NCBI RefSeq assembly: GCF_002796605.1
Contig: NZ_CP024923.1
Coordinates: forward strand, 744,001-808,000
Length of the DNA stretch: 64,000 bases
Source of the DNA: Sphingomonas psychrotolerans
GTDB lineage: Bacteria; Pseudomonadota; Alphaproteobacteria; Sphingomonadales; Sphingomonadaceae
Direction: 5' to 3'
This document shows, piece by piece, positions 1-64,000 of the stretch (within the stretch, counting starts at the first letter, position 1; the number at the start of each line of letters is the position of its first letter). Position numbers and translations under genes: made by a program. The notes under the pieces are model-generated. The model saw only the letters and a list, made by a program, of their open reading frames with translations, had not been told where the DNA came from and did not search any database.

Positions 1-412
1 CGATGAGCCGCTGCGCATTCTCGCGATCGGCGGTGTTGACGACGGTAAAATCGCCGCGCCACGATGCCCTTGCCTCGACCTGGTCGGCGAGCGGATCCGG
101 GTGCGTGTCGGTCGGTACCAGGAGGTAGCGCGCTATTGGCAGCAGCGCATCGTCGGTCTGTGGAGGGGCTTCGCGCGGCTCCAGCCCTAGCCCGCGCCAG
201 CTCGCCGCCAGCCGCAACCCCTCGGCAGCCGCGCCCAGGCTGACGCCAGCGTCGTTGCAGCGCGGATCGCCGACCGTCAAGCGCGCGCGCACATCCTCGA
301 ACAAGTCGATCGTGTCGTCGCCCACCAGCCGCCAGCGCGCTGGCTGGACGTTGTGGACGCTCGGCGCGAGCATTGCCTCGGCGACGAGCAGGTGCAGCGT
401 ATCCGCGCTCAT
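1..412 (-). CDS. Nitroreductase-family (Acg-like) protein, partial at window edge
   Basis: The frame opens with ATG at 412 and is still open at base 1, so only about 137 N-terminal residues are visible. Residues 16-24 read APSVHNVQP, the N-terminal FMN-contact motif of nitroreductases of the Acg/Rv3131 type (typically APSxHNxQPW). Members bind FMN and act as oxidoreductases, and some seem to store rather than turn over the flavin; the substrate here is unknown. The start codon overlaps the stop of the upstream GNAT gene by 4 bases (ATGA, 409-412), so it is the fifth gene of a translationally coupled operon with an E1-like enzyme. E1-like proteins and nitroreductase domains are also paired in mycobacterial Rv1355c-type proteins and in azole-peptide synthetases (E1-like plus SagB-like oxidase). 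The family call is good; the function is inference. Confidence 0.75.
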   Translation of the reverse strand, partial: MSADTLHLLVAEAMLAPSVHNVQPARWRLVGDDTIDLFEDVRARLTVGDPRCNDAGVSLGAAAEGLRLAASWRGLGLEPREAPPQTDDALLPIARYLLVPTDTHPDPLADQVEARASWRGDFTVVNTADRENAQRLI

Positions 413-1506
413 GCGATCGCTTTCCGGAACAGATGCAGCCGGTGCAGCGGCGTGGCGCCCAACCGCTCCATCTGGCGCAGGCTCGCGGCGTTGCCGTCGG
501 CGATCCAGGTGATGCCGAGCTTCGTATAGCCCGCGACCCGCAGCGCCGCGACGGTGCGCGCGAGCATCGCACCCATCAAGCCTTGCCCGTGCATGTCGCT
601 CACTACCGAATAGAAGATGATCACCGCCCGTCGCCGGCGCAGGCGATAGCGCAGGTAGTGGAAAGGCGTGGCAAGCCCGATGCGCGATCGCGTCGCGGCG
701 AGGAAGCCATTGAGATCGGGGATGCAGATGATCGCACCGACCGGCCGATCGCCGTGCATCAGCACCGACGATAGGCGAGGATCGAGGATCGACATCATCT
801 CCCCCGCCTGGAAGCGGAATTCATCGGCGGTCAGCGGCACGAACATCGGATTGCCCGCAAAGCCGTCGTTGAGGACGAGCCGCGCTTCCTCCATCCGCGC
901 GGCGAAGCTGCCGCGCGCAATGGGAGCGAAGCTGAACCCCGCCGCGGCATCGATCGGGCGGGCGGCGAAATCGCCTTCCGCGGCCAAGTCCAGCTCGAAG
1001 GTCTGCATGGGAAAGAAGCGCGCAAATCCATTCGCTTCGAGCAGGCGGGGCACATGCGGCGGATTGACGATCATGTCGGTATAGGCCCGCGCGCCGAAGC
1101 CTCCCGTCATCACGCCCGCCTGCTGCATCGCAGTCAGGTTGAAATTGCCGACCAGCTCGTTCTGGCCGTGCGTGCGGGTGAAATCGGTGGCGGCATCGAG
1201 CAGGATCCGCGCTGCCTCCGTGTCATCGGCGCAGTCGAAGAAGCCGAACTGCGCGCGTTCGGTGCCGTGACGGGCGTTCGACTGGCGATGGACGTGGGCG
1301 ATGACGCGCCCGATCGGCCGGCCAGCCCGGTGCGCGGTCCAGAAGGCGAAGGGGGTGCCCGTCGTCCACAACGGGTTCCTGACCGGATCGAGCATCCGGA
1401 CGATGTCGGTGCGCAGGGGCGAGACATAGCCGTCGGCTTGGTCATAGGCATTGAACGGTGCGTCGAAGAACGCAGCGACGTCGCCCTGGCGGAGTTCGAC
1501 CGTCAT
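409..1506 (-). CDS. GNAT-family acyltransferase, YghO-like
   Basis: A 365-residue cytoplasmic protein. The N-terminal part has the YghO-like signature: a PLRxD stretch, LDPVRNPLW, then GRPIGRVIAHVHRQSN and FGFFDC, followed by GNFNLT and NPPHVPRLLEANGF. A second GNAT-like half contains HGQGLMGAMLARTV, fitting the acyl-CoA pyrophosphate loop (Q/RxxGxG/A). Such proteins are presumed to transfer an acyl group from acyl-CoA or acyl-ACP to an amine, but no substrate is established. ATG at 1506 overlaps the stop of the upstream membrane-protein gene by 4 bases, and its own stop overlaps the nitroreductase start, so it lies inside a five-gene coupled operon. Length is normal for the family and the frame is intact. 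Confidence 0.8.
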   Translation of the reverse strand: MTVELRQGDVAAFFDAPFNAYDQADGYVSPLRTDIVRMLDPVRNPLWTTGTPFAFWTAHRAGRPIGRVIAHVHRQSNARHGTERAQFGFFDCADDTEAARILLDAATDFTRTHGQNELVGNFNLTAMQQAGVMTGGFGARAYTDMIVNPPHVPRLLEANGFARFFPMQTFELDLAAEGDFAARPIDAAAGFSFAPIARGSFAARMEEARLVLNDGFAGNPMFVPLTADEFRFQAGEMMSILDPRLSSVLMHGDRPVGAIICIPDLNGFLAATRSRIGLATPFHYLRYRLRRRRAVIIFYSVVSDMHGQGLMGAMLARTVAALRVAGYTKLGITWIADGNAASLRQMERLGATPLHRLHLFRKAIA

Positions 1507-2645
1507 GCCGATCGCTCAATCAATCGCGCAACGAGCACAAGCTCGTCATCGAGCGCGGGTGCGGTCAGGCTGCCCGCAGCTACGGCCAGCAGTTGCGGCG
1601 GCGTGCGCGACAGCCGGACGAGATGTGTCGCGGCATAGGCGTCGAGCACCTCGCGCGCGGCATCGCGCGCCTCGGAGTCGTCGCTCGACGTGCTGACCAC
1701 CGGATGGTCGAGCAGCCGCGCGATGCTGGCCTCGGGATAGGCGCGCAACTCGGCCGGACCGAGCACTCGTCCCGAGGCGAGAAGCGGATGGGCCGCGATC
1801 AGCGCGTGGGGATCATGAGCCGGTGCGCGTGCGAGCGCGGCGACAAGACCTGTCGCGTCGTCATCGCCCGCCTTCGATCGCGCGACGATAAGTAGGAGGC
1901 ACGCCAGCGCGGTGCCCCCGGCAGCAACAAGGATCACGGCGTCGCCCGGCAGGGTAGGCTGCGCAGCCAGCGCGATGATGACACTCACGCCGCCGGCCCC
2001 TGCCGCGACGAGCAGATCGGCGACCAGGCGCCACGGCGAGCCGTCCCCTGCCGCTAGGCGTGCGGTTGCCAGGACGAGCAGCAGCGCAGCGAACGCGCCG
2101 CCGCGAATCGGCATGTCGGGCAGAACCGCGGCAAAGTCGGTGGCGGCGAGCGGGATCGTCAGCAGCAGCGCGAGCAGGAAGGTGTCGGCGGTCCGGCGTT
2201 CGCCACGCCCGAGCTCGCCGCGGCTGCGCGCGAGCAGCGCCACCATCAGCGCGAGCATCGTCAGCTGATAGAGCGCGAGCGCCAACGCCGCGGCAGCGCT
2301 CCACACGATGCCCAGCGTTACCGCTAGCGCCGAAAAGCCGACAGCCCCTCCCAACGCCACCATCTTGACCAGGGGAGGCGCATGGCGGCGGCGCAGTTCC
2401 TCGACCAGCCGGAGCGCCGCCATCGGCAACCAGGCGGCGACCAGCATCAGCGCGATCACAAGTGGCGTGGCCGTCGCCAGCGGTGCGATCAGGCGCAGCG
2501 CGAGCAGCGCCGCGACCAGGGTATAAACCGTGCGCAGCCGCGCCGCGACCGGCGACCGATCCGCGATCGCCGCTGCTCCGCGCCGGGCCACGAGCACGGC
2601 CAGCAGCGCGATCGCAGAGACGATGGCGGCGACCGACAGGATCAC
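1503..2645 (-). CDS. Polytopic membrane protein of the ThiF/nitroreductase operon
   Basis: A 380-residue protein starting with GTG at 2645. This start is supported by a GTGA overlap with the ThiF stop (2642-2645). About nine hydrophobic segments span roughly residues 1-255, rich in Ala, Leu and Val. They are followed by a soluble C-terminal tail of about 120 residues that contains a charged SSDDSEARDAAREVLDAY stretch. I do not recognise a named family. In context it could anchor the E1-like and acyltransferase enzymes at the inner membrane, or move their substrate or product. No signal peptide distinct from the first transmembrane segment and no transport-ATPase motif are visible. Confidence 0.6.
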   Translation of the reverse strand: MILSVAAIVSAIALLAVLVARRGAAAIADRSPVAARLRTVYTLVAALLALRLIAPLATATPLVIALMLVAAWLPMAALRLVEELRRRHAPPLVKMVALGGAVGFSALAVTLGIVWSAAAALALALYQLTMLALMVALLARSRGELGRGERRTADTFLLALLLTIPLAATDFAAVLPDMPIRGGAFAALLLVLATARLAAGDGSPWRLVADLLVAAGAGGVSVIIALAAQPTLPGDAVILVAAGGTALACLLLIVARSKAGDDDATGLVAALARAPAHDPHALIAAHPLLASGRVLGPAELRAYPEASIARLLDHPVVSTSSDDSEARDAAREVLDAYAATHLVRLSRTPPQLLAVAAGSLTAPALDDELVLVARLIERSA

Positions 2646-3514
2646 CCCATCATCCGCGTCATCAGGCGCCGCACCGCAAAGCCGCGCAGCGCGGCGACGG
2701 GCGCGGAGCGCGGTCGCTCGATCGCGACGCTATGCGGATTGAAGAAATAGCCGCGGTGGTCCGTACCGCCGCGCCGGCCCAGCAGGACGCGCACGGCTTC
2801 CTCGGCCATCATCGTTCCGGCCATCGTCACCATCGTCGAGAAGGAGAAGCGCGATCGCTTGCCGGCGGCGACTTCGGCCGCGACATCGAGATCGACATAG
2901 CGGTGCGACGAACTGTGCGTGAGCACATAGGCGATCTCGCGCTTAAGGCAGTCGGCGCGCATCTCTGGCGTCACGCTGGTCCAGTCGCTTCCCACCGTGG
3001 GATACCCCAGCCGCTCCTCTAGCCGCGGCGCTTCAGGCCCGACGACGGTGACCGAGGGCAGGGGGGAGGCATAGGCGTCGATGATCGTGCGACCGTGGAT
3101 CCTAGCGCGACGATAGAGATGCACGCCCGCGGCGGCATCGTCCATGCCGTTCACGGCGACATGGCTGGCGGCAAGCAGTCGATCGAGCTCTTCGGTCCAT
3201 TCGCGGCCGAGCACTTCGATCTCGACTTCTGGATTGATCGTCAAGGCAGTGTCCCGGGCCACCTCGGCCTTAGGCTTGCCCACCGCCGGCAGCGTCGAGA
3301 AGAGTTGGCGGTTGAGGTTCGACACTTCGAACGTATCGATATCGGCGATTATGAAGCGGCCCACGCCGGCGCGTACGAGCGCCATGAACGCCGCCCCGCC
3401 CATTCCGCCGACACCGGGAATGAAGACCTGGCTGTCGCGCAGCCGCACCTGTTCCGTCGCGGTCACGAAGCCGCGATTGCGCGTCGTCATCTCGGCATAG
3501 TCGAAAACGGTCAT
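2642..3514 (-). CDS. ThiF/E1-like adenylyltransferase
   Basis: A 290-residue E1-superfamily protein. I place the start at ATG 3514, not the upstream in-frame ATG at 3559, because 3514 makes a 4-base ATGA overlap with the previous gene, as at every other junction of this operon. The Rossmann nucleotide loop is GVGGMGG (residues 34-40). DIDTFEVSNLNRQ (58-70) supplies the acidic and NRQ residues that adenylate a C-terminal carboxylate in ThiF/MoeB/E1 proteins. The paired CxxC zinc motifs of MoeB/ThiF are absent, and the whole protein has one cysteine (C189), which could be a thioester residue. No ubiquitin-like or ThiS-like partner is seen nearby. It probably activates a carboxylate, possibly of a peptide or of a product of the neighbouring acyltransferases. 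Confidence 0.85.
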   Translation of the reverse strand: MTVFDYAEMTTRNRGFVTATEQVRLRDSQVFIPGVGGMGGAAFMALVRAGVGRFIIADIDTFEVSNLNRQLFSTLPAVGKPKAEVARDTALTINPEVEIEVLGREWTEELDRLLAASHVAVNGMDDAAAGVHLYRRARIHGRTIIDAYASPLPSVTVVGPEAPRLEERLGYPTVGSDWTSVTPEMRADCLKREIAYVLTHSSSHRYVDLDVAAEVAAGKRSRFSFSTMVTMAGTMMAEEAVRVLLGRRGGTDHRGYFFNPHSVAIERPRSAPVAALRGFAVRRLMTRMMG

Positions 3515-4458
3515 CGGGCGGGCCTCAATCTTCCCAGGGGGCGCTCGGCGTCGAGCCATTGGAGAAGGGGGGCGATCACGGCTTGCACGCCGATCATCGA
3601 TCCTTGTGCCGCGAGCTGCGGCATCGCGCTGCGTGGCACGCTACGCGCGAGGAAGCGTCGCGCGGTGCCGATATCGAGGCGGCCGATCTGCAGCAGGTCG
3701 TCACCGCGCTCATAATCGAGCGAGGTGGCGCAGAAGTGATTGTAGCGCGCGTCGCGATGCTTTGCCGCTACCGCGAAGCTCTTCTTCAGATTGTCCGATC
3801 CACCGGTATAGGCGTTGGTGATCAGCTGGGCGTCCGGATCAAAGCCGGCATCGTCGCCGACCCCGAAGGCGTCGCGCTCTCCGGCCATTATCTGATGCGC
3901 GAGATGGCGATGCGCAAAGCTTGCCACCGTACCGGCCTGACCCGGATAGACGTCATCGAACATCTCGGCGACCATCCCGACCACCGCCGGCACCTGCGTC
4001 ACGCTGCTGATCCACAGCGGCCGAAGTCCACCGCGCACGAACAAGGCGAAGCACGTCAATCCATAGAGAATCCACGACAGCCCGCCGCCGCGCTCGTCGG
4101 GATCGACCATCACTAGGCCCAGATGGAGTACATTGCTCGCCTGGCCGCCGCGCGTCACCGGCAACAAGGGCATGGCGTTGAAGGCTATCGGTTTGCCATC
4201 GCTGACACGACGCACCAGCGTGATGACGCTGCGGCCCCACGCCGCCTCGTCCCGTGCGAAGAGCCCGTAATCCAGCTGCCGGCCAGCCAGACATGCCGCC
4301 ACCACGCCACGACAAGCCGAGATGAGTTCGTCCAGCGCCTGGCGGTCGAGCCACAACGCGGGTCGCTCAATGATCTCGACTATATGGGTTCGATCAGGGC
4401 GAAACCGCAGCCGCAGGAAATCGCCGCGCAGCGCCGCAATGATCGTCGATGGCCCCAC
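3511..4458 (-). CDS. GNAT-like N-acyltransferase, first gene of ThiF operon
   Basis: A 315-residue protein and the first gene of the coupled five-gene operon; its stop overlaps the ThiF start. The segment VMVDPDERGGGLSWILYG (middle of the protein) resembles the GNAT acyl-CoA-binding loop (V-x-P-x-x-R-G-x-G). The family is only distantly recognisable, and it may be nearer to long-chain N-acyl amino acid synthase-type enzymes than to small acetyltransferases. C-terminal residues GSMIGVQAVIAPLLQWLDAE look helical and amphipathic. The upstream sequence (4459-4500) should hold the operon promoter, but I see no convincing sigma-70 boxes. The call as an acyltransferase is moderately supported; the substrate is unknown. 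Confidence 0.6.
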   Translation of the reverse strand: MGPSTIIAALRGDFLRLRFRPDRTHIVEIIERPALWLDRQALDELISACRGVVAACLAGRQLDYGLFARDEAAWGRSVITLVRRVSDGKPIAFNAMPLLPVTRGGQASNVLHLGLVMVDPDERGGGLSWILYGLTCFALFVRGGLRPLWISSVTQVPAVVGMVAEMFDDVYPGQAGTVASFAHRHLAHQIMAGERDAFGVGDDAGFDPDAQLITNAYTGGSDNLKKSFAVAAKHRDARYNHFCATSLDYERGDDLLQIGRLDIGTARRFLARSVPRSAMPQLAAQGSMIGVQAVIAPLLQWLDAERPLGRLRPAR

Positions 4459-4692
4459 GCAGCTCTCCCCGTGCCGTATCTATGATTGGAATCCTAAATA
4501 TTGGTAGGCTCGATTGCCATGAATGTCCGCATTCTCACACGTCCGGTTTGAAACCGCGCTGCTGAAGGGTAACTCACCGTTCCGATCGAGCGGCAGCTAT
4601 GCGCCCATAATCGGTCATCGAGCGGCATGGCGACAGCTCCCAAAAAACTGCCGTTAGCTCACGCTTTGATTATCGGCGAGGACCCACCACGC

Positions 4693-4890
4693 GGACGGAC
4701 GGGCCACACAGTCGCGACGGGCTTGCAGCGGCTCGGAGTCAGGCTCGAGGTGACGGAAGCTGTGTAAACCACGTCTCGGGATCGCGAGCGGGGATCGTCG
4801 GCGTTTACCAACGGCACAACTACTTCGATGAGAAGAGGGCGGCCCTCGAGGCGTGGGCGCACGAGGTGGAGCGGCTCGGAGCAGGGCACC
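4693..4890 (+). pseudogene. Relic of tyrosine recombinase (phage-type integrase) C-terminus
   Basis: The plus strand reads RTGHTVATGLQRLGVRLEV then TEAV. After a one-base deletion at about 4764-4766 it reads NHVSGSRAGIVGVYQRHN and YFDEKRAALEAWAHEVERL. This is the end of a phage/ICE tyrosine integrase: the R-x-GHTxAT segment lies just before, and the VYQRHNY tyrosine (the recombination nucleophile) lies near the end. Everything upstream of the RTGHT segment is missing, so this is a truncated and frameshifted relic. It marks an old integration event between the ThiF operon and the ABC operon. The rest of 4459-5052 shows no gene. Confidence 0.8.
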
Positions 4891-5052
4891 CGCTGAAGCC
4901 CGGCTCTCGACCTGTGAGGGCTCGGCGCAGCTCGGACACCATGTCGGCTTTGGGAAAGGCGAGGGGCAGGGGTGCACATAGCTCAACGGCGGCAGCCGCA
5001 CCTGGCGGCCGACGAACAAGGTGACCGGGCGACCCTCCCCACAGATGGCACG

Positions 5053-5766
5053 TCAGGCTGCCATCCGCCCCATTTCCTCGAGATAGAGCGCCTCCAGCTG
5101 GGTCGCGGTGATGTCCGCCGCGTTGATCATGCGGCGCAGCCTACCCTCGCGCATCAGCCCGATACGCGTCCCGACTTCGCGCGCTCGGAACAGGTCATGC
5201 GTTACCATCAACACCGCGGCACCGGCATCGCGCTGACGGACGATAAGGTCATGGAACTCCGCAGAGGCTTGAGGATCGAGCCCCGAAGTCGGCTCGTCGA
5301 GGAGCAGGGCGCGCGCCCGCTTGGCGATCGCCAGCGCCAACCCGACCTTCTGACGCATGCCCTTGGAATAGCCAGCGGCGCGGCGATCCATCGCGGCCGG
5401 CTCGAGCCCTGCCTGAGCCAGGCAGTCTCGCAGGCGCGTGGAGGAGCGATCCGCGATACCCGCCAGCGCCGCGAAATAGGCGAGGTTCTCAAGACCGGAA
5501 AGCTCGCCGAACAGCGCGATCTGCTCGGGGACATAGAGGAGCTTGCGCTTGGTTCCCACGGGATCGGCACGGACATCGACCCCATCGACCCGCGCCTCGC
5601 CAGCGGTCGGCTCCAGGAAGCCGAGGAACAGGTTGACCGTGGTTGTCTTGCCGGCGCCATTCGCGCCTAGCAGACACACGATCTCGCCCGGATCGACGCG
5701 CAGGTCGAGGCCGTCGAGCGCGCGGTGCGTGCCGAAATCCTTGGTGAGAGCGATGGCTTCGAGCAT
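5053..5766 (-). CDS. ABC-2 exporter ATP-binding protein
   Basis: A 237-residue ABC ATPase. Walker A is GANGAGKTT (about residues 34-42), the signature is YSKGMRQ in place of LSGGQ, Walker B is ALLLDEP followed by TSGLDPQ, and the switch histidine is in VTHD. This is the CcmA/NosF-type ATPase that pairs with ABC-2 permeases. It is the last gene of an operon: it starts 11 bases after the 461-aa permease ends, downstream of a second permease and a TonB receptor. The complex should sit on the inner membrane and export, or help process, a compound linked to the outer-membrane receptor's ligand. The substrate is not visible from sequence. Confidence 0.9.
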   Translation of the reverse strand: MLEAIALTKDFGTHRALDGLDLRVDPGEIVCLLGANGAGKTTTVNLFLGFLEPTAGEARVDGVDVRADPVGTKRKLLYVPEQIALFGELSGLENLAYFAALAGIADRSSTRLRDCLAQAGLEPAAMDRRAAGYSKGMRQKVGLALAIAKRARALLLDEPTSGLDPQASAEFHDLIVRQRDAGAAVLMVTHDLFRAREVGTRIGLMREGRLRRMINAADITATQLEALYLEEMGRMAA

Positions 5767-5777
5767 CGGCGCGGATC

Positions 5778-7163
5778 CTAGAGAAGCTTCGCCGCGCCGC
5801 CGCGGAGGCGGAGCAGGCCGAGGGAGAAGAGAAGCGCGACGAAGAACGTCAGCGCGAGCAGGTCGACTGCCAGTGGCCTCGTGCGCGATGGCTCGGCAAA
5901 GACGAATCGCGGAAGCCCTCCGTCATAATCGGCTATCGTCATCAGCCGGTCCTGATCCATCCAGTCGAAGGCCAGCAGCCGGACCTGGCCGGCGAAGTTG
6001 CGGGCCTGCTCCTGAAAGGCTAGCGCGCGCGCTGCATCGGTCCCGGCAAGGCGGTCGAGCGCCGCCTGGGCGACGACGGCCGGCGAAAGGTAACGGAGCC
6101 GCTCGGCAAGCGAACGGTGCCGCGCCCATTGCGCCGCCTGCACCTCGTGCAGAGGCGCGAGCCGGGCATCACGCTGCTGAATTTCGCGGCGACTATGCCA
6201 GAGCGAGGCCGGATAGGCACGGCCGGACTGCGCTGTTGCGGCGGCGCGTGCTGCAGCGGCATTGGCGGCGCGGATCTCTAGCCCGGCGGCCCGCACCTGG
6301 TTGGTATAGGCCATGGCGGAAGGCGGCGGAGCCGCGAGTTCGGACAGCGACGCGGCGGCGGCCGGGAGCAGCACGACGAGGCCGAGCCAAGCCGTGCCCG
6401 CGGCAAGCGCAGCCGTCGTCGAGGCGCGCACGAACAAGTTGATCAGCACGACCAGCGCAATCCAGAACAGTCCGTACGCGAACACGATGAGCGCGAGGAG
6501 CGAAAGGTCGCCCGCATCGCGCCCGCCCGCGAGAAACAAGCAGCCGCAGGCGAGCAGTGTCGCGGGTATCAGCAGCGTGCCGCCACGCACCGCCGCGCGG
6601 ACCAGCAGCAATCGGCCCGGCGATACTGGCTGCGCAAGCTGGAAGCGGGCGCTGCCATTCTCGACATCGCGCGACCAGAAATCATAGGTCGCAGCGATGA
6701 GCAGCAGCGGCAGCAGCATGACGATCACAAAGGCAAGGTCGAACCGTCCCGCAGCCAGCACCGATGGGCTCTCGAGGCCGGCCATGTGCGGATCGAAGAT
6801 CGACCAAGGATCGGCGAAGGGCGAGATGCTGGCCGCCGCGGGATAGCCCTCCGTCTGACCGGCCGAGAGCGCGGCAAGCGGGGCATTCGGAAGACCGGCG
6901 CGGAACGGCAAGGCAGTCGTGTAGATCAGCCCGAAATTGGGCTTCTCGCCCTTGGCCACCATTTTGGTGAAGTTCTCGCGGCGCAAGGCCATGATCTCGC
7001 CGGCCTCGGCAACCGCTTGCTCGACGGAGGCGGCGCGCTGCTGCGCCCAGCGCTCCCCGGCAAAACTGGCATAAGCAGCGATCAACGCGAACAGCAGCAG
7101 CATCACCCACAGGGTCGGATCGCGCCAGACACGGGTCCATTCCAGCCGTAGAGTCGCGCTCAT
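5778..7163 (-). CDS. ABC-2 type permease (DUF3526 family), second of pair
   Basis: A 461-residue inner-membrane protein. It has an N-terminal membrane segment (LWVMLLLFALIAAYASFAGE, after RLEWTRVWRDP), then a large periplasmic region, a cluster of five hydrophobic helices in the middle (LAFVIVMLLPLLLIAATYDF onward), a second soluble loop and a C-terminal helix. This layout is that of DUF3526 ABC-2 permeases. The start ATG overlaps the stop of the preceding paralogous permease by 4 bases (7160-7163), and the ATPase gene follows, so the two permeases and one ATPase probably form one transporter. Confidence 0.8.
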   Translation of the reverse strand: MSATLRLEWTRVWRDPTLWVMLLLFALIAAYASFAGERWAQQRAASVEQAVAEAGEIMALRRENFTKMVAKGEKPNFGLIYTTALPFRAGLPNAPLAALSAGQTEGYPAAASISPFADPWSIFDPHMAGLESPSVLAAGRFDLAFVIVMLLPLLLIAATYDFWSRDVENGSARFQLAQPVSPGRLLLVRAAVRGGTLLIPATLLACGCLFLAGGRDAGDLSLLALIVFAYGLFWIALVVLINLFVRASTTAALAAGTAWLGLVVLLPAAAASLSELAAPPPSAMAYTNQVRAAGLEIRAANAAAARAAATAQSGRAYPASLWHSRREIQQRDARLAPLHEVQAAQWARHRSLAERLRYLSPAVVAQAALDRLAGTDAARALAFQEQARNFAGQVRLLAFDWMDQDRLMTIADYDGGLPRFVFAEPSRTRPLAVDLLALTFFVALLFSLGLLRLRGGAAKLL

Positions 7164-8590
7164 GCGGCGACCCTCCCCAGGCGCCGTGCGGCGGCAAAGG
7201 CGAGCAGCGTCGCGAGCGCCGCCCAGGCGGCGAGGATTGCAAGGTCGATCCAGTGTCGGGCGAGGGATTCGCGGAGCGATGGCGGCGGCGCCGCAAATCG
7301 CGCGTCGCGGGTGATCGCGGCTACATCGGCGAGGTAGGGGCCTTCGGCGCCTTTCGGACGGTGGATGACCGCCCGGTTCAGCTGCTGCACGAGTCCGTAG
7401 CGGAAGGCATCGGCCTGTTCGAGAAAGCGCCGATGGGCATGCTGGTCGGTTCGGGCGAGCGCCGCCGACCAGGGTCGTAGCGCCTGGAGCGGCGAGAGCA
7501 GGGCGAAACTGCGTTGCACTGCGGCCTGTCGGTCATAGCCGTCATAGAGCGCGGCGAAGTGCCGGCGATAGATCGTGCTGGACAGCCTCTCGCCCTCGAA
7601 CAGCGCGACGCCGTTGAAGTCGATCGGCAATTCCTCCAGTTTCGTCACGCCGTAGCGCCGCATCGTTTCCTGGCGCAGCCGCTCGAGCCGGGCGTCTTGT
7701 GGATCGTGGCCGCTCGGGCCTTCGCGCACCTCCTGGGTTACCGCCGCCTCGAACGCCGGAGCCGACAGAGTCGGCACCAGCGCTTCCGCCACAGAGGGGG
7801 CGATGCGGGGGACGAACAGCGTCGCCATTGCCCAGAAGGCGAGGAGCACGACCAGCGCCGAGCGGGCGGAGGCGAACGCCGCCGATGCGGCAAGCGTCAG
7901 CGCGGTAAAGCCGAAGAGATACAGCCCGTAGGCGAGCATCATCCAGAGCAGCGCGACCAACGCAGTTGCGCCGCCCCCGGCGAGAAACAGCGCAACGGCT
8001 CCGGCGAGGACGGAGGCGGCGAGCAGCAGCGCGACCATGATCCCGAGCCCGGCCATGCGGCCGGCCATCAAGACGCGCGGCGCGACGCCGCCGGCGAGCT
8101 CCTGGCGCAGCAGTCCTCGCGACCGTTCGCCGGCAAAGGCAGCGAAGCCGGACAGGATGATCAGCAGGGGCACGAGCGCCTGCAACATCGCGGCAGGGCT
8201 GAGACCGCCGAACCGGTCGAGCGCGGTGCCGCCATCGATGCCGCGGTTGCGTGCGGGATTGTTGGCATGGGCCTCGAGCTTGAGCGCGCTGCCGAGTTGC
8301 GGCAGCAAGCCCGGATCGACGATCGCGAGCGGGGAGGCTGGTTTGAACACATAGCGCCCGAAATGAGCCGCGCCATGCGGGTTGGCCGGACCCTGGCTCT
8401 CCCAGACATGCGCTTCCTCGGCCTGGGCGCCGCGCCGCTCGGCCTCCTGCGTGCCGTGAAGCGCCGCCCCGGTGAGTGAGGCGGTACACAGCACCAGCAC
8501 CAACGCGACGGCCAGCAGCGTCAGCCGTCGATCGCGCACCAGAAGCCGCCATTGCTGGCCGGCGATGATCGGTACCAGCGCGCCTGCCAT
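7160..8590 (-). CDS. ABC-2 type permease (DUF3526 family), first of pair
   Basis: A 476-residue paralogue of the next gene with the same plan: an N-terminal helix (LTLLAVALVLVLCTASLTGA), a long extracytoplasmic domain, several central helices (MLQALVPLLIILSGFAAFAG onward), another loop and a C-terminal helix. It begins 2 bases after the stop of the TonB-dependent receptor and overlaps the second permease by 4 bases. The gene order receptor, permease, permease, ATPase suggests one transcript. DUF3526 permeases occur in pairs in proteobacteria next to TonB receptors; transport direction and substrate remain unproved. Confidence 0.8.
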   Translation of the reverse strand: MAGALVPIIAGQQWRLLVRDRRLTLLAVALVLVLCTASLTGAALHGTQEAERRGAQAEEAHVWESQGPANPHGAAHFGRYVFKPASPLAIVDPGLLPQLGSALKLEAHANNPARNRGIDGGTALDRFGGLSPAAMLQALVPLLIILSGFAAFAGERSRGLLRQELAGGVAPRVLMAGRMAGLGIMVALLLAASVLAGAVALFLAGGGATALVALLWMMLAYGLYLFGFTALTLAASAAFASARSALVVLLAFWAMATLFVPRIAPSVAEALVPTLSAPAFEAAVTQEVREGPSGHDPQDARLERLRQETMRRYGVTKLEELPIDFNGVALFEGERLSSTIYRRHFAALYDGYDRQAAVQRSFALLSPLQALRPWSAALARTDQHAHRRFLEQADAFRYGLVQQLNRAVIHRPKGAEGPYLADVAAITRDARFAAPPPSLRESLARHWIDLAILAAWAALATLLAFAAARRLGRVAA

Positions 8591-8592
8591 GG

Positions 8593-10745
8593 TCAGTAGC
8601 TCGCGCGGAGCGTCAGCAGGACGTTCCGCGGCTCGCCGTAGAAGTTGTAGGTGTTGATGGAGCCGACACGCTGATAATAAACCTTGTCGAGGACATTGTT
8701 GACCGACACGAAGGCGCGCAGGCCCTCGCTGAAGCGCCAGCCAAGCTGGGCGCCTGCCACCGCGAAGCTCTCTTGTTCGCGGACGCCAGCGACGCCGCCG
8801 CCGACAACGCCGCTCTGTCCGTTGAGGCTCACCGATGCGAACGCGCCGCCAAGCGTGGCCGGTTCGTACCGCGCATAGAATTTGTACTGGTGACGCGGCG
8901 TGAAGATGTCGAAGATCGCGCCGCTCTGTGCGGCAGTGCCGACCTCATACTCGGTCTTGACGTTGGTGTAGCTCGCGACGAGGTCCAGCCCGGCCATCGG
9001 GCGTCCCGTGACTTCGAATTCGAAGCCTTCGATCTTCACAACGCCTGCCTGGACGAAGAAGCCGGGGTTTGCCGTGTCAGCCAGCGAGCGGTTCTTGTCC
9101 TTGCTGCGGAACACCGCCGCGCTGGCGCTGAGTGCACCATCGAGGAAGCGCCCCTTCAGCCCCGCCTCATATTGCTCGCCGATGCGCGGATCGAGCACGG
9201 TACCGTCTGTACGCAGCGCGGTCTGCGGATTGAAGATGTCGGAATAGCTACCGTAGAGAGTAATGTCGTCGGTCAGGTACAGCACCGCGCCGAGGCTCGG
9301 GGTGAACTTGCCGCGCTCGCGGGCGCCGGTCATGAAGCTCGTGGGCACCGACGGCGGGATGTTGCGGGACTTGTTGGTATAGTCGCTGATCCGTCCCCGG
9401 CGACGATCGTGAACCCCTTGAAGGGCCGCAACCGCAGCTGAGCATGAAATCCGCTCTGCTGAAGGTCCGTCTCGCTGCCAGAGGTGAAGTTGGCCGGGGG
9501 TAGCGGAATCGCATCGGCATCGTAGATCGAATACCGGCCGACCGACGTCTGGCTGCGGTTGAGGAACGAGGTCGTCCGCTTGTCCCAGCTATAGCCGACC
9601 GCAAGCTCATGCACCTGTCCGAACAGGGTGAAGGGGCCGGTGACATAGGCGTCCACAGCGGTCTTGCCGTTCACCCCGCGGCTACGGCGGTTCACATAGG
9701 TCGCGGTCAATGTCACCGGATCGACCCCGGTCCCCGGCTGGATGAATGCGTCCTCCCAGGCCCGCGGTATGTCGCGGTTCAGCGCGCGCACCACCATCGA
9801 CCAGTCGCCGACCTGCTGCTTGATTTCGCCCGCATATTCGGTGGTGGTCTCGGTGAACCGGTTCCAGCTTGGCAGGTGCTGGAAGTCGCGTGGGAAGTCC
9901 AGGAACTGATCGGTTAGCGGATGACGCGTCGATGTCGCTCCGATTACGCGGAGCCCATAGGCCGGCTGTCCGCTCATCGGGGTGTCGGCCGTAGTGTCCT
10001 GATAGCTGAACGAGGCGCCGACCGTCGTTGTCGGCGTCAGATCGAGGTCTAGCGCAGTGTAGGCGGTCAGCTTGCGCGTGTGTGACTTGGCCTGGAAGAA
10101 GTCGCGATCGTGGAGTGCACCCACGGCACGCACACGAAGGCGACCTGCGGCATCGACCGGACCGCCGATGTCGAACTCGCCGCGATAATTGTTCCACGAA
10201 CCAGCGGAAAGGGCGCCCGAGACTGCGAACGCGTCCTTGCCGCGCTTGCGGATCAGGTTGATGGTGCCACCCGGCGAGCCCGAGCCGCGGAACAGACCGG
10301 CCGGGCCGCGCTGCACCTCGAGCCGCTCATAGATGACTAGGTCGAACTCCGGCACGCCCGAGGAGAAGGTCGACGGCACTCCATCATAGGCATAGTCGAG
10401 CACGAAGCCGCGCGCGCGATAGTCCGGGTTGGTGCCGTCGAATGGCATCACCGTCACGCCAGCCACGGTTTGCACCGCCTCGCCGATCGTAAAGAGATTG
10501 CGGTCCTCGATCTGCTGGCGCGCTACCACGCTGACCGACTGCGGAACTTCGATCAGCGGCGCCGGGCTCTTGCCTGCAACGGTCGCCTGCTGCGGTGCAT
10601 AGCTGTCGTCATCCGCGGCGCCTGTGACGACGATTTCGGTGCGGCGACGCTGCTCCTCATCCTGCTCCTGCGCCAGGGCAGGCAGGGTCAGCATCGGAAG
10701 GCCCAGAGCGAGCCCGGCCCGAAGCGTGGTTGCAAACTTCATCAT
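8593..10745 (-). pseudogene. TonB-dependent siderophore-type receptor, broken by one frameshift
   Basis: From ATG 10745 (MKFATTLRAG) the protein has a signal peptide ending near ALAQEQ, a TonB-box/plug region (EIVVTGAADD, then EVPQSVSVVARQQIEDR and VQRGPAGLFRGSGSPGGTIN) and the first barrel strands. Near 9395-9398 (a run of four C on the plus strand) one base is missing. Restoring it joins KGFTIVAGG to RISDYTNKSRN in another frame, which continues to the end VLLTLRASY at 8593. The repaired protein would be about 718 residues, normal for FecA/FpvA-like receptors that import ferric siderophores. The defect lies in a homopolymer, so a sequencing error is possible. The ABC-2 operon follows directly. 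Confidence 0.85.
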
Positions 10746-10961
10746 TCCCCCTTTTGCGGTCGCGTAATGGTATATCATGTCCCGTAAATTGGCGATCCGC
10801 CGTTCGCAAGAGCATTGTGCGCCTGCGAGACATGTTCATCCATGTCTTCTCTCACGCCCGAGAACGTGCGGTTCTCGTGCGTTAGGCGACGACCGGTTCT
10901 CATCAGCCTGGGGCGCTCGCAGCGGGTGTGACAGGGAGGCCGAGAGCCGAAAGGGCGGGAA

Positions 10962-11765
10962 TTACGCTGCCTGCGTGTGGGACTTCGCCGGCCCGGCAGG
11001 TTGCGAGGCTAGATCGGAGAGCGCTGCCGTGACCTGTTCGGGCACCGCGTAGTGCAGGAAGTGACCTTGGCTTGGCACCAGGCGTAGCTCCGCTCCTTCG
11101 ATGTCGCGGGCGAGGCGCTCGGCGTGCTTTCCCGCAAAGGTCACAAGATCGCCTTCGCCGGACATGATGATCACCGGCAGTTCCAGGTCGCGGTAGCGGC
11201 CTGCAAGCGAGACCGCTGCCGGCACCATCAGGGCACCTTCTGCCGCCGACGCACGGATCTGCGAAGGCCGGAGCGTCAGCCCTACAGGAAAGTCGGCCAT
11301 CTTGTCCGGGACCGGTGCCGGGGCAAAGCTGGCCTTGAGCGCCACGGGCCCCGTGAGCAGCGCGGCGATCGGCGAAATCGTCATCGCCATCAGGTCCCCG
11401 ATTAGTGGGACGGCGGGCAACGAGGCAGGGACGAGGACGCGATGGTGCTCGGCAGCCAGTCCAAGGACGCCGCTAACCTCGAAGTCCTGGAGGGTCACGG
11501 CGTTGCCATGTAGCAGCACAACCACCGGCCCTTCGCCGCGATCGACATAGTGCAGTCGTACCCCATCGACTTCGATGAACTCGCCTGCCGGAGGGGTTTT
11601 CGCTTCAGCACGGTGGGCGTTGACGCGGTTGATCGCTGCGCTCGCGACCAGCGCGGCGGCGCCCGCGGCCAGCCATCCGGTGTGCTGGCCGACGAAGCCG
11701 CGACCCTCACGCCTGGTGGCCGCAGGACGCGGATGCGAGGGCTTCTTTGTGGCTCTCTGTGTCAT
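10962..11765 (-). pseudogene. Alpha/beta hydrolase with internal deletion removing the nucleophile
   Basis: 267 residues. An N-terminal membrane anchor (WLAAGAAALVASAAINRV) is followed by the first half of an alpha/beta hydrolase fold (FIEVDGVRLHYVDRGEGP, VVLLHGNAVTLQDFE). After AAEHHRV (residue 110) the sequence jumps straight to LPAVPLIGDLMAM, which in family members lies some 60 or more residues later. The missing part carries the FDRPGFGxS segment and the nucleophile elbow (GHSWG-like), so no catalytic serine remains. The distal acid/histidine region is kept (MSGEGDLV, SQGHFLHY). The deletion is in frame, leaving an open but presumably inactive gene. It is an isolated gene downstream of nothing obvious. 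Confidence 0.75.
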
Positions 11766-11861
11766 CCGAGTTCAACCGTTGTGCGGCGCACAAATTTGCA
11801 CCTTACTCGCTACTCGGAAGCTAGCTGCTGTACCCGCAATGTGACGATCACCTCCCGCTCT

Positions 11862-12539
11862 TCAGCGCTCGCCGTCGACCACCAGTGGAGAGTTGTCATA
11901 GTCAGCGAGCAAGGCCGCGACGTCGTCGTAAAGCGCGACCGCGCCGGCACCGCGCAGCGCCTCGTCGGGGAACTTGCCCGAGCGCAGCCCGATCGCAGCG
12001 ATACCGCACTTGCCCGCCGCGTCGATGTCGTAGGGAGTATCGCCGACCACGATCACCTCGCGAGGGGAGAGCGGAGCAACCTTCGCCAGAGCCGTGGCGA
12101 AGATGTCCGGCGCCGGCTTGGTATTCTCGACATCGTCGGCGCTCGTGGTTGCGACGACCAGATCGCGCGCCTCGAGCAGGTCCAGATAGTGATCAAGCTC
12201 CTCTGCGGATGCGGAGGAGGCGAGGACCACCTTTTGACCTCGGGCCTTCACGTAGGCGAGCAGGTCGTGAGCGCCGGGGAACGGTTTCACATGTTCCAGG
12301 AACCTGGCCTTGAACGTGTTGCCATGCGCCTCCCCGAGCTTCTCCTGCGCGGCTGCGTCCACACCAGGAAGCAGCGTAGGAACCAGCATGTCGGTACCTT
12401 TGCCGATCTGATCATGAATCGTCTGCCGCTCGAACTCGGCGCCGATCGTCGCGAACGCCTCCTCCCACGCGATCACGTGCATTTCGTTGCTGTCGACCAA
12501 TGTTCCGTCGATGTCGAAGAGCACGGCTCTGATTGCCAT
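11862..12539 (-). CDS. HAD-family hydrolase (phosphoglycolate phosphatase-like)
   Basis: 225 residues. Motif I is DIDGTLVDS (residues 9-17) with the nucleophile D9 and acid/base D11, motif II is LASSASAEE, the motif III lysine lies in NTKPAPDIF and motif IV is VVGDTPYDIDAA. The helical cap between motifs I and II is of the beta-phosphoglucomutase/Gph type (subclass I). It should remove phosphate from a small phosphorylated metabolite in the cytoplasm. The start is supported by GGGAG about 7 bases upstream. The fatty acid desaturase gene ends 23 bases upstream, so they may share a transcript. Confidence 0.85.
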   Translation of the reverse strand: MAIRAVLFDIDGTLVDSNEMHVIAWEEAFATIGAEFERQTIHDQIGKGTDMLVPTLLPGVDAAAQEKLGEAHGNTFKARFLEHVKPFPGAHDLLAYVKARGQKVVLASSASAEELDHYLDLLEARDLVVATTSADDVENTKPAPDIFATALAKVAPLSPREVIVVGDTPYDIDAAGKCGIAAIGLRSGKFPDEALRGAGAVALYDDVAALLADYDNSPLVVDGER

Positions 12540-12562
12540 GTCACATGCTCCCTATTGCGTTG

Positions 12563-13684
12563 TCAGGTGGGGATGGAACGGAGCAAGGGTGTCCCGACGC
12601 GCGTCCCCGAGCTCCGTCGTCCGGTGGCCACTTCCGTGAAGCGAGCTTCGGCGAAGGTCACCAGCCGGCCTGATCGGGCATCCCAGAGGGTAAGCCTTAC
12701 CGACCTGAGGCTCTCGGCAAGGCCGATACGGTTTAACGTGGCGAGTTCGGGTCGAGCTTTGAGGATTTGGGGCAGCCGGTAGAACGGAACCGTGCTGCAG
12801 AGGTGATGTATGTGGTGCAGCCCGACATTTGCCGTGAACCAGCGCAGAACTGGCGGCAACGCATAGTTCGAACTGCCGAACAACGCTGCCTCGTGAAAGC
12901 TCCAGAGCTTGCCCGGCTTCCAGTAAGTTTGCTCGAACTGGTGCTGGACGTAGAATAGCCAAACCCCGATCGACGCGGCAATCAGGGTGATCGGGAGCTG
13001 GATCAGCAGGAACGGCCCTGCGCCGACGAGGCCGATGAGGCTGCTCCAGACAAGCAGGACCGCCGCATTCGTTCCCATGGTGCTGACCCATGGCCGCCAA
13101 CCGGCTCTCATCATCCCCACGGGAAGACGATGTTGCAGGAGGAATACGAAGGCCGGCCCGAGCCCGAACAGTACGATTGGATTGCGATACAGGCGATACT
13201 TTAGCCGGCCCCAAACTCCGAGGTTGGCGAACTCGTCGACGGTGAGGGTCGCGACATCGCCGAATCCGCGCCGGTCGAGATTGCCGGTGCCGGCGTGATG
13301 CATCGCATGGGTGCGCCGCCAATAGTCGTATGGGGTGAGAGTGACCACGCCGATGCAGCGGCCAATCAAGTCGTTGGCGCGTCGCCCCTTGAGAAACGCG
13401 TTGTGGCCGCAATCGTGCTGGATGAGGAACAGCCGGAGCACCAGGCCTGCGGCGGGAATCGAGAGGAGCAATGTGAGGGCGTAGTGTATGTCCAGGGAGA
13501 GCCACATGAGCAGCCACAGGACCGCCAAAGGTGCGACGCTGGCCAGCAGCTCGAGCCAAGCTCGTCTGTTGTCGGGTTCCCGGAACGCGGCTACCTGTCG
13601 TGTGATTTCGCGGATGTCGAGAACTCGCTCGGTTACGCAGTCATCGGCGGGTTGGATGCTTCGCGTGGATACGCCTGAATACAT
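12563..13684 (-). CDS. Membrane fatty acid desaturase
   Basis: 373 residues with the three histidine boxes of membrane di-iron desaturases: HDCGH (in QHDCGHNAFLKG), HAMHH (in RRTHAMHHAGTGN) and HHIHH (in VGLHHIHHLCSTVPFYRLP). Two paired hydrophobic hairpins lie between the boxes (LLASVAPLAVLWLLMWL, ALTLLLSIPAAGLVLRLFLI, LIQLPITLIAASIGVWLFYV). It inserts a double bond in acyl chains at the inner membrane using O2. The start ATG at 13684 has only a weak ribosome site (AAAGG), so a slightly later start is possible. It is divergent from the AI-2E permease. Confidence 0.9.
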   Translation of the reverse strand: MYSGVSTRSIQPADDCVTERVLDIREITRQVAAFREPDNRRAWLELLASVAPLAVLWLLMWLSLDIHYALTLLLSIPAAGLVLRLFLIQHDCGHNAFLKGRRANDLIGRCIGVVTLTPYDYWRRTHAMHHAGTGNLDRRGFGDVATLTVDEFANLGVWGRLKYRLYRNPIVLFGLGPAFVFLLQHRLPVGMMRAGWRPWVSTMGTNAAVLLVWSSLIGLVGAGPFLLIQLPITLIAASIGVWLFYVQHQFEQTYWKPGKLWSFHEAALFGSSNYALPPVLRWFTANVGLHHIHHLCSTVPFYRLPQILKARPELATLNRIGLAESLRSVRLTLWDARSGRLVTFAEARFTEVATGRRSSGTRVGTPLLRSIPT

Positions 13685-13875
13685 TGTAAAACGGCCTTTG
13701 TGGGTCAGTTAGGCTGCGACTGCATTCAGACGCAGCCAGGCCGCTTGTCACGACGCAAATGGAGCGTACCGAACGAACGCTGCACCATAAGGATGCCTGG
13801 CAGCTACACTCGCGATTCGCGGGCGCCCTCTATGGTAGAGACCTCAGCGCGGGCTTTCCCGTATCCGGAGAACGT

Positions 13876-14940
13876 ATGATCGAGCCGACCCCAGAAACGA
13901 CTGCTGACGGCTCGAAGCGAACGGCGCAGATCGCGTTGGCTACGGTCACCGTCCTCGCGATCGTCGGAGTTGCGTGGCTGTTCCTCGAACTCACACGCTT
14001 CTTCCTCCTCGTCTTTGCCGCACTCGTGCTCGCGGTAATCTTCGACGCGATGGCGCGGCGGGTCACCGCGGTCGCGCGCGTGCCGCGCGGGCCTGCCCTC
14101 GGACTGTCGATCATCGCCTTGTTGGCGGTCTTCATCGGTGCGTTCGCGCTGTTCGGAACACAGATCGCGCGCGAGTTCGATACGATCGTCGAAAGCATCC
14201 CGCCAGCACTGGCTCAGGTTGATGCGTTGCTGTCGGGCTTCGGCGTGGGCGAAAGCGCCCGGGAACTGTTCGCTCGCGGCAGCAGCGATGTTTCAAAGCT
14301 GATGTCGCGGGCTGGAGGCTATGTCCTCGCTGCGGGAAGCGGGTTCGCCGATTTCGTCCTGGTGTTCGTCGGCGCGATCTTCATCGCCAGCGATCCGGGG
14401 GTGTACCGGCGAGGCCTCCTCTTGCTCATACCGCACCGCGCGGAAGCAACGCTCGACAAGTCGCTGGACGATATGTCGCGCGGACTGCGCGGCTGGATGG
14501 TTGGACAGGCTGCCTCCTCGGCGCTCGTCGCGGTACTCACATGGGCGGGGCTGGCCGTGCTCGGTGTGCCCGCCGCCGGGGGGCTGGGGCTTATCGCCGG
14601 GTTGCTGGACGTGATTCCGATGGTCGGTCCGATCATTGCCGCCGTCCCGGCCGTCCTGCTTGCCTTCACCGTTTCTCCGATGACAGCGCTGTGGACGGTT
14701 GGGCTGTTTCTGGTGATCCAGCAGCTTCAGGGCAACTTTCTCCAGCCGATGATACAGAAGCAAGCCGTGGATGTGCCGCCCGCGGTGTTGCTCTTCTCGG
14801 TCGTGGCCGCCGGTACGATCTTCGGCTTTCTCGGCGTGCTTCTGGCTGCGCCGCTTACCGTCGTGGTCTATGTCATGGTGCAGCGGATCTATGTGAAGAC
14901 GCTGCTGGGCAAGGATGTTCGGGTTGTCGGCGACCGCTAA
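13876..14940 (+). CDS. AI-2E family transporter (PerM-like)
   Basis: 354 residues from ATG 13876, chosen over the in-frame ATG at 13759 because GGAG lies 5 bases before it and family proteins begin near the first helix. About eight membrane helices: two at the N-terminus (TVLAIVGVAWLFLELTRFFL, LVFAALVLAVIF), one near residue 80, then a soluble middle region (FDTIVESIPPALAQVD). The C-terminal half has the family pattern GLLDVIPMVGPIIAAVPAVL and QQLQGNFLQPMIQKQAVDVP. Members export autoinducer-2 or act as Na+/H+ antiporters; the substrate is not predictable here. Confidence 0.88.
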   Translation: MIEPTPETTADGSKRTAQIALATVTVLAIVGVAWLFLELTRFFLLVFAALVLAVIFDAMARRVTAVARVPRGPALGLSIIALLAVFIGAFALFGTQIAREFDTIVESIPPALAQVDALLSGFGVGESARELFARGSSDVSKLMSRAGGYVLAAGSGFADFVLVFVGAIFIASDPGVYRRGLLLLIPHRAEATLDKSLDDMSRGLRGWMVGQAASSALVAVLTWAGLAVLGVPAAGGLGLIAGLLDVIPMVGPIIAAVPAVLLAFTVSPMTALWTVGLFLVIQQLQGNFLQPMIQKQAVDVPPAVLLFSVVAAGTIFGFLGVLLAAPLTVVVYVMVQRIYVKTLLGKDVRVVGDR

Positions 14941-14975
14941 GGTTGGCTTCGAATAGCGACCAAAAGCGCCGTGTC

Positions 14976-15188
14976 TCAGCGCTGATTATGATCGTCGACA
15001 CAATAGAACATCGGGTTCTTCAGCCATTCGGCGATGGCGGATTCCCGCCAGCCGGCGCAGCGTTCGCTGATCTTGATGTTTCTGGGGAAGGTGCCCTTGT
15101 CCATCTTGCGGTACATGGTCGAGCGGCTGAGGCCGGTGCGGGCAAGCACCGCCTTCAGCCGGAGGATGCGGTCGGGGGTGTCGGACAT
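14976..15188 (-). CDS. AlpA-family helix-turn-helix regulator / excisionase-like
   Basis: 70 residues from ATG 15188 (MSDTPDRILRLKAVLARTGL), with AGGA upstream. The sequence LRLKAVLARTGLSRSTMYRK followed by GTFPRNIKISERCAGWRESA is the classic AlpA/MerR-like winged helix found beside prophage and ICE integrases, where it controls integrase expression or acts as an excision factor. No intact integrase is near (only a relic at about 4.7 kb), so it is probably a stranded part of a lost element. Three 10-bp tandem repeats sit 83 bases upstream and could be its binding sites. Confidence 0.85.
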   Translation of the reverse strand: MSDTPDRILRLKAVLARTGLSRSTMYRKMDKGTFPRNIKISERCAGWRESAIAEWLKNPMFYCVDDHNQR

Positions 15189-15270
15189 GGCATGGTCCTG
15201 TTCGCGCTGAAGTGGTTCGCTTCGGACAGGATTGGGATTGCGCCACAGGACGCAAGAGGGCGTGGCCGGG

Positions 15271-15300
15271 GTGGCGTACGCTGGCGTAGGCTGGCGTAGA
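15271..15300. promoter_or_regulatory. Three tandem 10-bp iterons upstream of AlpA-like gene
   Basis: Three direct, contiguous copies of a 10-base unit with core TGGCGTA occur at 15271-15280, 15281-15290 and 15291-15300, differing mainly at the first and last bases. They lie 83 bases before the AlpA-like start codon. Phased 10-bp repeats on one face of the helix are typical of sites for MerR/excisionase-fold proteins or Rep iterons; the assignment as an AlpA operator is inference. Confidence 0.45.
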
Positions 15301-15832
15301 AAAACAGGGATCTGCGTAGGCGGCGATTTTGGCGTCCGGGTCCCAGAGCGTCCCACGCTTCGCGTGACCGTGCTCTACGCCGCGAACCGCGGCGCCGAGT
15401 CGCTGTTGCGTCTCGGCCCATTCGGGTCACGATCGACTGACGCAAAGCCGGCTGGCGCCTGAGGAAGCGGAACGCGGGGACCAATGGAGCGCTCACTGGC
15501 TTGCTCCTGCGGCGCCGCCAGAGGTCGCGGTGTTTTTGTTTCCGCGTGACACGCTCGATCCGGCCGGAAGGCGCGGCGGCGGCTGGCACACGGGCGCGTG
15601 CGCACGCCGCCACGACGGCCGGCCGGACTCGAGAGAGCGGTTGTGGTGCAGCGCCGCTGGCGCTGGGCAGCGCTGCGCGCTGATTGGCTGCGGACGCGGC
15701 GCTCCGGCGCCGCGGCGTTTGGCCTCCGGCACTCGACCTGGCGGGGTGGGCGTCGCTACCCTCTAGTCCCGCCGCGGCGTGCCGCAAGCTGGCTGCGCCA
15801 GTTCCTCCTCTCCGTTGCGGCCCTGCAAGCCA
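15301..15832. other. Very GC-rich non-coding stretch, no supported gene
   Basis: Open frames here exist on both strands only because the DNA is extremely GC-rich; none shows a family pattern. The stretch is rich in short self-complementary runs (for example GGCGCTCCGGCGCCGCG near 15698-15715). It could be non-coding flank of a lost plasmid/ICE, such as a transfer or replication origin, but nothing specific proves that. Confidence 0.4.
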
Positions 15833-15856
15833 CCCCATTGCGCAGGCGCAATGGGG
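15833..15856. repeat. Perfect 10-bp inverted repeat with 4-base loop
   Basis: CCCCATTGCG (15833-15842) and CGCAATGGGG (15847-15856) are exact reverse complements separated by CAGG. There is no T-run, so it is not a standard terminator. It ends exactly where the truncated AraC reading frame begins, suggesting it is the end of an element or a recombination joint; an oriT-type hairpin is another possibility. Confidence 0.65.
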
Positions 15857-15858
15857 AC

Positions 15859-15969
15859 CCCGGCTACACCGATCCCAGCGCCTTTCGGAAAGTCTTCAAT
15901 CGCATCGTAGGCCTGTCGCCCTCCGAGTATCGACGCCGTTTCGCGGCGGGGGACAGGGTGGCGGGCTGA
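15859..15969 (+). pseudogene. C-terminal fragment of AraC/GlxA-family regulator
   Basis: Only the last turn-helix of an AraC-type DNA-binding domain remains: GYTDPSAFRKVFNRIVGLSP then SEYRRRF, the second HTH and closing helix of the family. Everything upstream (first HTH and the DJ-1/PfpI-like sensing domain of GlxA regulators) has been replaced at the inverted repeat 15833-15856. It converges with the DJ-1/PfpI gene, stop to stop 12 bases apart, consistent with a former regulator/target pair. Confidence 0.75.
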
Positions 15970-15981
15970 AAAGGCCTGCGA

Positions 15982-17121
15982 TTACTTCAGGCCGGGATAT
16001 TCCATGAACAGTGCGACATTGCGCGCGGCTTTCGGACCATAGGTTTTGGAGATGTCGGCCAGCGCGATGTCCAGCGCGCGGGTCGCCTGATGCGCTTCGA
16101 GCGGCGCAAGGGTGCGGTCCACCGACTTGGGGCCGCCGGCGACAAGGTCTGGCAAGACGACAAGGCCATGGGCCAGGCGCAAGGGGGCTTTGCTCGCCGC
16201 GACGGCAAAGGCCATGGTGTTGCCGGTCCTGCTGTAGGACTCGGCGGTCAGCGCGAGCGCAATCTCGTCGTCGCCCACCTTGACCGGAATGCCTAGCGTG
16301 ACCTGCGGCTTCGCATCGCGGCCTGGCATGTCCGCATTGCCAGGGTCGGACTGGAACGCATCGCTGTCGTGTTTCGAACTCCAGCCATCGATGCCGACGT
16401 CGCGGGCGACCTGTGCCGCCTTTGCCGGGCCGGCGATCGCTTCGACCAGTGCGATGGAGGTCGGCATAGACGCGCTGACACCGGCGCTGGAAACGACCTT
16501 GCCATCGGCGACATAGCGGATGTTCTTCTGCCACATCACGTTCGGGAAGCGCGTCACCCGCATCGATTCATTGCTGTAGTGGGAGGTTGCCCGATGGCCG
16601 TCGAACAGGCCCGTATTGGCTACGACCATCGCGCCGTAACAGATGCTGATGACGGTGCAGCCCTTGCCTGCCTGCGCCTTTATCCATTGCAAAAGGCCGG
16701 GATCATTGTCGTTTTCCACGGCTGGAACGAAGATATAGTCGGCACCCTCAGGGTGACGCTCGTCAAATTCATCGACTGTCGCCTGGAGCTGAAAGGTGAG
16801 CGGCTGCATCTTTACAGGACCGGGCCTGACCGAAACCGACACGACATCGGCTACGCCGGATCGCGCCATTACCCCGAACGGGATGCAAAAATCGCTGATG
16901 ATCGTGCCCTCGTTCAGGCCGACGATCGCAACCAGCGGCTTGGTGCGGCCAAACCGAGCCTGATAAGGCGCAATCTTTTCCGGGCTCGGATTCTTCGAAG
17001 CATCGAACAGCGCGGTTGTTTTCGCTGCTTGCTGCGCGATTGCCGCTCTGGTGCCAAGCGCGAGGCCGCCGAGGGTCACAGCCGCAGTGACGATCGCGGT
17101 CCGTCGATTCATATTGTGCAT
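15982..17121 (-). CDS. DJ-1/PfpI family protein, exported
   Basis: 379 residues. The N-terminus (MNRRTAIVTAAVTLGGLALG and a cleavage-like AIAQQ) is a signal peptide with a twin-arginine look. The ThiJ/PfpI fold spans about residues 60-235 with the reactive cysteine in ISICYGAMVVANTGLFDGH and a preceding VPAVENDND loop. A second domain follows (DGWSSKHDSDAF to the end), making it longer than single-domain DJ-1 proteins. The activity (amidase, glyoxalase or other) cannot be told. The start at 17121 has AGGAG 5-6 bases upstream. The neighbouring AraC fragment suggests it was once regulated by a GlxA-type factor. Confidence 0.8.
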   Translation of the reverse strand: MHNMNRRTAIVTAAVTLGGLALGTRAAIAQQAAKTTALFDASKNPSPEKIAPYQARFGRTKPLVAIVGLNEGTIISDFCIPFGVMARSGVADVVSVSVRPGPVKMQPLTFQLQATVDEFDERHPEGADYIFVPAVENDNDPGLLQWIKAQAGKGCTVISICYGAMVVANTGLFDGHRATSHYSNESMRVTRFPNVMWQKNIRYVADGKVVSSAGVSASMPTSIALVEAIAGPAKAAQVARDVGIDGWSSKHDSDAFQSDPGNADMPGRDAKPQVTLGIPVKVGDDEIALALTAESYSRTGNTMAFAVAASKAPLRLAHGLVVLPDLVAGGPKSVDRTLAPLEAHQATRALDIALADISKTYGPKAARNVALFMEYPGLK

Positions 17122-17239
17122 GGAAGCTCCTGATCACCGCCGTAGGCGGCGACGTCTCTCCCAGCGCGCTGATCTCGTAAAGGACACAGATCCATGGTTT
17201 TCAGCCATGCGAGTTGAGAGGATGAACGGGCAAGCGAGC

Positions 17240-17504
17240 TCGTCAGGCACATGTTGCACAAACCCGTCGACCGAACCCCGGTGCGGTAGAGCGCCAACAC
17301 CGGTCCGTTTGCCGCCTCGATCGCCTTGGCGTCTTCTGCGGTGGCCTGGCCGGCATGATCGGGGATGTGCCAGTAAGCAAGGCCGTGACGCCTCGCCTCA
17401 GCTTCCAGCTCAAGCGACATCGGCTGATCCGTCGCTTCGCCATCCGGTCTGTTGTTGTTGATGCCCTTGACTCCGGCAGCCGCCCGACCCTCGATCTCCC
17501 TGAG
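17240..17504 (-). pseudogene. Decayed TIGR01244/DUF442 (Blh-type sulfur transferase/phosphatase)
   Basis: The minus strand carries AAAGVKGINNNRPDGEATDQ then LEAEARRHGLAYWHIPDHAG and AKAIEAANGPVLALYRTGVR, which is the DUF442 family pattern. The catalytic CRTG loop has become YRTG, so the active-site cysteine is lost. The N-terminus is cut by a stop (TAG) just upstream, and the C-terminus runs into unrelated sequence after RSTGLCNM. It lies next to a decayed methyltransferase on the same strand. Confidence 0.7.
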
Positions 17505-17595
17505 CTACCGCTGTCCCTGACGGCGAGATGCTTGTGCAACATCGCGTGCGTCGTGACGCTCTCGATTGCGACTGAAGGAACGGGTATCGGCAGAA

Positions 17596-17892
17596 TCATA
17601 ATGGCATCCTCGCGACGAGATCGATGAGTGCGGACATGCCTGAATGCGCTGCCTCCCACTTCGCTAGGTCGGCGAGCTGCAGATCGACCGAAACGCCGCG
17701 CCGCGGGCCAACTCGGCTGCGTTTGCCTGCGCCACTTTGAACCCGTCAATGGAAACCACGTTCAAGCCCTGCTTAGCCAGCCACGCACCATGCGACGCTC
17801 ACCGCCGGCGACCGCTGGCGCCTTCATGCCCGGGCGTAGCAGGGGTTGCTGGCCTTTGAGGACGGCATTGGGTTCTTCACCGAAGAGGAACT
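17596..17892 (-). pseudogene. Decayed class I SAM methyltransferase (TehB-like)
   Basis: Reading the minus strand: EFLFGEEPNAVLKGQQPLLR and PGMKAPAVAGGERR. After one frame change comes GAWLAKQGLNVVSIDGFKVA, then after another GVSVDLQLADLAKWEA and the stop at 17596. This order (FGxxPN, GEGRNxVWLA, VxxxDxS, DL) is that of short SAM-dependent methyltransferases related to TehB. At least two frameshifts and a missing C-terminal half make it a pseudogene. The gene starts close to the end of the cyd operon. Confidence 0.7.
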
Positions 17893-17941
17893 CTTCGCGG
17901 GCATAACGCGCATCGTTGCTTCTGGTCCATTCTTCCCCCGG

Positions 17942-18064
17942 TCAGAGCAGCCAGGCACGGATGATCGCGCCTACGAGTGTCACGCTAAGCACGCCCGCAG
18001 CCCAAAGGCCGACGAACCAGCCGAGACGGCGAAGCAGCGAACGCCTCTCAGTGGTATCCTTCAT
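17942..18064 (-). CDS. DUF2474 small subunit of the cyd-type oxidase (CydX-like)
   Basis: 40 residues from ATG 18064: a basic N-terminus (MKDTTERRSLLRRLG) and one transmembrane helix (WFVGLWAAGVLSVTLVGAII). This matches DUF2474, the small protein encoded after cydB in cyanide-insensitive oxidase operons. There it is thought to stabilise the CydAB complex as CydX does in Escherichia coli. The start lies inside the end of cydB (17-base overlap), which supports translational coupling. An upstream in-frame ATG at 18145 would lie deep inside cydB and is not favoured. Confidence 0.8.
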   Translation of the reverse strand: MKDTTERRSLLRRLGWFVGLWAAGVLSVTLVGAIIRAWLL

Positions 18065-19055
18065 GACCCGTCTTCCCTCGAAATACCCAGTAGGACCAGG
18101 CCGTATAGGCAAGGATGATCGGGACCAGCGCGCTTGCTCCCACAAGCATGAATATCTGGCTGCGCTCAGGCGCGGCCGCGTCCCAGATGGTCAGCGCGTT
18201 CGGCACCACATAAGGGTACATGCTGACGCCAAGGCCTGCAAAGCTCATCAGAAACAGAGCCAGAGCCAGAAAGAAGGGTGCCACCTCCCGCCGCTTTTTG
18301 AGCGACCGATAGAAGGCGAACGCCAGGATCGCTGTGAGCAGGGGCACCTGCGAGGTTGCGAAGATGGCAGGAGTGCTCAGCCACTTCTGCCGGTAGTCCG
18401 TGCCGAGGCCGAGGGTGCCGAGGCTGACCGCGAGGATGGCAATCAGTGTCAGGACGAAGAAGCGACCAGCAAGCCTGTAAGCGTGGCCCTGCGTGCCTTC
18501 CTCGGTCTTCCAGATGAGCCAGGTGGCGCCCAGCAGAGCATAGCCGCAGACCACGCTTGCACCGGTCAAGAGACTGAATGGCGTCAGCCAATCCAGCCAT
18601 CCGCCGGCGTAAGCGCGATCCGCCACTTCCACCCCCTGCAACAGCGCCCCAAGTGTCACGCCCTGCGCGAACGCGGCGACTATCGAGCCGGCGGTGAAGG
18701 CAAAGTCCCAGCCCGCACGATGCTTAGGATCACGCCAGCGTGCCTCGAACGCGACGCCGCGGAAGACGAGGCCTAGCAGCATAGCAATGATCGGCGGATA
18801 GAGCGCGGTCATCACCACGCCGTAAGCGAGCGGGAAGGCCGCAAAAAGGCCGCCTCCGCCCAGCACCAGCCAGGTTTCGTTGCCATCCCACACCGGCGCG
18901 ATCGAGTTCATCGCCTGGTCCCGCTCCTTGCCGACGCCGAACGTGGGAAAGAGGATGCCGATGCCGAGATCGAAACCATCCATTACCACATAGGCGAAGA
19001 CGGCGAAGGCGATGATGAAGGCCCAGATCATCGTCAGGTCGATGTTGATGCCCAT
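18048..19055 (-). CDS. cydB: Cytochrome bd-type (CIO) ubiquinol oxidase subunit II
   Basis: 335 residues with eight or nine transmembrane helices and the CydB/CioB opening MGINIDLTMIWAFIIAFAVF then YVVMDGFDLGIGILFP. Conserved SIAPVWDGNETWLVLGGGGL is the subunit II signature near the haem/quinol interface. It assembles with CydA into a quinol oxidase of the inner membrane that reduces O2 to water without pumping protons, useful at low O2 or under cyanide or sulfide stress. It follows cydA after 3 bases and overlaps the DUF2474 gene. Confidence 0.95.
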   Translation of the reverse strand: MGINIDLTMIWAFIIAFAVFAYVVMDGFDLGIGILFPTFGVGKERDQAMNSIAPVWDGNETWLVLGGGGLFAAFPLAYGVVMTALYPPIIAMLLGLVFRGVAFEARWRDPKHRAGWDFAFTAGSIVAAFAQGVTLGALLQGVEVADRAYAGGWLDWLTPFSLLTGASVVCGYALLGATWLIWKTEEGTQGHAYRLAGRFFVLTLIAILAVSLGTLGLGTDYRQKWLSTPAIFATSQVPLLTAILAFAFYRSLKKRREVAPFFLALALFLMSFAGLGVSMYPYVVPNALTIWDAAAPERSQIFMLVGASALVPIILAYTAWSYWVFRGKTGHEGYH

Positions 19056-19058
19056 CGG

Positions 19059-20531
19059 TCAGGCTCCCGTAAGCTGGGTGGGACCGGGCGTGATTCCGGC
19101 AGTCCGGATTGGCCCGGCTCCCTCGGCGAGCGCAGGCTCGGGCACCTGCACGCCGTTGTTCATCAGCCGAAGGATGTACCAGGTGCCGAAGCCGAACACG
19201 ACGAAGTAGACGATGACGAAGGCGATCAGCGACGTGGCGACGGCAGGCGCCGCCAAGGGTGAGGCGCTCTCCGAGGTCCTGAGCAGACCATAGACAGTGA
19301 AGGGCTGCCGCCCAACCTCGGTCGTCACCCAACCGGCGAGCACGGCAATGAACCCGGATGGCCCCATAGCGACGGTCGCCCGGTGCAGCCACGTCCACCG
19401 ATAAAGCTTACCTCGTAGCCGTGCAACCACGCTCCAAAGGCCCAGCCCAAGCATCGCGAAACCGACGGCCACCATGATCCGGAACGACCAGAAGACGATC
19501 GGCACCGGAGGCTCCATGTTGTCGGGGATGGTGTCCAGCCCGGCAAGCGGCGCGTCCGGATCATGCTTCAGGATCAGCGACGACGCTTTTGGCACCTCGA
19601 GGGCATAATCGATACGCTTCTCCTCCGAGTTGGGTAGGCCGAACAGGATAAGCGGGGCACCGTCGGGGTGACTGTCATAATGGCCTTCCATCGCCATGAC
19701 CTTGGCCGGCTGGTGTACTAGCGTATTGAGCCCGTGCAGATCGCCGGCGAAAATCTGGAGAGGAGCTACAATCGTGGCCATCCAGAGCGCCATGGACAGC
19801 ATCTTGCGCGCCGCTGTTGCTGAGCGAGCTAGATCGGCGCCCAGTTCGGTCGGCTCGTCTCCCTCCCGGTGGGCGATCATCCGTCCGCGCTTCAGCTTCA
19901 GTAACTGCCATGCGCCGACCGCGCCGACGACGAAGGCGGTCGTCAGATATGCGGCCAGGACAGTATGGAGCAGTCGGTATGGAAAGCTGGGGTTGAAGAT
20001 AATCGGCCACCAGCTGGGCCCGGGAACGAACTGCCCCTGTGCATTGATCTCGAAGCCGGTCGGCGTCTGCATCCAGCTGTTCACGCTGAGAATCCAGGTG
20101 GCGGAGATCAGCGTTCCCACCGCGACCATCAGGGTTGCCAAATAGTGAAGCTTGGGACCGACCCTCTGCATGCCGAACAGCATCACGCCGAGGAAGCCTG
20201 CCTCGAGGAAGAAGGCGGTCAGCACTTCATACGCCATGAGCGGCCCAATAACCGGCCCGGCCTTGTCGGAGAAGACCGCCCAGTTAGTGCCGAATTGGTA
20301 AGACATGACGATGCCTGAGACCACGCCCATCGCAAAGACGATCGCGAAGATCTTCAGCCAGAACTTGAACAGGTCGAGATGGACGTCCTTACCGGTCTTC
20401 AGCCACAGCCCCTCGAGCACGGCCAAGAAGCTTGCCAGGCCGATCGAGAACGCTGGGAAGATGAAGTGGAAGCTGACCGTGAACGCGAACTGGATACGCG
20501 CCAAGAGCAGTGCATCAAACCTGTCTAACAT
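19059..20531 (-). CDS. cydA: Cytochrome bd-type (CIO) ubiquinol oxidase subunit I
   Basis: 490 residues from ATG 20531 (MLDRFDALLLARIQFAF), chosen because AAGGA lies just upstream and the family begins here; the frame extends upstream without homology. The haem-ligand histidine of the first helix is in FTVSFHFIFPAFSIG. The quinol-site segment GDLHGLNTLVHQPAKVMAME and WVTTEVGRQPFTVYGLLRTS are typical. The Q-loop is short, as in cyanide-insensitive (CioA) enzymes. First gene of cydA-cydB-DUF2474. No clear FNR/ANR box is visible upstream. Confidence 0.95.
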   Translation of the reverse strand: MLDRFDALLLARIQFAFTVSFHFIFPAFSIGLASFLAVLEGLWLKTGKDVHLDLFKFWLKIFAIVFAMGVVSGIVMSYQFGTNWAVFSDKAGPVIGPLMAYEVLTAFFLEAGFLGVMLFGMQRVGPKLHYLATLMVAVGTLISATWILSVNSWMQTPTGFEINAQGQFVPGPSWWPIIFNPSFPYRLLHTVLAAYLTTAFVVGAVGAWQLLKLKRGRMIAHREGDEPTELGADLARSATAARKMLSMALWMATIVAPLQIFAGDLHGLNTLVHQPAKVMAMEGHYDSHPDGAPLILFGLPNSEEKRIDYALEVPKASSLILKHDPDAPLAGLDTIPDNMEPPVPIVFWSFRIMVAVGFAMLGLGLWSVVARLRGKLYRWTWLHRATVAMGPSGFIAVLAGWVTTEVGRQPFTVYGLLRTSESASPLAAPAVATSLIAFVIVYFVVFGFGTWYILRLMNNGVQVPEPALAEGAGPIRTAGITPGPTQLTGA

Positions 20532-20971
20532 CGCCGTTCCTTTGCGGCAGCATCTGGGTTGCGCATCCACGGAACGGAACTGGACAAGTTGTCCTAGCCG
20601 CGGGCAGGCGCGCCTGACTGGATCTAAAAAGTCCTGTGTCAAAAGTTGGACGGGAATGCCGATCCGGCCAACAAGGGGACGGCTTGGTTCGGATTGCTGA
20701 GTGTTTTCATTCGCCAAACAGAAGAATCTTGGCCAAGTTGGCATGCAGTTCCGTTTGACAGTGGTGGGATGCACACCTTAGCAATGGCGGATCGGAATTG
20801 CCTTGGTGGGCGGTATCCCCCGAATAGTGCCACCACATGAGCATTCGTGACGGGATGCAGCCGTGCCGGTCAAAGCTTGTGCGAATGTCCGGACCGCCGT
20901 CAGTGCGCAGATATTCCCTGGTCTGGCCGCGAAACAAGACGCCAGGCCGTCAAAGAACGCACCCAGCTCCT
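20532..20971. other. Intergenic region upstream of cydA, no supported gene
   Basis: About 440 bases between cydA and a small minus-strand ORF. It should hold the cydA promoter. A TTGACA hexamer on the minus strand near 20635 is present, but a good -10 box at normal spacing is not. Overlapping short ORFs on both strands show no family pattern. Confidence 0.4.
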
Positions 20972-21133
20972 CTACCGTCTGACAGTCGACAGTTTCCATT
21001 CTACCTCCTGCGCTACCCGGCGCCATCGCATAAGCTTGGCATCCAAACCTTTAAGGCTGCTCTGCAGATCGAATAGCCTAGCTTGGGCGCGGCTGATCCC
21101 GGCCACGCCGTCGGACAGGCTCTTCCTTGACAT
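20972..21133 (-). CDS. Small hypothetical protein, 53 aa
   Basis: ATG at 21133 to TAG at 20972. The product (start MSRKSLSDGVAGISRAQARL, then SSLKGLDAKLMRWRRV) is basic, predicted mostly helical and rich in Arg, Lys, Leu and Ala, with the look of a real small coiled protein rather than a random frame. I do not recognise a family. It lies divergent to the Rrf2 regulator with 29 bases between start codons, so it could be an autonomous gene or the first part of a decayed regulator. Confidence 0.3.
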   Translation of the reverse strand: MSRKSLSDGVAGISRAQARLFDLQSSLKGLDAKLMRWRRVAQEVEWKLSTVRR

Positions 21134-21162
21134 CCGCGCTAACACGCAACATATGAAGTTGC

Positions 21163-21627
21163 ATGAGAAGAGATAGCCGATTGTCAGGCGTGCTTCACGT
21201 CCTCCTGCATATGGCAGAGCAGCCCGGTCCGGCCACGTCGGAAACGCTTGCCCGCGCCATGGGCACCAACCCCGTCGTCATCCGCAGGATCATGGCGGGC
21301 CTGCGCGACCAGGGCTTTGTCCGATCCGAGAAGGGGCACGGCGGCGGGTGGACGGTCGCTTGCGATTTCGAACAGGTAACGCTGCGCGACATCTACGATG
21401 CGCTCGGCAAACCAGAGCTTCTGGCAATGGGCAACCGTACCGAGGCGCCCGGCTGTCTGGTCGAGCAAGCCGTCAACGCCGCGCTCGGCGAGGCGTTCGA
21501 CAAGGCGGAGGCGCTTCTCCTGAGTGAGTTCGGGCAAATCACGCTCGCCGCGCTCAGCGCCGACTTTCACACCCGCCTCGCGGAGCGAGGCGGGTTCCTC
21601 ACCTTGGAGAACAACCATGCAGCATGA
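21163..21627 (+). CDS. Rrf2-family transcriptional regulator
   Basis: 154 residues. The winged-helix is at the N-terminus ([40 protein letters not shown] with [21 protein letters not shown]). The Rrf2 core helix-wing GHGGGW is clear. One cysteine (C106, in APGCLVEQA) remains where iron-sulfur members have three, so it more likely resembles redox/thiol-sensing CymR/YwnA-type members. The gene overlaps the following oxidoreductase by 11 bases, so the regulator and its probable target are co-transcribed and translationally coupled. Confidence 0.9.
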
Positions 21628-22510
21628 TGTCATCATCGTCGGCGGTGCCTTTGCGGGGCTCGCGGCCGCGACCTATCTCGGCCGCGCGCGCCGGAACGTC
21701 TGCGTAATCGATACTCGGCAACCGCGAAATCGTTTTGCCGACGCCTCGCACGGCTTCCTCGGCTTCGACGGCAGCGATCCGAAAGCGATCCTTGCGAAGG
21801 CTCGCGAGCAGCTTGGCGCCTATTCCAGCGTGCACATGATCGAGGGGCAAGCGGTCGCGGGCCGATCCGACGGGGATGGGTTCGCTGTGACTCTGTCGAG
21901 CGGCGAGGAAATCTCGGCGCAAAAGGCCATCCTTGCTTATGGGGTGCGCGACACGCTGGAATCCATTCCGGGCCTGCAGGAGCGCTGGGGCAAGACGGTG
22001 CTGCACTGTCCCTACTGCCACGGCTTCGAGTTCAGCGACCGCCAGCTCGGCGTGCTCTACCGCATGCCGATGTCGGTGCATCAGGCCGTCCTTGTCGCAG
22101 AATGGGGGCCGACGACCCTGTATCTGAATGGTGCCGAGCTCGATTCAGAGGCTGCGCAAACGCTGGCCGCGCGAGGCGTGAGAGTGGAGCAGAGCAAGCT
22201 GAAGCGGCTGGTCGGCGAGCGCTGCGCCTTGTCCGCCATCGAGCTCGTGGATGGACGCGAGAGCCCGGTGGAGGCGCTTTATGTCGCGCCGCAATCATGC
22301 CCGTCGAGTCCGCTTGCAGAACAGCTAGGAGCCGCGATCGAGGAGGGACCCTTTGGACCGCTTATCACGACCGATGCCGACAAGATGACGAGTGTGCCCG
22401 GCCTTTACGCCGCCGGCGACATCGCCCGCGCACCCCATAGCGTGAGCTGGGCCGTGGCCGACGGCGTGACGGCGGGCATCTCCGCCCACCGCGCGCTTGT
22501 ATTCGGCTGA
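21617..22510 (+). CDS. Thioredoxin reductase-like FAD/NAD(P) oxidoreductase
   Basis: 297 residues from ATG 21617. The N-terminal FAD motif is [20 protein letters not shown], followed by [20 protein letters not shown]. The redox pair is CPYC in [15 protein letters not shown], and the C-terminal FAD motif is [16 protein letters not shown]. It belongs to the two-domain thioredoxin-reductase-like group that often follows an Rrf2 gene and a methyltransferase. The NADPH domain looks abbreviated or divergent ([20 protein letters not shown] without a clear GGGxSA loop). It probably reduces a disulfide or small molecule in the cytoplasm. Confidence 0.88.
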
Positions 22511-22513
22511 GCG

Positions 22514-23190
22514 ATGGACCTGCTGCAGCCCTTCCTCGATCCCGCGAAGATCGCGGGCTATGCAGAGGCCACGCCCCGCAAGGTGCCGGGCCTTGCCGAC
22601 CTGCATTGTATGGCGATGCTCCTGCTGGCGGAGCAGGCTCCCGAGAATGCAAACGTTCTCGTCGTTGGCGCGGGGGAGGGCTCGAGTTGAAAGCGTTCGC
22701 CGAGGCGCAGCCGCAATGGCGCTTCGTCGGCGTGGATCCCTCGGCGGCGATGCTGGATCTGGCCGCACGCGTGCTGGAGGCGTTCGCAGGGCGGATTGAG
22801 TTACAGCACGGCTATGTCAATACGGCCCCCTCGGGCCCTTTCGATGGCGCAACCTGCTTGCTTACGCTGCATTTCCTCGAGAAGGAGGAGCGGCTGGTTA
22901 CATTGCGGGAGATACGGCGCCGGTTGAAACCTGGCGTCCCCCTCGTCGTCGCCCATCACAGCTATCCGACGGGAAGCGAGCTTCTTCCCTGGTTGGTGCG
23001 ATCCGTGGCATTCGCCGACGCGTCCGGCGTCAATTTCGAGCAGGCTTCCGTTTCGGCCGCAGCCATGGCGGAGCATCTCCCGATCCTGTCGAGCGACGAG
23101 GATGAGGCGCTTCTCAGAGAAGCCGGCTTTTCGAGCGTCGCGTTGTTTTATGCGGGGTTCTCGTTCCTTGGATGGGTTGCGACTGCGTAA
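22514..23190 (+). pseudogene. SAM-dependent methyltransferase with a frameshift
   Basis: ATG 22514 opens MDLLQPFLDPAKIAGYAEAT and reads to NANVLVVGAGEG, the glycine-rich SAM loop. A one-base frame change at about 22672-22684 then puts the rest, LELKAFAEAQPQWRFVGVDP to GFSFLGWVATA, in another frame to 23190. Across the joint the class I pattern is complete: motif I VLVVGAGxG, motif II VGVDPSAAML, and FDGATCLLTLHFL for motif IV. Unrepaired, neither half alone would work. It follows the oxidoreductase by 3 bases in the Rrf2 operon. Confidence 0.8.
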
Positions 23191-23281
23191 TACGAGTAGC
23201 GACGCCAGCGCCGGTGGAAGGGCGGATGCCCCGGGGGCGTCACGGATTGAGCAGAAACAGGACATAGGCCTGAAACGAGCC

Positions 23282-23716
23282 TTACTTCTCCTTCAGACGC
23301 TGATCCAGCCAACTGAGCCGGCTTCTCTGCAACACAATCGCAAGTTCGATCCGTTGTGTTTCCACCGTGTCCAGATCGGCCAACCGGGCCGCGAGTGCTT
23401 CAATCTCGGACTCGATCCGTTGGCACAGCGCTTCAAATGCCCTTCGTCGGGTCGCGGGCGCGATCGCGTCCCACATTCCTGCCCTGAGACGGAAGGGGTC
23501 GAGACCCACGCTCGCGGCTCGCTCTGGGTCGCATATCCAGTCATTCATACGCGTCTCTCCGTCCGCGGTGAGGGTCAGGAGGCGTGTCTTCAGTTTGGAC
23601 GAGGTCGATTCGGACCTTACCAACCCCGCCGCGACCATCTTGCTGATCGCCGGATAGGTCACCACCGGACCCTTCACGTTTTCAGCGAATGTCGGCAATG
23701 ACGCCTCTGCCTTGGA
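23282..23716 (-). CDS. PadR/MarR-like winged-helix regulator, start uncertain
   Basis: The frame ends at 23282 and shows ENVKGPVVTYPAISKMVAAG then LVRSESTSSKLKTRLLTLTA and DGETRMNDW, the wing and second half of a PadR-type winged helix. A helical C-terminal region (RIESEIEALAARLADLDTV, IVLQRSRLSWLDQRLKE) is like the PadR dimerisation coil. The recognition part before residue SKAEAS is not recognisable in the same frame, and the open frame runs on to 24076 with random-looking sequence. The true start may be damaged or may use a non-ATG codon. It is convergent with the methyltransferase. Confidence 0.5.
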   Translation of the reverse strand, partial: SKAEASLPTFAENVKGPVVTYPAISKMVAAGLVRSESTSSKLKTRLLTLTADGETRMNDWICDPERAASVGLDPFRLRAGMWDAIAPATRRRAFEALCQRIESEIEALAARLADLDTVETQRIELAIVLQRSRLSWLDQRLKEK

Positions 23717-23981
23717 GACCCTGAGTCGACTGCCGTCATCGATCCCCCGGGGCCCGAACGCTCGCAAACTGCAGCGGCTGTGGCCCTGGGCGAGGAAGCG
23801 CGCGGACAGGCATACACACGTCGTTTCGAATGGCCGCGACGAGGCATGAAACAGCACGCAACGTATTCCGAGGCGATGCGCGTGTTTGAGATGCGAGCTC
23901 GCGCAATGCTCGCGCAAGGTTGGACGTCCACCCGGTCGCCACCGCGCTTTACGGGCGGTTGTGACGGGAAAAGGATTTGTG

Positions 23982-24590
23982 ATGAAGAGTATCTGTCTGT
24001 TGATCGGCGCCATGGTGGTGATGCCGAGCGCCGCTGTCGCCCAGTCGCGCGAAGAGGTAACGCTCGCTGGCGTCAAGATCGGGGCGTCGATCGACTATCG
24101 CTGGCATGACGGCGACTTCCAGCTGCCGCGTATCGCGACCAAGGTCGACGAGAAGGAAGGCGGGATCGGCTATCGCGGACATGTCGGTTACGACGCGCAG
24201 ATCGGCAAGGCATTGCTGGTCGGCGCCGAGGCGGGGATCGGACGCGGCGGCAAGGCGCTGATCGGGTCGAGCACCACGGGCGACTATAGCCTGAAACCGC
24301 GATGGACCTGGGATGTCTCGGGCCGCGTGGGCGTGCTGCCTGCGTCGAACGTCCTTCTCTACGGTCGCGCCGGATACAGCTGGCTGCGGGTGCGGGAGAC
24401 GACCGACTTCCGCGCGACCAATCTCAAGGACCTGAAGAGCAGCAGCACCGAAAAAGGGTTCCTGTGGGGCGCCGGCATCGAAGCCGCGGTAACACAGGGT
24501 GTTTCGGCGCGTGCAGAATATGTCCGCGTGAATTATCGCGACGGACTCACCTCGTCGAAGATCCAGCTGGGCATGTCGCTCGGCTTTTAA
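23982..24590 (+). CDS. Outer-membrane beta-barrel protein (porin-like)
   Basis: 202 residues from ATG 23982 (AAGGA 7 bases upstream). A signal peptide MKSICLLIGAMVVMPSAAVA is cleaved near AQSREE. The mature part has alternating beta-strands with GYRGHVGYDAQIGKALLVGA, RGGKALIGSS, YSLKPRWTWDVSGRVGVLPA, YGRAGYSWLRVRE and ARAEYVRVNYRDG, ending in GMSLGF with the C-terminal aromatic typical of BAM substrates. It resembles the 8-strand OmpW/Omp25-like barrels. It precedes a two-component pair, a common target or sensor arrangement. Confidence 0.85.
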   Translation: MKSICLLIGAMVVMPSAAVAQSREEVTLAGVKIGASIDYRWHDGDFQLPRIATKVDEKEGGIGYRGHVGYDAQIGKALLVGAEAGIGRGGKALIGSSTTGDYSLKPRWTWDVSGRVGVLPASNVLLYGRAGYSWLRVRETTDFRATNLKDLKSSSTEKGFLWGAGIEAAVTQGVSARAEYVRVNYRDGLTSSKIQLGMSLGF

Positions 24591-24673
24591 GGCGCCGCTG
24601 ACATGGTGGGCGGTCGGTCGTCGCGGCCGCCCATCCGCTGCGCACCCGTTAGCGATTACATGAGGACGAAGCG

Positions 24674-25348
24674 ATGCGGATATTGCTGGTCGAGGACGAG
24701 GCCGGGATGGCGGCGGCGATGGTCGCCGTGCTGGAGCGGGAGGGTTATGTCGTCGACCAGGTGACATCGCTCGCTGAAACGCTCGAAGCGGCGAGGCTCG
24801 CAGTGAGCGACGTCGTGCTGCTTGACCGTACGCTGCCGGACGGCGACGGAATCGCCGCGATCGACGACATAAGACGGTTCAACCCGGGCGTGCCGGTGAT
24901 CGTCATATCCGCGCGCGGCGACATCGATGACCGCGTCGCGGGACTGGATACCGGCGCCGACGACTATCTCGCCAAGCCGTTCGCGATGGAAGAATTGCTG
25001 GCGCGCATAAGAGCGGTACGGCGGCGCCCGGCAGCATTGCCCCATCGGCACGTTCAGCTCGGCGAACTGGTCTATGACATGAGGAATGACGAGGCGCTGG
25101 TTCGCGGTGTGCGCCTCGATCTGCCGCGGCGTGAGCTGCGCGTACTGGCGGCGCTGATGCGACGGCGCGGGCGAACCGTCCTGCGCGGCGCGCTGGAGGA
25201 GGCCGTCTACGGATTCGACGACGAGATTCAGTCGAACACGCTGGACTCGCATGTCTCGCGCCTGCGCAAGCGGCTGAGCGAGGCCCATACCGAGGTAGAG
25301 ATCCATGCCATCCGGGGCGTCGGCTACCTGCTGCGCCAGGCTCTATGA
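24674..25348 (+). CDS. OmpR-family response regulator
   Basis: 224 residues. The receiver has VEDE (residues 6-9), phosphoacceptor D51 in VVLLDRTLPDGDG, and K in ADDYLAKPF. The C-terminal winged helix has LGELVYDMRNDEALVRG, LPRRELRVLAALMRRRG and SNTLDSHVSRLRKRLSE then IRGVGYLL, as in OmpR/PhoB. It should bind tandem DNA sites when phosphorylated by the sensor kinase whose start overlaps its stop by 4 bases (ATGA, 25345-25348). Confidence 0.93.
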   Translation: MRILLVEDEAGMAAAMVAVLEREGYVVDQVTSLAETLEAARLAVSDVVLLDRTLPDGDGIAAIDDIRRFNPGVPVIVISARGDIDDRVAGLDTGADDYLAKPFAMEELLARIRAVRRRPAALPHRHVQLGELVYDMRNDEALVRGVRLDLPRRELRVLAALMRRRGRTVLRGALEEAVYGFDDEIQSNTLDSHVSRLRKRLSEAHTEVEIHAIRGVGYLLRQAL

Positions 25349-26748
25349 AGCCGCGGGCCCCGAGGTCGTTCAAGGCCCGGCTGATCATTCGCCTGCTCGG
25401 ATTTCAGGTCGGCTTGTTCCTGCTGACCGGTGCCTTGCTGGCGGGTTACGTGCTTTACAACGACGATGGCAAATCACTGGTCGAGCCGGATTTCGCCGAC
25501 GTGGCGGCTCGCGCGATCGTCCGCGACAGACATGGCAAGTTGCATCTCGTCGATACACCAGAATTGCTCGACGCACGCCGTCGTGTGCCCGACCTGTGGT
25601 TCGTGGCGCGGGATGCGCGCGGCGAATCCGTCTCCTACAACAAAACCCCCGCTGCCTATGTGGGGATCGCGAATAGTCTCGAGCACATCACGTTCGCCTA
25701 CATCAAAGACCAGATGGCGCCGTACCGGTATGTCGCCTCAGTCAGGCTGGCTGACGGTCCGGCTGGAGAATTCACAATTCTCGGGACGTCCCAGACCGGC
25801 GACTGGACGGTCCGCCTGTTTGCGGCGGGAGGCGAGATCCTCGTATTTGGCCGCGGCGCCGTGCTGAACACGGTGACGATGCTGTTGCTCCTGTCGAGCA
25901 CGATCATGGTGCCGTTCCTGATCGTTCTGTCGCTCATCACGATCGTTGCCATCCCCTTGATCGTCGGCAAGACGTTTCGGCGTTTGTCCGTGCTCGCCGA
26001 CGAGGCAAGCCGGGTGGACATCGACCGGCGCGGCAGTCGCTTGTCATCGGATGGCATCCCCGCGGAAATCGCACCCTTGATCAAAGCGATGAACGGGGCC
26101 CTTCGCCGGCTCGACGAAGGCTATGAGCAGCATCAGCGTTTTCTTTCCGACGCGGCGCATGAATTGCGCACGCCGATCGCGATCCTCCAGGCCAAGATCG
26201 AAGCCGCACAAGACTCGACGTTTGCGCGGCGTCTCCAGGGTGATGTTGCCAGGCTGGCGACACTGGCCGAACAGATGCTCGACCTGCAGCGGATAGGGCG
26301 TGCCTCGCCGCTCGATGATGCGGTCGATCTCGGAAAGGTCGTGCGGGAGGTGGTTGCAGACCTGGCTCCCCTGGCGATCGCGGGCGGCAAGGAACTGGCG
26401 GTGGCCGATCTCGGCGGTGTGGCCGTGCGCGGTGACACAGCGGCGATCGGCCGCGTCCTTGCCAATTTGATTCAGAACGCGCTCGAACATGGCGGTCGTC
26501 AGGTGATCGTACGGGTCGAGGGCACGACCGTCGAGGTCGAGGACGATGGCCCCGGCATACCGTTGCAGGAGCGTGAACGCGTCTTCGAGGCTTTCCACCG
26601 CCTGCGGGGAGGAAACAGCGGTGCTGGTCTCGGCCTCAATCTCGTCCGGGAGGTCATGATCCGCCACAGCGGATCGGTCGAGCCGCTGGAAGCGCCATCG
26701 GGAGGCACAATCATGCGGCTTGAATTCGTCGCCGCAGCGGAAAGCTGA
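25345..26748 (+). CDS. Sensor histidine kinase
   Basis: 467 residues. There is an N-terminal transmembrane helix (IIRLLGFQVGLFLLTGALLA), a periplasmic sensor region of about 130 residues, and a second helix (TVTMLLLLSSTIMVPFLIVL with LITIVAIPLI). A HAMP-like linker follows, then HisKA with phosphorylated H272 in DAAHELRTPIAIL, and HATPase_c with N-box LANLIQNALEHG, G1 DDGPGIPL and G2 SGAGLGLNLV. It pairs with the response regulator upstream by a 4-base overlap. The ligand is unknown, possibly envelope state given the adjacent porin and SIMPL genes. Confidence 0.92.
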   Translation: MKPRAPRSFKARLIIRLLGFQVGLFLLTGALLAGYVLYNDDGKSLVEPDFADVAARAIVRDRHGKLHLVDTPELLDARRRVPDLWFVARDARGESVSYNKTPAAYVGIANSLEHITFAYIKDQMAPYRYVASVRLADGPAGEFTILGTSQTGDWTVRLFAAGGEILVFGRGAVLNTVTMLLLLSSTIMVPFLIVLSLITIVAIPLIVGKTFRRLSVLADEASRVDIDRRGSRLSSDGIPAEIAPLIKAMNGALRRLDEGYEQHQRFLSDAAHELRTPIAILQAKIEAAQDSTFARRLQGDVARLATLAEQMLDLQRIGRASPLDDAVDLGKVVREVVADLAPLAIAGGKELAVADLGGVAVRGDTAAIGRVLANLIQNALEHGGRQVIVRVEGTTVEVEDDGPGIPLQERERVFEAFHRLRGGNSGAGLGLNLVREVMIRHSGSVEPLEAPSGGTIMRLEFVAAAES

Positions 26749-26974
26749 TGCGGCGGTGCCCGGACATGATCGCCGCGCCTGAATGGTTGCGCCCAGCACG
26801 TGATTCTTATCCCGGCGCCTGTGACGGGAATCGGTTGCCGGCGACGTTAAAGCCAGAGCGGCTCGGGCGCACACAAGGCAACAAGATCACGGCCACCCCA
26901 CAGATCCGGGAGAAAGTCGCGGGCAAGCAACTGCGTGGGCCCAACCAATACCATTTCTCGTGAAAGGAACTTCA

Positions 26975-27694
26975 ATGCGTTTGTATCTCAATCTTTTTGC
27001 CCTCGCGGCGACCACGCTCCTGCCAATCGCGGCCTCGGCCCAGGTGCTGCCGGCGCCCGCTCTCATTGACGGCACCATCCTGGAGGTGGTGTCCGAGGGC
27101 AAGACCACGCGTGCGCCGGACCTGGCGGTGATCAACACCGGCGTCGTCACGCAGGCCCCGACCGCAGCGGGTGCCCTGTCCGACAATGCCGCGCGCGTGA
27201 AGCGCGTGGTCGCCGCGCTCAAGGGGGCAGGGGTGGCCGATCGCGACATCCGTACGACCAATATCTCCCTTCAGCCGCAATATCGCTATGCCGAGAACAC
27301 GCCTCCGGCGATCACCGGGTATCAGGCTTCGAATACCGTTTCAGTCCGGTTCCGGGATATCGCGCGCGCTGGCACGATCCTCGATTCACTCGTCCGGGAG
27401 GGGGCAAATCAGATCGACGGCCCAACTTTGTCGCTCGACAAGCCCGAGACGGCGCTCGACGAGGCGCGCGCCGATGCGGTGGCGAAGGCGCGTGTCCGCG
27501 CCGGTTTCTATGCCCGCCTCGCTGGCTTGCGGGTCGATCGTATTCTGTCGATCTCGGAGAATTCCGGGACGAGCGCGCCGATCATGGCCGGCGCGATGCG
27601 TGAGAACATGGCGGCCGCCGACGCGAACACGAAAGTGATCCCCGGTGAACAAGACGTCACCGTCAGTCTCTCGGTCCGTTTCCTTCTCAAATAA
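26975..27694 (+). CDS. SIMPL domain (DUF541) periplasmic protein
   Basis: 239 residues from ATG 26975 (AAAGGAA upstream). A signal peptide MRLYLNLFALAATTLLPIAA ends at SAQ. The SIMPL fold begins with ISVxGEGxxxxxPDxA-type sequence, here LEVVSEGKTTRAPDLAVINT. It continues RVVAALKGAGVADRDIRTTN, SLQPQYRY, ITGYQASNTVSVRFRD and ARADAVAKARVRAGFYARLA. SIMPL proteins are secreted or periplasmic and linked to stress tolerance or immune signalling in other bacteria; the role here is unknown. It may be in the regulon of the two-component system upstream. Confidence 0.88.
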   Translation: MRLYLNLFALAATTLLPIAASAQVLPAPALIDGTILEVVSEGKTTRAPDLAVINTGVVTQAPTAAGALSDNAARVKRVVAALKGAGVADRDIRTTNISLQPQYRYAENTPPAITGYQASNTVSVRFRDIARAGTILDSLVREGANQIDGPTLSLDKPETALDEARADAVAKARVRAGFYARLAGLRVDRILSISENSGTSAPIMAGAMRENMAAADANTKVIPGEQDVTVSLSVRFLLK

Positions 27695-28357
27695 CCGCGC
27701 GGCATGCCCATCCCGCCATGGCGCCGGCGAAACCCGGAGCCATGGCGGGATGAAACGGTCCTGGAACCAGCTTGACCTGGTGTCTGTGGGATGGTGGCGA
27801 CGAAATGGCCGGCGCGGCGTTGGCAACGGTCGTCGCACGGGCCAAGGGACCTTCCGTGACAGAACGGCGCTCGGCGCGTACAAGATCCAATGCTACCCGA
27901 TCCAACCCTTGTTGCAGCTCGTCGGCTGGAACGCGATTTCGCGGGTCGCTGGGGACTGTATTCCTCCCGCGACGACCGGTGGCTGGACGTCGTCTTTGGG
28001 TCGGAACGCGAAGCGGAGGAGGCCCTCCAAGTATTGCGAAAACCAAGGGCTGTCGTCCGTCCCACGGTCTTAAGCCATCGGACCCGTTGGCTCGCGGTAG
28101 CTCACCTGGCTTGAAGGACAATTGCCGACAGTTTTCCACCGCTCCTCGCCGAGCTGCCACCTGATCGAGCCGCCATCGCTCGACCAGCGCTAACAGTTGC
28201 GTGGCGGTGGCAAGGATTGAGCAGAAAGGCGACATAACCCCGGAATCGGGGCCGATACCGTCATGAGCGGTCTGCCGACAGAATGGCCCTCAAAATCGTC
28301 TCCGACCGCTTCTGGCCATGACCGCGACCATAGGTGCTGCGCTCCTTCGGAGCGTGA
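27695..28357. other. Non-coding or decayed stretch
   Basis: About 660 bases without a supported gene. A short plus-strand frame at 27890-28114 (start MLPDPTLVAARRLERDFAGR then WGLYSSRDDRWLDVVFGSER) looks protein-like, but I cannot assign it and the surrounding frames are broken. Treat it as a possible small gene or relic. Confidence 0.35.
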
Positions 28358-28474
28358 TCCGACCGCTGGTTCGATGGCAATCCGCAATGCACGCCGTTCT
28401 TTCCTGTCCCGTATGAGGTCGCAGTCGAAGCAGGGTATAGCCGCAGGCAGGCGCAGGTCTTCGTCGATGCCGGT

Positions 28475-28888
28475 TTGTTGCGGCAGGAGGGCGAGGTCGC
28501 GGTCGCCGATCCCAATTCCGGATCGGCCGTACGCAAGGTCGTCCGATACATCGCGACCCCGGAGGGACAAAAGCAGTTCAGACCCGGGACAGGAGCGTTG
28601 GCCAACGCCCAGAGCGTCATTTGTCACGGGAGGCGGGACGTGAATGACGTAAAGGTCGGCCAGATCGATACGATAGGTGACCGGGTCAGCATGGCCTATA
28701 GCTACCGCTTGAACAACGTTCCCGCATGGGCTCGATCGGCGTCGGTCGCGGCCTTTTATCCGACGTTTCAGCAATGGCTCGACCGCAAGGAAGAGGATCA
28801 TGAAGACCTGATCTGGAAGGATGGCAAATGGGCTCTGGAACGGCCGCCGTCATCGGGAATGTTCGATCTTCGGCAATTGTCTCACTGA
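28475..28888 (+). CDS. Hypothetical protein, 5' end probably damaged
   Basis: From a TTG at 28475 the frame gives 137 residues (LLRQEGEVAVADPNSGSAVR, then VAAFYPTFQQWLDRKEEDHE). It is open upstream to a TGA at 28355, with protein-like sequence DGNPQCTPFFPVPYEVAVEA before the TTG. An ATG at 28318 in another frame starts a hydrophobic-looking MTATIGAALL that could be the lost signal or lipoprotein leader, implying a frameshift near 28350. I do not recognise the family. The composition suggests a periplasmic or lipid-anchored protein. Confidence 0.4.
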   Translation: MLRQEGEVAVADPNSGSAVRKVVRYIATPEGQKQFRPGTGALANAQSVICHGRRDVNDVKVGQIDTIGDRVSMAYSYRLNNVPAWARSASVAAFYPTFQQWLDRKEEDHEDLIWKDGKWALERPPSSGMFDLRQLSH

Positions 28889-28983
28889 CCTTGCACAGTG
28901 ATGATCTCCTGGCCCTGAAATTAATGTGCCTTGACCCATCGCTTGCTGACCCGCCCGCTGTCGAAGGACGAGAGAAGTTGAAA

Positions 28984-29673
28984 ATGAGACTCATTTACGC
29001 AGGCGCGAGCCTGCTGTGCCTGATTGCGCTCGCGCGCCCTGTGGCGGCCCAGGACTACGCACGGTTCCCAACCTTTGAGGCCGATGGCTGGACCGTCACC
29101 GACAAGGGCGAGGAGAACTGCGACGCCGACTTTGCTTCCGACGGGGACACGCTGTTGGGCTTCATGGGCCCCTATTATCATCGCTCCGGGGAACCCGCGT
29201 CGGGCAGCATCATCCACCTGGATGATGAAACGCATTACGCGCTGCCCAAGGGGGACAGGCACGGTGAGTTTTCGGTCCAACTTATCGCCGGAACGGCGAA
29301 TTTCGCGGTTTCGGGCTTTGCGACCGACCTGGGCGGCTCGCTCGTCACCGATTCCGGCAGCCTCCCGACCGTCGTCGACCTGCTCGCCGAGCTCCGGGAC
29401 AGGGTCATTCTTAGCGCCATGGTCGAGGGCAAACAGGTGTACGCCATAAAGCTCACCGGCAATCGGGCGGCGGCCAAGGCGCTCACCGACTGTACCGCCT
29501 TCATCACCGCACAAAAACGACCGGGAACAAAGAACGGCCCGGAATTGGGACCGCCAAAAATGGTCCCTCTCGAGGCGCTGCTCGTGCGCCCCGAACCGCC
29601 ATCCGGTGCGCCTCCCACGGCGCTGCCGGATGCCTCTCCGCCCAACCCGGTGCCCCCCTCATCGCTGTACTGA
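28984..29673 (+). CDS. Secreted hypothetical protein with Pro-rich tail
   Basis: 229 residues from ATG 28984, selected because a signal peptide follows at once (MRLIYAGASLLCLIALARPV, cleavage near AAQ); the longer in-frame start at 28828 has none. The mature part (DYARFPTFEADGWTVTDKGE, then LDDETHYALPKGDRHGEFSV) looks like a globular periplasmic protein with a cysteine in EENCDADF and another in LTDCTAFI. The last 30 residues are proline-rich, ending PPNPVPPSSLY. I do not recognise the family. Confidence 0.6.
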   Translation: MRLIYAGASLLCLIALARPVAAQDYARFPTFEADGWTVTDKGEENCDADFASDGDTLLGFMGPYYHRSGEPASGSIIHLDDETHYALPKGDRHGEFSVQLIAGTANFAVSGFATDLGGSLVTDSGSLPTVVDLLAELRDRVILSAMVEGKQVYAIKLTGNRAAAKALTDCTAFITAQKRPGTKNGPELGPPKMVPLEALLVRPEPPSGAPPTALPDASPPNPVPPSSLY

Positions 29674-29863
29674 ACAGCCGGCATCTGTCGCCGGGAGCTT
29701 GCCAGGCCTCATTCTCCTCATGCCGGTTGCACATTGCTGTGGGAATTACCGCATTTTTTTCTTAGCCTGGAACTCGCCGGGCTGCGCGTCGTCCTTTGGA
29801 ATGCAGCCCTTTTGTCTTGTGGCTCGCAGGTGTCGCGGCCGAAGCTGAAGGGAAACGAGATTA

Positions 29864-32800
29864 GTGAGGCGTCAGGAAGAGGAAGAGGAACGGCGCACAG
29901 GAGCTGAGCAGACAGAAGCGTTCCGGGCATTTCAAAACCGCGTTCTCGAGCTGGTCATCGAAGATCGCTTGCTTGAGGACACACTCGAACAGATGATGCG
30001 TGAGGTCGAAGGACAATCGACCTCAGGCGTGTTGGGATCGATCCTACTTCTCGACGGATCACATCTGCGCCACGGAGCCGGGCCGAGTCTGCCGGAGGCT
30101 TATAATGCCGCGATCGACGGTATTCCGATCGGGCCGGCGGTCGGGTCCTGCGGCACGGCGGCTTTCTCGAAAGCGCCCGTCTATGTCTCGGACATCGGTA
30201 CGAGCCCGCTTTGGGCGGACTTTCGCGAGCTGGCCTTGTCGCACGGTCTGCGCGCCTGCTGGTCGACCCCGCTCATCTCGGGGAGCGACGAGGTGCTGGG
30301 CACGTTCGCGATGTACTACCGCGAGCCGCGCGAGCCTGTGGAAGGAGACCTGGCGGTCGTCGACTTGATCACGCGCACCGCCGCGCTGGTCATCGAGCGT
30401 CGAAAGAGTGACGCGGCGCTGCGCGATACCGCGGAGCGCTATCGGCTCGTGGCGCGGGCGACCAACGATGCGGTGTGGGACTGGCATCTCGCCGACAACT
30501 ATGTCTTGTGGAATGAGGCGCTTGAGGCGGCCTATGGTCATGCGCGTGCCGATGTCGAAACCACCGGAGCCTGGTGGATAGAGCATATTCACCCCGACGA
30601 CCGGCAAAGGATCGATACCAGCATCCACGCTGCGATCGACGGCTGCGCCGAGAACTGGACCGACGAATACCGCTTCCTGCGCGCTGATGGAGGCTATGCC
30701 GAGGTGCTCGACCGCGGACATATCATCCGGGGGCCCGATGGCCAGGCGATCCGCATGATCGGCGCTATGCTCGACCTGACGCATCGCCGGCGCACCGAAG
30801 CCGCGCTGCAGGAGAGCGAGGAGCGCCTGCGCCTCGCAGTCGACAACGCTGAGATCGGCTTCTGGGATGTCGATGTCGTCAATGACATTCTCATCTGGCC
30901 GCCGCGCACCAAGGCCATGTTCGGCATTTCCGCTGCCGCGCCGGCGACGATGCAGGATTTCTACAATGGTCTGCATCCCGACGACCGCGATGCGACGTCG
31001 GCTGTTTACGCGGCCGCCGCCGACCCCGATCAGCGTGCGCTGTACGACGTCGAATACCGCACGGTGGGCAGGGAGGACGGCATTGTCCGCTGGGTCGCCG
31101 CAAAGGGTCGCGGCGTGTTCGATGACGACGGACGATGCATCCGGGTTATCGGCACCGCGATCGACATCACCGAGCGGAAGCGCCTCGAGCAGGCACTTCG
31201 CGAGCTGAACGAGACGCTGGAAAAACGCGTCGCCGACGCAGTCGCCGAGCGCAAGCTTCTCGCAGACCTGGTGGAAGGTACCGACGCGTTTGTGCAGGTC
31301 GCCGGCCCGGACTATCGATGGCTCGCCATCAACAAGGCAGCGAGCGACGAGTTCGAGCGGATCTACGGGATGAGGCCTCAGGTCGGACAGTCCATGCTCA
31401 AGGTGCTCGATGGATACCCGGAGCACCGGGCCGCAGTGGCGGCGGTGTGGGGACGCGCTCTCGCCGGCGAGGAGTTCACGGAGGTTGGCGAATTTGGGGA
31501 TGAGAGCCGGGACCGCCGAACCTATGAAATGAAGTACAATGTCCTGCGCGACAGTGCGGGCCGGCAGATCGGGGCCTACCAGTTCGTCTATGACGTCACT
31601 GAGCGAGCCGAGGAGCAGAGACGGCTCGCGGCGATGGAGGAGGCACTTCGCCAAGCCCAGAAGATGGAGGCCGTTGGCCAGCTCACCGGCGGCATCGCCC
31701 ACGACTTCAATAATATGCTCGCGGTCGTGATCGGCTCGCTCGACCTGCTCGGACGTCGAATTGGGGCGGGCGATCCGCGCGCCAAGCGCTATGTCGATGC
31801 AGCAACTGACGGCGCGCGTCGTGCCGCGACACTGACGCAGCGATTGCTCGCATTCTCGCGCCAACAGCCGCTTAAGCCGGAGACGGTCGATGCCAATAAG
31901 CTGGTCGCGGGAATGTCCGATCTGTTGCGCCATTCGCTTGGCGGCGACGTGCGGCTCGAGACGGTCCTCGCCGGCGGCCTGTGGCGTACTCATGCCGACC
32001 CGAACCAACTCGAAAACGTCATTCTCAACCTCGCCATTAACGGGCGTGACGCGATGCCGGGGGGCGGACGTCTCACAATCGAGACGGCGAACTGCCATCT
32101 CGATGCCCGCTACACCTCGACTCATCTGGGGCTACAGGCCGGGCATTATGTGCTCATCGCTGTGACCGACACAGGGGCGGGGATGCCACCGAATATCATT
32201 GCGAAAGCGTTCGATCCCTTCTTCACCACAAAGGAAGTCGGCAAGGGCACCGGGCTCGGGCTCTCTCAGGTTTATGGGTTCGTCAAACAGTCCGGCGGCC
32301 ACGTAAAAATCTACTCCGAGCCCGGCGAGGGAACGACGATCAAGGTCTATTTGCCGCGTCTGACTGGCGCCGACTCTGAGCATGACGAGGAGCAACCGCT
32401 TTCTGATTTACCGTTCGGGGACCGCCAAGAGGTCGTCCTGGTCGTTGAGGACGAGCCGGCCGTCCGCCAGTTCAGCGTAGATGCTCTGACTGAGCTCGGC
32501 TACCAGGTCCTCGAGGCTGACGGAGCCGCGGCAGCGCTCCGGCTTCTAGATGCCCATCCCGAAATTGCGCTCATGTTCACCGATGTAGTCATGCCCGAGG
32601 TAAACGGTGCGAAGCTCGCGGAAGAAGCGCGGCGGCGCCGGCCAGACCTGCGGGTGCTGTTCACCACCGGCTACACGCGTAACGCGGTGGTCCATAATGG
32701 AGTGCTCGATCCCGGCGTCGAGATGATCGGAAAGCCCTACACGATCGAGGAGCTGGCGGCAAAAGTGCGCGACGTTCTGGACGCTCCCGAGGGCGGCTGA
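29864..32800 (+). CDS. Hybrid sensor histidine kinase (GAF-PAS-PAS-PAS-HisKA-HATPase-REC)
   Basis: 978 residues from GTG 29864. The order is a GAF domain (about 20-170, with [18 protein letters not shown]), then PAS domains about 190-310 ([20 protein letters not shown]), 320-430 ([11 protein letters not shown]) and 460-580. HisKA has H613 in [17 protein letters not shown], HATPase_c follows ([33 protein letters not shown]), and a C-terminal receiver has D907 in [12 protein letters not shown]. No transmembrane segments, so it is a cytosolic sensor. The family (HWE-less FixL-like hybrids) is common in alphaproteobacteria; the stimulus is unknown. No response-regulator partner is adjacent. Confidence 0.92.
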
Positions 32801-32870
32801 CGTTGGAATGACCCGAATGTCAGCCGCCCAATCTTAATCAGCCGGTGCGGCGGGGTGGCGTCTCAATTGG

Positions 32871-33938
32871 TCAGACTCGCGAGAGGGCAGGGTAGTCGAT
32901 ATAGCCCTCGGCACCCCCGCCGGCGTAGAACAGCGGAACCCGCGGCTCGTTGAGCGGTGCACCCGCCTTCAGGCGTGCGACGAGGTCGGGATTGGCGAGC
33001 GCCATGGAGCCTAGCGCTTCCATGTCGGCGAGACCTGCCGCGACGTCGGTCCCGACCTGCTCGCGACTCCGACCCGGGCGGTTCACGATCAGCACGCCGC
33101 CGAACGCCTTACGGATGTCCGCTACGAGTTCCTCATTCCCGATATGCAGGACGTGCAGATAGGCGATGCCGATCTTGTCGAATGCCCCCACGAGGTAACG
33201 GTAGAGATCGTCGTTCGCATTCCCTTCTACGATGCCGCCCGTCGGAAGACCGGGAGACAGGCGGATCGCCGTTCTCTCAGGCCCGATCGCCGCAGCGATC
33301 GCCTGCACGACCTCGACGGCGAACCGCGCGCGGTTCTTGAGCGAGCCGCCATATTCATCGGTGCGATCATTGGCGTTCGGCGCCAGGAACTGGTGCACCA
33401 GATACCCGTTTGCGCCGTGGACCTCGACGCCGTCCGCGCCCGCCTCGATGGCGCGAACAGCGCCATGCGCGAAGTCGGCGATGGTCTGCCGGACTTCGGC
33501 GGTCGTGAGCGCGCGTGGCTCAGGCACTGTCTGCATGCCTTGCGGCGTGAACATCTGCTCTCTAGGGGCGATCGCCGAGGGAGCGACGGGCTGGCGGTGG
33601 TGCACGGTGTTGTCCGGATGCGACCTGCGACCGACATGCATCAGCTGCACGAACAACCGGCCATCAGCCTTGTGGACGGCATCCGTGACCTTGCGCCATC
33701 CGGCGACATGGGCGTCGGTGTAGATTCCTGGCGTGTTCGTATAGCCTTGCCCGTCCTCGGAGGGCTGGGTGCCTTCGGTGATGAGCAACCCCATCGTCGC
33801 ACGCTGCGCGTAATATTCGGGGGCGAGGTCGCCGGGCGTGCCGTCGGGTCTGGCCCGGCTGCGCGTCATCGGCGCCATGGCGAGGCGATGCGGCAGTTGC
33901 AGGTTGCCGAGCTTAATTGGGGACCAGACATCGGTCAT
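32871..33938 (-). CDS. Old Yellow Enzyme-family alkene reductase
   Basis: 355 residues of the OYE/NemA type: LQLPHRLAMAPMTRSRARPD, LITEGTQPSEDGQGY, VHKADGRLFVQLMHVGRRSH with FMN contacts, the HGANGYLVHQFLAPNANDRT catalytic His-x-x-Asn motif and YGGSLKNRARF. The end is VPLFYAGGGAEGYIDYPAL. It reduces activated C=C bonds or nitro compounds with NAD(P)H through FMN. Last gene of a three-gene minus-strand operon (SDR, SRPBCC, OYE) divergent from a LysR regulator. Confidence 0.93.
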   Translation of the reverse strand: MTDVWSPIKLGNLQLPHRLAMAPMTRSRARPDGTPGDLAPEYYAQRATMGLLITEGTQPSEDGQGYTNTPGIYTDAHVAGWRKVTDAVHKADGRLFVQLMHVGRRSHPDNTVHHRQPVAPSAIAPREQMFTPQGMQTVPEPRALTTAEVRQTIADFAHGAVRAIEAGADGVEVHGANGYLVHQFLAPNANDRTDEYGGSLKNRARFAVEVVQAIAAAIGPERTAIRLSPGLPTGGIVEGNANDDLYRYLVGAFDKIGIAYLHVLHIGNEELVADIRKAFGGVLIVNRPGRSREQVGTDVAAGLADMEALGSMALANPDLVARLKAGAPLNEPRVPLFYAGGGAEGYIDYPALSRV

Positions 33939-33980
33939 GAGACTTCTCCGTGTGTTGCTTGATGAAGAGGGGGCAAGGGA

Positions 33981-34454
33981 TCAGAGCTCGCCCTCGGCGA
34001 GCATCTCGCGGGTGCGCTTGAGCGTGGACAGCAGGGCGGCCTTGTAGCCCTTGTCACTGTCGAACTGCTGCTGCTCAGCCTGCTCCTCGGGGCCGCCGGG
34101 CTGCTTGTCGCGAAGCCCGAGATAGCAGTAGAATTTGAGCTGTAGCTCGCCTGCTTCATCCTCGAACAGCTCGTTGATGATCGCGCCTTCACGCGGGCCG
34201 GTGGCCTGGAAGAAGGTCACCTTGCGTTGCGGCTCGAGCGTGATGATCTCGCGCAGATCGGCACCTGCGATTGTGGCGTTGCGGACGAAGTGCGTCGCGC
34301 TTTCCTCGGTGACGTCGCAGCGCGTGCATAGGCCGGGGGGAAGGAACAGGCGCGCATCGCGGGCCTTGAGCTCGAGGCCTTTCCAGACCTGCTCGCGGGT
34401 AAGCCTGGTTTCGCCTTCCGGGTTCACCGGGACGGTAGCGGTCGAATAGATCAT
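33981..34454 (-). CDS. SRPBCC/AtaL-like (DUF1857) protein
   Basis: 157 residues from ATG 34454 (MIYSTATVPVNPEGETRLTR); the longer in-frame start at 34514 overlaps the upstream gene and lacks homology. The AtaL/DUF1857 pattern is LTREQVWKGLELKARDARLF, then FLPPGLCTRC, REIITLEPQRKVTFFQ and EDEAGELQLKFYCYLG. START-like folds bind small hydrophobic ligands. It sits between the NmrA-type SDR and the OYE gene in the LysR-linked operon, so it probably binds or dissociates the same substrate. Confidence 0.85.
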   Translation of the reverse strand: MIYSTATVPVNPEGETRLTREQVWKGLELKARDARLFLPPGLCTRCDVTEESATHFVRNATIAGADLREIITLEPQRKVTFFQATGPREGAIINELFEDEAGELQLKFYCYLGLRDKQPGGPEEQAEQQQFDSDKGYKAALLSTLKRTREMLAEGEL

Positions 34455-34491
34455 GTCGGTGGTCCTTATCGGTATGGGCGGGATGGAGGCG

Positions 34492-35355
34492 TCAGCCGGC
34501 GATCTGCGCGACATGGTCGCGGTAGGAGCGCAGCGGACGGCCCAGCAGCGAGGTCAGCCGGTCGACATCGCCGGGATCGGGAAGCATGCCATCGCTGATG
34601 AAGCGCTCGGCCATCAGGCGCATGTCGAACGCCATCCAGCTCGGCATGAACGCCCGCAGGTTCTGTTCGAACCCGGCGGTGTCCTCGCCCGGATAGGCGA
34701 TCGTGCGGCCCAGGACGTCGCTCCAGATGGCCGCGGCGTCCGCGCCGGTCAGCGTGTCGGGTCCGACCAGGTTGATGCGGTTCGTCGGCAGGGGCGTGGC
34801 GGACTGTTCGCGGCGAATGAGTTCGATCGCGGCGATCTCGCCGACATCGCGGGCGTCGATCATCGCGAGGCCCTTGTCGCCGATCGGCATCGGGTAGATG
34901 CCGTATCCGGTGACCACGTCTTTGATCGTGATCTCATTGTCCATGTAATAGGCCGGGCGAAGGATCGTGGCGCTAAGGCCCATCTGTTCGATCATGCGCT
35001 CGACGCCGAACTTGCCGGCGAAATGCGGCACGTTCACGTAGATGTCGCTGTGGATCACGGACAAATAGACGATCCGCTCGATCCCGGCGTCGCGGGCCAC
35101 GTTGAGTGCGATCAGCGCCTGCGTATATTCGTCCGCGACGACGCCGTTCAGCAGGAACAGGGTGGAAACGCCGGACATGGCGCTGCGGAGCGAGTCGATG
35201 TCGAGGAGGTCGCCCTGGACGACCTCTACGTCGGCCGCAAAGCTGGCTTTGGAGGGGTCGCGAACCAGAGCGCGCACATCGGCGCCGCGCTCAACGAGCT
35301 GTTCGACGACATTGCGTCCGACATTGCCGGTCGCGCCGGTTACGAGAATGGTCAT
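34492..35355 (-). CDS. NmrA-like SDR, NAD(P)-binding
   Basis: 287 residues from ATG 35355. The Rossmann motif is TILVTGATGNVGRNVVEQLV (residues 2-21), followed by VRALVRDPSKASF and VEVVQGDLLDIDSL. The NmrA/QOR2-type YMDN motif is in ILRPAYYMDNEITIKDVV. Atypical SDRs of this group sense or reduce quinones and similar compounds. First gene of the operon with SRPBCC and OYE, divergent from the LysR gene with about 107 bases between the starts. Confidence 0.9.
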   Translation of the reverse strand: MTILVTGATGNVGRNVVEQLVERGADVRALVRDPSKASFAADVEVVQGDLLDIDSLRSAMSGVSTLFLLNGVVADEYTQALIALNVARDAGIERIVYLSVIHSDIYVNVPHFAGKFGVERMIEQMGLSATILRPAYYMDNEITIKDVVTGYGIYPMPIGDKGLAMIDARDVGEIAAIELIRREQSATPLPTNRINLVGPDTLTGADAAAIWSDVLGRTIAYPGEDTAGFEQNLRAFMPSWMAFDMRLMAERFISDGMLPDPGDVDRLTSLLGRPLRSYRDHVAQIAG

Positions 35356-35462
35356 TGGGGTCACTCCTTGAGTTGGGCCGTTTGGCTGCCCTCAAATTAG
35401 CGATCCACATTCTTGCCACTAGCCGCTATATCTGAACAGACAGTCTCGCTGGCGGAACGCTC

Positions 35463-36356
35463 ATGGACCTTCTTGCTCTCGCCGACTTCAACCTCGTCGC
35501 TCGCCACGGTGGCTTTGGAAAAGCCTCGCGAGCCGCGGGGCGCCCCAAGGCGACACTGTCGCGCCGGGTCTCGGAATTGGAGGCGAGCCTCGATCTGCGC
35601 CTGTTCGAGCGGGGCGCACGCGCCCTCAAGCTGACCGAGGAGGGAAGGGCGCTTTTCGAGCGAACGGGGCAGTTGCTAACAGAGCTCGAGGAGACAGCCA
35701 CGGCCATCGCCTCTGGCGGGCACAGCCCGCGTGGCCGATTGCGGATCAGCTCGCCATTGCTGTTCTCGCAACTCGCTATGGGAAAACTTGCCGCCAGCTT
35801 TGCGCTGAAATATCCGGAGGTCCGGCTCGAGGTCACGACCGAGGACCGTCCCGTGGACATGATCGAGGAAGCCTATGACCTGGTGATCCGGGTCAACCCG
35901 GCGCCGGACGACAGCCTGGTCGGACGCATCTTCCTGCACGATCGTCTCGTGGTCGTAGCGGGTGCCGACCTGCCGCGGCCGGAAGACGGCTCCGCAGTCC
36001 CGGTGGTGGTGCGCGGACCGGCAGGCCCGGACGACACCTGGAATATGGTAACGCCGACGGGAAAGGCGAAGATCGCGGTGAGCCCGGTCCTGGGCCTGTC
36101 CTCGATCATCATGGTGCGCGACGCGGTCCGGGCAGGAGCGGGCGCAGCGCGTCTGCCCGTGTCTCTCGTCAGCCACGACCTTGCTGCCGGGACGATGATG
36201 CACTGGGGCGACGTGGAAGGCCCTGAGATTGCGCTCTGGACGCTCTATCCCACGCGCCGGTTGCTGAGCGCTCGCGTGTCGGCCTTCCTGGATCATCTGA
36301 AAGAGGCTTTCCCGAAGGGCACGCCAGACGAACTCGCGGCGTATGTCGGTAGCTGA
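35463..36356 (+). CDS. LysR-family transcriptional regulator
   Basis: 297 residues. The N-terminal winged helix is LADFNLVARHGGFGKASRAA with GRPKATLSRRVSELEASLDL and RLFERGARALKLTEEG. The effector-binding domain follows with LRISSPLLFSQLAMGKLAAS, PEVRLEVTTEDRPVDMIEEA and YDLVIRV. It is divergent from the SDR/SRPBCC/OYE operon, the standard arrangement for a LysR activator of that operon and of itself. The inducer would be an electrophile or quinone if the operon call is right. Confidence 0.93.
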   Translation: MDLLALADFNLVARHGGFGKASRAAGRPKATLSRRVSELEASLDLRLFERGARALKLTEEGRALFERTGQLLTELEETATAIASGGHSPRGRLRISSPLLFSQLAMGKLAASFALKYPEVRLEVTTEDRPVDMIEEAYDLVIRVNPAPDDSLVGRIFLHDRLVVVAGADLPRPEDGSAVPVVVRGPAGPDDTWNMVTPTGKAKIAVSPVLGLSSIIMVRDAVRAGAGAARLPVSLVSHDLAAGTMMHWGDVEGPEIALWTLYPTRRLLSARVSAFLDHLKEAFPKGTPDELAAYVGS

Positions 36357-36433
36357 TCCTCGTTTGTGTCTGATGCGGTGAACCGTCGGGGCAGTCGGCA
36401 GGTTGGAGAAACCAAATGGCAGGGCTCTGTCGT

Positions 36434-36462
36434 TTGCATGAATTCTTAATGAGAACTATTGC
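36434..36462 (+). promoter_or_regulatory. Possible sigma-70-like promoter of the AbiE module
   Basis: TTGCAT (36434-36439) and TATTGC (36457-36462) are spaced by 17 bases in a locally AT-rich stretch. The predicted start of transcription falls near 36469, beside the alternative ATG at 36470. This is a consensus match only. Confidence 0.35.
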
Positions 36463-36505
36463 AAATTGAATGCTTGAGGCCTACCTGTTTCGAGTGGAAA
36501 AGACC

Positions 36506-37084
36506 ATGTCAGCCCTTGCCGAACTCAAACGCCACCTGCGCCCCGGGCAGGTTTACCGGCGCAAGGACCTGACTCGGTGGTCGAACGCCGTGGATCGCCA
36601 CGTTCGACAGCTTGTCGAGGAAGGACGGCTCGAGAAGGTGTCAGCGGGTGTCTACATGGCGCCGCGCAAGACCCGATTCGGCGCCGCACCGGCAAGTCCC
36701 CAAAAGCTCGTGGAGTCCTTCCTCGGTGATGATCGGTTCCTGATGGTCTCACCGAGTGCCTTCAACGGCCTTGGCGTTGGTACGACCCAGCTTCACAATG
36801 AGCCGGTGGTCTATAATCGAAAGCGCCACGGTCGATTCAAGCTCGACGGCCGTATGTACGACTTTCGGCTGCGGTCGACCCTGCCCAAGCGTCTTTCAAA
36901 GGAGGTTCTGCTCGTCGACCTCCTGCATAACCTCGACAGGCTGCCTGAGGACAAATCGGCAGTCCTTCCACGCGCACTTGCCAAGGCAGGTGAAATGGAT
37001 CGCGGGCGCCTCGCGCGTGCGGTGAAGGAGTTTGGCTCGGCGCGCGCCAAACGCCTTCTCGCGCCTCTGCTTCAACCTGCCTGA
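36506..37084 (+). CDS. Type IV toxin-antitoxin antitoxin, AbiEi-like (DUF6088)
   Basis: 192 residues from ATG 36506 (MSALAELKRHLRPGQVYRRK); an ATG at 36470 would add 12 residues and sits close to a predicted transcription start, so either may be used. The N-terminal winged helix (DLTRWSNAVDRHVRQLVEEG, RLEKVSAGVYMAPRK) is the DNA-binding part by which AbiEi proteins repress their own promoter. The C-terminal domain (FLMVSPSAFNGLGVGTTQLH, RMYDFRLRSTLPKRLSKEVL) fits the AbiEi antitoxin core. The toxin gene follows after 14 bases. Confidence 0.85.
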   Translation: MSALAELKRHLRPGQVYRRKDLTRWSNAVDRHVRQLVEEGRLEKVSAGVYMAPRKTRFGAAPASPQKLVESFLGDDRFLMVSPSAFNGLGVGTTQLHNEPVVYNRKRHGRFKLDGRMYDFRLRSTLPKRLSKEVLLVDLLHNLDRLPEDKSAVLPRALAKAGEMDRGRLARAVKEFGSARAKRLLAPLLQPA

Positions 37085-37098
37085 CTGCGGCGGCCTTT

Positions 37099-38034
37099 AT
37101 GCTTCTGCATGACAGCAAGGACTTCTCTGATCTGCTCGCGGTGGTCGCGCGCAACCAGGCAATCGACCCGGGATTGGTGGAGAAGGACTATTGGATCATG
37201 CACGGTCTGTGGGGCCTGCAGCAGCTTGGCTTCGGCTTTGAGCTGAAGGGTGGAACTTCGCTTTCCAAAGGGCATGGGCTGATCCACCGCTTCTCGGAAG
37301 ACATCGACATCCTGATCCACCCGGACGGCGACCTGCCCACGGGCAAGAACCACAACAAGCAAGCGCACATAGATGCGCGACGAGCCTTTTATGACGGCCT
37401 GCCGCCCAAGCTCGTTATTCCAGGGTTCGAAGCCGCCGAGCGCGACCATGCTTTCGATGACACCCGAATGCGCAGCGCGGGGATCCGGCTTCACTATCCG
37501 AGCGCCTACGCCCTGCCGGACGGTATCAAGACCGGCATCCTCCTCGAAGCCGGTTTCGATCAGGTCGCTCCAAACCGGCCCTGCTTGATCAGTTCATGGG
37601 CGTACGACAGCGCAGCTGCCGCTGACCTGCCGGGCTTGGTGGACAACCGCGCTATCGATGTGCCGTGTTACGAGGCCGGATACACCCTGGTCGAGAAGCT
37701 GCAGACGATCTCGACAAAGTTTCGCAAGCACATCGGAGATGGCAGCATGCCGCAGAATTTCCTGCGGCATTACTATGACGTCTATTGCCTGCTGGCCGAC
37801 CCTGCAGTGCAAGTCTTTATCGGCACGCCGGCATATCTCGCGCACAAGGACGCACGCTTTCCAGGCGCCGACAACAAGGACATTTCCGCAAATGCCGCCT
37901 TTCATCTGGAAGATCGCGAAGTTCGTACGCGTTTTGAGCGAGCGTATGAGACGACCCGCGCACTCTACTATCGCGGGCAGCCGCCTTTCGACGACATAAT
38001 GACCAGGATCGGCGAGCATGCCGGTAGTCTTTAG
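37099..38034 (+). CDS. AbiEii/AbiGii-family nucleotidyltransferase toxin
   Basis: 311 residues. It has the DNA polymerase-beta-like core of AbiEii toxins: ELKGGTSLSKGHGLIHRFSE followed by DIDIL, where GGTSLS binds the nucleotide and D-x-D holds the metal. EKDYWIMHGLWGL lies just before. The C-terminal part (AGYTLVEKLQTISTKFRKH, NFLRHYYDVYCLLAD) matches the family. In type IV systems the toxin modifies a cellular target, blocking growth and phage spread, and the antitoxin prevents the effect without direct contact. The downstream lipoprotein start codon directly follows its stop. Confidence 0.88.
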   Translation: MLLHDSKDFSDLLAVVARNQAIDPGLVEKDYWIMHGLWGLQQLGFGFELKGGTSLSKGHGLIHRFSEDIDILIHPDGDLPTGKNHNKQAHIDARRAFYDGLPPKLVIPGFEAAERDHAFDDTRMRSAGIRLHYPSAYALPDGIKTGILLEAGFDQVAPNRPCLISSWAYDSAAAADLPGLVDNRAIDVPCYEAGYTLVEKLQTISTKFRKHIGDGSMPQNFLRHYYDVYCLLADPAVQVFIGTPAYLAHKDARFPGADNKDISANAAFHLEDREVRTRFERAYETTRALYYRGQPPFDDIMTRIGEHAGSL

Positions 38035-38481
38035 ATGAAGACAATCTTGGCCATGGGCGCTCTGGCGGCATGCAGCCCGGCGGACCCTGGCCCTCCAATC
38101 CCGATTACCTTCTCGACTGGCGTGTGCGAAGGCACATGCCCGGCCTGGGAAGTGACTGTGATGGAAGCCGGCGGCGTGTTCCGTGGCGGCCAGTTCTCGC
38201 GGGTGACCGGTGAGCGGCGGTTTGCCCTCAGTCCTGATCAATATCGAGCGATCGCGTCGGCGCTTGCGCCAATCCGCCCCAAGGGTGAGCAAGCGCTGTA
38301 TCCGGGTCAACCGGGCTGTGAGCAGGCTCCCACCGACATGCGCACGATCCAGGTGAGCTGGGGCGACCTCGACCGGCTGATTTTCTATACCGGCTGCGAG
38401 GGCCCCGGGAATTTGCGGATACATGACGCGCTCTTGAAGGCCGAGCAGTTGCTGCCGGTCCGTGCCCTGGCTGGCAACTAA
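38035..38481 (+). CDS. DUF6438-domain lipoprotein
   Basis: 148 residues. A short signal with lipobox MGALAAC (Cys13) precedes SPADPGPPIPITFSTGVCEG, which has the DUF6438 pattern CxGxCPxWxVTV then G-F-R. The ATG immediately follows the AbiEii stop (zero spacing), so it is probably read by coupled translation with the toxin-antitoxin pair. Whether it belongs functionally with the module or was only captured with it is not clear. Confidence 0.75.
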   Translation: MKTILAMGALAACSPADPGPPIPITFSTGVCEGTCPAWEVTVMEAGGVFRGGQFSRVTGERRFALSPDQYRAIASALAPIRPKGEQALYPGQPGCEQAPTDMRTIQVSWGDLDRLIFYTGCEGPGNLRIHDALLKAEQLLPVRALAGN

Positions 38482-38662
38482 CTTAGCGTCACCACTGAAT
38501 CAAAGCGGGCTCATCCGCACCTGGCTTCCACGACCTTCCCGCCAGGATCGATGGCGACCGTGACGCGATTCCCCGCAAATCATGCGTGACCGCGCCGCCG
38601 GTCGCACCGTCATGGTGTCAGTCCGCCGTTCCGCCTGGAGCGCCTTCGGCTAAATGGCCTTC

Positions 38663-38926
38663 TCAATTCGGAAGTGATTCCGCATCGAGGAGAAACCCTT
38701 CTGCTTCGCGCAGCAGTCGTTGTGCGCCTGGAAGCAGCTGCCGCCCAAGTTGCGTCAGGACAACGGGCTGCCGGCCCCGATCAAATAGCGGGCCCCCAAG
38801 GGTGTGCTCCAGGCCGTGGATCCGTTTGGTCAATCCTGGCTGTGTGATGTGCAAATGCTCCGCGGCGCGGCCGAAGTGGCCATGATCCGCGACGGTGCAG
38901 AAGGCTCGGAGACGCTCGATGTCCAT
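38663..38926 (-). pseudogene. N-terminal fragment of LysR-family regulator
   Basis: 87 residues from ATG 38926: MDIERLRAFCTVADHGHFGR, AAEHLHITQPGLTKRIHGLE and LFDRGRQPVVLTQLGRQLLP. This is a complete LysR winged helix and linker, but the frame stops just after it (AESLPN) and no effector domain follows in any frame. The truncated gene is divergent from the nitrilase gene (85 bases between starts), consistent with its former regulator. The remnant could still bind DNA. Confidence 0.8.
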
Positions 38927-39011
38927 TCCCGCCAGTTATCACACCCCGCCTACTATTTCATTGGAGTTGATGAACGAGATCCATGATCATTGCGCTGAAA
39001 GGAGTACGTTG

Positions 39012-39998
39012 ATGAGCAGAACCCTCCGCGTGGCCAGCGTCCAGTTTCAGCACCGGGCTGGAGATAAGGACTACAATCTAGGTCGGGTTGAGCACTTCGC
39101 CGGAGCCGCCGCCGCAGAAGGAGCGCAGATTGCGTGCCTGCCAGAGATGTGCATCAGCGGCTATTGGCATGTGCCCCGGCTGGATCGAAGTGGGCTCTAC
39201 GAGCTCGCCGAGCCGATGGATGGGCCAAGCGTCTCTAGAGTGGCGGCGCTCGCACGGAATTTGGGGATCGGCATTGGCGTCGGCTGGCTGGAGTGCGACG
39301 CGCACGGCAGGCTTTACAATGCATATCGCCTCTGCCTGCCGAATGGCGAGGGGCACACCCATCGCAAGCTCCATGCCTTCGAGCATCCGCTCATCTTCTC
39401 CGGCGAGGGCTACACCGTATTCGACACCCCATGGGGTGTGCGCATGGGTATCCTTATCTGCTGGGACAACAACCTTGTCGAGAACCCCCGCGCGGTCGCG
39501 CTTCGCGGTGCCGAGGTGCTACTGGCCCCGCATCAAACCGGTGGCACCAATTCGCTCAGTCCCAAGGGCATGAAGCACATCCCGCTGAGATACTGGGAAG
39601 AACGCGGGCAGGATCCCGAACGTCTGAGGCGTGAGTTCCAGGGCCCGAACGGCCGGGGCTGGTTGATGCGGTGGCTCCCCGCGCGAGCTCATGACAACGG
39701 GCTGTTCATCGTCTTCAGCAACGGTGTCGGGCGCGACGAGGACGAATTGAGAACTGGAAACGCGATGATTCTCGATCCCTACGGAGACGTGCTCTCCGAA
39801 TCGAGCTCGACGGGGGACGATATGGTAACGGCCGATCTCGACTTAGAGGAGGTGGCAACTAGCAGCGGCCGCAGATGGATGCGCGGACGCCGCCCCGACC
39901 TCTACGGATCGCTTGCACAGCGCCTCGGAACGGAGCTCTCGCCTCACGCCACGCGTTTTGGACTTCCGAAGGTCGGACAGGTCGAGTTTCCAGAATGA
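39012..39998 (+). CDS. Nitrilase-superfamily amidohydrolase
   Basis: 328 residues from ATG 39012 (GGAG 7 bases upstream). The Glu-Lys-Cys triad is visible: E in IACLPEMCISGYW, K in GHTHRKLHAFEHP, C in GILICWDNNLVENP. It is of the carbon-nitrogen hydrolase type acting on nitriles, omega-amides or N-carbamoyl compounds. The insertion GGTNSLSPKGMKHIPLRYWE is an active-site loop typical of some N-carbamoyl/aliphatic amide hydrolases. It is cytoplasmic. It is divergent from a truncated LysR gene and downstream of nothing relevant. Confidence 0.92.
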   Translation: MSRTLRVASVQFQHRAGDKDYNLGRVEHFAGAAAAEGAQIACLPEMCISGYWHVPRLDRSGLYELAEPMDGPSVSRVAALARNLGIGIGVGWLECDAHGRLYNAYRLCLPNGEGHTHRKLHAFEHPLIFSGEGYTVFDTPWGVRMGILICWDNNLVENPRAVALRGAEVLLAPHQTGGTNSLSPKGMKHIPLRYWEERGQDPERLRREFQGPNGRGWLMRWLPARAHDNGLFIVFSNGVGRDEDELRTGNAMILDPYGDVLSESSSTGDDMVTADLDLEEVATSSGRRWMRGRRPDLYGSLAQRLGTELSPHATRFGLPKVGQVEFPE

Positions 39999-40317
39999 TC
40001 AAGCGTCGCCTGCTCGCGCCTGATGGGCCGGCCGCTGAGAAGCGGTTTACCGCAGGGCCTCGCCGAGACCGCCGGTCCGGCTCTGGCCGATCCGCGCCGA
40101 AATCAGAAGCTGAACAAGCGGCGGGTTTGGAGAAGCGGGCTGAAAGCCCGAATGTCGCTTTTTGGGGCGGTAGCTGCCGTTACCGCGCCGCATGAACGAC
40201 GGAAGCTTTCAGGTGCCGCGGTGATCGATCCGAAGGGCCGAGATTGGGCGCGAAACCGACGAGCCATCGCACGAATCACTCCGTTTCAGCGTACGATACG
40301 CCCCCCAATCCCCGTCA

Positions 40318-40400
40318 TTCACTGGCCCGGCGCTCTATCCCGAAAGCCGTCATTCGTTCACGCAGCGTCGACCGCGCAACTGGTGGATTACGCCTGGCCG
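40318..40400 (-). pseudogene. Possible C-terminal HTH (Fis-type) fragment
   Basis: The minus strand ends VARSTLRERMTAFGIERRAS before a stop, similar to the Fis-type helix-turn-helix closing many sigma-54 activators (AARxLGVxRSTLYRKLxxxGIE). Only this short end is seen; no AAA domain is near. It is a likely relic within a 740-base decayed patch (39999-40742). Confidence 0.3.
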
Positions 40401-40510
40401 CTTTTGGGCGAGTGGGGCGGTAAGCTGCCCTTCGTTCAGCCTTGAATGACCAGCAGCTAACTGCGATCCCGGAAGCTTGCGTCGTGCTGTTCGCGACGCA
40501 GACGACGTCG

Positions 40511-40640
40511 CGCAAGCTGTCGAACCCGGGGCTCAGACCCGACGCGTGGAAGAAGAGCTGTTCGAACACCTTTCCACCCCGCCCCGGAGTCGGTCGGCGG
40601 CAGCCGGTCGGCCTTCTCGGCCAGGTAGACCATGGCCGCC
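40511..40640 (-). pseudogene. Glutathione S-transferase fragment
   Basis: The minus strand reads AAMVYLAEKADRLPPTPGRG, then KVFEQLFFHASGLSPGFDSL. This corresponds to the end of the thioredoxin domain and start of the helical domain of nu-class/YfcG-like GSTs (AIMxYLAEK...P, VLQWLFxQxxGLGP). Both ends are missing. The rest of 39999-40742 has no intact gene. Confidence 0.6.
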
Positions 40641-40742
40641 TAACTTAAACCGGGGGCTCCTGCCGAACCCGAGCGGTCACAACGGTGAATTGCGTAACGC
40701 CGAGTTAACCGCTGGTTAGACGGTATCAACCAACGTACCCCG

Positions 40743-42188
40743 ATGGTCGAACTCCACGCCGTGATCAGAGGAGGATATCGCGTTGCACGTAGCATCGCGC
40801 GAGACGGCAGCAGGTCGATTACTGTGCTGCTGGCCGGGATGGTGTGCCTCTCCGTACTGACTTCAGTGCTCATCGTCTGCTTTCTCGCCTGGCGTGCTGA
40901 TGCTGACGCCAATCGGCTAGCTGCCATCTCGATATCAGGGGCCATCGACCGTGAACGGTCCCGGATTAGCAACGAAGCCTATATCAACGCGCATTGGGAT
41001 GACGCGTATGCCCATGCCTATGGCTCGATGCGCGACCCATGGATACTCTCCCAGTGGGGGACCCCCATCGGGCGCGGCTATGTGATCGATGCGCATGGAC
41101 GTACCTTGTTCGCGCATCTGCCAGAGGGACATGAACCGCCTCTTGCGCAATTGATCGGTTCGCGCACGCTGGCGGCTCTGCTTGCTCACATTCCCGTTAC
41201 CGAGGCGGATGTGAGAACACGGGGCGACGCAACCGTCCTTCTGGGAAAGGCCGGGGGAGGGCCGGCTTTGATCGCCTTCTCGCCGATAGTCCGGGAGAAG
41301 GGTCCAACGACACTCGACCGATCCTCGTACCGGATCTTCGTCGATATACGGTTGCTCGACCGTGATTTGCTGGCGGAGTGGGCAAAAGGCTTTGGTCTGC
41401 AGGACCTGCAATGGCTTGCCGGTGCCAAGGTCAAACCGAATGAAGCTTCGACCGATGTCCGAGATTGGTCGGGCACGCGCGTTGGAACGATCACCTGGAC
41501 GCGCCTTACCCCGGCCACCGCGGCTATACGCGAATTGATGCCGGTTTTCGCCTTGTGCATGGCCTTGTTTCTGGCGGTCGCTGCAGTGATCGCTCGCCGC
41601 GTCCAAAGTCTTAACCGAGAGTTGAAGGCGCAATCGCAAGCAGCAGCGAAAGCTGCCCGGCAGGAGCAGGAGGCGCGCTTTCTCGCCGACAGCGACGTAT
41701 TGACGGGGCTCTACAACCGCCGGCGCTTCTACGCCGATCTCGAGGAGGCGGTCCTGCCGGCGAATGTGAATGCGCTCACCATAGGCTTGGTCGACCTGGA
41801 CCACTTCAAGATGGTCAACGACACGTTCGGGCACCATGTCGGGGACTGCCTGCTCGTCGAGGTCGCCCATCGGCTTAGCGAGGAAGCCGGAACCGACGCC
41901 ACTCTCTATCGCATCGGCGGCGACGAGTTTGCCATGATCGTACGGATGGGTCCGGAAGCGGCGGTGCGGATTGCCGGAAGGTTGTGCGCAGCAGTGATAG
42001 TCCCGGTGCAGATTGGCGACCGGCAGGTGAGTGTCGGGGCGTCTATCGGGCTGGGAGCGTTCGCCGAGGCGGATCTGAGCTCCGTCGAGCTTGCTGAGCA
42101 TGCGGACCAGGCGCTGTATTACGCGAAGCGTGAGAAACCCGGTCGTCCCGTTCTTTTCAGTCCGGAACTCGAACGGCGGGCAGCATGA
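40743..42188 (+). CDS. Diguanylate cyclase with CHASE4-like sensor
   Basis: 481 residues. There is a transmembrane helix at about 27-48 (TVLLAGMVCLSVLTSVLIVC), a periplasmic domain of about 200 residues with ISGAIDRERSRISNEAYINA then HWDDAYAHAYG, the CHASE4-type opening, and a second helix (MPVFALCMALFLAVAAVIA). After a coiled linker comes a GGDEF domain with the active-site GGDEF at residues 392-396 and ADSDVLTGLYNRRRFY before it. It makes cyclic di-GMP. No inhibitory RxxD is obvious. The C-terminus (SPELERRAA) runs into an IS5 fragment, so the native end may have been altered. Confidence 0.92.
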   Translation: MVELHAVIRGGYRVARSIARDGSRSITVLLAGMVCLSVLTSVLIVCFLAWRADADANRLAAISISGAIDRERSRISNEAYINAHWDDAYAHAYGSMRDPWILSQWGTPIGRGYVIDAHGRTLFAHLPEGHEPPLAQLIGSRTLAALLAHIPVTEADVRTRGDATVLLGKAGGGPALIAFSPIVREKGPTTLDRSSYRIFVDIRLLDRDLLAEWAKGFGLQDLQWLAGAKVKPNEASTDVRDWSGTRVGTITWTRLTPATAAIRELMPVFALCMALFLAVAAVIARRVQSLNRELKAQSQAAAKAARQEQEARFLADSDVLTGLYNRRRFYADLEEAVLPANVNALTIGLVDLDHFKMVNDTFGHHVGDCLLVEVAHRLSEEAGTDATLYRIGGDEFAMIVRMGPEAAVRIAGRLCAAVIVPVQIGDRQVSVGASIGLGAFAEADLSSVELAEHADQALYYAKREKPGRPVLFSPELERRAA

Positions 42189-42262
42189 CCAGCTGTCTGC
42201 CCTTTCCGTCGCAAACGGCATGAAGCTTTGAGTTCAGGCCTCCTTCGGGGCTAACGACGTTG
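42182..42262 (-). mobile_element. IS5-family transposase fragment
   Basis: The minus strand encodes GGLNSKLHAVCDGKGRQLVM then L, the conserved core of IS5-group transposases (RxGLNSKLHAVCDGxGRPLxMLL). Only this piece remains, ending on the stop region of the GGDEF gene. It marks an insertion next to the left end of the accessory island. Confidence 0.8.
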
Positions 42263-42568
42263 TCAGCTCCTGAACTTAGGTCCGCTTTGCGCATTGGGCT
42301 CGCCGAAACATGCTTGTCCGCAATCGGCCGAGTCTTGTCGTTGCCTCCATGTCACGAGCAAACCCGGGAACGTCAGCTTTTGTGAGAAACTGCGGCTACG
42401 ATCAGTGCGAGCATGGCTCCCGGTTGCACGGCAGATCCTTACGATTTACAACTCCACTCTCACTCCATGGCATCATCCGCGGAGCAGCATTGCGCGAGTG
42501 AAGCGCGCAAGGAACAACGACTCACTAGACTGATATGGTGTATTTTTGCTGTTGACGAAGGGGGCAAA

Positions 42569-42683
42569 CCGGACAAAAATGTGCCCTGACGGTTTTTAAG
42601 ACATCTTATAAACCGTTGAAATTAGTTTATTTATGAGCAGCTCGCGAGCGTACCGCGAATTGTCTGTGCGCAGGGTGCATTGC
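42569..42683 (-). repeat. Dispersed 115-bp repeat, copy 1 (inverted)
   Basis: One of four copies (others 49369-49480, 52035-52140, 62427-62543). In the minus-strand sense it contains CAATTCGCGGTACGCTCGCG, GCTGCTCATAAAT and an AT-rich tail with AAAACCGTCAGGGCACA. It lies directly after the DUF1488-like gene. The most diverged copy in its core. Confidence 0.85.
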
Positions 42684-42709
42684 CGCCATGGCTTTCCCGG
42701 AACGTCGCG

Positions 42710-42979
42710 TTATTCGAGGTCGTTCTCGTCGACTATTACGACACTCGCGGACGGTCGCTGCAAAGCCGCCTCAGCGCATATATCAGCGATCTCGTCGCTG
42801 AACCGCTCGAACAGCTCCAGGGCGTCCTCGTCTGGCTCATCGCCACTCAGTTCCTTGAGCACGGCATATTTCACCGCAAATTCGCGCTCATCGCCATCCA
42901 GTTCCGCAGTGAACTCCACCTGCCGCGTCAGGTCGTTGTCGGTGACGCTCGCCTGGTCGATCTCTAGGCGGTTTGGCAT
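42710..42979 (-). CDS. DUF1488-like small protein, left copy
   Basis: 89 residues from ATG 42979: MPNRLEIDQASVTDNDLTRQ, VEFTAELDGDEREFAVKYAV, SGDEPDEDALELFERFSDE. Acidic, probably alpha/beta; the pattern (VEF...GxxREFAVxxxVL...ALExF...I) resembles DUF1488, a family of unknown function common in alphaproteobacteria, but the match is weak. A second gene, over 90% identical by eye, lies at 62133-62402 in the opposite repeat arm. The protein differences are conservative, which suggests both copies have been under selection. Confidence 0.7.
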   Translation of the reverse strand: MPNRLEIDQASVTDNDLTRQVEFTAELDGDEREFAVKYAVLKELSGDEPDEDALELFERFSDEIADICAEAALQRPSASVVIVDENDLE

Positions 42980-43248
42980 TCCGGGTCTCCAATGGGGGAT
43001 CATCCCCTTCTCGCAAAGGCGGGGCCACGGCAAGTTCGCCGCAACACCGCCTTCCGAAAGTCGCGCCGCGGAGAAGCGTTTGGCGGGGCTGATGCGTCGC
43101 TCAGCCTCGCGGCGGCCGAATTCGGGCCGCGTCGGCTCTACCCCAATCTCGGCAAGGTGCAGGTCAAAGCGAACCGCTTCGCCATAAGCTGGAACCAGGC
43201 AGATTGACGAAAAAGGGTGTGCCGCTTCGGTGGCGCACCCTTCCGGAG

Positions 43249-43752
43249 TCACTCGGCCTTTACGCGGCCGCGACGCGCCGGCTTCGGGGCAGGTGCGGGA
43301 GCGACGTCCGACTGTGCCGCCCGACCCTTGGCGCCGAGGCCGATCTTCTTTGCCATTGCGCGGCGCTGCTCGGAATAGCTTGGCGCCACCATCGGATAGT
43401 CAGCCTTGAGGTTGTACCGGCGGCGATAGTCTTCCGGCGTCAAACCATGCGTCGAGAGATGGCGGCGCAGCGTGCGATACGGCTTGCCGTCGATCAACGA
43501 GATGATGTGATCCTGCGACGCGAGCGACTTGCGCACCGACACAGCAGGTGTGAATTCTTGCTCGGCACCTGCATCGCCAGAAGCGCCATCCGCCGCCGAA
43601 GATCCCGTCGCCAGTTCCGTGACGGTGGCGTGCATCGTGCGCAAAAAGGCCGGCACATCCTCGGCCGAAGTCCGGTTGTTCTGATTGCCGAGCCAGGCGA
43701 TCGTAAGTTCCGTCGCAAATTCGACGGCGTTAAAGCTGTTATCTTCCGACAT
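43249..43752 (-). CDS. MucR/Ros-family transcriptional regulator
   Basis: 167 residues from ATG 43752 (MSEDNSFNAVEFATELTIAW). The C-terminal DNA-binding region HIISLIDGKPYRTLRRHLST, HGLTPEDYRRRYNLKADYPM and VAPSYSEQRRAMAKKIGLGA is the MucR/Ros core. The first zinc ligand, normally Cys in VCLEDG, is Ser here (ISLIDG), as in zinc-free MucR homologues. The tail is basic (ARRGRVKAE). MucR proteins are H-NS-like silencers of AT-rich promoters, so it may silence the AT-richer 748-aa gene beside it. Confidence 0.9.
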   Translation of the reverse strand: MSEDNSFNAVEFATELTIAWLGNQNNRTSAEDVPAFLRTMHATVTELATGSSAADGASGDAGAEQEFTPAVSVRKSLASQDHIISLIDGKPYRTLRRHLSTHGLTPEDYRRRYNLKADYPMVAPSYSEQRRAMAKKIGLGAKGRAAQSDVAPAPAPKPARRGRVKAE

Positions 43753-44333
43753 GGCGACCCTTGATTTTGGAGTTGGCGGCAATCTTCTATGCGCCAATAT
43801 TTCTCCATAATGGAGGAATCCAGTTTGTCGACCCGCCGCAAGGTCGTTGCCGGATCAGCTTGAGCTCATCTCTTCAAAGCTTCGACTTCCGCGCCGTCAG
43901 CTGTCGCTCGCCCGACCATCATTCTCTGACATTCGTATGACCCGGGCCTGCCGCGCGGCCGAACGGCGGAAATTGGGTGGGAAGCGGACCGGCGGCTTCA
44001 GGGACGGAAGCGGGAATAGCAGCCGGTCGGGATCGGGCTCGTGCGATCGACCGCAAACGCCCCAAACTTTGCCGTTCAGGTCGCGCTATTGCTTTCCATT
44101 AAGCCGACATAGGAAAGTAGTCTGCCGTGTCTTCGCCCGAGTCCGCAAAAAACCCGAACAAAACTAGGTTCGGATGCTCCGCCAAAGTGCGATCACAGCC
44201 AAATTTGTTGCCTGAGAACCCTGCGCGAGCCGCCACGCTTTATTCGGAATCATTGCAAGCACGTATCAAAACAGCGCATGGTCTCGTCCCGGAGAATACG
44301 AGGACGAACACCCAGAGAATCAGGAGTCCGCTC
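43753..44333. other. Intergenic region between mucR-like and 748-aa gene
   Basis: 580 bases holding the divergent control regions of both genes. It contains a copy of a short repeat at 43959-43990 (GAACGGCGGAAATTGGGTGG and following bases) that recurs at 50418-50446, and a small hairpin CCGAAC...GTTCGG near 44151-44172. The right half becomes visibly AT-richer. Confidence 0.5.
43959..43990. repeat. Short dispersed repeat, copy 1 (second copy 50418-50446)
   Basis: A 30-base stretch centred on GAACGGCGGAAATTGGGTGG and ending GAAGCGGACC recurs with a few changes at 50418-50446. It resembles intergenic repeats frequent in sphingomonad genomes; function unknown. Confidence 0.55.
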
Positions 44334-46580
44334 ATGGAATACAAGAACCCGCTCGATGGCCTTAAAATCGGTTCGACTGCGTTCAGCTCGACCGGAAAAT
44401 GGGGGCTGTCAGTCGTAAACGGCGCGATTACCAAAACGACTGTCGTGCCCACCAAATGGATGTCAATGCAGGGCGAGAGCTCCTGTGTATATTCAAAGCA
44501 GATGAATCAAGGCTCCGCATCGCTGTCGGGCTCCTATGGTGTTTCTGGAATTAGCAAGTTGACCGGCGCGCTGTCCGGCTATGTCGGTAATGCGTCGGCC
44601 AAGGGCGGCAAGAATATGAAGGTGAGCTATCAGATCATTGTGCGCGGCGGCTTGGAGTACATAGATCTAGACAATCTTAATCCTGCATTGCTGATATCCG
44701 CCCTCAGCAAATCGGCGCAGGCAAGAATTCTTCGGGCTCTCGGAGCGTATCAGGACCTAGAGCAGGCTCTGGAACATCTGCCAAAAGACTCGCAGGATCC
44801 GCCAATTTATTCGGTTATAAAAGATGCTGAGCGATACAAGGCCGAATTTGGTAAGTATCAGCAGTGGTTAAGATCGGTAGATGATTTTAAGAGGGCCTGC
44901 GGCGACGGCATAGTGGTCCAGGTTGTTTGGGGCGGCGTTGGCATTGTCGACATGGAGATTGGGAGCGACAGCGGTGAGAGCGTGTGGAAGTACGGCGGCG
45001 AGACGGATTTTTCCTACGCTGGGGTAGGTGCTACTGTCTCAGTCGGCGCCACGTATGATGGAAGCCAGTCCAAGGAGTACGCAGGCGTTCACGCGAGCCT
45101 TGGGTCTTTTTCGAGCGGCTCCTGCGTGGACGACCAGACCACCGCGTGGTTCAAAGCTCTGGACGGTAAGTCGTTCCAGGAATTGGCCGACGTAAAAGTG
45201 CTCGCGAGAGCGCCGGACATGACGGCCAAGGCAGCCATCCGAACTCCCCCGGAGTTTATCACACCGAAAGTCGAAAAAAGTCTCACAGACAAGATCTCGC
45301 AAATCAAGGATCTTGACGGCCTTAAGGCGTACGCCACAGCGGCCGCCTATGATAAGGCGAAGGCGGATAACAAGAATCTTACACTAGAAGATTTTATAAA
45401 TACGTCGGGAAAACGAGCCAATGCTGCAAAACTAGATCTCGACATCGACAACCTAATGACCGAAATAGATGAGATGGCCAAGAAACGTTCAAACCTTGGC
45501 GAAGAGGAGGGCCTGCAGCTTGACATGGTCTCCGATTTGAATCATTCTGCCACGGCCGGGGACGATCCGTTTATCGGCTACAGTCCAATTGGTATCAAGG
45601 TCGCTAGTTGGGATCATCTCTTTCCCTGGCTTGCAACTGGAAATTTGAACTCGATTGTGGACGCAAAATCAACCCGGCCAATGATTATTCATCGAGCGAT
45701 GCTACAAGACTGCCTCGCTTTATCCCGGCTCTACTACATTGCACATAGCTCTGAGCTAAATTTGGGTTTCAGCGCTATCCAGGTGGCTGACGATTTCGCT
45801 CAGGCCGCATCAAGGCTGCAAAGTGGGTTGCTCAAGCAGAGCCTCAGAGATCCGGAGGCTTACGCACGGGCAGCAAGCGACGCATTGGGAAAGTTCGGTA
45901 CGAATACGAAGGAGATCTACAAGATTTGGTGCGAGGTAAGTTTTCTACGTGACTGTAACCTTGGGCTAGGGCTATTAGTAAAATCCCCTGTTTCCAAGGA
46001 TAAGTGGTGCTCTCCGTCAATACCTGCTCAGCACAGTGATGATAAATCTTTGATGTACGCGGCGGCTGCAGGTTGTGCATTTGATCCAACGGTTGGGAAC
46101 TACGCTGCGTTCGCCACCTTTTATAAACTTCTCCCGTTGATATTCCCAAGCGGAGAAATTCGTGTTTTCGGTCCGGGGGGATTCTTAGTGGCACTTTGGG
46201 AAGAAAAAGCTAATGTCCGACCGGAAAACATATATTTCGATCGGAACTCGCCGAAACTCTGCCCTCCATTGACAGCGGATAAGGCTGGCAGGTTCCTGGA
46301 ATCAAACCGAGGGCCCGTCTCCTATCGACTATATCCGGTTCCGTTTTCGGCGGCAGAAGGTGTGCAAAACTGGAAGGGGCAGTCGTTCAGTACGGGCTTG
46401 GCATCGCTGTCCGGTTTAACTTCGGCGCTGAGTGACTTGCAGAAAGACATTGGACAACGCCTTGCCTGGAGTCTCACGAGTGAAGCTTGGCCCGAAGGAT
46501 CCTCCGCCGAGGATTACTATGCGGAAGGACTTATCGCTAAGCAGTATATTGGATTGGTTGAGGAAGAAGACGCCTTGTAG
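44334..46580 (+). CDS. Large protein of unknown family, possibly MACPF-like pore former
   Basis: 748 residues from ATG 44334 (AGGAG about 7 bases upstream; the frame extends upstream without it). No signal peptide. The N-terminal 300 residues look like a MACPF/CDC fold: Ser/Gly-rich amphipathic stretches NQGSASLSGSYGVSGISKL and VGNASAKGGKNMKVSYQIIV, then ACGDGIVVQVVWGGVGIVDM and FSYAGVGATVSVGATYDGSQ, in the places of the two membrane-inserting clusters. The C-terminal 400 residues are helical with a conserved-looking LLPLIFPSGEIRVFGPGGF. Base composition and codon use are visibly AT-richer than the neighbours, so it was probably acquired. The pore-former idea is inference; a true match could be another toxin or effector family. 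Confidence 0.5.
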   Translation: MEYKNPLDGLKIGSTAFSSTGKWGLSVVNGAITKTTVVPTKWMSMQGESSCVYSKQMNQGSASLSGSYGVSGISKLTGALSGYVGNASAKGGKNMKVSYQIIVRGGLEYIDLDNLNPALLISALSKSAQARILRALGAYQDLEQALEHLPKDSQDPPIYSVIKDAERYKAEFGKYQQWLRSVDDFKRACGDGIVVQVVWGGVGIVDMEIGSDSGESVWKYGGETDFSYAGVGATVSVGATYDGSQSKEYAGVHASLGSFSSGSCVDDQTTAWFKALDGKSFQELADVKVLARAPDMTAKAAIRTPPEFITPKVEKSLTDKISQIKDLDGLKAYATAAAYDKAKADNKNLTLEDFINTSGKRANAAKLDLDIDNLMTEIDEMAKKRSNLGEEEGLQLDMVSDLNHSATAGDDPFIGYSPIGIKVASWDHLFPWLATGNLNSIVDAKSTRPMIIHRAMLQDCLALSRLYYIAHSSELNLGFSAIQVADDFAQAASRLQSGLLKQSLRDPEAYARAASDALGKFGTNTKEIYKIWCEVSFLRDCNLGLGLLVKSPVSKDKWCSPSIPAQHSDDKSLMYAAAAGCAFDPTVGNYAAFATFYKLLPLIFPSGEIRVFGPGGFLVALWEEKANVRPENIYFDRNSPKLCPPLTADKAGRFLESNRGPVSYRLYPVPFSAAEGVQNWKGQSFSTGLASLSGLTSALSDLQKDIGQRLAWSLTSEAWPEGSSAEDYYAEGLIAKQYIGLVEEEDAL

Positions 46581-46730
46581 TGGTTGGGCGCAGTGGAGCC
46601 CCAATGCGTGCGGTAGGGAAACCCGTGCCACAGCCTGATACCCGAACTCGTCCGCGTCGCAAGGCGTTACGAGACGTCCTGCCGGGACGTAGGCTGGCCC
46701 ATTCCGCGACGCGCGTTGCACTCGACGCCT

Positions 46731-47045
46731 TCATTCGCGCACGATGACCAGCCGCCGTTCGGCCGCCGCGGAGTCGTTGAACGCCCGGGTGACCTTCAGC
46801 CGCAAGTCTGCCTGCGCCTCCGCCACACGCACCCGGGCGGCGCCCTTGCCGCCCAGCTCGAGCGGCAAGGACATGCCGACGGTCGTCTCGGCCGAACTGA
46901 GGCCGCTATACGCGCCGTTGCCGATGACATTCTCGGCTTCGACGTTGATCGAGGGGTTCGGTCGAAGCGCCGCGGCGCGACGCTGCGCATCGGCGGCACG
47001 GACGCCCGCCGATGCCGCATCGATATCGGGAGCGGTTGAGCCAGT
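46731..47045 (-). pseudogene. Fragment of CzcC/TolC-like outer-membrane efflux protein
   Basis: The minus strand shows PDIDAASAGVRAADAQRRAA, LRPNPSINVEAENVIGNGAY, SGLSSAETTVGMSLPLELGG and RVRVAEAQADLRLK, then a stop at 46731. This is the first helical hairpin and first strand of a CzcC-like efflux channel (heavy-metal RND systems). No start, signal peptide or C-terminal half remains and no RND genes adjoin it. Relic of a metal-resistance locus. Confidence 0.7.
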
Positions 47046-47417
47046 ATATCGAACTGCGCTGGTGCTTCCCCGTCAATATTCGGCGCCGTATTGGAGGCGG
47101 CCAAAGGGCGCGACGTCCACTGCCGTCTCCTCCGACATTTGGTGCTCCGCGTTTTCCTCCTCGGTATTGTACCAACACAATAAAGGCCCGGAAAGGGTTG
47201 GCACCAACACTGTCGGAGCGGTGTGGCTAGGCGGTCGGAATGCTCGTCTGCTTTCGGGCTCTGTCGCTAACCCGATTAACGGCCGCTGCTGGGGCGGAAG
47301 CTGACAGTCCCGTTTATCGTCTACGGGCAAAGTCGGACTCTGACAGAGTCGCCGGATCGGTGATTAGTGCCGGTTTGGGGAGGTTTCCGGTCGTTGGAGG
47401 TATGGCGCCGCCACCCG
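47046..47417. other. Non-coding stretch between relics
   Basis: No supported gene. Short frames on both strands lack start signals and family patterns. It is part of a decayed area from about 46.6 to 47.7 kb. Confidence 0.4.
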
Positions 47418-47546
47418 GCCACGACTATTCTTGTCGGCGTGGATCAGGACAAGGGTGCCAGGGCCTTCATGATCGCCCGCGAGCTGATCGCAAAGCATGG
47501 AGACGCCGTCGCACTCACGTTGAGTTCCGGTACGACCCTTCAGTAA
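47418..47546 (+). pseudogene. Short relic with helical protein-like sequence
   Basis: The plus strand reads DQDKGARAFMIARELIAKHG followed by DAVALTL, a helix pattern similar to small ICE/plasmid-encoded proteins of sphingomonads, then a stop at 47546. There is no start codon or upstream part. Weakly supported. Confidence 0.25.
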
Positions 47547-47711
47547 CTTGCATCGCTTCCTGTGCTGGCACCTCGGCTCCTGCGGCGCATTTTAGCATGC
47601 CCGTCCCACGGCATTTCGGCGCGTTGCGCCGAGCTGCGGACAATGGTCGTGGCGGAGGAGGGAGGGGGATCAGTCCGATTGGATATTCTTCAGCACAGGG
47701 TGGACCGATCG

Positions 47712-48623
47712 ATGTCTGTACTCGCACAGCGCCTCGACCTCGAGGCAGCAGCCTCCGGATTGGTGACGCGCCTCGGTGGTGTCTGGCGGCCGTCCGGCAC
47801 CATGTGCCGCTGTCCTGCCCATAATGACCGCACCCCAAGCCTTTCGGTCCGGGTCGGTGACAGTAGCCTGCTCTTCAAATGTTTCGCGGGATGCAACGGC
47901 GTGGAAATCCTGAGAGCCATCCGGCGCCTGAATTTCGAGGTTCCCGTCAGCCCTGCGAGCGGCTCGACCGGGGCGTCCGACAGGGATGCCGCCATGGCCG
48001 AGCGCGCCCGGATGCTCTGGGGCGAAGCGCTGCCGATAGGGGACACGCCGGCGGACGCCTATCTCGCCAGCCGCGGCATCCTGAACCTGTCGCCCGCGTT
48101 GCGCTTCCATCCCCGGACCCCCCTGGGCCGAGGTCGGGCGGTTCGCTTTCGCCCCGCGCTGATCGCGGCCATCGAGGAACGGTCCCTCGTGGTGGCTGTC
48201 CAACGGATTTTTCTCGAGCGAGGCGCTGCAAGGCTGGCACGTGATCTGACGAAGCCCAAGCTTGCGCTCGGTCGCCCGCTTTCTGGTGCCGTGCGGCTTC
48301 ATCGGGCTGGCAAATGCCTCGGGATCGCCGAGGGCGTTGAAACAGCGGAGTCCGCCGCCGCTCTGCTCGGCATCCCGGTCTGGGCGACGCTTGGAGCCGA
48401 GCGTCTGGCGCGCATCGGCATCCCCGATTTCGTGGAACGGCTCATCCTGTTGCCGGACAACGATCGGGCGGGCCGTCTTGCCGAGCAGCAGGCCCGGATC
48501 GCCTATGCCCGCGCCGATCGAACGATCGAAACCGTTTGGCCCTGGTACCGGCTGAACGATTGGAACCGCGTGCTCCTGCGGGAGGGGAAGGGGGTGGGGG
48601 ATCGGGTGCGGTTAGCGGCCTGA
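47712..48623 (+). CDS. Toprim-domain primase/helicase-like protein (plasmid/ICE type)
   Basis: 303 residues from ATG 47712 (MSVLAQRLDLEAAASGLVTR). A CHC2-like zinc finger lies early (MCRCPAHNDRTPSL ... LLFKCFAGCNG), followed by a linker and a DUF7146-like region (LWGEALPIGDTPADAYLASR, GILNLSPALRFHPR). The toprim fold has GKCLGIAEGVETAESAAALL with the catalytic Glu and LILLPDNDRAGRLA with the D-x-D metal site. Such proteins prime DNA replication of ICEs and plasmids after transfer. It lies 34 bases before the ParB fragment, as in sphingomonad ICE cores. Confidence 0.85.
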   Translation: MSVLAQRLDLEAAASGLVTRLGGVWRPSGTMCRCPAHNDRTPSLSVRVGDSSLLFKCFAGCNGVEILRAIRRLNFEVPVSPASGSTGASDRDAAMAERARMLWGEALPIGDTPADAYLASRGILNLSPALRFHPRTPLGRGRAVRFRPALIAAIEERSLVVAVQRIFLERGAARLARDLTKPKLALGRPLSGAVRLHRAGKCLGIAEGVETAESAAALLGIPVWATLGAERLARIGIPDFVERLILLPDNDRAGRLAEQQARIAYARADRTIETVWPWYRLNDWNRVLLREGKGVGDRVRLAA

Positions 48624-48656
48624 TGGTCATGTGGCGCCGCCGATGGAGTGAACCCG

Positions 48657-48918
48657 ATGAACCCGAACATCATTTACGTCCGTGCGCTCGACTGCACCAA
48701 GTCGCCGCACAATGTCCGCACCCAGAGCGACGCGGATGCCGACGCCGAACTCGAAGCCAATATCGGCGAGAGCGGCATCGTCCTTCAGAACCTGATCGGC
48801 GTCGCGGTCCCGCGCAAGAAGGGTCATTTCAGCATCTTCGGTGGCGGTCGTCGGCTCGAGCGGATCCACAACCTGATCGCCAAGGGGACCTTCGGCGAGG
48901 ATTTCATGGTCCCGGTCC
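48657..48918 (+). pseudogene. ParB-like N-terminal fragment
   Basis: From ATG 48657 (GGAG upstream) it reads MNPNIIYVRALDCTKSPHNV, then ADAELEANIGESGIVLQNLI, HFSIFGGGRRLERIHNLIAK and FMVPV. This is the ParB/Sulfiredoxin NTPase fold (GGxRR box as in ParB) found in ICE and plasmid stabilisation proteins. After about residue 87 the sequence passes without interruption into a DUF736 reading frame, so the gene is truncated by a deletion; the DNA-binding HTH is missing. Confidence 0.8.
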
Positions 48919-49083
48919 GAGATCGGGGCCGCCTGGGCCAAGACCTCGAACGAGGGGCGGGAATATCTGGGCCTCAAGCTCGACGATCCGAGCTTCACCG
49001 CTCCGATCTACGCAAATCTCTTCGAGGACAGCGATGGCAAGACGCATTCGCTGATCTGGTCGCGCCAGAGCCGGCGGGATTGA
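48919..49083 (+). pseudogene. DUF736 C-terminal fragment fused to ParB relic
   Basis: The frame EIGAAWAKTSNEGREYLGLK then LDDPSFTAPIYANLFEDSDG and THSLIWSRQSRRD with the stop at 49083 is the C-terminal half of DUF736, a small protein of unknown function universal in sphingomonad and rhizobial conjugative elements. Its N-terminal half is lost at the joint with the ParB fragment (frame 48657 versus 48919 differ by one). A clear deletion junction between two ICE core genes. Confidence 0.8.
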
Positions 49084-49368
49084 CCGAAGGCACCGCGCCC
49101 GGTGAGCCGGGCGCGGTCGCTCTGGTGCGAAGCGCGGGGGTCGATCGGGATTGCGATTCAGGATATTCGGCATCGGGCTGGGGATGCGGGATAGAGGGCC
49201 GAGATCACAAGTTAGCCGTGGTCCTTTCAGACAGCGTTGCATTTGCAAACGCCGGGAAGGGCAGGGGGCGTGAATGTCTCATGCCGCGGGCGTCAGATGA
49301 CTCCCGGTTGCTGACGACACCCCGCGCCTAGCCCGTTGAGGCTGGATGACGCGAACGTATGATCGTCA

Positions 49369-49480
49369 CAATGCACCCAGCGCACGGGCAATTCACCGTA
49401 CGCGCGAGCGCTGCTCATAAATAGCTTATAATTCAGCGGTTTAATAAGCGTTCTTAAAAACCCGCCAAGGCATATTTTTA
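49369..49480 (+). repeat. Dispersed 115-bp repeat, copy 2
   Basis: Core identical over about 40 bases to copy 3 (52035-52140): CACGGGCAATTCACCGTACG, CGCGAGCGCTGCTCATAAAT. The AT-rich tail is more diverged here. Begins with a short open frame MHPAHGQFTVRASAAHK ending at TAG. Confidence 0.85.
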
Positions 49481-49627
49481 CGCTACGGCGCGGCTGAATT
49501 CAAGGAAAACTTCGCGGGTCGGTCAACCATTTAACACACGAGTCGACGATCGACAGGACCCAAACTGCGTATGGAAGCTGGGATTTAAATTTGCGGCGAG
49601 AAGGCAGCAATAATGTATCACTTGGCC

Positions 49628-49658
49628 AATCTGTATGATATCTAATTTGATACAGATT
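49628..49658. promoter_or_regulatory. Inverted repeat operator upstream of AbrB/VapC
   Basis: AATCTGTAT (49628-49636) and ATACAGATT (49650-49658) are perfect 9-base inverted arms with a 13-base spacer that itself holds GATATC. It lies 14 bases before the antitoxin start, the position expected for an autorepressor site of the AbrB-type antitoxin. Confidence 0.6.
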
Positions 49659-49672
49659 TGAAGGTTTGCGTC

Positions 49673-49921
49673 ATGAATGTTCAGCGCGGTAAATTGGTTT
49701 CGGGCGGCAGGTTGCAACTGCCGGCGGAGATGCGCCGGATGCTCGCGCTCGCGGATGGCGACACCGTTCTTCTCGAAGTGGTCGATGGTGAAATCCACGT
49801 TCGGCCACTGCGCGACGCGGTGTCCCGCGTTCAGGCACGTCTGCGCAAGTACGTGCCTGCCGACATGAGCCTTTCCGAAGAGTTGATCGCCGATCGCCGG
49901 GCCGAAGCCGCCGGTGAGTGA
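49673..49921 (+). CDS. vapB: AbrB/MazE-type antitoxin
   Basis: 82 residues from ATG 49673 (MNVQRGKLVSGGRLQLPAEM). The SpoVT/AbrB swapped-hairpin motif is GGRLQLPAEMRRMLALADGD then TVLLEVVDGEIHVRP. The C-terminal tail (SLSEELIADRRAEAAGE) is the usual toxin-binding helix of VapB antitoxins. Its end overlaps the toxin start by 8 bases (49914-49921). The perfect inverted repeat upstream suggests autoregulation. The symbol follows context; type II family proven by both partners. Confidence 0.85.
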   Translation: MNVQRGKLVSGGRLQLPAEMRRMLALADGDTVLLEVVDGEIHVRPLRDAVSRVQARLRKYVPADMSLSEELIADRRAEAAGE

Positions 49922-50303
49922 GGGCGCCTATATGCTCGACGCGTCGGCGTTGCTCGCGCTGATGCTTGGCGAGCGCGGTGCCGACACCATCAGCACGGTT
50001 TTGCCCAGCGCGCGCCTCTCCGCCGTGAACCTGTCGGAGGTGGTGGCGAAGTTGCAGGAACGCGCGGTGCCAGACGACGTGATCGCCGACAGCCTGGCAG
50101 AGCTCAATCTTGACGTCGTCGCGTTCGACCAACCGCAAGCGTTGCGCGCCGGTCTGCTTCGACAGGCCACGCGCGCGGCGGGCTTGTCACTAGGGGACCG
50201 GGCCTGCCTCGCGGCTGCCGCAGAGGCTGGCGCGACTGCGATTACCACCGACCGGGTCTGGGGAGGCCTCGATCTGGGCATCTCGATCGAGGTCGCGCGA
50301 TAG
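49914..50303 (+). CDS. vapC: PIN-domain toxin (VapC-like RNase)
   Basis: 129 residues from GTG 49914, or 123 from ATG 49932 (MLDASALLALMLGERGADTI). The PIN catalytic acids are D in MLDASALLAL, E in NLSEVVAKL, D in SLGDRACLAAA and a final D in TTDRVWGG, a full quartet. VapC toxins cut tRNA or rRNA and stop growth when freed from VapB. The overlap with the antitoxin couples translation. It may stabilise the island. Confidence 0.88.
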   Translation: MSEGAYMLDASALLALMLGERGADTISTVLPSARLSAVNLSEVVAKLQERAVPDDVIADSLAELNLDVVAFDQPQALRAGLLRQATRAAGLSLGDRACLAAAAEAGATAITTDRVWGGLDLGISIEVAR

Positions 50304-50417
50304 TCCGGCGATTCCGGACCTCACGAGACAGGTTCAAAGCGTCAATGTCGCGCACGAAGCGGTTGCGTCTTTCCAGCGTTAGCCGACCGGCGACTTTCTA
50401 TTTCTGCGGTGGCCCGG

Positions 50418-50446
50418 CGAACGGCGGAAAGTGGTGGGAAGCGGAC
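50418..50446. repeat. Short dispersed repeat, copy 2 (first copy 43959-43990)
   Basis: Second copy of the 30-base intergenic repeat: GAACGGCGGAAAGTGGTGGG then AAGCGGACC. Lies between VapC and the secreted protease-like gene. Confidence 0.55.
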
Positions 50447-50539
50447 CGCGTGCTTTCGTGGCGGCAGGTCGCGATATCAGACATTGAGCGCCGCAGCCGA
50501 CTGTCCGAAAGGATGGTGTTTTAAGAAGCGCGTTCTCCG

Positions 50540-51544
50540 CTAACTTGATGCGAGATAACCTGAGCGATCTATCAGCGCATTCACGGCCGCCGGGTCATCA
50601 TAGTGCAATTCAATAAGCTCTTTAACGGCCCGCCGCTTGTTCCGGGCGGCATCATAGTATCTTCGCGAGATCCGATAGCCGACGTAGTAACCCACGTCGC
50701 TCACCCCAAACGGATTGTTCGCGCTGTTCCAAAGCCAATTGTCGTAATCGTCCCCCCGCATCTCGGCCAGAAAACGCTGTCGAATGGCCGCATCATGCGT
50801 CGGACCGTAGGTGTAGACAGGCAGAGCCGGCTTCCTGTTGGTGATAAGCTCCGCCACCAATTCCGCTACGCCCTCACGCAGAACCTGCTGCGCCAAGCTG
50901 CCCTGAGTTTCCTGCTGCTGGGTATGCACATATTCGTGGATGTTGTTCTGCGCGTTGTTCGCGAAAGGGCGGGACGCGAAGTAGACGCCGAGGCGCGCGC
51001 GCAGTGGGTCGGGAAGTTCGGACACTTCTACGGTCTCGTCGCCCAAGGCAAGCTCGGCACCGATCAGCACCTTGTCGCCGGTCGTCGTACCCCCGGTGCG
51101 CAGCACGCCGATTGCGTAGGTGATGGAGGCGGGGCGAAGCCCCGGGTAGAGCCGGCGGAACTGGGCCACGTCATCGTTCAGGCTCGCGACCGCCTGTCGC
51201 GAGCGCGCCGTCAACGGCCTGATCGATTTCCAAAAGCGCGGCCAATTGACGATGGCGTCGACATATTGCTGCGCCGTGTAGCGCCGCGCCGCCATGAGCG
51301 CATGCAGGCCTGCTGTACCGGGATCGATATAGATGGTCTGGATCAGGCGAAGCCGTTCGGCGGGATCGGTCGCCGCGTTGATGGCATCGAACGCCTGCCA
51401 GAAGCGCGCGATATCCTGATCGGAAACCGTCTGCGATACTGCCGCTGCGCTCACCGCGATCGGCGGCCCTGCCGTGGCGAAGTTGGAAGGGACTACGAAG
51501 CAGGCCACCATAAGACGGGCAGCAACACCAACCATCTTTCTCAC
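50540..51544 (-). CDS. Secreted HExxH protein (putative zinc metalloprotease)
   Basis: 334 residues. The signal peptide is MRKMVGVAARLMVACFVVPS with cleavage near ATAGPP. A zinc-binding HEYVH motif (NIHEYVHTQQQETQG) is followed about 25 residues later by E in LREGVAELVAELIT, as in DUF2268-like gluzincins. It sits in a context of GVLRTGGTTTGDKVLIGAEL and a C-terminal YGPTHDAAIRQRFLAEMRGD. It probably acts in the periplasm or outside. The family match is tentative beyond the motif. No operon partner; it is divergent from an unrecognised relic. Confidence 0.65.
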   Translation of the reverse strand: MRKMVGVAARLMVACFVVPSNFATAGPPIAVSAAAVSQTVSDQDIARFWQAFDAINAATDPAERLRLIQTIYIDPGTAGLHALMAARRYTAQQYVDAIVNWPRFWKSIRPLTARSRQAVASLNDDVAQFRRLYPGLRPASITYAIGVLRTGGTTTGDKVLIGAELALGDETVEVSELPDPLRARLGVYFASRPFANNAQNNIHEYVHTQQQETQGSLAQQVLREGVAELVAELITNRKPALPVYTYGPTHDAAIRQRFLAEMRGDDYDNWLWNSANNPFGVSDVGYYVGYRISRRYYDAARNKRRAVKELIELHYDDPAAVNALIDRSGYLASS

Positions 51545-51611
51545 GACGACGTCTCCCCCACTATCGTGAAGTCTCTGCCTTGAGCAGAGCGATCGGTAAA
51601 GGAGCCACTAG

Positions 51612-51915
51612 CAGTGGAACAACTACGCGGCCTCTGAATCCCGATTGGCGCCCGAACCGGGAAACCGCTACTGGTCGCGCACGGATAGCTACTGGGAACC
51701 CAGCTCGCTCGGCTGGCCGTCCGACCACGACCCGGACACGAAGGCGATTTGTTTCACCGTCCCGCACCCCAAAAGCGGCGCCATCGACATTGCCATCGGC
51801 AAGCATGTCGGCGAGACCGTCTACCGGATCGAGTACCGTAGACGGTGCGCTGAGGATCACCGATCAGCTGCTGGATTGGGGCCGAGGCTTTATCTGGCCA
51901 AGGGTGGACCGTTGA
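51612..51915 (+). pseudogene. Unrecognised degenerate reading frame
   Basis: From 51612 (just after a stop) the frame gives NRYWSRTDSYWEPSSLGWPS, DHDPDTKAICFTVPHPKSGA and IDIAIGKHVGETVYRIEYR. A plus-one shift near 51838 continues TVDGALRITDQLLDWGRGFI to a stop at 51915. Codon pattern and composition are protein-like in both frames, so a frameshifted gene with missing start is likely. Family not recognised. Confidence 0.35.
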
Positions 51916-52034
51916 TCGCGGAGAGGGCTGATTGTCACTCCGCTCATTGCCTTGCCAAGATGGGGGGCAGGACGAGCCCAGCTTGCTACATCTGAACGAC
52001 GTTGACGTGCCCGCAAAGGTGGATTGGCGTGAGA

Positions 52035-52140
52035 TAATGCATCTCGCGCACGGGCAATTCACCGTACGCGCGAGCGCTGCTCATAAATTACTCAATATCA
52101 ACGACTTATCGACATTGCCAATTCACCGTCAGGGCACAAT
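52035..52140 (+). repeat. Dispersed 115-bp repeat, copy 3
   Basis: Shares about 40 identical bases with copy 2 and has the CCGTCAGGGCACA tail. Here the short frame starting MHLAHGQFTVRASAAHK continues into LLNINDLSTLPIHRQ and ends at 52171. Confidence 0.85.
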
Positions 52141-52336
52141 TTGGCGCGGGCTGGTAGCCCTGTCAACGTGATTTCAACCACCGATCCGGGCCTGTTGGAG
52201 CCAACTCCGGGGCCGCACTTGGATGAAAGAAACGAGGTCTCTTGGGACTAGGACGTTCGCCGAGCCTCGCGCGACCCAACGACCGCTATCGCCCGGTTTC
52301 GGATATCGCAGCCGGCACCTTCGGATGACCGATAAT

Positions 52337-52512
52337 GGGCCTATTTTGTGAAAAACTCCGCAAGCGGTCCAAAGGCGTGAGCGGTGCGCAATAGTCATTC
52401 AGCAAAGCGGTAGTAGGGCAATATAAATACGTGGAACTGCCCGTGCTCGTCGTAATGTTTCTAAGTCGGGGACCGGGGCCGGGTGCGCAGGAGTTTTCAA
52501 CAGAATAGGGCC
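52337..52512. mobile_element. MITE-like element with 23-bp terminal inverted repeats
   Basis: The left end 52337-52359 and right end 52490-52512 are inverted copies matching at 19 of 23 positions, sharing TGAAAACTCC-type and CCTATT blocks. The element is 176 bases long with no transposase. Its interior includes ATATAAATAC-like AT-rich sequence. No clear target duplication is seen. The rest of 52141-52771 shows only the promoter region of the autotransporter. Confidence 0.55.
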
Positions 52513-52771
52513 GTTTGCTGACCGGCCGCTTCAAATTGCCGCGCCGGTGTAAGCGGACGTCGGCGGCGATCGCGCAAAAAAAGATGCCGCATCCCTTTTC
52601 GCCCCTCGCAGGGGGCGGCCTACGACAACGTTACGCTGTTGCAATGACTTAGACGAACCATCCCCCGAAATCCGTGCCAAAAACCTGAACCAGGCGAGAT
52701 CACGGGTGCCAACGGCAGGTTGACACCAAATCAGCATGGGGTTCTCCGTCGACATATCGGGGGGAATACAC

Positions 52772-55700
52772 ATGATCGGTTCTACGGGTTCTTACGCGAC
52801 TCTGTGCGTCGCCGAGACGCAGTCGCGGAGCGCGGGGCGCACGATTGGCGCCAGGCTTCGCAATGAAACGCGATCCAGCCCGGGCGGCCACCCGAACCCT
52901 CGGACGGGTGAGCCGGGTCGGTTGCAGAAGCAAGCAGGGCGCAAGCATCATCTGCTTACCGCCACCTTCCTTGCGGCAGGGATATCCGCGGTGGCGTTCG
53001 CCGTCCCCGCATATGGTCAGGATCGTGTCTACGACGGTCCGGGCACCGACTGGACGTCGGCGCCCAACTGGAACGGCAATGACGTGCCGGACACGGTTGG
53101 CGAAGACGCGGTCTTCCAGAATAACGGCGCGCCCACGAGCGTATCGGTCACGACCAATGTAGCGCTTCGCTCTGTCCGCTTCGATGCCAATGGGCCGGCG
53201 CGCACCATCAACCTTGCGGCCTTCCTAGGCTTGACCAACGGCGTTAGCAATCAGTCGGGTGTCGTCCAGACGATCAACATCAACGGCACTGTCATGGCCA
53301 ACACAAGCTTGCAAATGTTCGGCTCGTCCGACTTTACCGGAACGCAGACGGACGTCCTCCTCGGGGCCGGCTTTCTCCAGATCCTCAACCAGGCCAATGC
53401 GACGCGCGCCCATGTCATCCTGAATGCGGGCGCCATCGGGATCGAGACGGACGACGGCACCGCGGCGCTCGGCGCGCTGAGCGGCACCGGAACGGTGCTG
53501 AGCAACACCAGCAATGGTGCCATCGCCAATCAGCAGCTTACGGTTGGCGGTCTCAACCTGTCCACCACCTTCGCCGGGGTGATCGGGCAAGACGCCGTCT
53601 CAACCTTGAGCCTGGTCAAGGACGGCACCGGAACCCTGACGCTGACAGGTGCGAACAATTATACCGGCACGACGACGATCAGCGCGGGCACGCTGCAGGT
53701 CGGGAATGGCGGCACCTCCGGAAGGCTCGGAAGCGGCGATGTCATCAACAATTCCATACTGTTCTTCAGTCGAAGCGACGGCCTGACGGTCGGCAGCGTC
53801 ATCAGCGGCACCGGCAGCCTCGCCCTGTTGAACGGCGGGCTGACGCTCAGCGGGGCCAACAGCTACTCCGGCGCGACCACGATCCAGTCCGGCACGCTCA
53901 CCATCCAGAATAACAGCGCACTCGGTTCGAATGCGACGGGAACGACCGTAGGAAGCGGTGGCGCATTGGAAATGCAGGGCGGGATCACAATCACGGAAGC
54001 GTTGAGGTTGTTCGGCACCGGCGTCGCCAATGGCGGCGCGCTGCGCAGTATTTCCGGTACCAACACCGTCGCGACCGACATCGTCCTGGGATCGAGCGCG
54101 CGGATCAACATCAACGGCGCCCTGAATCTGCAGGGCGTGACCGGCAACGGCCATACGCTGACGGTCGGCGGCGGGGGCCAAGGGACCTTTTTCGGCGCAA
54201 TCTCGAACCTGACCTCCTTCATCAAGGACGGCACCGGAACCCTGACGCTGACAGGTGCGAACAATTATACCGGCACGACGACGATCAGCGCGGGCACGCT
54301 GCAGGTCGGGAATGGCGGCACCTCCGGAAGGCTCGGAAGCGGCGATGTCATCAACAATTCCATACTGTTCTTCAGTCGAAGCGACGGCCTGACGGTCGGC
54401 AGCGTCATCAGCGGCACCGGCAGCCTCGCCCTGTTGAACGGCGGGCTGACGCTCAGCGGGGCCAACAGCTACTCCGGCGCGACCACGATCCAGTCCGGCA
54501 CGCTCACCATCCAGAATAACAGCGCACTCGGTTCGAATGCGACGGGAACGACCGTAGGGAGCGGTGGCGCACTGGAAATGCAGGGCGGGATCACAATCAC
54601 GGAAGCGTTGACGTTGTACGGCACCGGCGTCGCCAATGGCGGCGTGCTGCGCAATATTTCCGGTACCAACACCGTCGCGACCGACATAATCCTGGGATCG
54701 AGCGCGCGGATCAACATCAACGGCGCCCTGAATCTGCAGGGCGTGACCGGCAACGGCCATGCGCTGACGGTCGGCGGCGCTGGCCAGGGGACCTTTTTCG
54801 GCGCAATCTCGAACCTGACGTCCTTCACCAAGGACGGGACTGGCACGCTCACTCTGTCGGGGGCCAGCACCTTTAGCGGCGCGACCGTGGTCGATGACGG
54901 CACGCTCGAACTCACGGCCACCGGCTCGACCGGTTCGGGCCTGATCCGGGTGAACAATGCAACCTTGCGGGTGCTGGGCACGCGCAGCATTGCCAACAAT
55001 ATCAACTTCGCCAACGGGGCGTTGTCCGAGCTCCATGCCCAGGACGGCCAGACGCTCACGCTGACCGGAACCCTTGGCTTTGCCAGCGGTGAGATGACGT
55101 TCGGATCGGCTGGTGGAACCGGCACGATCGTGGTGACCCCAAATGGCAACATCGGCTACCATCCGACCGGCAGGATCATCGTCGCCGGAGGTACGCTGCG
55201 CGCCGGCAGCGATCGGCTCGGCGTCTTCACCAGCGTCCACCGGACCACCACCGTAAATGCGGGCGCTACGCTCGATTATGACGGCCAGGCCGGCGCACCG
55301 GTCGCGATCAAGAACCTCGAGGGAGCCGGAACCCTGCTCAACGGCGGCGGCACCACCACGATCAACGCCGGCACGTTCAGCGGCAGCATCCGCGGCACCC
55401 AGTCGCTGGTCGTCGGCGCCACGCAATTTGCACCGGCCGGCACGCTGACGCTGAGCGGCAACAACGATTATTCGGGCAGCACCACAATCGACACCGACGC
55501 GACGCTGGCGTTGAGCGGCACCGGGAGCTTGAGCGCGTCCTCTGGCGTCGATATCGCCGCTGGCGGCATCTTCGACGTGTCCGGCGCCAGTGGCGCGGTC
55601 GTCATCGGCAATCTGTCCGGCAACGGCGACGTGGTGATTGGCGCGCGCGACCTGTCCATCGCCAATGGCAACGGCACGTTCGGCGGCGTCATCAGCGGCT

Positions 55701-58700
55701 CCGGCACGTTCCGCCAATCCGGCGCCGGGACGCTGATCCTCGCCGGCAACAACAGCTCCACCGCGAATTTCACCGGTGCTGTCGACGTGACCGGCGGCAA
55801 GCTGGCGATCGACGGCAGCATGGGTGACGTTGTGGGCAACACGGCCCTCATGACGCTGAGCGGCGGCGCGCTGGGCGGCAGCGGCACCTTCCATGGCAGC
55901 GTGACGATCGGCAATGCCGCGCTCAATCCGGGCAACAGCCCGGGCACGCTCACGATCGCCGGCAACCTGGCGCTGGGCAGCGCCACCATCCTTAATTACG
56001 AGCTGGGCGCGCCGGGCACCGTTGGGGGTGTGAGCAACGATCTGGTCAATGTCGGCGGCGACCTGACGCTCGACGGCACGCTCAATACGATCGCCTCGGG
56101 CGCGGGCTATGGCCCGGGCTATTACCGCCTGTTCAACTATGGCGGTTCGCTGACCGACAATGGCGTAGCCATCGGTACGATCGCTGGCGCCCTGCAGGCG
56201 GATATCCTCACCAACGTCAATGGCCAGGTGAATGTCCGCCTCGGCGGTTCGCAGGCCCTTCAATATTGGGATGGCGCCGATACGAACGCGACTCCGGGCG
56301 TCGCTGGCGGCGCGGGCATCTGGAACAACAGCAGCACCAACTGGACCGGGCCGGCCGGCTACGCGATCAACGACAGCTGGAAAGGCCAGGTCGGCGTGTT
56401 CGCCGGCGCCGCCGGCGGCATCGTCACGGTGGACGGCACGCAGAATTTCGAGGAATTGCGCTTCGAGACCAACGGTTATCAGTTGCGGCCGCAGGACTCG
56501 CTGGCCCGGCTGAATACCACGGGCGGCTTCTCGATCATCGATGTCGCCAGCGGCATCACCGCCGATATCGGCGTGACCATCCAGGGCGCCGGCGGCATCG
56601 ACAAGACCGGCGCCGGCACGCTGATCCTCTCGGCCGCCACCAGCTATAGCGGCGCCACCGACGTGGCGGCGGGCACGCTGCGCCTCGGCACCGGTTCAGC
56701 GCTCACCGACCAGACGGCCCTCACTGTCCAGGCGGGCGCGACCTTCGACCTGGACGGCTTCCAGACCCATGTCGGCTCGCTTGCAGGAGCAGGCAGCGTG
56801 ACGCTTGGCGCCGGCCAGCTGAATACCGGCTACGATAACAGCGCGACCCTTTTCAGCGGCACCCTCACGGGCACCGACGGTAGCGGCGCCATCCTGACCA
56901 AGGAGGGCTCGGGCACCCTGACCCTGGGCGGCACCGTCACGCTGGCGACCAGCGGGACGGCGGCCAGCAACTGGGTCAAGGTCAATGCCGGCACACTCGC
57001 GATCAGCAACACCGGCAGCATCACCACGGACTACGCCCAGAACTTCGGCACGATCGACAATGCCGGCACGATCACCGCCTTCACCACCTTCCAGACCTTC
57101 GGTACGGCGATCAACAACGGCAATATCGTCGGCAACACCCAGAATTTCAGCACCCTCGACAATCACGGCACGATGGGCGCGCTGCAGTCACTCGGCGGCA
57201 CTGCGACCAATTACAGCACCGGCACCATCAACGGCACTGTCCAGAACTTCGCCAGCTTCACCAGCACCGGCATCGTCAACGGCGATATCAGCAATTTCGG
57301 CACGGTGCTGATCGCGAATCAGGTCAATGGCCAGGTCGCCAACCTGACCGGCGGGGCGACCGTCACGCTCACCGGCGCAGTGACCGGCATCACCGGCTAT
57401 CTGGGCTCTGCCGGTTCGACCTTCGACCTTGCCGGCTTCGATACCAGTGTCGGCGGTTTGACCGGCACGGGCGCGATCCAGCTCGGCGCCGCGACGCTTA
57501 CCATCGACGCTGTTGGTGCCTCGACGTTCAACGGCACGATCTCGGGCAGCGGCGGGCTGATCAAGGCGGGCAGCAGCACCCAGGTGCTGAACGGGCTCAA
57601 CAACTATACCGGTGCGACCTTCGTCAACGGCGGCACGCTGGCGCTGGGCGATGGCGGCAGTGTCGGCGGCGGCAATGTGATGAACGGCGCCGCCTTCGCA
57701 TTCGAAGGCGCGGCGGACCGGGTATTCACCAACGCGATCCTGGGCAGCGGGACGGTCACCCAGGCGGGGAGCGGCCTAGTGACCCTGACCGGGGCGAACG
57801 GCTATTCGGGCGGCACGCAGGTACTCGCCGGCGCGCTCGGCTTCGACAACAGCCTCGCGCTGGGCACCGGCTCAGTCGCGCTGGGCGACGGCACCAGCCT
57901 GCGCAATGTCCAGGGCGCAGCAACGATCGCGCTGGCGAATGCCATCCAGATCGCGGGCGGCGGCACCGCGACACTGCAGGGCGTCGATGGCTCGAACACG
58001 ATCCTCAACGGCGCGATCAGCGGCGGCACCGTTCGCTTCGGCCTTTCGGGCATCGGCGCCACTGCGTTCACGCTGGGCACGGCCAACAGCTATGGCGACA
58101 CCCGGATCGGCGGCGGCGTGGCGCTGACCGTGGAGGGCGGCGGATCGCTGGGCGTCGGCAATACCCGCTTCGAAACGTCTCCGATCCCCTCTTCGCTCAC
58201 GTTCGCCAACGGCATCGATTACAGCTATGCCGGCGTGATCTCCGGCAGCGGCAGCATCATCGTCGACACCACCGCGCCCGGCGTCTCGGTCACGCTGACC
58301 GGCTCGAACAACGCCGTCGACAATTTCACCGGGCTGGTCACGGTCGACGCCGGCCGGCTCGTCCTCAACGGCGATCTGGGCGACGTGGTGAACAACACCG
58401 CCAGCCTGACGCTGAACGGCGGCACGCTCGGCGGCAGCGGCACCTTCCATGGCGACGTCAGCTTCGGCAACGCGGCGCTCGATCCGGGCAACAGCCCCGG
58501 CACGCTCACCGTCGCCGGCAATCTGACGCTCGGGGCGGGCACGATCCTCAACTATGAACTGGGCGAGGCCGGCACCGTCGGCGGGGCCAACAACGATCTG
58601 GTCAATATCGGCGAAAACCTCACGCTCGACGGCACGCTCAATGTCACTGCGATGGGCGGCTTCGGCGAAGGCTATTACCGGCTGTTCAACTATGGCGGGA

Positions 58701-61654
58701 GCTTCACCGACAACGGGCTGAACCTCGGCGCCCTGCCCGCCGGCTACACGCCGACATTGCTCACCAACATCACGGGCCAGGTGAACATCCTGTTCGCGAG
58801 CAGCCCCCAGGTGATCCAATATTGGGATGGCAGCGACCTGACCGGCGGCTCGACCGCCAGTGGCGGCGACGGCGGCTCTGGCGTGTGGAGCAGCGCCAAC
58901 GCCAACTGGACCGCGCCGACCGGGTACGGCGTCAACGACGCGTGGCGCGGCCAGGTCGCTGTGTTCGGCACATCGGGCGGCACCGTTACCGTGGAAGGGA
59001 CGCAGGCCTTCCAGGAACTGCGCTTCCTGACCAGCGGCTATGTGATCGGCAGCGCGACCGCAGCCGACGGGCTGGCGACGACCGGCGGCTTCTCGGTGAT
59101 CGATGTCGTCAACGGTGCGGATGCCACGATCGATGCCGCCATCTCCGGCACGGGCGGGCTGACCAAGATCGGCGCCGGCACCATCACCCTGACCGGCGCC
59201 AACACCTATACCGGTCTCACCTTGGTATCGGGCGGCACGCTGACGGTGAGTGCGACCGGCAGCATCGCCGGCCCCGTGCGCAACCAGGCGAATTTCACCA
59301 ACGCCGGCACCGTGACCGGCGTCGTGCAGAACGACACCACGCTCACCAGCACCGGCAATCTCGCCGGCGGGCTGATCAACAATGGCACCGCTTCGCTGGC
59401 GGGCGCGGTCGGCGCCGCCCTCGCCAACAACGGCACCGTCACCTTCACCGGCGCCGCGACAGTCGCGGTGCTGCAGCAAGGCGCGACAGGCAATTTCAAC
59501 TTGGCCGGCTTCGGCGTGTCGCTCGGTGCGCTCGTCGGCTCGGGCACGATAACCCTCGGCAGCGGCGCGCTCAGCGTGGGTGCGGGTAACGGCAATTCGT
59601 CCTTTGGCGGCACGATCTCCGGCGCCGGTAACTTGACCAAGACGGGCAACGGCACGCTGGCGCTCACCGGCGCGGCGACGCAGACCGGCGGCACCACCAT
59701 TTCGGGCGGCACGCTGCAGATCGGGACTGGCGGCACCACCGGCTCGCTCTCGGGTGCGGTCACCAACAATAGCGTGCTCGCGCTCAACCGCAGCGACGCG
59801 GTGACGCTGGCCAACGTCATGTCGGGCACCGGCGGCTTCGTGCAGGCGGGCACCGGCACCACCACGCTGACCGGCGCCAACAGCTATAGCGGCGGCACCC
59901 TGGTCTCCGCCGGGCGGCTGCGCGGCGACTCCGCCTCGCTCCAGGGCGATATCCGGATCGATACCGCGCTCGAATTCGCCCAGACCAGCACCGGCACCTA
60001 TGCCGGCAGCCTCTCCGGCGTGGGCCTGTTCGACAAAACCGGCATCGGCACGCTGGTGCTCACCGGCAACAGCGCGGGCTTCACCGGCGCGACGCACCTC
60101 ATCGGCGGCGGGCTGGCGGTCAACGGCCTGCTCTCGCGCTCGATCGTCACCGTCAGCAACGGCGCCACGTTGAGCGGCACCGGCACCGTGGGCGGCGTCA
60201 TTCTGCAAAGCGGCGCCACGATCGCGCCGGGCAACAGTGTCGGCACGTTCAGCGTGGCCGGCAATGTGCAGTTCCTGACCGGCTCGCTCTACACGGCGGA
60301 GGTCCAGGCCGGCGGCAGCGACAAGATCCTCGCCACCGGCACCGCGCAGCTCTCCGGCACGCTGCAGGTCCTCAATCTCGGCGGCAATTACGCCATCAAC
60401 AGCACTTTCGTGCTGCTCCATGCCGATGCCGGGGTGAGCGGTACCTTCACCACCGCCAACCTCGCCAGCTTCGGCCTCGCCTACCGGCCGAAGATTATCT
60501 ACGCCGCCAACGAGGTGCAGTTGTTCCTCGCCGCGAACCAGCTCTCCGCGGTGCTCGGCACCGGCGTTTCGCTCACCTACAATCAGGCGAGCACGATTGG
60601 CCGCCTCGATGCCGCCGTCGTCACCGGCGGATATGATCCGTCGGCGCTGAGTGCGCTCTACAACCTCGCGCCAGCTGCGATCCCCGCAGCGCTCGATCAG
60701 CTCTCAGGAGAGATCTACGCGGATGCGACGCGCGCCGCGCTGGAGGACGAGCGGGTCGTACCCGAAGCAGTGCTCGGCCGGCTCGGCGAAGCGGCCGATC
60801 TCGGCCTCACCGGCAATGGCAGCTGGGGCCAGGCGATCGGCAGCTGGGGCAGCGTGGACGGCGACGGCAATGCCGCCGGCTATGACGTCAACCGCACCGG
60901 CTTCGCGATGGGCATGGATGCCGGCGATGCAAGTGAAGAGGGCTCGTGGCGCGCCGGCGTGACGGGCCACTATACCCGCATCACCGTGCCGGCCTCCGCG
61001 CGCGGCAGCCGCGCCACGATCGATCGGACGGGCGGCGGTTTCTATGCCGGCGCTGCGATGAACGGCTGGCGCGTTCGCACCGGCGCATCGCTTTCGTTGC
61101 TCGATCTCAAGGTGAAGCGCGAAATCGCCATCCCGGGCCTCTCCACCACTGAGCGCGCCAAAAACTTGGGCGTTATGTTTCAGACGTTCGGCGAACTCAG
61201 CTACCGGATCGAGATGGGCGCGCCCGGTTTCGTCGAACCCTATCTGGCCGGCAGCGTGAGCCAGGTGAGCTTCGGCCGCTTCGCGGAGAGCAGCGGGCCG
61301 GTAGCGCTGATCGCGCGCGCGCAGAAGAATGTGCTCGGTATCGCCGAACTGGGCCTCCGCGGCGGGACCACCTTGGTCGGCGGCGACAAGGGCGGCATCC
61401 GGCTGGGCGGCAATATCGGACTGCGCACCGCCTTTGGCGACCGCGTCGCCAATCCGGTCATCGCGCTGGCCGCGGCACCCGATCAGGCGTTCAACGTCCA
61501 CTCGGCGGCGATCGACCGGTTCGCGGCAGCGGCGAACCTCAACGTCACCGCCGATCTCAGCGACAAGCTGAGCCTGCGTCTGGGCTATAACGGCGTACTG
61601 GCCGGCGGTGCCCGCGAACATGGCGCCCGCGCGACGCTCAGCCTGAAGTTCTGA
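52772..61654 (+). CDS. Giant autotransporter (type Va) with PATR-repeat passenger
   Basis: 2,960 residues from ATG 52772 (GGGGGGAA 5 bases upstream). A 58-residue basic N-terminal extension precedes the hydrophobic signal (LLTATFLAAGISAVAFAVPA, cleavage near YGQ). The passenger is a Gly/Thr/Asn-rich beta-helix with many passenger-associated transport repeats (form: KDGTGTLTLTGANNYTGTTT then ISAGTLQVGNGG). It includes an exact 202-residue tandem duplication (282-483 and 484-685) and a diverged 210-residue module pair (about 1033-1240 and 1886-2095). The beta-domain is at about 2683-2960, from GSWGQAIGSWGSVDGDGN to the terminal F of LSLKF. It should be exposed at the surface by BAM, acting as adhesin or biofilm factor. 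Confidence 0.92.
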   Translation: MIGSTGSYATLCVAETQSRSAGRTIGARLRNETRSSPGGHPNPRTGEPGRLQKQAGRKHHLLTATFLAAGISAVAFAVPAYGQDRVYDGPGTDWTSAPNWNGNDVPDTVGEDAVFQNNGAPTSVSVTTNVALRSVRFDANGPARTINLAAFLGLTNGVSNQSGVVQTININGTVMANTSLQMFGSSDFTGTQTDVLLGAGFLQILNQANATRAHVILNAGAIGIETDDGTAALGALSGTGTVLSNTSNGAIANQQLTVGGLNLSTTFAGVIGQDAVSTLSLVKDGTGTLTLTGANNYTGTTTISAGTLQVGNGGTSGRLGSGDVINNSILFFSRSDGLTVGSVISGTGSLALLNGGLTLSGANSYSGATTIQSGTLTIQNNSALGSNATGTTVGSGGALEMQGGITITEALRLFGTGVANGGALRSISGTNTVATDIVLGSSARININGALNLQGVTGNGHTLTVGGGGQGTFFGAISNLTSFIKDGTGTLTLTGANNYTGTTTISAGTLQVGNGGTSGRLGSGDVINNSILFFSRSDGLTVGSVISGTGSLALLNGGLTLSGANSYSGATTIQSGTLTIQNNSALGSNATGTTVGSGGALEMQGGITITEALTLYGTGVANGGVLRNISGTNTVATDIILGSSARININGALNLQGVTGNGHALTVGGAGQGTFFGAISNLTSFTKDGTGTLTLSGASTFSGATVVDDGTLELTATGSTGSGLIRVNNATLRVLGTRSIANNINFANGALSELHAQDGQTLTLTGTLGFASGEMTFGSAGGTGTIVVTPNGNIGYHPTGRIIVAGGTLRAGSDRLGVFTSVHRTTTVNAGATLDYDGQAGAPVAIKNLEGAGTLLNGGGTTTINAGTFSGSIRGTQSLVVGATQFAPAGTLTLSGNNDYSGSTTIDTDATLALSGTGSLSASSGVDIAAGGIFDVSGASGAVVIGNLSGNGDVVIGARDLSIANGNGTFGGVISGSGTFRQSGAGTLILAGNNSSTANFTGAVDVTGGKLAIDGSMGDVVGNTALMTLSGGALGGSGTFHGSVTIGNAALNPGNSPGTLTIAGNLALGSATILNYELGAPGTVGGVSNDLVNVGGDLTLDGTLNTIASGAGYGPGYYRLFNYGGSLTDNGVAIGTIAGALQADILTNVNGQVNVRLGGSQALQYWDGADTNATPGVAGGAGIWNNSSTNWTGPAGYAINDSWKGQVGVFAGAAGGIVTVDGTQNFEELRFETNGYQLRPQDSLARLNTTGGFSIIDVASGITADIGVTIQGAGGIDKTGAGTLILSAATSYSGATDVAAGTLRLGTGSALTDQTALTVQAGATFDLDGFQTHVGSLAGAGSVTLGAGQLNTGYDNSATLFSGTLTGTDGSGAILTKEGSGTLTLGGTVTLATSGTAASNWVKVNAGTLAISNTGSITTDYAQNFGTIDNAGTITAFTTFQTFGTAINNGNIVGNTQNFSTLDNHGTMGALQSLGGTATNYSTGTINGTVQNFASFTSTGIVNGDISNFGTVLIANQVNGQVANLTGGATVTLTGAVTGITGYLGSAGSTFDLAGFDTSVGGLTGTGAIQLGAATLTIDAVGASTFNGTISGSGGLIKAGSSTQVLNGLNNYTGATFVNGGTLALGDGGSVGGGNVMNGAAFAFEGAADRVFTNAILGSGTVTQAGSGLVTLTGANGYSGGTQVLAGALGFDNSLALGTGSVALGDGTSLRNVQGAATIALANAIQIAGGGTATLQGVDGSNTILNGAISGGTVRFGLSGIGATAFTLGTANSYGDTRIGGGVALTVEGGGSLGVGNTRFETSPIPSSLTFANGIDYSYAGVISGSGSIIVDTTAPGVSVTLTGSNNAVDNFTGLVTVDAGRLVLNGDLGDVVNNTASLTLNGGTLGGSGTFHGDVSFGNAALDPGNSPGTLTVAGNLTLGAGTILNYELGEAGTVGGANNDLVNIGENLTLDGTLNVTAMGGFGEGYYRLFNYGGSFTDNGLNLGALPAGYTPTLLTNITGQVNILFASSPQVIQYWDGSDLTGGSTASGGDGGSGVWSSANANWTAPTGYGVNDAWRGQVAVFGTSGGTVTVEGTQAFQELRFLTSGYVIGSATAADGLATTGGFSVIDVVNGADATIDAAISGTGGLTKIGAGTITLTGANTYTGLTLVSGGTLTVSATGSIAGPVRNQANFTNAGTVTGVVQNDTTLTSTGNLAGGLINNGTASLAGAVGAALANNGTVTFTGAATVAVLQQGATGNFNLAGFGVSLGALVGSGTITLGSGALSVGAGNGNSSFGGTISGAGNLTKTGNGTLALTGAATQTGGTTISGGTLQIGTGGTTGSLSGAVTNNSVLALNRSDAVTLANVMSGTGGFVQAGTGTTTLTGANSYSGGTLVSAGRLRGDSASLQGDIRIDTALEFAQTSTGTYAGSLSGVGLFDKTGIGTLVLTGNSAGFTGATHLIGGGLAVNGLLSRSIVTVSNGATLSGTGTVGGVILQSGATIAPGNSVGTFSVAGNVQFLTGSLYTAEVQAGGSDKILATGTAQLSGTLQVLNLGGNYAINSTFVLLHADAGVSGTFTTANLASFGLAYRPKIIYAANEVQLFLAANQLSAVLGTGVSLTYNQASTIGRLDAAVVTGGYDPSALSALYNLAPAAIPAALDQLSGEIYADATRAALEDERVVPEAVLGRLGEAADLGLTGNGSWGQAIGSWGSVDGDGNAAGYDVNRTGFAMGMDAGDASEEGSWRAGVTGHYTRITVPASARGSRATIDRTGGGFYAGAAMNGWRVRTGASLSLLDLKVKREIAIPGLSTTERAKNLGVMFQTFGELSYRIEMGAPGFVEPYLAGSVSQVSFGRFAESSGPVALIARAQKNVLGIAELGLRGGTTLVGGDKGGIRLGGNIGLRTAFGDRVANPVIALAAAPDQAFNVHSAAIDRFAAAANLNVTADLSDKLSLRLGYNGVLAGGAREHGARATLSLKF
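53616..54827 (+). repeat. 606-bp tandem duplication in the autotransporter passenger
   Basis: Two direct copies (53616-54221 and 54222-54827) with period 606 bases (202 codons) are almost identical at the DNA level; the few differences include A/G at third positions and a ttgttcgg/ttgtacgg change. A third partial start follows at 54828. Recent duplication by slippage or unequal exchange, in frame. Confidence 0.9.
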
Positions 61655-61665
61655 CCGGCAGGCGA

Positions 61666-61692
61666 GCTGGCGGTCGTCCGACGGCCGCGAGC
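61666..61692 (+). terminator. Possible hairpin terminator after autotransporter
   Basis: GCTGGCGGTCG and CGGCCGCGAGC can pair around TCCGA, 12 bases after the autotransporter stop. There is no strong T-run, so this may be a rho-dependent end. Confidence 0.3.
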
Positions 61693-61971
61693 CGCCCCCC
61701 TCTCTGAGCCCCGGCCAGCCCGCATTGTAGGTGATGTACGGCGGGCCGGCCTTGCCTTTCAATCTCGCAGCCCAAACGCACGGCCTGCGCTTCAGCAGGG
61801 AAACTCAAGGTCGCCCAGGCTCGGCTAAACTGACGGTAGCTTACAGGATTGCGACAGACGTCGTTAAATGACGGGCATTGGGCGCGTTCCCGCGCGGGGC
61901 GCGCGCTTCGGCATTGCGACCCGACGCAGAGGTATTGCTGCGAGCGCTTTCGCTTGCCGGCCCTTTGAGCC
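61693..61971. other. Non-coding stretch between autotransporter and right repeat
   Basis: About 280 bases without a supported gene. Antisense frames are shadows of the neighbouring GC-rich DNA. Confidence 0.4.
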
Positions 61972-62132
61972 GAGGCCGACGCCGCCCGAACTCGGGCGCC
62001 GCGAGGCTGAGCGACACATAAACGCCGCCAAAACCCTTCTCCGCGGCGCGACTTTCGGAAGGCGGGGTTACGGCGAACTTACCGTGGCCCCGGCTTTGCG
62101 AGAAGGGGATGATCCCCCATTGGAGACCATGA

Positions 62133-62402
62133 ATGCCAAACCACCTCGAGATCGACCAGGCGAGCGTCACCGACAACGACCTGGCGCGGCAGGTGGAGTT
62201 CGCTGCGGAGCTGGATGGTGATGAGCGCGAATTTGCGGTGAAATATTCCGTGCTCAAGGAATTGAGTGGCGATGAGCCAGGCGAGGACGCCCTGGAGCTG
62301 TTCGAGCGGTTCAGCGACGAGATCGCTGATATATGCGCTGAGGCGGCCTTGCAGCGATCGTCTGCGAGCGTCGTAATAGTCGACGAGAACGACCTCGAAT
62401 AA
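62133..62402 (+). CDS. DUF1488-like small protein, right copy
   Basis: 89 residues from ATG 62133: MPNHLEIDQASVTDNDLARQ, VEFAAELDGDEREFAVKYSV, SGDEPGEDALELFERFSDE. Differs from the left-arm copy at only a handful of residues (R/H, T/A, T/A, A/S, D/G, P/S). Acidic, unknown function. Its presence in both arms of the inverted repeat, each followed by the 115-bp element, suggests the gene and repeat moved as a unit. Confidence 0.7.
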   Translation: MPNHLEIDQASVTDNDLARQVEFAAELDGDEREFAVKYSVLKELSGDEPGEDALELFERFSDEIADICAEAALQRSSASVVIVDENDLE

Positions 62403-62426
62403 CGCGACGTTCTCGGAAGGCATGGT

Positions 62427-62543
62427 GGCAATGCACCCAGCGCATGGACAATTCACCGTACGCGCGAGCGCTGCTCATAAATTAGCTAGTTTCAACGGTT
62501 TACAAGGTATTCCTAAAAAACCGTCAGGGCACATATTTGTCCG
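62427..62543 (+). repeat. Dispersed 115-bp repeat, copy 4
   Basis: ATGCACCCAGCGCATGGACA, ATTCACCGTACGCGCGAGCG and an AT-rich tail with AAAAAACCGTCAGGGCACA. Lies 25 bases after the right DUF1488-like gene, mirroring copy 1. The short frame MHPAHGQFTVRASAAHK is open much further here (to 62811). Confidence 0.85.
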
Positions 62544-62912
62544 GTCTGAGCCCTTCGTCAACAGCAAAAAGAGTCATATCAGTCGAGCGATTCACTGTTA
62601 CTTGCGCGCTTCACTCGCACAATGCTGCTCCGCGGACGATCCGTGGAGTGAGGACGCAATTAAAAATCGTAAGGATCTTCCGTGCAACCGTGGAGCCATG
62701 CTCGCGGTGATCGTAGCCCCCAGTTTCTCGCAAAGGCTGACGTTCCCGGGAAGGCTGACGTTCCCGGGTTTGCTCGTGACATGGAGGCAACGACAAGACT
62801 TGGGCCGTTAGCTGAACTGGCGGCTTTAAGGCCAGGTTCGCGATATCTGCCGCGCGTCAAGTCGCGGACGAGGGCACGCCATGCCGTCACTAGCGATGAA
62901 GCATGAGGCAAC
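62544..62912. other. End of right repeat arm, no supported gene
   Basis: The end of the long repeat arm, followed by about 100 bases to the cytochrome b561 stop. An 18-base unit (AAGGCTGACGTTCCCGGG) is present twice in tandem at about 62734-62769 but once in the left arm. Nothing coding is supported. Confidence 0.45.
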
Positions 62913-63461
62913 TCAGAGCATTCTTGCCGCGATAAGGTTGTCGCGCCGGACGAACTGATGCCAGAGCGCCGCGATAACGTGCAGGGCAACGAGCGCGATG
63001 ACCGCCCAAGAGCTGTAGTGGTGGATATACCAAGCCAGCGCACGACCCGTTTCATCGTCTACCGGCGGCGTGAACAATTTGGGGATATGAATGACGCCGA
63101 GGATATCCATTGGCCCGTCCATCCACACCCAGATGACGTAGCCGCTGACCGGCATCGTGACGAGCAGCACGTAGAGCAGCCCATGCACCATGGCAGTGCC
63201 AGGGCTTTGCCAGCGAGGACGCGCATGCAGGCTCGGCGGTGCGCCATATCCGACCCGCCAAAGCACGCGCAAAAGCACCAGGCCGAAAATGACGATACCG
63301 AGCTGATAGTGGCCGCGGATCAGCCGGAAGCTCTCGGTTCGTTCGGTTTCCCATTCGGCCGCCCAACCCAGATAGATCTGGATCGGAATCGCGGCGGCAA
63401 TCGTCCAGTGGAGAACGCGTGCCGGCAGCGCGAAACGCTGCGGCGCTTCGCAAGCCGTCAT
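62913..63461 (-). CDS. Cytochrome b561
   Basis: 182 residues with four transmembrane helices and the haem-b ligands of the cytochrome b561/CybB family: His in LPARVLHWTIAAAIPIQIYL, His in LIRGHYQLGIVIFGLVLLRV, and two more in TGRALAWYIHHYSSW and VIALVALHVIAALWHQFV. It carries electrons across the inner membrane, for example from ubiquinol to a periplasmic partner. It follows the intradiol dioxygenase with a 4-base ATGA overlap (63458-63461), so both are co-translated. Confidence 0.9.
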   Translation of the reverse strand: MTACEAPQRFALPARVLHWTIAAAIPIQIYLGWAAEWETERTESFRLIRGHYQLGIVIFGLVLLRVLWRVGYGAPPSLHARPRWQSPGTAMVHGLLYVLLVTMPVSGYVIWVWMDGPMDILGVIHIPKLFTPPVDDETGRALAWYIHHYSSWAVIALVALHVIAALWHQFVRRDNLIAARML

Positions 63462-64000
63462 CGATCGGGGTGATGTTCGAGGCGGATGTCGCGGACGGCG
63501 ATGAGCGTATTGTCCGCCCGACGCCGGAGCCGGACGATCCCGCTGCCACCGCGCAACTCCTGCGCCGCGCGATACGCGGGCGTCACCCCGAACTCGCCAT
63601 CGAATACGACGTCGTCGATGTAATAGGGCCGGCGACCGGGCTCGCCGATGAACAGGTGGATGTGCGCCGGCAGCGCCCGATCCGGATAAGGCGCGGGTTT
63701 GATCGTCGGAAATTCATAATGGCCGTCGGACCCCGTCTTCACCCAGCCTCGCAGCCGGCCGTGCCGGCGGCTCCACTGCGTCAGATTGCTTCCGTTCGCG
63801 TACAGCCCGGCGGCGTTGGTCTGATGGGCATAGATTATGACCCCCGATGCCGGTCGCGAGCCATCCGCGTTGCGAACCTGACCGGACAGAAGCAGCCGCT
63901 GTCCGGGCTCCGCCGGCCCGGCAAGGGGCCATACCGGACCTAGCGTCAGGGGTGGCCGTTCACCGACGGCTTCGCAGCCCTCGCAGTCATAAAGGTCCGG
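63458..64000 (-). CDS. Intradiol ring-cleavage dioxygenase family protein, partial
   Basis: The frame is open from the window edge to the stop at 63458, giving the C-terminal 180 residues. It has the protocatechuate/catechol 1,2-type beta-sandwich: LTLGPVWPLAGPAEPGQRLL, LSGQVRNADGSRPASGVIIY, AHQTNAAGLYANGSNLTQWS, and the iron-site segment HGRLRGWVKTGSDGHYEFPT with Tyr, then ALPAHIHLFIGEPGRRPYYI with His. The Tyr/His ligand pattern of the family (Y, Y, H, H) is at least partly present. Together with cytochrome b561 it may be an extracytoplasmic aromatic or quinol-linked oxygenase; the N-terminus (with any signal peptide) is outside the window. Confidence 0.8.
   Translation of the reverse strand, partial: PDLYDCEGCEAVGERPPLTLGPVWPLAGPAEPGQRLLLSGQVRNADGSRPASGVIIYAHQTNAAGLYANGSNLTQWSRRHGRLRGWVKTGSDGHYEFPTIKPAPYPDRALPAHIHLFIGEPGRRPYYIDDVVFDGEFGVTPAYRAAQELRGGSGIVRLRRRADNTLIAVRDIRLEHHPDR

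Follow-up and report, generated by a model that had tools for sequence, protein, structure and literature searches.

At the left edge of the window (the whole 64,000-nucleotide stretch of Sphingomonas psychrotolerans DNA analysed here) lie five minus-strand genes, A to E (Table 1). Their four successive junctions overlap by 4 bases each, reading ATGA (A/B), GTGA (B/C), ATGA (C/D) and ATGA (D/E), and we confirmed both the positions and the overlap sequences given in the preliminary description of this DNA. The complete gene E encodes 327 aa and ends outside the window, at L003:10429. The leftward extension proposed in that description revealed gene X, coding for a cytochrome, and an alpha/beta hydrolase gene, and no YcaO or ubiquitin-like protein was present among the eight proteins scanned for families (A to E, X, Y and a recombinase). 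X is convergent with E and overlaps its stop codon by 4 bases. The five genes stand as they had been placed, but they share the unit with one more conserved gene, X, outside the window.

Table 1 Features of the gene cluster; positions are those of the window unless L003 is given.
Feature	Position	Strand	Basis
Gene A, 315 aa	3511..4458	(-)	ORF
Gene B, 290 aa, ThiF/E1-like adenylyltransferase	2642..3514	(-)	PF00899, profile match, tree
Gene C, 380-aa membrane protein	1503..2645	(-)	predicted helices, AlphaFold
Gene D, 365-aa GNAT, YghO/bacterial ceramide synthase superfamily	409..1506	(-)	profile, Acetyltransf_1
Gene E, 5' part, nitroreductase-superfamily flavin oxidase	1..412	(-)	PF00881; Acg structure 2ymv
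Gene X, RoxA-like di-heme cytochrome, outside the window	L003:8798-10432	+	PF21419, geometry
Stretch without called gene upstream of A, presumed promoter	4459..5052	.	

Conservation of the gene set

Genes at the compared loci were called from profile matches or annotated records, heuristic ORF picks being often antisense or merged. Across 29 loci, the 4-base overlap was kept at 88 of 108 scorable junctions (A/B 26/29, B/C 20/29, C/D 19/24, D/E 20/23 and, as a direct junction, C/E 3/3), so that chance does not explain the overlaps and the proposed operon with coupled junctions is supported. Three junctions were left unscored (C/D of L026, on opposite strands; C/D of L024, far apart; D/E of L048, with a split E), and L039, the same contig as L019, was excluded from the count. 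In every locus with both partners (25 of the 29), X and the operon are arranged tail to tail, and X is about as constant as the five operon genes. Three otherwise complete clusters (L020, L021 and L027) lack D and one (L026) lacks E. On two plasmids, one from Shinella and one from Ensifer, a gene for an acyl-ACP phospholipid O-acyltransferase occupies the place of X.

The genes also diverge in step, with distance correlations of 0.89–0.97 in 19 of the 22 six-gene loci (29 loci in all; L017, L029 and L048 were omitted for their split A, B and E, respectively), a parallelism that partly reflects species kinship. The cluster stays intact in bacteria that are only distantly related, including strains of Sphingomonas and Rhizobiaceae, and the separation of the genes in other genomes that the preliminary description had named as evidence against its proposal was not what we observed. 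The host copy is presumed to sit on a tRNA-Glu island of ~116 kb.

The ThiF protein and the flavin oxidase

B matched PF00899 with 118.6 bits, and its scores against MoeB and ThiF models reached at most 79 bits, every one under its cut-off. It aligned over the whole length with the ThiF set of FeeM-type loci (hhalign 99.9%, E 1e-32), which we used as proxies for the biochemically proven TyzB, OxzB and TrzS; 10 of the 11 reference loci hold a FeeM-type synthase. In the phylogenetic tree, a branch with 100/100 support joined B to ThiF proteins of which seven out of eight came from FeeM-type synthase loci; the same branch included a Rhodococcus ThiF and was separate from the MoeB-like proteins, and the group of B sequences itself had a support of 79/85. 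Judged by sequence, B groups with the putative ThiF cyclase clade of N-acyl amino acid synthase loci. A classical sulphur-carrier E1 of the MoeB/ThiF kind was rejected on the sub-cut-off scores and the separate branch. D125 of B aligned with D130 of MoeB and presumably corresponds to Asp217 in the ThiF part of TrzS, a residue chosen from a ThiF-ATP structure and needed for cyclisation according to the accessible text of that study (PMC12856293). Eleven of 12 B homologues share C189, which makes a thioester step possible, and no Cys is invariant among the 12; since no other column contains three or more Cys, a CxxC pair is absent.

E matched PF00881 over the cut-off and the Acg structure 2ymv (E 8.7e-15). 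Its best model was that of Acg/Rv3131 (NF047509; 123 bits, under the cut-off of 199), the Rv1355c-type model scoring far lower (40 bits). Against the oxidases of three FeeM-type loci, hhalign gave 97%, with single-profile matches in two of the three. In the available portions of the source papers, Acg is the nearest solved homologue of the TrzS oxidase (PMC12856293) and the published pathway oxidases belong to FDO-A, the other main subgroup (PMC10404671). Judging by these matches, E belongs with the flavin oxidases that partner such ThiF proteins, and a flavin-dependent oxidase of the nitroreductase superfamily stands beside B. The ThiF/nitroreductase pair fits the idea of carboxylate activation, and such a pair is the core of the published acyl-oxazolone and N-acyl dehydrotyrosine pathways.

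The additional partners

The AlphaFold model of A (pLDDT 74.7) exhibited a GNAT fold at residues 19–277. The best Pfam/NCBIfam E-value among 16 A homologues was 0.014, and neither FeeM (PF21926) nor Autoind_synth appeared among the seven families listed for them at E-values up to 1; as a positive control, PF21926 was matched by all nine FeeM-type synthases scanned. As A had no detectable sequence relation with the FeeM-type synthase set (hhalign 0.3%), we assign the first pathway step from fold and position only. A is best described as a GNAT-fold protein without named family and a presumed acyltransferase.

D was borne out as a YghO-like GNAT: its profile scored 160.5 bits against YghO of E. 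coli BL21 over nearly the whole YghO length and 136.3 bits against the host's own YghO-type paralogue (22% identity to D), and Acetyltransf_1 was over the cut-off. It had no match with the FeeM-type synthase set either (hhalign 0.2%), so that, by sequence comparison, neither A nor D appears to be an adjacent FeeM/NasY-type N-acyl amino acid synthase. The YghO family is described as the presumptive ceramide N-acyltransferase in the accessible text of PMC9386255. The yghO gene of BL21 lies inside the spt cluster. No spt gene is found beside D, the host's four spt-like sites (one at C1:161033) all lying far from the cluster; given this distance and the separate YghO-type gene of the host, we claim D as superfamily kin only.

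C has nine predicted long helices, as the preliminary description had it, followed by a C-terminal domain (AlphaFold pLDDT 85.4). The window protein matched no Pfam/NCBIfam family at E-values up to 1, its model resembled only a GPCR-like helical bundle, and its membrane part and C-terminal domain gave at most 0.1% in hhalign against the N-terminus of PrsK-type sensor kinases (six PrsK sequences). X matched the RoxA-like family PF21419 (72.1 bits, cut-off 26.7) and RoxA itself, carries the APY..NGSVP motif and two CxxCH motifs invariant in 11 homologues, and is presumably exported. We rejected the rubber oxygenases RoxA, RoxB and RoxC as its identity (scores of 53, 59 and 81 bits; cut-offs 1000, 900 and 900, respectively); the score with NF040606 di-heme cytochrome c peroxidases was also under the curated cut-off. 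The profiles of A, C, D and X had no match in the 11 FeeM-type reference loci.

A candidate pathway and its relatives

On balance, an acyl-oxazolone-type route to an N-acyl amino acid lipid seems somewhat likely for the cluster; all of its reactions, the amino acid used, the sequence of steps and what C, D and X contribute are inferred. A would attach a fatty acyl group to the amino acid, B would use ATP to adenylate the carboxylate of the N-acyl amino acid, leading to oxazolone ring closure, and E would desaturate the alpha-beta bond with O2. D might acylate an additional amine or intermediate, C might carry the product or anchor it at the membrane, and X might oxidise it in the periplasm. 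The O-acyltransferase that replaces X in Shinella and Ensifer fits a lipid product. The carboxylate-activation, acylation and redox pathway proposed earlier had been called undescribed, but this does not hold for the type of core reaction, since clusters of an acyltransferase, a ThiF protein and a flavin oxidase are known, as far as the accessible reports go, from pathways to acyl-oxazolones and N-acyl dehydrotyrosines (PMC10404671, PMC12856293, PMC12479983). By sequence, then, the type of core reaction appears known, with A, C, D and X as candidate additional partners of the B/E pair. The cluster thus resembles a more elaborate relative of recently reported pathways in which N-acyl amino acids become cyclic or unsaturated lipids. 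Of the lipid- or peptide-modifying product once envisaged, the lipid is the likelier of the two. Against the oxazolone route speak the lack of FeeM relation of A, the different subgroup of E, the loci missing D or E, the four genomes described below in which A and C occur with neither D nor a cluster-type B, the share of species kinship in the parallel divergence and the possible thioester step at C189.

B might instead activate a carboxylate for coupling, an amine or hydroxyl opening the acyl-adenylate or oxazolone to give an amide or ester lipid with halves from A and D. The presence in one operon of two acyltransferase-like proteins with undetectable mutual profile similarity, the ceramide synthase kinship of D and the O-acyltransferase of the Shinella/Ensifer variant would suit this possibility, which we nevertheless consider rather doubtful, as no dedicated coupling enzyme is recognisable and three clusters lack D. 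Somewhat more speculative, and improbable as it stands, is an as yet unknown two-part membrane lipid built by the six genes, with an azlactone half and a ceramide-synthase-like half, placed by a receptor-like nine-helix C and finished outside by X as an exported two-heme oxygenase. On that reading, the pathway would be spread over several bacterial lineages, on an island and large plasmids. If true, it would mean a new lipid class and a periplasmic oxidative step beyond what is described in the accessible text of the oxazolone papers.

It is also conceivable, if quite unlikely, that A and C are the core of the system, as a membrane-stress or lipid-remodelling module, with B, D, E and X as add-ons modifying its product. 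Four of the eight phylum-sample genomes having an A match carry A and C without cluster-type B and without D, and hence these two may act without cyclisation; three of those four loci (L040-L042) adjoin TetR, PspA and YiaA genes, which flank the Shinella cluster too. However, PspA and YiaA had no match at the remaining compared loci, TetR was matched weakly at L010 and L012, and the whole set diverges in step where B is present. Azole-peptide synthetases also combine ThiF and nitroreductase domains, and B shares its E1 core with the PaaA and MccB structures, which, along with the Cys kept in most B homologues, might suggest a classical E1 or peptide-modifying ThiF (MccB/PaaA/TOMM type) with E as azoline dehydrogenase. 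We regard this as very unlikely given the grouping of B with ThiF proteins of synthase loci, its lack of an invariant Cys or CxxC pair, and the absence of YcaO and ubiquitin-like proteins from the eight scanned. Moreover, no conserved precursor-peptide ORF was seen in 4459..5052 upon comparison with the upstream DNA of 10 relatives: blastn found no match, and the 22 six-frame segments of at least 15 aa gave a single weak one (L015, E 0.005).

According to the accessible part of PMC12856293, no physiological role is known for the published oxazolones, and its authors consider this a major open question. A cluster that is larger, strongly conserved and equipped with membrane and presumably exported components offers a handle on that role outside pathogens. 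It unites an oxazolone-type ThiF, a ceramide-synthase-like GNAT and a RoxA-like cytochrome; we found no published cluster combining a ThiF, a YghO-like GNAT and a di-heme cytochrome in a search mostly without subscription journals and bioRxiv.

Among single members, X shares the two CxxCH and the APY..NGSVP motif with RoxA-type di-heme rubber oxygenases, with scores below the curated cut-offs for these and for NF040606, and D is a full-length homologue of bacterial ceramide synthase/Aca (YghO, CC_1154; accessible text of PMC9386255) but a separate, divergent member away from spt. Among whole systems, tyzA-tyzB-tyzC (acyl-tyrazolone, Rv2336-Rv2338c) has an FDO-A23 oxidase, whereas E scores best with the Acg/Rv3131 model; the accessible part of its description mentions neither a membrane protein nor a GNAT of the YghO kind nor a di-heme cytochrome (PMC10404671). 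The nasY-ThiF-nitroreductase clusters of thalassotalic acid, kyonggic acid and stieleriacine producers keep synthase, ThiF and nitroreductase together, with overlaps or gaps of <10 bp in two producers (PMC12479983), but comparison of A with the FeeM-type synthases fetched detected no relation. In trzA-trzS (acyl-tryptazolone; PMC12856293) and oxzA-oxzB, ThiF and oxidase are fused, whereas they are separate genes in S. psychrotolerans, and the other four gene families do not figure in the accessible descriptions; yet these systems hold, as here, an acyltransferase-adjacent pair of ThiF and flavin oxidase, and the essential adenylation-motif Asp of trzA-trzS has its presumed counterpart in D125 of B.

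Gene organisation and genomic setting

The 5.04-Mb genome of Sphingomonas psychrotolerans consists of two contigs, and genes A to E are encoded leftward on its minus strand, located where the preliminary description had placed them, with 4-base overlaps at all four junctions. This confirmed layout could also be extended: E, truncated by the window edge, reaches a full length of 327 aa once the left flank (L003) is added, and is followed by a convergent gene, X, encoding a 544-aa RoxA-like di-heme cytochrome, the stop codons of E and X sharing 4 bases. Before X comes Y, a gene for an alpha/beta hydrolase, which lies near the cluster in six of the 22 loci retrieved by scanning genome contigs with B.

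The whole window (G000:C1:744001-808000), cluster included, lies inside a presumed integrative element that is bracketed by an exact 47-base repeat of the tRNA-Glu 3' end and runs from the left copy to the intact tRNA-Glu(CTC) gene. A tyrosine recombinase gene is found just inside the left repeat and genes of the TrbL, VirB8 and TrbI families near the right end. The repeat occurs a third time farther left, which points to another element on that side.

Coordinates of the cluster genes (positions in the window) and of other features
Feature	Coordinates	Strand	Remarks
A, GNAT-fold protein	3511..4458	-	
B, ThiF/E1-like protein	2642..3514	-	
C, nine-helix membrane protein	1503..2645	-	
D, YghO-like GNAT	409..1506	-	
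E, nitroreductase-superfamily flavin oxidase	starts 412	-	runs off window
Presumed integrative element	G000:C1:738749-854529		~116 kb; 47-base repeats, recombinase, TrbL/VirB8/TrbI genes
47-base repeat, left copy	G000:C1:738749		
Intact tRNA-Glu(CTC) gene	G000:C1:854455		
47-base repeat, third copy	G000:C1:685982		
Repeated end of E	L015:12074-12447		
154-aa ORF resembling A	L049:6069-6533 (G000:C1:2609158-2609331)		

Protein families and predicted folds

B belongs to the ThiF family (118.6 bits) and E to the nitroreductase superfamily (35.8 bits against a cut-off of 23.5), the latter also matching the Acg structure (E-value 8.7e-15). X matched the RoxA-like di-heme cytochromes (72.1 bits, cut-off 26.7) and the RoxA structure (E-value 7.8e-23); given its two CxxCH motifs, invariant in 11 homologues, and an N-terminal hydrophobic stretch (judged by eye), it is presumably exported. 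The window's A and C matched no named family above cut-off. The best family match was at an E-value of 0.014 for 16 homologues of A and, for 11 homologues of C, at 4e-4 (7TMR-DISM_7TM, in a single homologue). A model built from the 16 sequences (pLDDT 74.7) predicts a GNAT fold for A over residues 19-277, and that of C, from the 11 sequences (pLDDT 85.4), nine long helices together with an alpha/beta region at the C terminus.

D, a GNAT family member, matched YghO of E. coli BL21 with 160.5 bits and a paralogue in its own host with 136.3 bits. The YghO family has been described as presumptive dihydroceramide N-acyltransferases (PMC9386255), and in BL21 yghO shares a cluster with spt. We set aside the possibility that D is the ceramide synthase of the host, which possesses both the YghO paralogue (38% identity to YghO) and, elsewhere in the genome, an spt-like gene (48% identity); D is thus a second, divergent family member.

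Conservation of the cluster and of the A-C pair

The cluster is rare. Only four of 298 genomes of the family contained B (E-value up to 1e-30) and eight of 398 of the phylum contained A (up to 1e-5), the host counted in both cases, and A also occurred on plasmids of Ensifer, Shinella and Rhizobium, in 10 of 72,556 records. The 22 loci of the contig scan belonged to Sphingomonadales, Caulobacterales/Hyphomonadaceae, other alphaproteobacteria, one Halomonas MAG, two Gemmatimonadota MAGs and one ANGP1 MAG. A and B were detected by tblastn in all 22, and a six-profile search found A, B and C together in every one, with A split in two in L017 and B likewise in L029. Profile matches were missing among these loci for D in L020, L021 and L027, for E in L026 and L028 (a short contig), and for X in L024 (an 8.2-kb contig) and L028 (4.7 kb). 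In L024 A is preceded by D and E, and in L026 D lies on the opposite strand together with X.

Together with the host's own locus, two plasmid loci and four loci taken from the genome samples, the 22 scan loci made up a set of 29, in which 88 of 108 scored junctions had the 4-base overlap. E and X converge, with their stops tail to tail, in each of the 25 loci holding both, from a 14-base overlap to a 24-base gap in 24 and with a 416-base gap in L015. Downstream of E in L015, its last 37 codons match twice more, with ends 196 and 177 bases apart. On the Shinella and Ensifer plasmids (one record each) an acyl-ACP phospholipid O-acyltransferase gene occupies the expected place of X, and the Rhizobium WL3 plasmid carries X itself. 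Pairwise distances of the six genes correlated at 0.89-0.97 across the 19 loci with all six intact, and none of 2000 permutations reached such values for the four gene pairs permuted; this parallel divergence is partly due to species kinship.

Among the eight phylum-sample genomes with an A match, three (G000, G655 and G660) held the whole cluster and four (G492, G406, G508 and G394; loci L040, L041, L042 and L044) held A and C without cluster-type B or D, so that A and C are linked more basically than the other cluster genes. The eighth, G605, had a partial A interrupted by stops. In these last five genomes the B-profile matches were MoeB-like proteins, D was not detected, and X-profile matches were partial (65-78 bits) or none. 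The pair adjoins TetR, PspA and YiaA genes in G492, G406 and G508, homologues of which also lie alongside the Shinella cluster. Elsewhere in the host genome, a 154-aa ORF resembles the A profile at residues 21-78 (E-value 5e-13) over part of its length before continuing into unlike sequence; it is probably what is left of a second A gene.

A possible oxazolone-type core and its published relatives

For kinship comparisons we used 11 loci with PRK14851-like ThiF proteins. Ten contained a FeeM-type synthase, adjoining the ThiF gene in six and some kb off in four; none was found in L080. All nine aligned synthases matched PF21926. B aligned over its full length with eight of the ThiF proteins, and in a 33-row tree a branch with 100/100 support separated B, the comparison-locus proteins and a Rhodococcus plasmid ThiF from MoeB-like rows; the B rows grouped with 79/85 support, and the long Rhodococcus branch was of unsure placement. 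On that 28-kb plasmid (Rhodococcus sp. NJ-530, L093) an IS256 transposase gene separates the GNAT N-acyltransferase and ThiF genes. E is related to the three oxidases taken from the comparison loci (hhalign 97%), its profile matching two. At E-values up to 1e-3, the B profile was found in all 11 loci, the E profile in two, and those of A, C, D and X in none; no similarity was seen between A or D and the synthases. By eye only, genes of nucleotide-sugar, patatin-like and TPR-like type were noted close to ThiF in some of the loci L079-L089. All seven genomes tested from this set encode the PEP-CTERM sensor kinase PrsK, and the comparison-locus ThiF pathway may therefore be linked to the exosortase system in these bacteria.

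The analysis establishes the gene set, its order and overlaps, the parallel divergence, the protein families and the predicted fold of A. As to the reactions, we lean slightly towards an oxazolone-type core for the cluster, in which A would acylate an amino acid, B would activate and cyclise the product and E would carry out a desaturation. With less confidence, D might acylate a further amine, C handle the product at the membrane and X oxidise it outside.

The preliminary description had proposed an undescribed pathway of carboxylate activation, acylation and redox chemistry. A coupled, conserved pathway is upheld, but the core chemistry has published relatives, namely the acyltransferase-ThiF-flavin oxidase clusters tyzABC (PMC10404671), trzAS (PMC12856293) and nasY (PMC12479983). 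TyzA N-acylates L-Tyr or L-Phe, the ThiF protein TyzB performs an ATP-using cyclisation, and the flavin oxidase TyzC an O2-dependent desaturation, yielding acyl-oxazolones (PMC10404671). In trzAS the same steps act on Trp, through a fused ThiF-oxidase protein with an essential Asp217 in its ThiF part (PMC12856293). The nasY clusters lead to N-acyl dehydrotyrosines, and in two producers their genes overlap or lie <10 bp apart (PMC12479983).
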